Made by a program: the position numbers and the translations under genes. Below are positions 1 to 20,686 of a stretch of 20,686 bases of DNA, in pieces. How positions within the stretch are numbered: the stretch's first letter is position 1; each line of letters starts with the position of its first letter. Location: positions 1-20,686 of IMG/VR virus record IMGVR_UViG_3300030333_003410. One strand, written 5' to 3'. A model generated the notes under the pieces. The model saw nothing but the letters and a program-made list of their open reading frames with translations, ran no database searches and was not told the origin of the DNA. Source of the DNA: a virus.

Positions 1-1
1 G

Positions 2-307
2 GTAAACATCATAAAACCTCTGGAACATAAGGACCTTCTATACCTCCTCGCAAGAAGCAGTATGGTAATTACTGATAGTGGGGGTATTCAAGAAGAGGCA
101 AGTTTCTATGGCAAGAAGATTTTGGTATGCAGAACGCAGACAGAACGACCTTCCCCAAATCAGATACTTGTGAGTGAACCTAATACGCTCGTAGCATCTT
201 TTCACAAGATGATGAAACAAGATATAAATAAAACAGAATGCCCATTCGGTGATGGTCAATCTTCCCAAAGAATATATTCAATTATGAAAGAATATAATTT
301 ACTATAA
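2..307 (+). CDS. wecB: UDP-N-acetylglucosamine 2-epimerase (non-hydrolysing), C-terminal part
   Basis: The 5' end is cut by the window; the frame is open from base 2 and ends at TAA 305-307, leaving about 101 codons. The visible part carries the family's C-terminal signature: a TDSGGIQEEA block followed by a Gly-Lys-Lys-hydrophobic stretch and TERP. This is the UDP-binding region of WecB-type epimerases, which interconvert UDP-GlcNAc and UDP-ManNAc in the cytoplasm. A start at 62 would begin inside this conserved core, so 62 is not the true start. It precedes a glycosyltransferase, so the pair may make and transfer a sugar for virion, DNA or host-surface decoration; that role is inferred. The family call is firm, the sugar and target are unknown. 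Confidence 0.9.
   Translation, partial: VNIIKPLEHKDLLYLLARSSMVITDSGGIQEEASFYGKKILVCRTQTERPSPNQILVSEPNTLVASFHKMMKQDINKTECPFGDGQSSQRIYSIMKEYNLL
223..230 (+). promoter_or_regulatory. Possible T4-type late promoter inside the epimerase gene
   Basis: TATAAATA is an exact match to the T4 late-promoter octamer, on the sense strand, 121 bases before the glycosyltransferase start. It lies in coding sequence of an A+T-rich gene, so a chance match is quite possible. If used, the transcript would start near 236 and carry a leader of about 108 bases. Confidence 0.25.
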
Positions 308-325
308 ACAATTCATTGTTATAAT
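307..325 (+). promoter_or_regulatory. Possible extended -10 promoter with overlapping inverted repeat
   Basis: TGTTATAAT at 317-325 fits an extended -10 element (TGnTATAAT). No good -35 box is seen. A perfect 6-base inverted repeat, AACAAT/ATTGTT with a 2-base spacer, covers 307-320 and overlaps the element, as an operator would. The predicted start, near 332, is just ahead of the glycosyltransferase ribosome binding site (CGGAG, about 332-336), giving a very short leader. Confidence 0.3.
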
Positions 326-343
326 GAAGCAACGGAGTACAGT

Positions 344-1675
344 ATGGCAAAACCAACAAAATCACTAGTGATGATTGTTAAGAACGAAGAACATATCATC
401 AAGGAATGTCTGGAGTCTATGGCTCCCCATATCGACAGATATGATATCACCGATACGGGTTCAACAGACAAAACAAAAGAAATCATCAAGGAGTTCTTCG
501 ATGAGAAGGGAATCCCTGGCGAAGTATATGACCACGAATGGGACGGGTTCGGTAAGTCACGAACACAATCATTCCGCAACGCAGAAAAGGGCGGAGCGGA
601 TTATGGTTGGGTAATTGATGCTGATGATAAGTTCATTGGTGAGTTTGCCTTCCCCGATGACATTGGTTTGGATGCATACGCACTTCGAATCAAGCGTGGA
701 GATTTTACTTGGTGGAGAAATCAAATCTTTAAGTTGGACGGCAATTGGAAGTATACTGGTGTTCTTCACGAATACGCAGAATGTCCTGCCAAACAAGAAG
801 ATGGTTCTCTTAAGCAGGGAAGACTTTCGCAGGAAGGTTACCACGTTGAAGCACGAACAATGGGTGCAAGAAACGTAGATATCGACCCAATAGAAAAGTA
901 TTCCAAGGATGCGGAAGTATTCCTCAGTTGTCTTACTAACGAAGAAGACCCAAACTACGAACCAGACAACACTCGGTATCTCTTTTACCTAGCACAATCT
1001 TACTTTGATTCAAAGCAATTTGATAAAGCATCAGAGTGGTATATGAAGAGAGCAGAATTGGGAGGATGGGAAGAAGAAGTATTCTATTCTCTATATCGTG
1101 TTGCCGTTTGTAGTAGTATTAATGGTGACCCTTGGGAAAAGACTATGCAGTATTTCCTTTCTGCTTGGAACTATCGTCCAGTTCGTGCAGAACCTATCTA
1201 CCAGATTGCAAGAATTTTCCGATTGTCTGGACACCCAAGACTTGGCTATCTTTTTGCAAAGCAAGCACACTCAATTCCTTTCCCCGCTCAGGACATTCTG
1301 TTCCTTGCAAATGAAGTATGGGACTGGCAGATTCTGGATGAAATTGCTTCGACCGCGTTTTATGTTGGTCAATTCCAAGAAGGTTATGATGCTTGTATGA
1401 AACTGCTACAGGAAAATAAATTCCCCGAATCTGAACGAGAAAGAGTTATGGGAAATCTTGAGCAGTATCAAATTAAGATTGCAGAGCAACAGCAACAGTA
1501 CGAGGCTCAAATGCTCCAGAACCAACAGATGAACGCTGAAATTGAACAGCGCCGTCAAGAACGGGAAGCATCGGAAAAAGAACAAAGAGCAGTAGCAAGA
1601 AAGAAAGCCGCAGAAAAGAAAGCAAAACAGAAGAAACAACGACAAAGACAACTCAAGAAAAAGCAAAAGGCATAA
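344..1675 (+). CDS. Family 2 glycosyltransferase with TPR-like middle and charged coiled-coil tail
   Basis: A 443-aa protein. Residues 6-100 form a GT-A (GT2) core: SLVMIVKNEE near the start, DTGSTDKT at 37-44 (nucleotide-sugar binding) and DADD at 92-95 (metal-binding DxD type). Residues about 195-370 are helical and rich in Tyr/Trp/Ala with TPR-like spacing. From about 371 the chain becomes Gln/Glu, then strongly Lys/Arg/Gln rich, ending in a basic tail. This GT2-plus-TPR arrangement occurs in bacteria and in phages, where it is often tied to glycan or protein glycosylation; donor and acceptor cannot be read here. ATG 344 is preceded by CGGAG at suitable spacing. It follows the epimerase with a 36-base gap, and the basic tail might bind nucleic acid or a virion partner (inference). 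Confidence 0.85.
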   Translation: MAKPTKSLVMIVKNEEHIIKECLESMAPHIDRYDITDTGSTDKTKEIIKEFFDEKGIPGEVYDHEWDGFGKSRTQSFRNAEKGGADYGWVIDADDKFIGEFAFPDDIGLDAYALRIKRGDFTWWRNQIFKLDGNWKYTGVLHEYAECPAKQEDGSLKQGRLSQEGYHVEARTMGARNVDIDPIEKYSKDAEVFLSCLTNEEDPNYEPDNTRYLFYLAQSYFDSKQFDKASEWYMKRAELGGWEEEVFYSLYRVAVCSSINGDPWEKTMQYFLSAWNYRPVRAEPIYQIARIFRLSGHPRLGYLFAKQAHSIPFPAQDILFLANEVWDWQILDEIASTAFYVGQFQEGYDACMKLLQENKFPESERERVMGNLEQYQIKIAEQQQQYEAQMLQNQQMNAEIEQRRQEREASEKEQRAVARKKAAEKKAKQKKQRQRQLKKKQKA

Positions 1676-1682
1676 ATAGGAT
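1671..1682 (+). promoter_or_regulatory. Late-promoter-like box abutting the next start codon
   Basis: CATAAATA at 1671-1678 is one base off the T4 late octamer. Its first base lies exactly 12 bases before ATG 1683. By T4 geometry transcription would begin at or beside that ATG. The same spacing is seen at 16560 and 18405. It overlaps the TAA stop (1673-1675) of the glycosyltransferase. Confidence 0.45.
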
Positions 1683-2150
1683 ATGAAAGCAGGAAAATAC
1701 GACATCTCAGTTGACCAAGGCTCTACCTTTATTTTCCATATGGGTTATTGCGATTCTTCGGGTGCATCAGTTGACCTATCTGGACATACTGCTTCGATGC
1801 AAGTAAGAAGGTCGGTAATAGACTCCCAGTTGATTCTTGATATTTCTGGAGGAGCAAGTGGGTTTGGTGGTGTAACAGGTGGAGGAATTACTGGTGAGTT
1901 TCTAGCAGGTTCTCTGTCTGGTCCTAGTGGTGGTGGTTCTGCCGCTAGGGACATAAGTGGAATCACCCTAAACGCTTCTACATCTGGAGCAACAGGAACA
2001 ATCGGTGGAGTTTATATTTACATTGATTCAGATACTATGAAAAATGTTCCGCCAGGAAACCACTACTATGATTTCGAATTTGATAATGGCGGTGTTATTA
2101 CCAAAGTCATTTCTGGAAGATTTGAAGTCGAAGGTGAAGTTACCCGATGA
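1683..2150 (+). CDS. Probable virion protein, Ig-like/BppU-like beta-sandwich
   Basis: A 155-aa protein. The N-terminal third (DISVDQGSTF, then DLSGHTASMQVRRS at about 34-47) and the C-terminal third (about 120-155, ending in a GRFEVEGEVTR-type strand) resemble a small beta-sandwich protein common in tailed phages and likened to the N-terminal domain of baseplate protein BppU. The middle, about 56-95, is a Gly/Ser-rich insertion. No signal peptide is seen. It probably sits on the tail or baseplate; this is inferred from resemblance and from its late-type promoter. The only usable start is ATG 1683, which has no well-placed ribosome binding site. It ends in an ATGA overlap with the next small gene. 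Confidence 0.65.
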   Translation: MKAGKYDISVDQGSTFIFHMGYCDSSGASVDLSGHTASMQVRRSVIDSQLILDISGGASGFGGVTGGGITGEFLAGSLSGPSGGGSAARDISGITLNASTSGATGTIGGVYIYIDSDTMKNVPPGNHYYDFEFDNGGVITKVISGRFEVEGEVTR

Positions 2151-2257
2151 TTGTTAATGTAAGAAAACCAAAACCAAATAAAGTGACAATAACTTCAAAG
2201 AATACTATTGTAATCACCCAACAGGATGATAGAATAGTACTCGTTAAAACATCTTGA
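2147..2257 (+). CDS. Small unknown protein (36 aa), coupled to the virion gene
   Basis: ATG 2147 shares ATGA with the stop of the preceding gene and the frame ends at TGA 2255-2257. The product begins MIVNVRKPKPNK and then alternates hydrophobic and Thr/Ser residues with a strand-like pattern (VTITS, TIVITQ, RIVLVKT), suggesting a short beta structure. It is rich in Lys and Val/Ile, with no Cys and no membrane segment. The one-base-shifted overlap is the same coupling seen at several other junctions here, which favours a real gene over chance. I do not recognise it. It may be a partner of the upstream virion protein. Confidence 0.5.
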   Translation: MIVNVRKPKPNKVTITSKNTIVITQQDDRIVLVKTS

Positions 2258-2276
2258 ACTAAGAGGTATTTTTATT

Positions 2277-2783
2277 ATGATGAGACTAGAATGTTATCGC
2301 ATTCACGAAGATGTGACATTACCAAAAGTTGCAACACAGGGTTCTGCTTGTTTTGATGTATACGCATACATTAAACCAACTATCCCTGTTACTGTATATG
2401 GAATGGACAACAAGAAAGAAGAGGTTCTTCCACTGGATGGAAGAATCGCCTTAAGACCAGGCGACAGAGTTCTTGTCCCAACAGGAATCATCTTCAAAAT
2501 TCCATTTGGAGTTTCGATGAGACTACACGCAAGGTCAAGCGTTTCTCTTAAGAAGGGCTTAATTATGCCAAATGGTGAAGGTATCATCGACAGCGATTAT
2601 CACCACGAAACATTTGTTATGTTGTATAATGCTTCGGCAGATACAGTTTATATTGAAGACAACGAAAGAGTCGCACAGGGCGAACTCCTAGAAAATAATT
2701 TCGTTGATGTTTGGGAAACCTTTGAAAAGCCAGGACAAACCACAGAACGAGTTGGTGGATTCGGCTCGACTGGAGTTAAATGA
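2277..2783 (+). CDS. dut: dUTP diphosphatase (dUTPase)
   Basis: A 168-aa trimeric-type dUTPase, hydrolysing dUTP to dUMP and diphosphate; this keeps uracil out of phage DNA and feeds dTMP synthesis. All five motifs are visible: GSACFDVYA (about 22-30), HARSSVSLKKGL (about 84-95), GIIDSDYHHE (about 102-111), ERVAQGEL and the C-terminal RVGGFGSTG. It is slightly longer than the usual 150 aa because of an insertion after motif 1. ATG 2277 is followed at once by a second ATG at 2280, and AGAGG at about 2261-2265 serves either. The stop overlaps the next start (ATGA, 2780-2783). Substrate dUMP would go to ThyX, encoded at 11460. Confidence 0.93.
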   Translation: MMRLECYRIHEDVTLPKVATQGSACFDVYAYIKPTIPVTVYGMDNKKEEVLPLDGRIALRPGDRVLVPTGIIFKIPFGVSMRLHARSSVSLKKGLIMPNGEGIIDSDYHHETFVMLYNASADTVYIEDNERVAQGELLENNFVDVWETFEKPGQTTERVGGFGSTGVK

Positions 2784-3103
2784 TGAACCGTAAAGAATTG
2801 TTTCAGAGACACAAAGAAATCTGTGGCGAAGCACTAGCCATTATGGAAAAGAAAAATCACGACTATGCAGGAGAGAACGGCGATTCTCCGTTTGCAAACT
2901 TTACTCGCTCTGAAGATATGGGTATCTGTTCCACCGAACAAGGCTTTTTAGTTAGGCTTTGTGATAAACTTTCCCGCCTTTCTACATTCGCCAGTGCAGG
3001 TGAACTCAAGGTGGACAACGAAGGTTACCACGACGCCATTGTTGACATCATCAACTACTGCGTTCTTTTTGATGGATATGTTTCCTCGAAAAAGGTTGAC
3101 TAA
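2780..3103 (+). CDS. DUF1599 / nucleotide-modification-associated domain 1 protein
   Basis: A 107-aa helical protein. Its N-terminal pattern (KKNHDYAGENGDSPFANF, about 24-41) followed by GICSTEQG, LVRLCDKLSRLS (about 57-69), an acidic patch and a hydrophobic helix (DAIVDIINYCVLF) fits the DUF1599 or NMAD1 family. That family is thought to be related to all-alpha (MazG-like) nucleotide pyrophosphohydrolases and is common beside thymidylate and nucleotide genes in phages. Translation is coupled to dUTPase by an ATGA overlap, consistent with a nucleotide-pool role. The reaction is not established; catalytic residues cannot be assigned with certainty. Confidence 0.7.
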   Translation: MMNRKELFQRHKEICGEALAIMEKKNHDYAGENGDSPFANFTRSEDMGICSTEQGFLVRLCDKLSRLSTFASAGELKVDNEGYHDAIVDIINYCVLFDGYVSSKKVD

Positions 3104-3123
3104 CCAAAAATCTGTGGTACAAT
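3096..3123 (+). promoter_or_regulatory. Sigma70-like promoter before the lysozyme gene
   Basis: TTGACT (3096-3101) and TACAAT (3118-3123) are 16 bases apart, each one base off consensus. The -10 box begins 12 bases before ATG 3130, so the predicted transcript start falls on or next to the start codon and no ribosome binding site is visible. The -35 box overlaps the stop codon of the preceding gene. Confidence 0.55.
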
Positions 3124-3129
3124 CTTCGT

Positions 3130-3552
3130 ATGAAGATTTCACTGATAGCGTTATGTCTTGTTACCGCCACTTATGCTGAAACAGAAAAGCCTCACAGGGA
3201 ACTGCTCGATGCAATCTGTCAAGTAGAATCGAACTGCAATCCAGACGCCGTTGGTGATAACGGAAACGCAATCGGCGCATATCAGATTTGGTATGACTAC
3301 TGGTACGATGCAGTTACTTTCAGAGATGATGATGACCTTGAACTTTCAGACGGTTATAAAAGTTGCTACGATAAAGACTATTCCGAAAAGGTAGTGCTTG
3401 TATACTGGGAACGGTATGCTACAATGAAGCGACTTGGAAGGACACCCACCGATGAAGACCGAGCAAGGATTCACAATGGAGGCCCGAATGGTTACAAGAA
3501 AGAAGCAACAGACGGTTACTGGAGCAAAGTGAAGAAGCGGCTAGATGAGTGA
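3130..3552 (+). CDS. Secreted i-type (destabilase-like) lysozyme, probable endolysin
   Basis: A 140-aa protein with a short signal peptide (residues 1-16, cut expected after ATYA). The mature part resembles invertebrate-type lysozymes: ICQVESNC at 29-36, with E33 matching the catalytic Glu; an Asp-rich loop with D39/D43; GAYQIWYDYW at 49-58; and the family's C-terminal block RIHNGGPNGY at 113-122 followed by YWSKV. These enzymes cleave the MurNAc-GlcNAc bond of peptidoglycan. Unlike animal members it has few Cys (C30, C36, C79). The signal peptide suggests Sec export, so release might not depend wholly on a holin. The gene has its own promoter-like boxes and overlaps the polymerase start by 8 bases. 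Confidence 0.8.
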   Translation: MKISLIALCLVTATYAETEKPHRELLDAICQVESNCNPDAVGDNGNAIGAYQIWYDYWYDAVTFRDDDDLELSDGYKSCYDKDYSEKVVLVYWERYATMKRLGRTPTDEDRARIHNGGPNGYKKEATDGYWSKVKKRLDE

Positions 3553-6079
3553 ATTCTATACAAACATCTCAATGCGTGGAAAATACATTCTCTATCGTGG
3601 TATCGATGAGAATGGTAATCGGGTAAACAGGAAAGAAGAATTCCATCCCACCCTCTTCGTGCCCTCTCAGGATGAAACTGACTGGAGGACACTGGAGGGT
3701 TTCTACGTTGAACCATTCCGACCTGGCAACATTCCAGAGACACGCGACTTCATCAATCAATACAAAGATGTGAAGGGGTTCGATGTTTATGGTAACACTG
3801 ATTATATTTGCCAGTATATTGCGGACAACTATCCTTCGGATGTTGACTATGACATTTCGAATATTGTAATTGCAAACATCGACATCGAAACAGAATCCGA
3901 ATATGGATTCCCGCAAGTTGACAATCCGAAAGAAAGAGTAAATGCTATCTCCGTAGATTTCAACGGAACGATGCACGTTTTCGGGTTGGGTGATTTCAAT
4001 CTAACCTCGGAAGAGGCAGACTATCAGTACAAGTGCGAAACCGAAGAAGAACTGCTTCGGGGTTTCCTTGAGTTGTGGGAAAAAGAATCACCCGACATCA
4101 TCACTGGTTGGAATGTTCGGTTCTTTGATATTCCGTATCTGGTGAATCGTATCGCAACGGTGATTGATGTCACGGATGCGAAGCGTATGTCTCCTTGGAA
4201 AATGCTCAAGGAGCGTAAGGTGGAGAAGTGGAATCGGGAGAACACCTGTTACGAACTTGGTGGTATTGCCACTCTTGACTATTATGAACTGTACAAGACA
4301 TTTACTTATGTCAATCAGGCTTCGTATTCGCTAAACCACATTGCAGAAGTTGAGTTGGGCGAAAAGAAGTTGGACTATTCGGAATATGATTCGATGTCTG
4401 AATTCTACAAGAACGATTTCCAGAAGTTTATGGAATACAATGTTCTCGACACTCGACTGGTGATGAAACTCGAAGACAAGATGAAGTTGCTTGAACTTGC
4501 CATATCTCTTGCATATGCAGCCAAGGTGAACTTCAATGATGTCTTCGGTCAGGTGCGAATGTGGGATTCAATCATCTATCATTATCTCAATGAACACAAG
4601 ATTGCGATTCCCCCAAAGAAGGGTTCCACGAAGGACGCACAATACGCAGGTGCGTATGTCAAAGACCCTATCACTGGTATGCACGACTGGGTTGTCTCGT
4701 TCGACTTGAACAGTCTGTATCCTCACTTGATTATGCAGTACAACATCAGTCCAGAGACAAAGATTGATGGGAAAGATTATTCCATCACTCCGAACTCTAT
4801 TCTTAAAGGCAAGGAAGTCGCACACGATGCCTATTCTATTGCGGCGAATGGAACTTCTTATCGTAAAGACCACCAAGGATTTCTTCCTGCTCTAATGGAG
4901 AAGTTGTACAAAGAACGCAAGATGTACAAGAAGAAGATGATTGAGTGTCAAAAGCAGAAGCAAGAGATTCCAAAGATGAATATGCCTACGCTAGGCAGAC
5001 ACGCACTGGATACGAAACTCTCGAAAGAGATTGCGAAGTACAACAACTTCCAATTGGTTCGTAAGATTCAGTTGAACTCTGCTTATGGTGCGATTGGTAA
5101 TGAGTGGTTCCGATACTTCGATGTCGATATGGCAGAAGCAATCACTCTATCTGGACAGTTGAGTATTCGCTGGATTGCGAATCATCTTAACGATTTTTTG
5201 AATGAGACAATCGGAACAAAGGAGTATGATTATGTTGTTGCATCTGACACAGATTCTGTTTATCTTCGTCTTGGGAATTTGGTGGACAAAGTATGTGGGG
5301 GTAAGTCCGAGTCGGAGGTGGTTGAATTCCTCAACAAAGCCTCTGAGGAAATAATCCTACCTTTCATCAAAAAGAAGTATGACCAACTTGCTTGTAAGAT
5401 GAACGCATACGAAAACAAGATGGTGATGGACAGAGAGTGTATCGCATCGAAGGCGGTTTGGACTGCGAAGAAGCGATATATGATGCTCGTCCACGACTCC
5501 GAAGGTATTCGTTACGCAGAACCCAAGATGAAAATTATGGGTATCGAAACGACTCGTAGTTCTACGCCTCAGGTTGTTCGTGATGCGTTGACAGAAGCCA
5601 TCAAGTTGATTCTAACTACTGATGAAAAGACAGTAATCAAATTCATTGAGGATTTCAGAACACAGTTCAACCAGTTTACACCAGAGGAGATTGCTTTCCC
5701 TAGAAGCGTGAACGGTATGAAGAAGTATATCGACAGGGCTACCATCTACAAGAAGTCTACTCCCATTGCGGTAAAGGGTTCTTTGATTTACAATCATTAC
5801 ATCAAAGAACTCGGAGTCACGGACAAGCACAGGGAGATTGTCGATGGTGACAAAATTAAATTCCTGCATCTAATCAAACCCAATCCACTTGGCGGAATTG
5901 CAGGTACTGACCAAGTGGTAGCATTTCCAAATGACCTTCCTAGAGAATTTAAAATAGAGAAGTTCATTGATTATGAAATGCAATTCGAAAAGTCATTTCT
6001 TTTCCCACTCAAGAACATTCTTGAAATCATCGGATGGCAGTGGGAAGAGGTTTCATCTTTAGAAGGATTTTTTGTATGA
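3545..6079 (+). CDS. 43: Family B DNA polymerase (T4 gp43 type)
   Basis: An 844-aa replicative polymerase with 3'-5' exonuclease, a little shorter than T4 gp43. The exonuclease part shows DIETE at 113-117 (Exo I), GWNVRFFDIPYLVNR at 188-202 (Exo II) and YNVLDTRLV near 299-307 (Exo III). The polymerase part shows motif A DLNSLYP starting at D387, motif B K507 with NSAYG, and motif C SDTDS at 567-571, followed by KKRYMM. All catalytic Asp residues are present. It would copy phage DNA at the fork with the helicase and primase encoded downstream. The start at 3545 lies inside the end of the lysozyme gene and has no clear ribosome binding site, suggesting coupled translation. Confidence 0.97.
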   Translation: MSEFYTNISMRGKYILYRGIDENGNRVNRKEEFHPTLFVPSQDETDWRTLEGFYVEPFRPGNIPETRDFINQYKDVKGFDVYGNTDYICQYIADNYPSDVDYDISNIVIANIDIETESEYGFPQVDNPKERVNAISVDFNGTMHVFGLGDFNLTSEEADYQYKCETEEELLRGFLELWEKESPDIITGWNVRFFDIPYLVNRIATVIDVTDAKRMSPWKMLKERKVEKWNRENTCYELGGIATLDYYELYKTFTYVNQASYSLNHIAEVELGEKKLDYSEYDSMSEFYKNDFQKFMEYNVLDTRLVMKLEDKMKLLELAISLAYAAKVNFNDVFGQVRMWDSIIYHYLNEHKIAIPPKKGSTKDAQYAGAYVKDPITGMHDWVVSFDLNSLYPHLIMQYNISPETKIDGKDYSITPNSILKGKEVAHDAYSIAANGTSYRKDHQGFLPALMEKLYKERKMYKKKMIECQKQKQEIPKMNMPTLGRHALDTKLSKEIAKYNNFQLVRKIQLNSAYGAIGNEWFRYFDVDMAEAITLSGQLSIRWIANHLNDFLNETIGTKEYDYVVASDTDSVYLRLGNLVDKVCGGKSESEVVEFLNKASEEIILPFIKKKYDQLACKMNAYENKMVMDRECIASKAVWTAKKRYMMLVHDSEGIRYAEPKMKIMGIETTRSSTPQVVRDALTEAIKLILTTDEKTVIKFIEDFRTQFNQFTPEEIAFPRSVNGMKKYIDRATIYKKSTPIAVKGSLIYNHYIKELGVTDKHREIVDGDKIKFLHLIKPNPLGGIAGTDQVVAFPNDLPREFKIEKFIDYEMQFEKSFLFPLKNILEIIGWQWEEVSSLEGFFV

Positions 6080-6249
6080 TTGAAGAAAAAGCAAAGAGAA
6101 TAATCATAGATATATTACAGTCAAAGCAAAATGAATTGCGTGATATATTAAAAGAGTGCCAATCAGACCCAGACTGTCCTTTGGAGGTCAGTAATGATTT
6201 GATTGAAGGACTGAGTGAACTGGAATATGCAATTGGAGAAATAAAATGA
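6076..6249 (+). CDS. Small acidic helical protein (57 aa), unknown
   Basis: ATG 6076 shares ATGA with the polymerase stop; a longer version starting at 6034 would lie within the polymerase and is unlikely. The product begins MIEEKAKRIIIDILQ and is almost wholly helix-forming, with two Cys (C28, C34) flanking a DPD turn and Leu/Ile heptads on both sides, as in a short helical hairpin. It overlaps the next gene by another ATGA (6246-6249). Small genes in this position are common in T4-like phages, but I do not recognise this one. It may assist the polymerase or recombinase. Confidence 0.65.
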   Translation: MIEEKAKRIIIDILQSKQNELRDILKECQSDPDCPLEVSNDLIEGLSELEYAIGEIK

Positions 6250-6560
6250 ATGTAAAGATTTTAAAACTAAAAAACTCAGAGGAGTTTATGTGTGAATTGG
6301 TAGAAGAAAAGGAAGACCATTACGTCATCAAAAATCCTGTCATTCTTCTTCCAACACAAAACCAAACTATTGCAATGTCGCCTTGGCTTCCTTTTGCAAA
6401 AATGGAAAAGAAAGAAGTAGAATTTAAAAAGGATTTGGTTATGCTGGTTGTAGATGTAATTGACCAGATTGAAGACCAATATACCAAACAGTTCAGTGCG
6501 GTACTTGCACCAAAGTCAAAGTTGGTAACACCAGATGGTCCTATTGGACTAGCAAGATAA
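6246..6560 (+). CDS. Sm-like small protein, conserved type in marine T4-like phages
   Basis: A 104-aa protein. Its start (MNVKILKLKNSEEFMCELVEE) and the later VIKNPVILLPTQ and LVMLVVDV blocks give the strongly bent beta-strand order of Sm/LSm-like domains: strand, loop with Asn-Ser-Glu-Glu, strand, NP, strand. Proteins of this look are frequent beside uvsX in marine T4-like phages. Sm folds often bind RNA or act as oligomeric scaffolds, but no function can be assigned here. The C-terminal QYTKQFSAVLAPKSK stretch is probably unstructured or a final strand. Its start overlaps the preceding gene by ATGA and it is followed 10 bases later by uvsX. Confidence 0.65.
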   Translation: MNVKILKLKNSEEFMCELVEEKEDHYVIKNPVILLPTQNQTIAMSPWLPFAKMEKKEVEFKKDLVMLVVDVIDQIEDQYTKQFSAVLAPKSKLVTPDGPIGLAR

Positions 6561-6570
6561 AGGATGAAAA

Positions 6571-7647
6571 ATGCAAAACAGTTTTCTAAACAGTATGCTC
6601 AAAGAGGCAGGTAATAAGTATGCGTCGATTGCGTCAGACGGCATTGATGGCAGTGATGTTAGCGGTTGGGTTGATACAGGCAGTTATTCTTTTAACGCCT
6701 TACTTTCTGGTTCTCTGTTTGGTGGTATACCTAATAATAAGATTACTGCACTAGCAGGAGAATCTGCAACAGGTAAGACTTACTTCACTCTTGGAATTTG
6801 CGACAAGTTCCTTCGTGATAATCCTACAGGTAATGTTCTTTACTTTGATTCTGAATCTGCCGTTACTTCAGAAATGATTGCAGAACGAGGTATCGACCCA
6901 TCCCGTGTTGGTATTTTCCCAGTTGCAACAGTTGAAGAGTTTCGTCATCAGGCAATCAAGATTGTAGATGCTTACTCTGAACTTCCGAAAGAACAGCAGA
7001 CTCCAATGATTATTGTGCTGGATTCGCTTGGACAACTTTCGACTGCGAAGGAAATGCAGGACACCGCAGATGGTAAGGGAACGAGAGATATGACTCGCGC
7101 CCAAGTTATCAAGGCGACTTTCCGTGTGCTTACTCTCAAGTTGGGAGCCGCAGGGATTCCGTTGATTCTTACCAACCATACCTACGATGTGATTGGTTCG
7201 ATGTTCCCACAAAAGGAGATGAGTGGTGGTTCTGGTCTGAAGTATGCCGCTTCCACTATCATTTACCTTTCGAAGAAGAAGGTGAAGGAGGGAACCGATA
7301 TCATCGGAAATATCATCCACTGCAAGTTGTTCAAGAGCAGACTCACCAAGGAAAATTCTATGGTGGATGTGATGCTGAATTATGACCACGGACTCAATCC
7401 GTATTATGGTCTTGTTGATATTGCCATTAAGTACGATATCTTCAAGAAGGTTTCGACACGCATCGAACTACCAGACGGAACAAAGGCTTACGAAAAGTCC
7501 ATCTACAAGAACCCAGAAAAGTACTTCACTGAAGAAGTTATGCAAAGACTCGAAGAGGCAGTTGCAAAAGAATTCAAGTATGGTAATATGTCTATCGATG
7601 ACGAACAAGAAGTCGAAGAATTGGAAGCAGTAACAGACGATGCTTGA
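6571..7647 (+). CDS. uvsX: UvsX, RecA-like recombinase
   Basis: A 358-aa strand-exchange ATPase of the T4 UvsX type. Walker A is GESATGKT at 63-70 and Walker B is MIIVLDS at 146-152. The loop regions GTRDMTRAQ and the NHTY segment (switch region) are in place, and the acidic C-terminal tail (about 340-358) is typical. It coats single-stranded DNA and drives recombination-dependent replication and repair. It begins 10 bases after the Sm-like gene, with AAGGATG close to the start. It overlaps the next gene by 8 bases. Nothing is missing from the ATPase core. Confidence 0.95.
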
Positions 7648-7954
7648 ATACACTTATGTAAATCATCCTGCCGCCGAAAAGAAGCAGGCAATAGAAATTA
7701 AAAATGGGGAGTATGCGGGAATTGTATTCCACTACAACCAAGTTAGTTTCTATGAGGAGGATGATACACCTCACGTTAAATTTGACTATGATATTCTTAA
7801 GGGTACAGACCCAAACACAGAAGAGTTCACCAATCTGTTAGGTGACATCGTAGTTGATATTTTGGAACGAGAGTTCAAACGCTCCAGTGGAGGAGTCCTT
7901 GTAGATGAATCAGACTATAGAGAAAACGATACTAAAGAACCTTCTAAAAAATGA
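7640..7954 (+). CDS. Unknown protein between uvsX and the helicase gene
   Basis: A 104-aa acidic protein starting [10 protein letters not shown]. It has an alternating strand pattern in the first 55 residues ([24 protein letters not shown]), an amphipathic helix ([19 protein letters not shown], about 65-83) and a charged, probably flexible tail (about 84-104). A small gene in this position is usual in marine T4-like phages, so it is probably a replication accessory protein, but I cannot name its job. Its last 50 bases also encode the helicase start in another frame, an unusually long overlap for this window, so its flexible tail may exist mainly because of that dual coding. Confidence 0.75.
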
Positions 7955-9314
7955 AGCATACACCCGAAAGGTTGTGCCATTTATCAAGGAAGAATACTTT
8001 CACGACAGATTAGAGAAGATGGTTTTCACATCTATCTTTGAGTTCGTTGCAAAGTATAATTCACTTCCTCCCCTCGATGCGTTGAGCATCACACTTTCAA
8101 ATGCGTCAATTAGTAGTGACGAGTTTGAGGGTGCGTCTAAACTATTGGAAGAAATTGACAGCGAAGCAGATACCAACGAAGATTGGTTGATTGAACAAAC
8201 TGAAAAGTTCTGTAAAGACAAGGCGGTGTACAATGCGATTATGGAGTCAATCCACATTATCGATGGCAAGTCAACGAGCGTCAAGACGGAGAACGCAATT
8301 CCAGAAATCCTCTCCGAAGCCTTATCAGTCTCCTTCGACACAAGTGTCGGACACGACTACATCGAAGACGCAGAAGACCGATACAAATTCTACCACAAAG
8401 TAGAAGAGAAGGTTCCGTTTGATATTAGTTTGTTGAACACCATCACGAATGGTGGGACACCGACTAAGACATTGAACATTGTGATGGCGGGAACTGGTGT
8501 GGGCAAGTCACTCTTTATGTGTCACCACGCCGCTTCCTGCCTAGCACAAGGACTGAATGTTCTCTATATTACTTGTGAGATGGCAGAAGAAAGAATCGCA
8601 GAACGTATCGATGCAAATCTTATGGACATCACAATGGACGAACTCAAAGAACTTCCAGAGATGTCCTACGCAAAGAAGATTGGCAAGATTCAGAAAAACA
8701 ACTGCGGGAAACTCATTGTCAAAGAATACCCCACAGCAACAGCAAGCACAAACCACTTCCGCCATCTTCTCGATGAACTTGGTATGAAGAAGAAGTTCAA
8801 ACCTGATATTATCTTTGTTGACTATCTAAACATCTGTGCGTCTTCTCGTATGAAGATGTCTGGTAGCGTCAACTCTTACACATATATCAAAGCAATCGCA
8901 GAAGAACTTCGAGGACTTGCAGTTGAGAGAAACGTGCCAGTTTGGTCAGCCACTCAGGTGAACAGAACTGGTTACACCTCAAGCGATTTTGGACTGGAGG
9001 ACACATCAGAATCATTCGGTCTACCAGCAACGGCTGACTTTATGATTGCGTTGATTGGTACAGAGGAACTTGACCAGTTGGGTCAGATTCTTCTAAAGCA
9101 ACTAAAGAATAGATACAACGATTCAATTACAAATCGGAAATTTGTAATTGGTATCAATCGTGCCAAAATGAAACTTTTTGACTTGGAAGAAACTGCACAA
9201 GTTGGACTAGTTGACACTGGACAAAAAGATAGTTTTGGTGTAGGATTTGATGGTAATAATTTTGACACAAAGTTTACAAAGAAAGCCAGTGAATTCACTG
9301 ACTGGAAAATTTAG
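7905..9314 (+). CDS. 41: Replicative DNA helicase (T4 gp41 / DnaB type)
   Basis: A 469-aa hexameric 5'-3' helicase. The N-terminal part (about 1-150) is the helical DnaB-type domain. The RecA-like core has Walker A AGTGVGKS at 195-202, Walker B DIIFVDYLNI at 301-310 and an SATQVNRTG sensor block near 345-353, all intact. It unwinds DNA ahead of the polymerase and pairs with the primase at 9453. Start 7905 is chosen because GGAGGAG lies about 10-17 bases upstream, although it overlaps the previous gene by 50 bases; no later ATG keeps the full N-terminal domain. No loader (gp59-like) gene is seen in the window. Confidence 0.95.
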   Translation: MNQTIEKTILKNLLKNEAYTRKVVPFIKEEYFHDRLEKMVFTSIFEFVAKYNSLPPLDALSITLSNASISSDEFEGASKLLEEIDSEADTNEDWLIEQTEKFCKDKAVYNAIMESIHIIDGKSTSVKTENAIPEILSEALSVSFDTSVGHDYIEDAEDRYKFYHKVEEKVPFDISLLNTITNGGTPTKTLNIVMAGTGVGKSLFMCHHAASCLAQGLNVLYITCEMAEERIAERIDANLMDITMDELKELPEMSYAKKIGKIQKNNCGKLIVKEYPTATASTNHFRHLLDELGMKKKFKPDIIFVDYLNICASSRMKMSGSVNSYTYIKAIAEELRGLAVERNVPVWSATQVNRTGYTSSDFGLEDTSESFGLPATADFMIALIGTEELDQLGQILLKQLKNRYNDSITNRKFVIGINRAKMKLFDLEETAQVGLVDTGQKDSFGVGFDGNNFDTKFTKKASEFTDWKI

Positions 9315-9324
9315 GAGTTCAGCA

Positions 9325-9456
9325 ATGAAGCCTGACAAGAAGAACGAGAATAATTACAGCGAACAGGAACTGAAGGAATGGGAGCAGTGGGCAGAGGAGT
9401 GGGTCGAAGACCTCAAGGAACAAGATAAGAAAAGAGCAGAAGCAGATAGCGAATGA
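9325..9456 (+). CDS. Small acidic Trp-rich helical protein (43 aa), unknown
   Basis: ATG 9325 has TAGGAG about 8 bases upstream and the frame ends in an ATGA overlap with the primase start (9453). A longer version from 9247 would sit inside the helicase gene and is rejected. The protein is nearly all charged (Lys/Glu/Asp) with three Trp residues spaced along one helix (KEWEQWAEEWVEDL, 18-30), which would make an amphipathic or coiled-coil helix. Its place between helicase and primase hints at a primosome accessory role, but nothing identifies it. Confidence 0.65.
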   Translation: MKPDKKNENNYSEQELKEWEQWAEEWVEDLKEQDKKRAEADSE

Positions 9457-10508
9457 CCACCTACATCGACAAAAAGTTTATCAACAGAGTTTCCCCGACA
9501 CTACGAAACTTCAAGTGGAAAAAGGAAACTCTGGCGAATTGTTCTTGTCCGATATGTGGAGATTCACAGAAGAACCAAAGAAAAGCAAGAGGGTTCTTCT
9601 ATCAAAAAGGTAATGATTTCTTCTACAAATGTCACAATTGTGGAGCAGGTCATAACCTATATAATTTTTTAAATCAAGTAGCACCATCGTTGTGTAAGGA
9701 ATACTCATTGGAGAGATTCCGCGGCGGTGAAACTGGTAAATCAAATTATAAGAAGCCGAAGGAAGAAGAGTTGTTCAGATTTAAAGATTCCAAACCAAAA
9801 TTCAAAAAGAAAGACAGGATTCTAGAACAACTTCAGTGTCTCGCTGATTTGCCAAAGAATCATCCCGCAGTTGAATTTGCGGATATGCGACAGATTCCAA
9901 GACAACACTTTCCTCTTCTGTATTTCACAGACGACTTTGGAAAGTTTGTTCGTAGTTCCCTCGACTCAACCGTATTCATTGGCAGAGAGAATCGGATTGT
10001 AATTCCTTTCTTCAATAGTCACGGTAATGTTGTTGCCGCTCAGGGGAGAGCAATCAACTTCAAGGACGAAGAGAACGCAAGACAGACTGCAAAGTATATC
10101 ACAATCAAAGCAGACAAAAGCATTGATAGACTTTGGTATGGTCTTTGGAGAGTGAATCCAGAGAAGAGGGTTTATGTCGTTGAAGGCCCAATCGATTCGT
10201 TGTTCCTACAGAACGCAGTCGCAATGGTTGGTGCAGGTGCATTGAAAGAAATCCCTGATAGGTTTGCTAACACAAAATTAACATATATTCTTGATAACGA
10301 ACCTCGCAATCGACAGATTTGTGCGTACAATGAAAAACTAATCGAGATGGGGAAAGAAGTCTGCATCTGGCCTAGTAGTATCCAAGAGAAAGATATTAAC
10401 GATATGGCATACAGACTCTCCACTCGAAAGATTCAAAAAATCATTGACGAAAACACATATAGTGGATTGCAAGCCACTCTGAAATTCAACGAGTGGAGAA
10501 AGGTATAG
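9453..10508 (+). CDS. 61: DNA primase (T4 gp61-like, zinc finger plus TOPRIM)
   Basis: A 351-aa DNA-dependent RNA primase. The zinc-binding domain shows C32-x2-C35 and C60-x2-C63, preceded by the basic stretch expected for template contact. The TOPRIM domain shows the metal-binding motif EGPIDS at 244-249, then VGAGALK and the second acidic motif ILDNEPRN at 279-286. It makes RNA primers for lagging-strand synthesis with the helicase encoded just upstream. Start 9453 shares ATGA with the preceding stop, and the phosphate permease follows three bases after the stop. The order gp41 then gp61 is reminiscent of T4-like phages. Confidence 0.92.
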   Translation: MTTYIDKKFINRVSPTLRNFKWKKETLANCSCPICGDSQKNQRKARGFFYQKGNDFFYKCHNCGAGHNLYNFLNQVAPSLCKEYSLERFRGGETGKSNYKKPKEEELFRFKDSKPKFKKKDRILEQLQCLADLPKNHPAVEFADMRQIPRQHFPLLYFTDDFGKFVRSSLDSTVFIGRENRIVIPFFNSHGNVVAAQGRAINFKDEENARQTAKYITIKADKSIDRLWYGLWRVNPEKRVYVVEGPIDSLFLQNAVAMVGAGALKEIPDRFANTKLTYILDNEPRNRQICAYNEKLIEMGKEVCIWPSSIQEKDINDMAYRLSTRKIQKIIDENTYSGLQATLKFNEWRKV

Positions 10509-10511
10509 TAA

Positions 10512-11456
10512 ATGTCAGATATTTCGTTATGGATGTGGGTGGGGTTCCTCCTCGCCGCATATAGTGTTATTGCAAACGATTCAATTCAAACTCTTGGAAC
10601 TTGGATTGCAAGCAACAAAAAAGTAAACTGGAAGATTATGTGGGGCTTTGCGGGTTCCGTTCTTCTCTTCGCAATCTGGTATGGTTGGTATGCATATGAT
10701 GGTAGTATTTCGTATGGAAGACTAAACAAAATTCCATTTGAAGGTGTGGAGTGGTATCAAGCACTTGCACCTGCTGTTCTTTTGTTACTTACTAGATTCG
10801 GTATTCCTGTTTCGACTTCGTTCTTGGTTCTTTCTGCATTTGCATCTACAGTGGTGCTAGAGAAAGTTCTAATGAAGTCTATGATGGGTTACTGTGTTGC
10901 AGGTGTTGCCGCTTATGTAATCTGGATTGTACTCACTCGCCTCCTTGACGAAGGCAAAGAAATCAAGGAAAAAAACAAAATCAAATGGAGAGTTGCACAG
11001 TGGGTGACAACTGCATTCCTTTGGTGGACTTGGTTGTCTCACGATATGGCAAACATCGCAGTGTTCCTGCCTCGACAACTTTCTGTGGATGTGATGATTA
11101 TCATCTCCGTTGTGTTTGTAGCAGGACTCGGGTGGATGCTCCAACACCGTGGTGGTAAGATTCAAGAGATTGTTCTTGAAAAGAAAAATACGAAATATGT
11201 TCGTTCTGCAACCTTGATTGATTTGTTCTACTTTATTATACTTTATATCTTCAAGGAAATGAATGACATTCCGATGTCCACCACTTGGGTGTTCGTTGGA
11301 CTCCTCACTGGACGAGAACTTGCAATTGCATCTTTCCGACACAAGGATAGTGTCAAGAAGGTGTTCCCAATGGTAAGCAAAGACTTCCTGAAGTTGATGG
11401 TTGGACTTGCCGCTTCACTACTAATCGTACTCATTGTTCAATATGCGAAAGGTTAA
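10512..11456 (+). CDS. PiT-family inorganic phosphate permease
   Basis: A 314-aa integral membrane protein with about nine or ten hydrophobic segments. The duplicated PiT (PHO4) signature is visible: a GANDxAN-like VIANDSIQT at 19-27 and its repeat SHDMANIAVFLPRQ at 176-189, with PVST at 99-102 and PMSTTWVFVGLLTGRE at 254-269. PiT carriers bring phosphate (as a metal or ion co-substrate) across the inner membrane. It is shorter than E. coli PitA (about 500 aa), near the size of compact members. It sits in the replication operon, three bases after primase, with AAAGG upstream of ATG 10512. Phosphate as substrate is a family inference; arsenate or sulfate cannot be excluded. Confidence 0.88.
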   Translation: MSDISLWMWVGFLLAAYSVIANDSIQTLGTWIASNKKVNWKIMWGFAGSVLLFAIWYGWYAYDGSISYGRLNKIPFEGVEWYQALAPAVLLLLTRFGIPVSTSFLVLSAFASTVVLEKVLMKSMMGYCVAGVAAYVIWIVLTRLLDEGKEIKEKNKIKWRVAQWVTTAFLWWTWLSHDMANIAVFLPRQLSVDVMIIISVVFVAGLGWMLQHRGGKIQEIVLEKKNTKYVRSATLIDLFYFIILYIFKEMNDIPMSTTWVFVGLLTGRELAIASFRHKDSVKKVFPMVSKDFLKLMVGLAASLLIVLIVQYAKG

Positions 11457-11459
11457 TTG

Positions 11460-12224
11460 ATGAGTATTAAAGAAACTGTACTAGATAATGGACACGTTCA
11501 TCTTGTAGATAAGATGGGAAGTGACCTAACCGTGTGTAATGCCGCTCGCGTTTCATTCAACAATGAAAGTGAATGGTCGGTTGATGAAGAAGTAGAAAAA
11601 AGACTAAAGAAGTCTAACTCATCCTTCCGTGCGGAAGATGTCAGGAAACTTGCAGAGCGTGATGTGAAACTCATTCGCTATCTCGCAAAGCACAACCACT
11701 GGACACCTTTCGCTCATCCGCAGATTACTCTGCGAATCAAAGCACCTATCTCTATTCGGACACAATTTTTCAAACATAAACAGGGGTTCGTTGAAAATGA
11801 AATTAGTCGTCGTTACGTTGATGAAGTACCTGAGTTCTATTTTCCAAAGTTTCGACATCGACCGACAGGAAATGCCAAACAAGGAAGTGACGGTTGGTTG
11901 GAATGCAGAGACGGCGGTGGTGAGACATCTGGGGGATTTGCTACCCACCCTCTGTATAAAGGATACGAAAGCACCATCAAAAGTGCGTTGCGTACATACG
12001 AAGATTTAATCGCCGCTAATGTAGCACCAGAACAAGCACGGTTTGTACTCCCACAGGGAATGTATACAGAATGGTATTGGACTGGTTCACTCGCCGCGTA
12101 TGCAAGATTCTACAAGCAACGAATTGATGAACATGCACAGTGGGAAATACAACAATATGCAGAAGCAGTTGGAAAAATTATTCAACCCGCATTCCCGGTT
12201 TCGTGGAAAGAACTAACAAAGTAA
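11460..12224 (+). CDS. thyX: Flavin-dependent thymidylate synthase ThyX
   Basis: A 254-aa FAD- and NADPH-dependent enzyme that methylates dUMP to dTMP using methylene-tetrahydrofolate. The core motif at 105-119, KHKQGFVENEISRRY, matches the ThyX signature RHRxxSxNExSxRY in variant form: both Arg of RHR are Lys and one residue is inserted. Upstream are NHWTPFAHPQITLRIKAP and downstream QARFVLPQGMYTEWYWTGSL, both typical. ATG 11460 is preferred over TTG 11457 because AAAGG lies at proper spacing. There is no ThyA-type gene in the window. With dUTPase and the reductase it forms a dTTP supply set. Confidence 0.93.
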   Translation: MSIKETVLDNGHVHLVDKMGSDLTVCNAARVSFNNESEWSVDEEVEKRLKKSNSSFRAEDVRKLAERDVKLIRYLAKHNHWTPFAHPQITLRIKAPISIRTQFFKHKQGFVENEISRRYVDEVPEFYFPKFRHRPTGNAKQGSDGWLECRDGGGETSGGFATHPLYKGYESTIKSALRTYEDLIAANVAPEQARFVLPQGMYTEWYWTGSLAAYARFYKQRIDEHAQWEIQQYAEAVGKIIQPAFPVSWKELTK

Positions 12225-12257
12225 CATAGATAAGTAATCACAACAAAGGAATATACA

Positions 12258-14207
12258 ATGGCACTACCTTCACTCTATCAAGATTTTATACACCTATCCC
12301 GCTATGCGAGATGGATAGAGGATACTGGCAAAAGAGAAACTTGGGAAGAAACTGTTTCACGTTATTTTGATTTTTTCCAAGAACACTTAGAAGAAAACAA
12401 CAACTACAAAGTTTCCAAAAAGGAAAGAGAAGAACTTGAGCAAGCAGTTCTAAATCTTGAAATCATGCCTTCAATGCGAGCATTGATGACCGCAGGAGAG
12501 GCACTCAAGAGAGATAATGTTGCGGGATACAATTGTTCTTTTGCGAGTGCGGGTCGAGTTCGTTCCTTTGATGAAATCCTTTATACTCTTATGTGTGGTA
12601 CTGGTGTTGGTTTTAGTGTCGAAAGAGATTTTCTAGATAAACTCGCTACGATATCAGAGGAGTTCGAAGAAAGTGATACGACCATTGTTGTCCAAGATAG
12701 TAAAATGGGTTGGGCAAAAGCGTACAAGGAACTCACATCCCTTCTTATTGGAGGTCAAATTCCAAAATGGGACTTGTCGAAAATTCGTCCGGCGGGAGCA
12801 AGACTTAAAACTTTTGGTGGTCGTGCTTCAGGACCGGCACCACTGGATGATTTATTTAAATTCACAGTGGAAACCTATAAGAAGGCTTCTGGAAGAAAAC
12901 TCACTTCCATCGAATGTCACGATATCATCTGTAAGGTTGCTGAAGTTGTCGTGGTGGGGGGAGTACGAAGAAGTGCCCTTATCTCACTCTCATCACTTAC
13001 CGACGAGCGGATGCGTGATGCGAAGCACGGACAGTGGTGGGTATCTGACCCACAAAGGGCGCTGTCGAACAACTCGGTTGCATACAAAGAAAAACCAGAG
13101 GTAGGAACATTCATGGAAGAATGGCTTTCTCTCTACAAGAGCAAGTCTGGTGAGCGTGGTATCTTCAATAGAGATGCCGCTATAAAACAAATCGAAAGAG
13201 CAAACGAGTTTCGAGAAACTCTTGGAGATTATCGTCTAAGAGAAACCAATCACGACTTCGGCACAAACCCGTGTTCGGAAATTATTCTTCGTGACCGGGA
13301 GTTTTGTAATCTGACTGAAATTGTGGTCAAGGGAGATGATACTATCGAAAGCCTTGAACGAAAGGTTAGACTCGCAACTATTCTTGGAACTTGGCAGTCC
13401 ACCCTCACCAACTTTAAATATCTGTCTAGTGAGTGGTCAAAGAATTGTGAGGACGAAAGACTTCTCGGTGTTTCCATGACTGGAATCATGGATAATTCTT
13501 TGACTAATGGAAAGAGCAAAGGTCTTGAGGAAAGATTAACTCAACTAAAGTCCATTGCAATTAAAACAAATAAAACACTTGCCGATAAGATTGGAATTAA
13601 TTCTTCAGTTGCTATTACTTGTGTTAAGCCATCGGGAACTGTTAGTCAATTGGTAGATGCCGCTTCTGGTATTCACGCACGACACAATCCCTATTATATT
13701 CGTACTGTTCGTGCAGATAATAAAGACCCGCTGTGTCAATTCATGAAGGATATTGGATTTCCAAATGAACCAGATGTCATGAAACCCGATGCAGTTACCG
13801 TATTTTCATTCCCACAGAAATCACCAAAAAATGCTGTCTGTAGACAGGATATGTCTGCAATCGAGCAACTTGAATTGTGGTTAATTTATCAAAAATTTTG
13901 GTGTGAACATAAACCATCCATTACAGTGACCGTAAAGGAGGATGAATGGATGAGTGTAGGTTCGTGGGTTTATACATATTTTAACGACGTATGTGGAGTA
14001 TCGTTTCTCCCCTACTCAGACCATTCATATCGGCAAGCGCCGTATCAAGATTGTACAGAAGAGGAATACAAAAAACTTCTGAAGGAAATGCCAAAAGAAG
14101 TGGATTGGAAACTACTTACAGATTATGAAAAAGAAGACAAGACAGCCGGTTCGCAAACATTCGCTTGTAGCGGAAACTCATGCGAAATAGTTGACCTTAC
14201 TTCTTGA
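12258..14207 (+). CDS. nrdJ: Adenosylcobalamin-dependent ribonucleotide reductase, monomeric class II
   Basis: A 649-aa class II reductase of the single-chain RTPR type, making dNTPs from ribonucleotides with a B12 radical. Cys93 (YNCSF) and Cys350 fit the active-site disulfide pair; Cys339 in NPCSE (339-341 are C-S-E) fits the thiyl-radical residue and E341 the general base. The C-terminal ACSGNSC supplies the shuttle pair C637/C642 (C-x4-C). It is shorter than the 739-aa Lactobacillus enzyme. AAAGGA precedes ATG 12258. No intein, frameshift or missing catalytic residue is seen. It needs host adenosylcobalamin, and no B12 riboswitch is apparent upstream. The stop overlaps a strong promoter for the next unit. 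Confidence 0.93.
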   Translation: MALPSLYQDFIHLSRYARWIEDTGKRETWEETVSRYFDFFQEHLEENNNYKVSKKEREELEQAVLNLEIMPSMRALMTAGEALKRDNVAGYNCSFASAGRVRSFDEILYTLMCGTGVGFSVERDFLDKLATISEEFEESDTTIVVQDSKMGWAKAYKELTSLLIGGQIPKWDLSKIRPAGARLKTFGGRASGPAPLDDLFKFTVETYKKASGRKLTSIECHDIICKVAEVVVVGGVRRSALISLSSLTDERMRDAKHGQWWVSDPQRALSNNSVAYKEKPEVGTFMEEWLSLYKSKSGERGIFNRDAAIKQIERANEFRETLGDYRLRETNHDFGTNPCSEIILRDREFCNLTEIVVKGDDTIESLERKVRLATILGTWQSTLTNFKYLSSEWSKNCEDERLLGVSMTGIMDNSLTNGKSKGLEERLTQLKSIAIKTNKTLADKIGINSSVAITCVKPSGTVSQLVDAASGIHARHNPYYIRTVRADNKDPLCQFMKDIGFPNEPDVMKPDAVTVFSFPQKSPKNAVCRQDMSAIEQLELWLIYQKFWCEHKPSITVTVKEDEWMSVGSWVYTYFNDVCGVSFLPYSDHSYRQAPYQDCTEEEYKKLLKEMPKEVDWKLLTDYEKEDKTAGSQTFACSGNSCEIVDLTS

Positions 14208-14231
14208 CAAAACATAACTACAAACTATAAT
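14204..14231 (+). promoter_or_regulatory. Perfect-consensus sigma70 promoter for the porin cassette
   Basis: TTGACA (14204-14209) and TATAAT (14226-14231) match the bacterial consensus exactly, with a 16-base spacer, and no other site in the window does. The predicted start near 14238 gives an 80-base leader before ATG 14318. This site overlaps the reductase stop codon and should be read by the unmodified host polymerase. Confidence 0.8.
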
Positions 14232-14265
14232 ACTATTTTACTTTCTACTATAACTGTAGATATAC

Positions 14266-14297
14266 CCCTCTAGGTTGAGGGATGAAATTATTGTCCC
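14266..14297 (+). other. Possible alternative hairpins in the porin-cassette leader
   Basis: CCCTC (14266-14270) can pair with GAGGG (14277-14281), leaving a 6-base loop. The last bases of that second arm, GGGA (14279-14282), can pair instead with TCCC (14294-14297). The two pairings exclude each other and lie 6 bases before the AAGGAG ribosome binding site (14303-14308). The stems are short, so this is tentative. Confidence 0.2.
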
Positions 14298-14317
14298 AAC
14301 ATAAGGAGAAAATCAAA

Positions 14318-14509
14318 ATGGCAGGACAAACCAAAGAATGCCCAATGGCATGTGGAACTGACCCGATTGCTCGGTGTCTTTGTAAGGTCGGCGTAACTCG
14401 CTCGACTCTCATTACTCTCGCACTTCTTCCCTTCGCGTGGAATGGTGTACTCTGGGTAGCAGAGGCTGTTACCTCACTATGGAACGCCGCGACCTCTGCG
14501 GTCAACTGA
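14318..14509 (+). CDS. Small Cys-rich single-span membrane protein (63 aa), unknown
   Basis: The start at 14318 is chosen over 14282 because AAGGAG stands 9 bases before it. The first 23 residues hold four Cys (8, 12, 20, 22) as C-x3-C and C-x-C, possibly a metal or Fe-S site or disulfides. Residues about 27-50 (TRSTLITLALLPFAW onward) form one membrane helix, and the end is Trp/Ala rich. It is the first gene after the consensus promoter and is 29 bases ahead of the porin gene, so the two are probably co-transcribed. I do not recognise the family. It could act in porin assembly, in inner-membrane modulation or in exclusion of other phages; none is shown by the sequence. Confidence 0.7.
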   Translation: MAGQTKECPMACGTDPIARCLCKVGVTRSTLITLALLPFAWNGVLWVAEAVTSLWNAATSAVN

Positions 14510-14538
14510 AATACCACAAACTCTAAGGAGATTCTATT

Positions 14539-15663
14539 ATGAATATTTCAAAGAAGAAGTGGTCTATTTACGGTGCGATTGCAGCCGCTATTATTGTAGC
14601 ATCTTTCGCAACACCCGCAATCGCGGATGACGGTCAAAAGACCCCTGCACAACTCCGTGCAGAAGCAGACCGTATTGAACTGGCAGAACAACGAGCAAAG
14701 TACACAAAGAGACTTGTTCGTGAAGTTCTCGCTGATGCAGATTCCCGTACAATGCTACAGGGTAACGGAAGTCCCGTAACTGTAAATGTTCATGGATTTG
14801 CACAAACTCGCTATTCTTATAGCGGTGGTGGTGGACTCGAAGCCGAACATGGTTTCAATGTTCCCCGTGCAAGACTTATTGTTTCCGGTGATGTATTCGA
14901 CTGGGAGTATAAGGTAAGCGGTCAATGGAGTGACAGCACAAACACTTTCGACCTCAAGGATGCATATGCTCAGGGCGGTCTACTCGGCGGAACTTTCCGC
15001 GTTGGACAGTTTAAGGCTCCGTTTATGCGTGAGGTTCTTGTTGCACAGCAGGATACACTTATGACTGACCGTTCCATCGTTTCCAACCAGTTTGGACAGG
15101 GACGCTCACAGGGTATCCAGTGGAGTCGTGATTTTGGTATGCTCGACTTTGCAGGTGCATACACTGACGGATTCAACACTGCAAACGGTGCAGGTGTCCA
15201 GAATGGACAAGCATTCACCGCTCGCTTTGGTGTTGATGTTGCAGATTGGTGGAACATCGGTGCAGCCATCTCATACAATGATTTGGTTGATACTGACTAC
15301 ACCACTTACACCGTTGATACCAAACTCGCATTTAGCGGTCTTGACTTGACTGCGGCTTATGTTGCAACTAGCGGTGACGCTGGTGACAACTGGGGTGCAA
15401 CCGTTCAAGCAGGATACATGTGCATGGAAAACTTCCAAGGTTTCGTTGCATATGAGTACGGTGAACTTGAAGGTGTTACTGAAAATCTAAGCACATTCAC
15501 AGTTGGTGCCAACTATTGGTTCAACGATAATGTCAAGTGGACAACCGATGTTGGTTATGCACTTAATGGCATTAATAGTGCTTGGGATTTAGGTGAGACT
15601 GGATGGCGAGCAGGCGACTCTGGTGAGTACGTTGTTCGAACTCAGATTCAGGTATCATTCTGA
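14539..15663 (+). CDS. Outer-membrane porin, OprO/OprP-like, with planctomycete-like features
   Basis: A 374-aa secreted beta-barrel protein. Residues 1-29 are a signal peptide with cut after TPAIA; 36-66 form a charged coiled coil (QLRAEADRIELAEQRAKYTKR); 80-374 alternate short beta-strands and turns and end in Phe, the C-terminal barrel-assembly signal. The segments VLADADSRTML (63-73), GQFKAPFMRE (156-165) and GRSQGIQWSRDFG (188-200) resemble phosphate-selective porins O/P, and the ADADSRT block recalls planctomycete porins (from memory, not searched). The gene is visibly richer in G+C than the reductase gene. CTAAGGAGATTC gives a strong ribosome binding site. Barrel porins are rare in phages; likely roles are phosphate entry or altered receptors. 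Confidence 0.82.
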   Translation: MNISKKKWSIYGAIAAAIIVASFATPAIADDGQKTPAQLRAEADRIELAEQRAKYTKRLVREVLADADSRTMLQGNGSPVTVNVHGFAQTRYSYSGGGGLEAEHGFNVPRARLIVSGDVFDWEYKVSGQWSDSTNTFDLKDAYAQGGLLGGTFRVGQFKAPFMREVLVAQQDTLMTDRSIVSNQFGQGRSQGIQWSRDFGMLDFAGAYTDGFNTANGAGVQNGQAFTARFGVDVADWWNIGAAISYNDLVDTDYTTYTVDTKLAFSGLDLTAAYVATSGDAGDNWGATVQAGYMCMENFQGFVAYEYGELEGVTENLSTFTVGANYWFNDNVKWTTDVGYALNGINSAWDLGETGWRAGDSGEYVVRTQIQVSF

Positions 15664-15700
15664 TAAGTTAAATAACAAAAAAGGCTAGGGAAGTCTTTTT

Positions 15701-15736
15701 AGCAGTCTCATTTATTGAGGCTGTTTTTTTGTTTTT
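15701..15736 (+). terminator. Rho-independent terminator after the porin gene
   Basis: CAGTCTCA (15703-15710) pairs with TGAGGCTG (15716-15723), including one G-T pair, around a TTTAT loop, and is followed by seven T and a further T run. It lies 38 bases after the porin stop and closes the cassette. Confidence 0.85.
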
Positions 15737-15777
15737 ACCTTAAAAAATAGCCACTTCTCTTATACATATTATATGGA

Positions 15778-16497
15778 ATGAGAAAAAATATTGGATATCT
15801 TCTAGCAACTATATTATGTTTTTCTGGTTGCAAGACAATTCAGAATACGCCTCATCCACCAAAACAAGAAATCAAAAAAGCACCGGCAACTCACACTTAT
15901 TTGCATGAGTTTCCATTTGACCCATATCCCTTTGTTGGTTCTATCAACCATTCTGATGGTAGACTAATAGGGAGTGCTGTCGTAATTGCACCCAATCTAA
16001 TTCTTACTGCCGCCCATGTGACAGAAGGAAGAGATGATTTAATGTTCGTTGAATATGATGGAGATACTCACTGTATCAAAGAAGTAATTTACTATCCAAC
16101 ATACAATCCTGAAATACTCGAACATGATATTGCAATAGCAGTTCTCGAAACAGAATCAAATGAACAACCCGTTTCTTTTGCGGATGTTACCTTTAAAAGA
16201 ATGAATCTAATTACTGTTGGATACGGAACCGGAAGCAAAAGATTCAGTAACTATGGTGTGTTTTGGTATTATGGTAGATTGATAGGAACACCACAATTTA
16301 TGATTATGTTGCCGATAGAGGGAACTATGTGGTTCGGTGATTCTGGTGGTGGTGTGTTTACGTTAGACAATAAACTGGTAGGAATTATGTCATATTTTCA
16401 GATGACTAAATCTGGTAAGATTTACGAGAACGGTTGTGCAAGTGTCGAGTACTATCGAGATTGGATTGAGAAGGTGAAATGCATTCAGACACCATAG
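15778..16497 (+). CDS. Trypsin-like serine protease lipoprotein
   Basis: A 239-aa exported protein. The N-terminus is a lipoprotein signal with lipobox FSGC, Cys18 being the lipid-anchored residue, followed by a Pro/Lys-rich linker to about 40. The rest is a chymotrypsin-fold (S1) domain with the full triad: H80 in TAAHV, D117 in EHDIAIAVL and S189 in GDSGGG. Substrate preference cannot be read. It would sit on the periplasmic or outer face of the envelope, so it may trim envelope or receptor proteins late in infection (inference). ATG 15778 has no ribosome binding site and lies 42 bases after a terminator, with only A+T-rich TATACA/TATTAT boxes between, so a short or absent leader is likely. 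Confidence 0.85.
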   Translation: MRKNIGYLLATILCFSGCKTIQNTPHPPKQEIKKAPATHTYLHEFPFDPYPFVGSINHSDGRLIGSAVVIAPNLILTAAHVTEGRDDLMFVEYDGDTHCIKEVIYYPTYNPEILEHDIAIAVLETESNEQPVSFADVTFKRMNLITVGYGTGSKRFSNYGVFWYYGRLIGTPQFMIMLPIEGTMWFGDSGGGVFTLDNKLVGIMSYFQMTKSGKIYENGCASVEYYRDWIEKVKCIQTP

Positions 16498-16568
16498 AAG
16501 GTATTCTTTTTATTCTTATGTTAATATGCATTCTTCTTTGGGATGGGGAAGGTGAAAACACTAAATAG
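16479..16568 (+). CDS. Tiny single-span membrane peptide (29 aa)
   Basis: ATG 16479 opens 19 bases inside the protease gene, in another frame, and ends at TAG 16566-16568. GAGAAGG about 7 bases upstream is a good ribosome binding site. The product begins MHSDTIEG, then has a continuous hydrophobic helix (ILFILMLICILLW, 9-21) and a charged tail, so it is a clear one-span membrane peptide. It could be a small holin or lysis helper or a partner of the protease lipoprotein; no family is recognised. It is too short to be sure of, but the start signal and clean hydrophobic helix argue for a real gene. Confidence 0.5.
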   Translation: MHSDTIEGILFILMLICILLWDGEGENTK

Positions 16569-16571
16569 AGT
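16560..16571 (+). promoter_or_regulatory. Late-promoter-like box before the 571-aa protein
   Basis: ACTAAATA (16560-16567) followed by GAGTATG is nearly the same string as at 18405-18419. The first base is exactly 12 bases before an ATG (16572). That ATG opens only a 15-codon hydrophobic frame (16572-16619), so here the site probably gives a leader of about 60 bases for the gene at 16634, which has its own AAGGAG. Confidence 0.4.
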
Positions 16572-16633
16572 ATGGGACTTTTTGTTATTTTGATATATAG
16601 TACTATAACGCAAATATAACAAGGAGAAAACTC

Positions 16634-18349
16634 ATGGCGATATTCGTATGGGTCGGAAACAATCAAGTAATGGGTGGAAGTGCCACCGATTTAAGTGGTC
16701 TTACCGCAGCCGGTACAGGACCAACTCTAGGTGATGAAAAATTTGTGACAACAAACAATAGGTGGAATGTTGCATCCAACTGGAGAGAGAGAATCCCCGC
16801 TGGACAAACAGGAAACACCGGAGGGGGTGGTTCAGGTCCAGCAGGTTCTGGTTATTACTACGCAACCGCAACTAGATGGCCTGGTGCAAGTGGGACGAAT
16901 GATGTTGCAGTCTTTCAATATCTTTATGGTGAGGACGGTTCAAGAGGTCTGTCCGCATACCACCACTATCCAAAATCAGAACTTCTATATGGCGGCGTAA
17001 GTGGCGCAAATAACCTTTGGAACGATTCAGTTCTTTCGAGTACCGCAGATGTTATGGTTCAGGTCGAGTCAAGTTATTTCGACCACGGAATTACCAACTT
17101 CACCGCCCACGGCAACTACGAAAGATATTGGACCATGGCAGACCACATGCCCTACAAGAGAAGAAGATTTGGTTCAGACTTCCGGGGTCGTCCAGTTTCT
17201 GGTATAACCCAAGACGGAAACTTAGGTCTTAACTTAACAGTGTCCACAATTGAAATTGATAGTTCATTCAGTGATATGTCGTGGGTCGAATGGGGCTATG
17301 CGAGGACTATCGACGCACCCGTTATGGGAGCGGAGTCAACACCATGTGCCGAAACTCAAGTGGTTCTTACAGGACCGGACACAGTTGCAAAGACAAAGTT
17401 CGAAATGTACGGACAGGGTGACTATAAACTCTATGCACAATACATGAATAGATTCATCGCTTATCCGGTTGGTGGAACTCCGTTCGGTGGTGGAAATGCT
17501 GGTAGCGACTCAGGCATTCCAAACTATGAACGTATGCCAAAGATTGAATTGAACACAAATGTAACTTCACTCTGCCGAATCGCCGGTCTACATCTTGGTA
17601 AGTTTGATTACAATGGACTGTATGGTTCTACCCTCGGTGTAAATAGAATGGAACTTGGTAATAAGTGGGTACATACTGATAAACATTACTACAATAGAGG
17701 TTCATATAACCTAAGGGCTGGTGTTGATGACCTCCGTGTTTATCCTTCCAATATTGTGGATGACGAGGGGCGATGGTTCCCTAATTACTACGGCGTGAAC
17801 CCGACCAGTAGTTACATCCAAAAAAGGGCTCTGGTTAACATCGAGTCTTACGGAGTTGGAACTCGCACGGGTCTAACTATGGACAAAATTACCATGTTCA
17901 ATTCTAACCCATTCCAAGGAGTCACTCTAGAAACACCAACTTATGGTGGTTCAAGTGCTGGTTGGAACACCTCAGTCGAGTATAACTGTTTCCACGGAGA
18001 AAGTGCCGCAACGAGTACAGAACTTCTGTATAACATAAACATGGAAGGTGGTATTTTCTGGACGAGAAACATAGACGGTAACTTGAAGATTACAAACGGC
18101 GAACTAAACGGTCACCTTGCCACAATGAATATGTCTGCTCCTGTTGGACAAGACGGTTCTATCGAGGTGTCTGGTATGGCAACCGGAGGATACACAGGTC
18201 CGGGTGTCTTCATTATCGACCCAACTGCAAGATTGATTCCACCTGCTGGTGTAAGAGCCGCGTTTAGAACTCCATCTGGTGGTTCTGGTGATGCAGAACT
18301 CGGAAGTAAGGGTAAAGTCGTTCCTGCATTCGTTCGCAAACAGCCTTGA
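16634..18349 (+). CDS. Probable virion surface or adhesion protein (571 aa)
   Basis: The sequence opens MAIFVWVGNN and soon shows RWNVASNWRERIPAGQ, the W-x-x-A-x-N-W...P pattern found in phage tail and bacterial surface proteins. The remainder is rich in Gly, Ser, Thr, Asn, Tyr and aromatic residues, poor in Lys and Cys, with repeated short beta-strand turns like a beta-helix or beta-sandwich fibre. There is no signal peptide, which fits a virion protein better than an exported one. It stands between a late-promoter-like box and a terminator, as a single-gene unit with AAGGAG 9 bases upstream. It probably binds the host surface; the exact virion position is unknown. Confidence 0.6.
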   Translation: MAIFVWVGNNQVMGGSATDLSGLTAAGTGPTLGDEKFVTTNNRWNVASNWRERIPAGQTGNTGGGGSGPAGSGYYYATATRWPGASGTNDVAVFQYLYGEDGSRGLSAYHHYPKSELLYGGVSGANNLWNDSVLSSTADVMVQVESSYFDHGITNFTAHGNYERYWTMADHMPYKRRRFGSDFRGRPVSGITQDGNLGLNLTVSTIEIDSSFSDMSWVEWGYARTIDAPVMGAESTPCAETQVVLTGPDTVAKTKFEMYGQGDYKLYAQYMNRFIAYPVGGTPFGGGNAGSDSGIPNYERMPKIELNTNVTSLCRIAGLHLGKFDYNGLYGSTLGVNRMELGNKWVHTDKHYYNRGSYNLRAGVDDLRVYPSNIVDDEGRWFPNYYGVNPTSSYIQKRALVNIESYGVGTRTGLTMDKITMFNSNPFQGVTLETPTYGGSSAGWNTSVEYNCFHGESAATSTELLYNINMEGGIFWTRNIDGNLKITNGELNGHLATMNMSAPVGQDGSIEVSGMATGGYTGPGVFIIDPTARLIPPAGVRAAFRTPSGGSGDAELGSKGKVVPAFVRKQP

Positions 18350-18375
18350 TAATTTAAAGCAAAAACTCAACAAAG

Positions 18376-18404
18376 AACCCCAGAGGCAACTCTGGGGTTT
18401 TTTG
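18376..18404 (+). terminator. Rho-independent terminator with GCAA tetraloop
   Basis: AACCCCAGAG (18376-18385) pairs perfectly with CTCTGGGGTT (18390-18399) around GCAA, a GNRA tetraloop, and is followed by a T run to 18403. It ends the 571-aa gene unit and touches the late-promoter-like box at 18405. Confidence 0.92.
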
Positions 18405-18416
18405 CATAAATAGAGT
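18405..18416 (+). promoter_or_regulatory. Late-promoter-like box between terminator and start codon
   Basis: CATAAATA (18405-18412) is one base off the T4 late octamer and begins exactly 12 bases before ATG 18417. It follows directly after a strong terminator, so transcription of the next gene should begin here. By T4 geometry the first transcribed base is at or beside the A of ATG, giving a leaderless mRNA. Confidence 0.6.
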
Positions 18417-18830
18417 ATGCACGGACACTGGACTAATTTACCCAATGACTTTAACCCAGACGATTGGTTTGGTTTTATCTATCTGATTACCCACAACGAA
18501 ACGGGCAGAAAGTATATTGGTAAAAAACAAATCCACTCATACCGGCGAAAGAAAGTCAAAGGACGAAAGAACCGAAAGCGTGTTGTAAGTGAATCAAAGT
18601 GGAGAGAGTACACTGGTTCATGTGACGAACTAAACGAAGAAATAGAAGCACAAGGAAAAGAAAAGTTCACCTTTGAAGTCCTGAAGTTATGCAAGACCAA
18701 AGGTGAACTCACCTTTTCTGAAGTAGAATCTCAAATCAAAAACGACGTTCTTTCTGCACTACTCGAAGATGGGAGTCGGGCTTACTACAACTCAAACATT
18801 ATGAGCAGATGGTTTTCTAAATCTTCTTAA
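18417..18830 (+). CDS. GIY-YIG-like nuclease-family protein
   Basis: A 137-aa protein. Residues about 18-37 (FGFIYLITHNETGRKYIGKK) fit the first two strands of the GIY-YIG fold, with IYL for GIY and YIG kept. They are followed by a basic run (SYRRKKVKGRKNRKR), a W-x-x-Y-TGS segment and a helix with Glu (EKFTFEVL). Proteins of this form occur in many T4-like phages as small putative endonucleases. Whether it is active, a homing enzyme or a DNA-end factor cannot be said. An in-frame TAG one codon before ATG 18417 fixes the start; there is no ribosome binding site. Its 3' end overlaps the opposing gene by 14 bases. Confidence 0.7.
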   Translation: MHGHWTNLPNDFNPDDWFGFIYLITHNETGRKYIGKKQIHSYRRKKVKGRKNRKRVVSESKWREYTGSCDELNEEIEAQGKEKFTFEVLKLCKTKGELTFSEVESQIKNDVLSALLEDGSRAYYNSNIMSRWFSKSS

Positions 18831-19728
18831 ACCCATTTTTGATTTTGACTTTGGCAATAATCTCCTTGGTCAAATCACTGGTCAATGCAGATGCTACTCC
18901 ACCCGCTCCAAAGATTTTTTTCCGTTCTTCGTCGGTGAGGTGTTCCTTCATCGCTTCGATTAGACCAACAATTTCTTTCATTGCCTTTTCGTTGTCCCTG
19001 CCTCTAAGTAGCATCCACCCAACAACACCAATGGTCGCCAAGAATCCTACAATGAGAACAATCAATCCTACGATTGCAATTTCTTCGAGGTAATACTGAG
19101 AAGCGGCGGCGAAACCTACAGTAAGCACACCAATCGCCAATACAATACCACCAAGTTTTCCGTTAACCCAAAAAGTTAGGAAAGCACCACCCACCAGCAT
19201 ACCAAACCCTATTACAAAAAATAGGGTAATATAACTGTGCATATTTTCGAGTGCTTCTTTGCGAACTTCTCTATCGGACTGTTCGTACTCTTGGACTAAA
19301 TCTTCGAGTTGTTCTATCTGTCCCACAGCAGCCGCAACCCGAGCATTCGCAGACTCCAAATCCTCTAAAGCCTCTTCTATTCTTACTTGCTCTTTCTCTG
19401 CCCCATCCACGTTTTCCTTGATGCTTTCGGCTGAACTTTCGATGCTGTTCAGTGTCGGGTCGATGTTGTAATTTCGGCTTTGTGGAACCAGAGCGATTTC
19501 GTTGAGGATTAATTCCGCCTCTTTGTCGATGAGGTCTAGAAAGTCTCCTATCTCCCCCGAAGCGTCTGTAATCTCCCCTGTCTGCTCTCTCTGCTCTCTC
19601 AGACTGTCTACGACCGTCGAAGCGGTGTTCTCTGGAGCGTTGCTCATCTCTTGGAGCGTTTCGCAACCAAGGAGCGAAACCATCACCACGCTGATGAATA
19701 TGGTTTTCATTTCTGTTAGGGTTTTCAT
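18817..19728 (-). CDS. Coiled-coil lipoprotein with three C-terminal membrane segments, spanin-like
   Basis: A 303-aa protein. The lipobox SLLGC puts the lipidated Cys at 22. Residues about 40-165 are almost all helical, charged and heptad-like (coiled coil). Three hydrophobic helices follow at about 165-187, 191-209 and 215-241, and a charged C-terminal tail closes it. An outer-membrane lipid anchor, a long periplasmic coiled coil and an inner-membrane end is the layout of unimolecular spanins such as T1 gp11, though those are about half as long and have one span. AGGAGG about 9 bases before ATG 19728 supports this start over the Met at residue 7. An alternative is a host-envelope or phage-exclusion protein. 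Confidence 0.6.
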   Translation of the reverse strand: MKTLTEMKTIFISVVMVSLLGCETLQEMSNAPENTASTVVDSLREQREQTGEITDASGEIGDFLDLIDKEAELILNEIALVPQSRNYNIDPTLNSIESSAESIKENVDGAEKEQVRIEEALEDLESANARVAAAVGQIEQLEDLVQEYEQSDREVRKEALENMHSYITLFFVIGFGMLVGGAFLTFWVNGKLGGIVLAIGVLTVGFAAASQYYLEEIAIVGLIVLIVGFLATIGVVGWMLLRGRDNEKAMKEIVGLIEAMKEHLTDEERKKIFGAGGVASALTSDLTKEIIAKVKIKNGFKKI

Positions 19729-19795
19729 AATTTTTCGCCTCCTCTTGTGGTGGAGTAATAAAAGCCACCATAGTCAATACGATTGCACTGAGCAT
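19271..19795 (-). CDS. Possible overlapping small gene with N-terminal membrane helix
   Basis: A frame open from ATG 19795 down to 19271 (174 aa), shifted by +1 from the lipoprotein gene that begins at 19728 inside it. AAAGGA stands about 6 bases before ATG 19795. The first 22 residues, starting MLSAIVLTMVAFITPP, form a hydrophobic N-terminal helix. After about residue 24 the chain turns strongly Arg/Glu/Gln rich, as expected from reading a coiled-coil gene out of frame, so the far part may be noise. The 67 bases before the lipoprotein start hold no other gene. It may be a short real peptide, a translation leader, or an Rz/Rz1-like overlap. Confidence 0.3.
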   Translation of the reverse strand: MLSAIVLTMVAFITPPQEEAKNYENPNRNENHIHQRGDGFAPWLRNAPRDEQRSREHRFDGRRQSERAERADRGDYRRFGGDRRLSRPHRQRGGINPQRNRSGSTKPKLQHRPDTEQHRKFSRKHQGKRGWGRERASKNRRGFRGFGVCECSGCGCCGTDRTTRRFSPRVRTVR

Positions 19796-19806
19796 ATCCA
19801 TTCCTT

Positions 19807-20685
19807 TCAATATTTCTCAGGCTTTAAATAGCACATCATGCCGGTATTTTTATCTTGAATGATAACCGCCTTGCCTGGGTTCTTGTGTGCATAACTTCTT
19901 ATTTCTTTGTTTTCCATTTTTTCCATATTCAATCTTCGGCTCCATCTTTCATTCTTCTTTCTTGAACCTTGAGTGAACTTGGTGTATTCCTCGCAATCTA
20001 CTTCAAAGACTTCACAGCCGGCAAACTTCTTTCTCTTCTTTTTAACGGGAGGTGTGTCTCCACCAATACCTGCGACGTTTCCAACCACATTTGCTACCTC
20101 TTCAACCTCTGCGGATTCTTTTAGTCCCAGTGCCTTCACCCAGATATCAGCACCTGCACTGATGATTCTATCGCTGATATTAGCATAATGAATATCATCC
20201 ATGTTCTTAACATTTGCATTTGGGTGTTCGACATTAAGAATCATCTTGCGAAGTTCATTGTCAATCTTGTCTGCTCGTAGCATAATGAAACGAACCTTAC
20301 CACCTTTGGATTGGACTCTAGGGGTTCCGGTTACATACTTCTTTACTGCTTGCTTGACTTGTCTTGCAATTGCGGCGGTGTTGTCTTCATCCAGTTCAAC
20401 GGATTCCTTTGCAAAAGTCTTTAGGATATCACCATCTTTTGCATCGGGGTCAAGAACAATTGTACCATCTCGATGTCTTGAGATTTCTTTGTGTGCGTTT
20501 TTCTTTGTGAGATTTGCGGCAACAACTTTGCCTTTCTTGTCTACGATTGCATAAACATCTTGTCTTCGATATTCATCCAGTTCAACGACTTCGGCAATAA
20601 TCTTAGAACCACGCTTACTCTTTAGATACTTTTGGATTTGACGCTCTGCACTGCCTCTGCCGCTGAGTGAAGGAATTGTTTTTCC
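19807..20685 (-). CDS. Probable virion or prohead-associated protein, 5' end cut by the window
   Basis: Open in the minus frame to the edge of the window, giving at least 293 aa; the Met at 20283 is internal, since the coding frame continues upstream without a stop. It is Lys/Glu/Asp rich with no signal peptide or long membrane helix seen. A segment near the visible start (YAIVDKKGKVVAAN) resembles small beta units of T4-like virion proteins. Two VELDE strings (about visible residues 34-38 and 96-100) fit the Leu-x-Glu cut rule of T4 prohead protease, hinting at a prohead core or packaged protein. The end is basic (KKKRKKF, then RKKNERWSRR), perhaps for DNA binding. Its stop is followed at once by the AAAGGA of the next gene. 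Confidence 0.5.
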   Translation of the reverse strand, partial: GKTIPSLSGRGSAERQIQKYLKSKRGSKIIAEVVELDEYRRQDVYAIVDKKGKVVAANLTKKNAHKEISRHRDGTIVLDPDAKDGDILKTFAKESVELDEDNTAAIARQVKQAVKKYVTGTPRVQSKGGKVRFIMLRADKIDNELRKMILNVEHPNANVKNMDDIHYANISDRIISAGADIWVKALGLKESAEVEEVANVVGNVAGIGGDTPPVKKKRKKFAGCEVFEVDCEEYTKFTQGSRKKNERWSRRLNMEKMENKEIRSYAHKNPGKAVIIQDKNTGMMCYLKPEKY

Positions 20686-20686
20686 G

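Follow-up and report, generated by a model that had tools for sequence, protein, structure and literature searches.

A putative late-expressed lipoprotein protease of the S1 fold in a marine T4-like phage and its uncultured relatives

Exported serine proteases of the S1 fold are already known from phages, and trypsin-like proteases have been described in the T4-superfamily rhizobial phages P10VF and phiM9 (PMC10783043). The window analysed here, a stretch of 20,686 nucleotides from an IMG/VR record of 26.8 kb, encodes a protein that resembles these two and the protease of Rhizobium phage RHph_TM3_3_14B in being phage-encoded and in having an N-terminal hydrophobic export or anchor segment and a single S1 domain. 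However, those three proteins lack the lipobox cysteine, carry GMSGG or GQSGG at the active site and match the profile of the family described below weakly or not at all; all three, including the RHph_TM3_3_14B protein recovered from INPHARED at 27 % identity, were rejected as family members. The P10VF gene also has a Shine-Dalgarno sequence, unlike the representatives of our family. With peptidase family S1 as a whole, the protein shares the fold, the order and spacing of His, Asp and Ser, and the GDSGG motif, but it differs in its predicted lipid anchor, the lack of the trypsin Asp at trypsin position 189, a bulky residue at trypsin position 216 and the signature SNYG-FWYYG.

Another phage lipoprotein is the superinfection-exclusion protein Llp of T5, which resides in the outer membrane and acts there from the side of the periplasm (PMC9586334). 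Rather than being a protease, Llp binds FhuA, and exclusion proteins are usually early. In its control region the gene resembles the T4 late promoters (TATAAATA; gp55, gp33, gp45), as the box is the same and gp55 and gp45 homologues occur in the long family members. Unlike in T4, the box abuts the start codon, with a predicted leader of 0-4 nt and no Shine-Dalgarno sequence, and in some of the members a conserved element directly precedes the box. It has been remarked that phage transcripts are often leaderless (PMC5312081). We found no description of this protease family in the literature searched, nor did the collections and literature searched show a lipid anchor, this signature and an abutting T4-type late box in combination.

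Anatomy, fold and substrate pocket of the protease

An earlier note on this DNA had claimed a lipobox joined to an S1 domain with the triad H80, D117 and S189. The residues and their contexts were confirmed, with Cys18 lying in FSGC, His80 in TAAH, Asp117 in EHDIA and Ser189 in GDSGG (Table 1). The profile search against S1 families, suggested in the same note, gave matches to Pfam Trypsin (PF00089, 2e-14) and Trypsin_2 (PF13365, 3.2e-11), both exceeding the gathering cut-offs, and the protein also matched PHROG 9683 'protease' (6.5e-11). The open reading frame stops after the S1 domain and contains no PDZ domain. The AlphaFold2 model built from 40 sequences (mean pLDDT 89, pTM 0.81) superseded a poor earlier model from only 9 sequences (pLDDT 62.7), and the best solved structures in Foldseek were trypsins and related S1 enzymes (E 7e-12 to 1e-10, TM about 0.65-0.68). 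Pfam, the model and Foldseek all place the triad in register within an S1 fold, and neither of the two outcomes that the note had named as refuting, a model lacking the fold or triad residues out of register, was obtained. We are highly confident of this anatomy (fold, triad and lipobox), and the prediction of a phage-encoded, lipid-anchored S1-fold protease with an intact triad is supported.

Table 1. Positions of the protease gene, its parts and its upstream region in the window
Feature	Position	Strand	Basis or remark
Sigma-70 site TTGACA-16-TATAAT upstream of the porin region	14204..14231	+	12/12 consensus match only
Porin-like outer-membrane protein	14539..15663	+	NCBIfam porin_ExtI 3.2e-7, below its cut-off; synteny
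Intrinsic terminator of the porin gene	15701..15725	+	stem of 10 pairs, then T run
Element AGCCACTT immediately 5' of the late box	15749..15756	+	AGCC[AG]YTT conserved in the wider clade of the window
T4-type late promoter box TATACATA	15761..15768	+	9 nt before ATG; TATAAATA or a one-mismatch form at the homologous position in 30/38 clusters
Lipoprotein S1-fold serine protease, 239 aa, ATG start	15778..16497	+	ORF and triad, Pfam, model, Foldseek, 38-cluster family
Predicted lipoprotein signal peptide, residues 1-17	15778..15828	+	sequence; lipobox FSGC
Lipobox Cys18 codon	15829-15831	+	invariant in 38/38 clusters
S1 domain, residues 50-230	15925..16467	+	Pfam alignment, model
Catalytic His80 codon	16015-16017	+	
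Catalytic Asp117 codon	16126-16128	+	
Catalytic Ser189 codon	16342-16344	+	

The earlier description as 'trypsin-like' holds for the fold but not for the specificity. In the sequence register, trypsin position 189 is occupied by Thr in 25, Ser in 10, His in 3 and Ala in 2 of the 40 sequences, so that the Asp expected there for Arg/Lys specificity was not found, and every one of the 40 has Phe, Leu, Met or Ile at position 216. Because position 189 is mostly Thr or Ser and position 216 is bulky and hydrophobic, Arg/Lys specificity is unlikely, and the pocket suggests a preference for small or hydrophobic residues at P1. No conserved activation site was recognised in the family; Asp188 corresponds to trypsin position 194.

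In enterobacteria, the Lol rule directs lipoproteins without Asp at position +2 to the outer membrane, where they face the periplasm by default. As Asp follows the lipobox Cys at +2 only in L011 in the family alignment, all other members should sort to the outer membrane, provided that this enterobacterial rule, which may not be that of the host, applies.

Family, distribution and genomic context

Relatives of the protease are encoded on at least 245 IMG/VR stretches (10 from a single-sequence scan, then 245 from an alignment scan). The family analysis took the best 80 of these at least 245 relatives in viral contigs; 79 near-full-length sequences, the window included, formed 38 clusters at 80 % identity, and the alignment had 40 rows. 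Cys18, His80 and Asp117 are invariant in 38/38 clusters at a divergence reaching down to about 31-33 % identity. Ser189 is invariant in all 38 as well, although, unlike the other three, it was in part selected through the motif used for searching. The SNYG-FWYYG signature is conserved. Pairwise dN/dS ranges from 0.06 to 0.28 (about 0.15), and the gene is under purifying selection.

Three family members were used as queries against 50,697 phage records, and no close relative was found. The window protein retrieved a single HtrA-like match at 27 %, the RHph_TM3_3_14B protein, the second member none and the third weak ones (E 7e-3, 26 %) to S1-family protein of Staphylococcus phage, which were too weak to use. 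No S1 match came from the searches run on each of S-RSM4, phiM12, Cr30, Mosig and pf16; in Mosig, a cultured phage of Pelagibacter, ribonucleotide reductase genes lie near RuvC, and neither the profile nor Trypsin_2 found an S1 protein there. Two scans of a bacterial and archaeal genome collection, keyed on short motifs that cellular relatives could escape, returned one relative. It sits on a metagenome-assembled contig that is phage-like, an adjoining ORF resembling a phage protein of locus L006.

A membrane-anchored S1 protease had been called unusual for a phage in the earlier note. In this lineage it is not rare: when loci were reached from the RuvC-like gene, the protease was present in 46 of the 75 testable ones. 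It was missing in the other 29, and the gene is therefore common yet dispensable in the lineage. The note had also proposed looking for the gene in other phages beside different neighbours; the porin neighbour is present in 14/38 loci.

The source is a marine T4-like virus of bacteria with many uncultured relatives. The DNA polymerase of the window is closest to cyanomyovirus gp43 (about 51 %). Family members of 157 and 147 kb, as distinct from the window record, encode gp23 and homologues of T4 gp55, gp45, gp44 and gp43, with E values of 4e-20 to 2e-35 for gp55 and gp45. The conserved gene order is DnaB, primase, ThyX, ribonucleotide reductase, (porin), protease and RuvC-like gene, followed by convergent genes; in the clade of the window itself, a GIY-YIG endonuclease occupies the RuvC-like position. 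The convergent genes have a lipobox or membrane topology, and no family library named them as lysis proteins.

Several other genes of these loci are worth recording. On the minus strand, window 18817-19728 and L006 9916-10797 each encode one protein that combines a lipobox with a long coiled coil and with several segments of hydrophobic residues. In other loci this slot holds a short lipobox/TM protein and a protein with three hydrophobic segments, which have a spanin- or holin-like look and were not named by the libraries. An uncharacterised protein of 571-578 aa (window 16634-18349, plus strand; L006 4378-6102, minus strand) is encoded on one strand in the window and on the other in its relatives, and the side of the protease on which it sits differs as well. 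L107, L108 and L130, which lack the protease, have other exported proteins, barrel-like or lipoprotein, upstream of the RuvC-like gene, as if this slot collected envelope genes. At 3130-3552 (plus strand) the window encodes a secreted i-type lysozyme-like protein (Pfam Destabilase, 3.3e-16) with an apparent signal peptide, a possible endolysin of an animal-type family. The product of 10512-11456 (plus strand), a membrane protein, matches the PHO4 phosphate permease below threshold (2e-6; 27.4 bits, where the cut-off is 33.7).

A probable late-type promoter at the start codon

According to the earlier note, the gene has no ribosome binding site. This is true for the window gene, and a Shine-Dalgarno core was found in 0/38 cluster representatives. 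The lack is explained by the T4-type late box that abuts the start codon, and the layout is conserved. The homologous position reads TATAAATA exactly in 13/38 clusters and with one mismatch in 17/38, giving 30/38 in total; these 30 share common ancestry and do not amount to 30 independent tests. The box ends 5-13 nt before the ATG in the 30 clusters, 28 of them at 5-9 nt. In a letter-shuffle control for chance, on average 3.7 % of shuffles matched equally well across the 30 clusters. A box within one mismatch is missing in 8/38.

In T4, the late box occupies positions -13 to -6 relative to the transcript start (PMC1524935). With this geometry, spacings of 5-9 nt would give leaders of 0-4 nt, and the transcript of the window gene is predicted to start near 15774 with a leader of about 4 nt. 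No sigma-70 promoter was found directly before the protease gene. We consider late control of the gene likely, and its mRNA would be late and almost leaderless. The layout can change, since a Shine-Dalgarno sequence does occur in L007 and, within the L049 clade, in several members.

On the same contigs, a Shine-Dalgarno-like core is present before every other gene whose TATAAATA lies 15-46 nt upstream. These two spacing classes recur in the 157 kb member, with one exception at 21 nt. Short spacing is also seen for several of the RuvC-like neighbours and for a few further genes. Where the RuvC-like gene follows the protease, TATAAATA frequently lies only 1-7 nt from its ATG and a Shine-Dalgarno sequence is missing (L009 6398, L049 9155, L069 1561, L073 1338, L077 675), and it is a candidate for a second leaderless late gene. 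Among the scanned loci, AGCC[AG]YTT together with the late box occurs only before the protease gene, except for one site in L003-L005, which lies in that intergenic region but on the other strand. In some relatives AGCCACTT is paired with an inverted AAGTGGCT a short way upstream (L003 about 5580-5640; L074 about 7930-7975).

The gene had further been described as lying just after the porin terminator, with control separate from that of the porin. The terminator is there, and separate control is supported because the porin region has a sigma-70 consensus match and its own terminator while the protease has the late box. The porin would thus be under early-type and the protease under late-type control. 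The window porin had no match in the phage record collection.

Possible roles in the host envelope

As a whole, we tentatively propose a late, lipid-anchored S1 envelope protease of uncultured T4-like phages that aids lysis or release, a plausible reading in which our trust is limited. Late in infection, RNA polymerase with a gp55-type sigma factor and a gp45-type clamp would start at the box before the gene, and the position of the box suggests an almost leaderless transcript. Sec would export the product, and lipidation at Cys18 would tether it to the envelope, probably at the periplasmic face of the outer membrane. There the protease may cut one or several proteins of the host envelope, with a small or hydrophobic residue rather than Arg/Lys before the cut if the pocket is a guide, and its most likely role would be to weaken the envelope for lysis or for clean release of progeny. 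This reading rests on the predicted late timing and export and on the convergent membrane-type neighbours. Against it stand the fact that no library names these neighbours as lysis proteins, the absence of the gene from 29/75 loci and the 8/38 clusters without a box. A sharper version, in which the lipid-anchored protease, translated from an almost leaderless late mRNA of its own, cuts the tethers between outer membrane and cell and so supplements or replaces spanins in this lineage as a new type of Gram-negative lysis or release factor, is quite unlikely.

Of the roles suggested in the earlier note, help in lysis is the one we favour, and removal of receptors against later phages is less likely given the late-type box; on the same ground of late timing, classical early superinfection exclusion appears less likely than a role late in infection, in the envelope or in lysis. 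Receptor inactivation nevertheless ranks as the main rival, although we think it unlikely. The protease would clip the host outer-membrane receptor, its plug or a periplasmic partner and block re-adsorption to infected cells or debris, resembling T5 Llp in place and purpose but acting by cutting. Llp, an outer-membrane lipoprotein encoded by the phage, acts on a receptor from the periplasm and also stops adsorption to cell fragments (PMC9586334). The other envelope genes of the locus, including the porin in 14/38 loci, fit such a role, and a common but dispensable distribution suits a guard function. Yet exclusion proteins are usually early (PMC9586334), in contrast to the late-type box here, and a lipobox alone does not predict surface exposure.

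Envelope housekeeping or counter-defence seems improbable. Here the protease would remove misfolded or toxic envelope proteins in the manner of HtrA, or cut a stress or defence sensor, so that the cell lasts until lysis. The S1 fold is common to HtrA-type enzymes, and exported S1 proteases exist in other T4-superfamily phages, but those have the HtrA-like GMSGG or GQSGG where this family has GDSGG, and the missing PDZ domain also argues against an HtrA-type enzyme. Matches to PADLOC defence proteins (3.8e-9 for the window protein, and weaker) were set aside as reflecting the shared S1 domain alone, and late timing would leave little time for protection. That a captured host gene with little role in the phage lies beside the porin by chance is very improbable and was already disfavoured: bacteria often encode S1 peptidases, as seen in control genomes, and some related loci lack the gene, but position and promoter layout are kept over wide divergence under purifying selection, and the only relative in the genome collection sits on a phage-like contig.

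If the protease acts in lysis, as we prefer, or in receptor removal, it would fill a gap in the picture of how these uncultured T4-like phages leave their hosts or guard them. The late box placed repeatedly on the start codon, before the protease and some RuvC-like copies, offers an example on which leaderless translation of late genes in T4-like phages can be tested.
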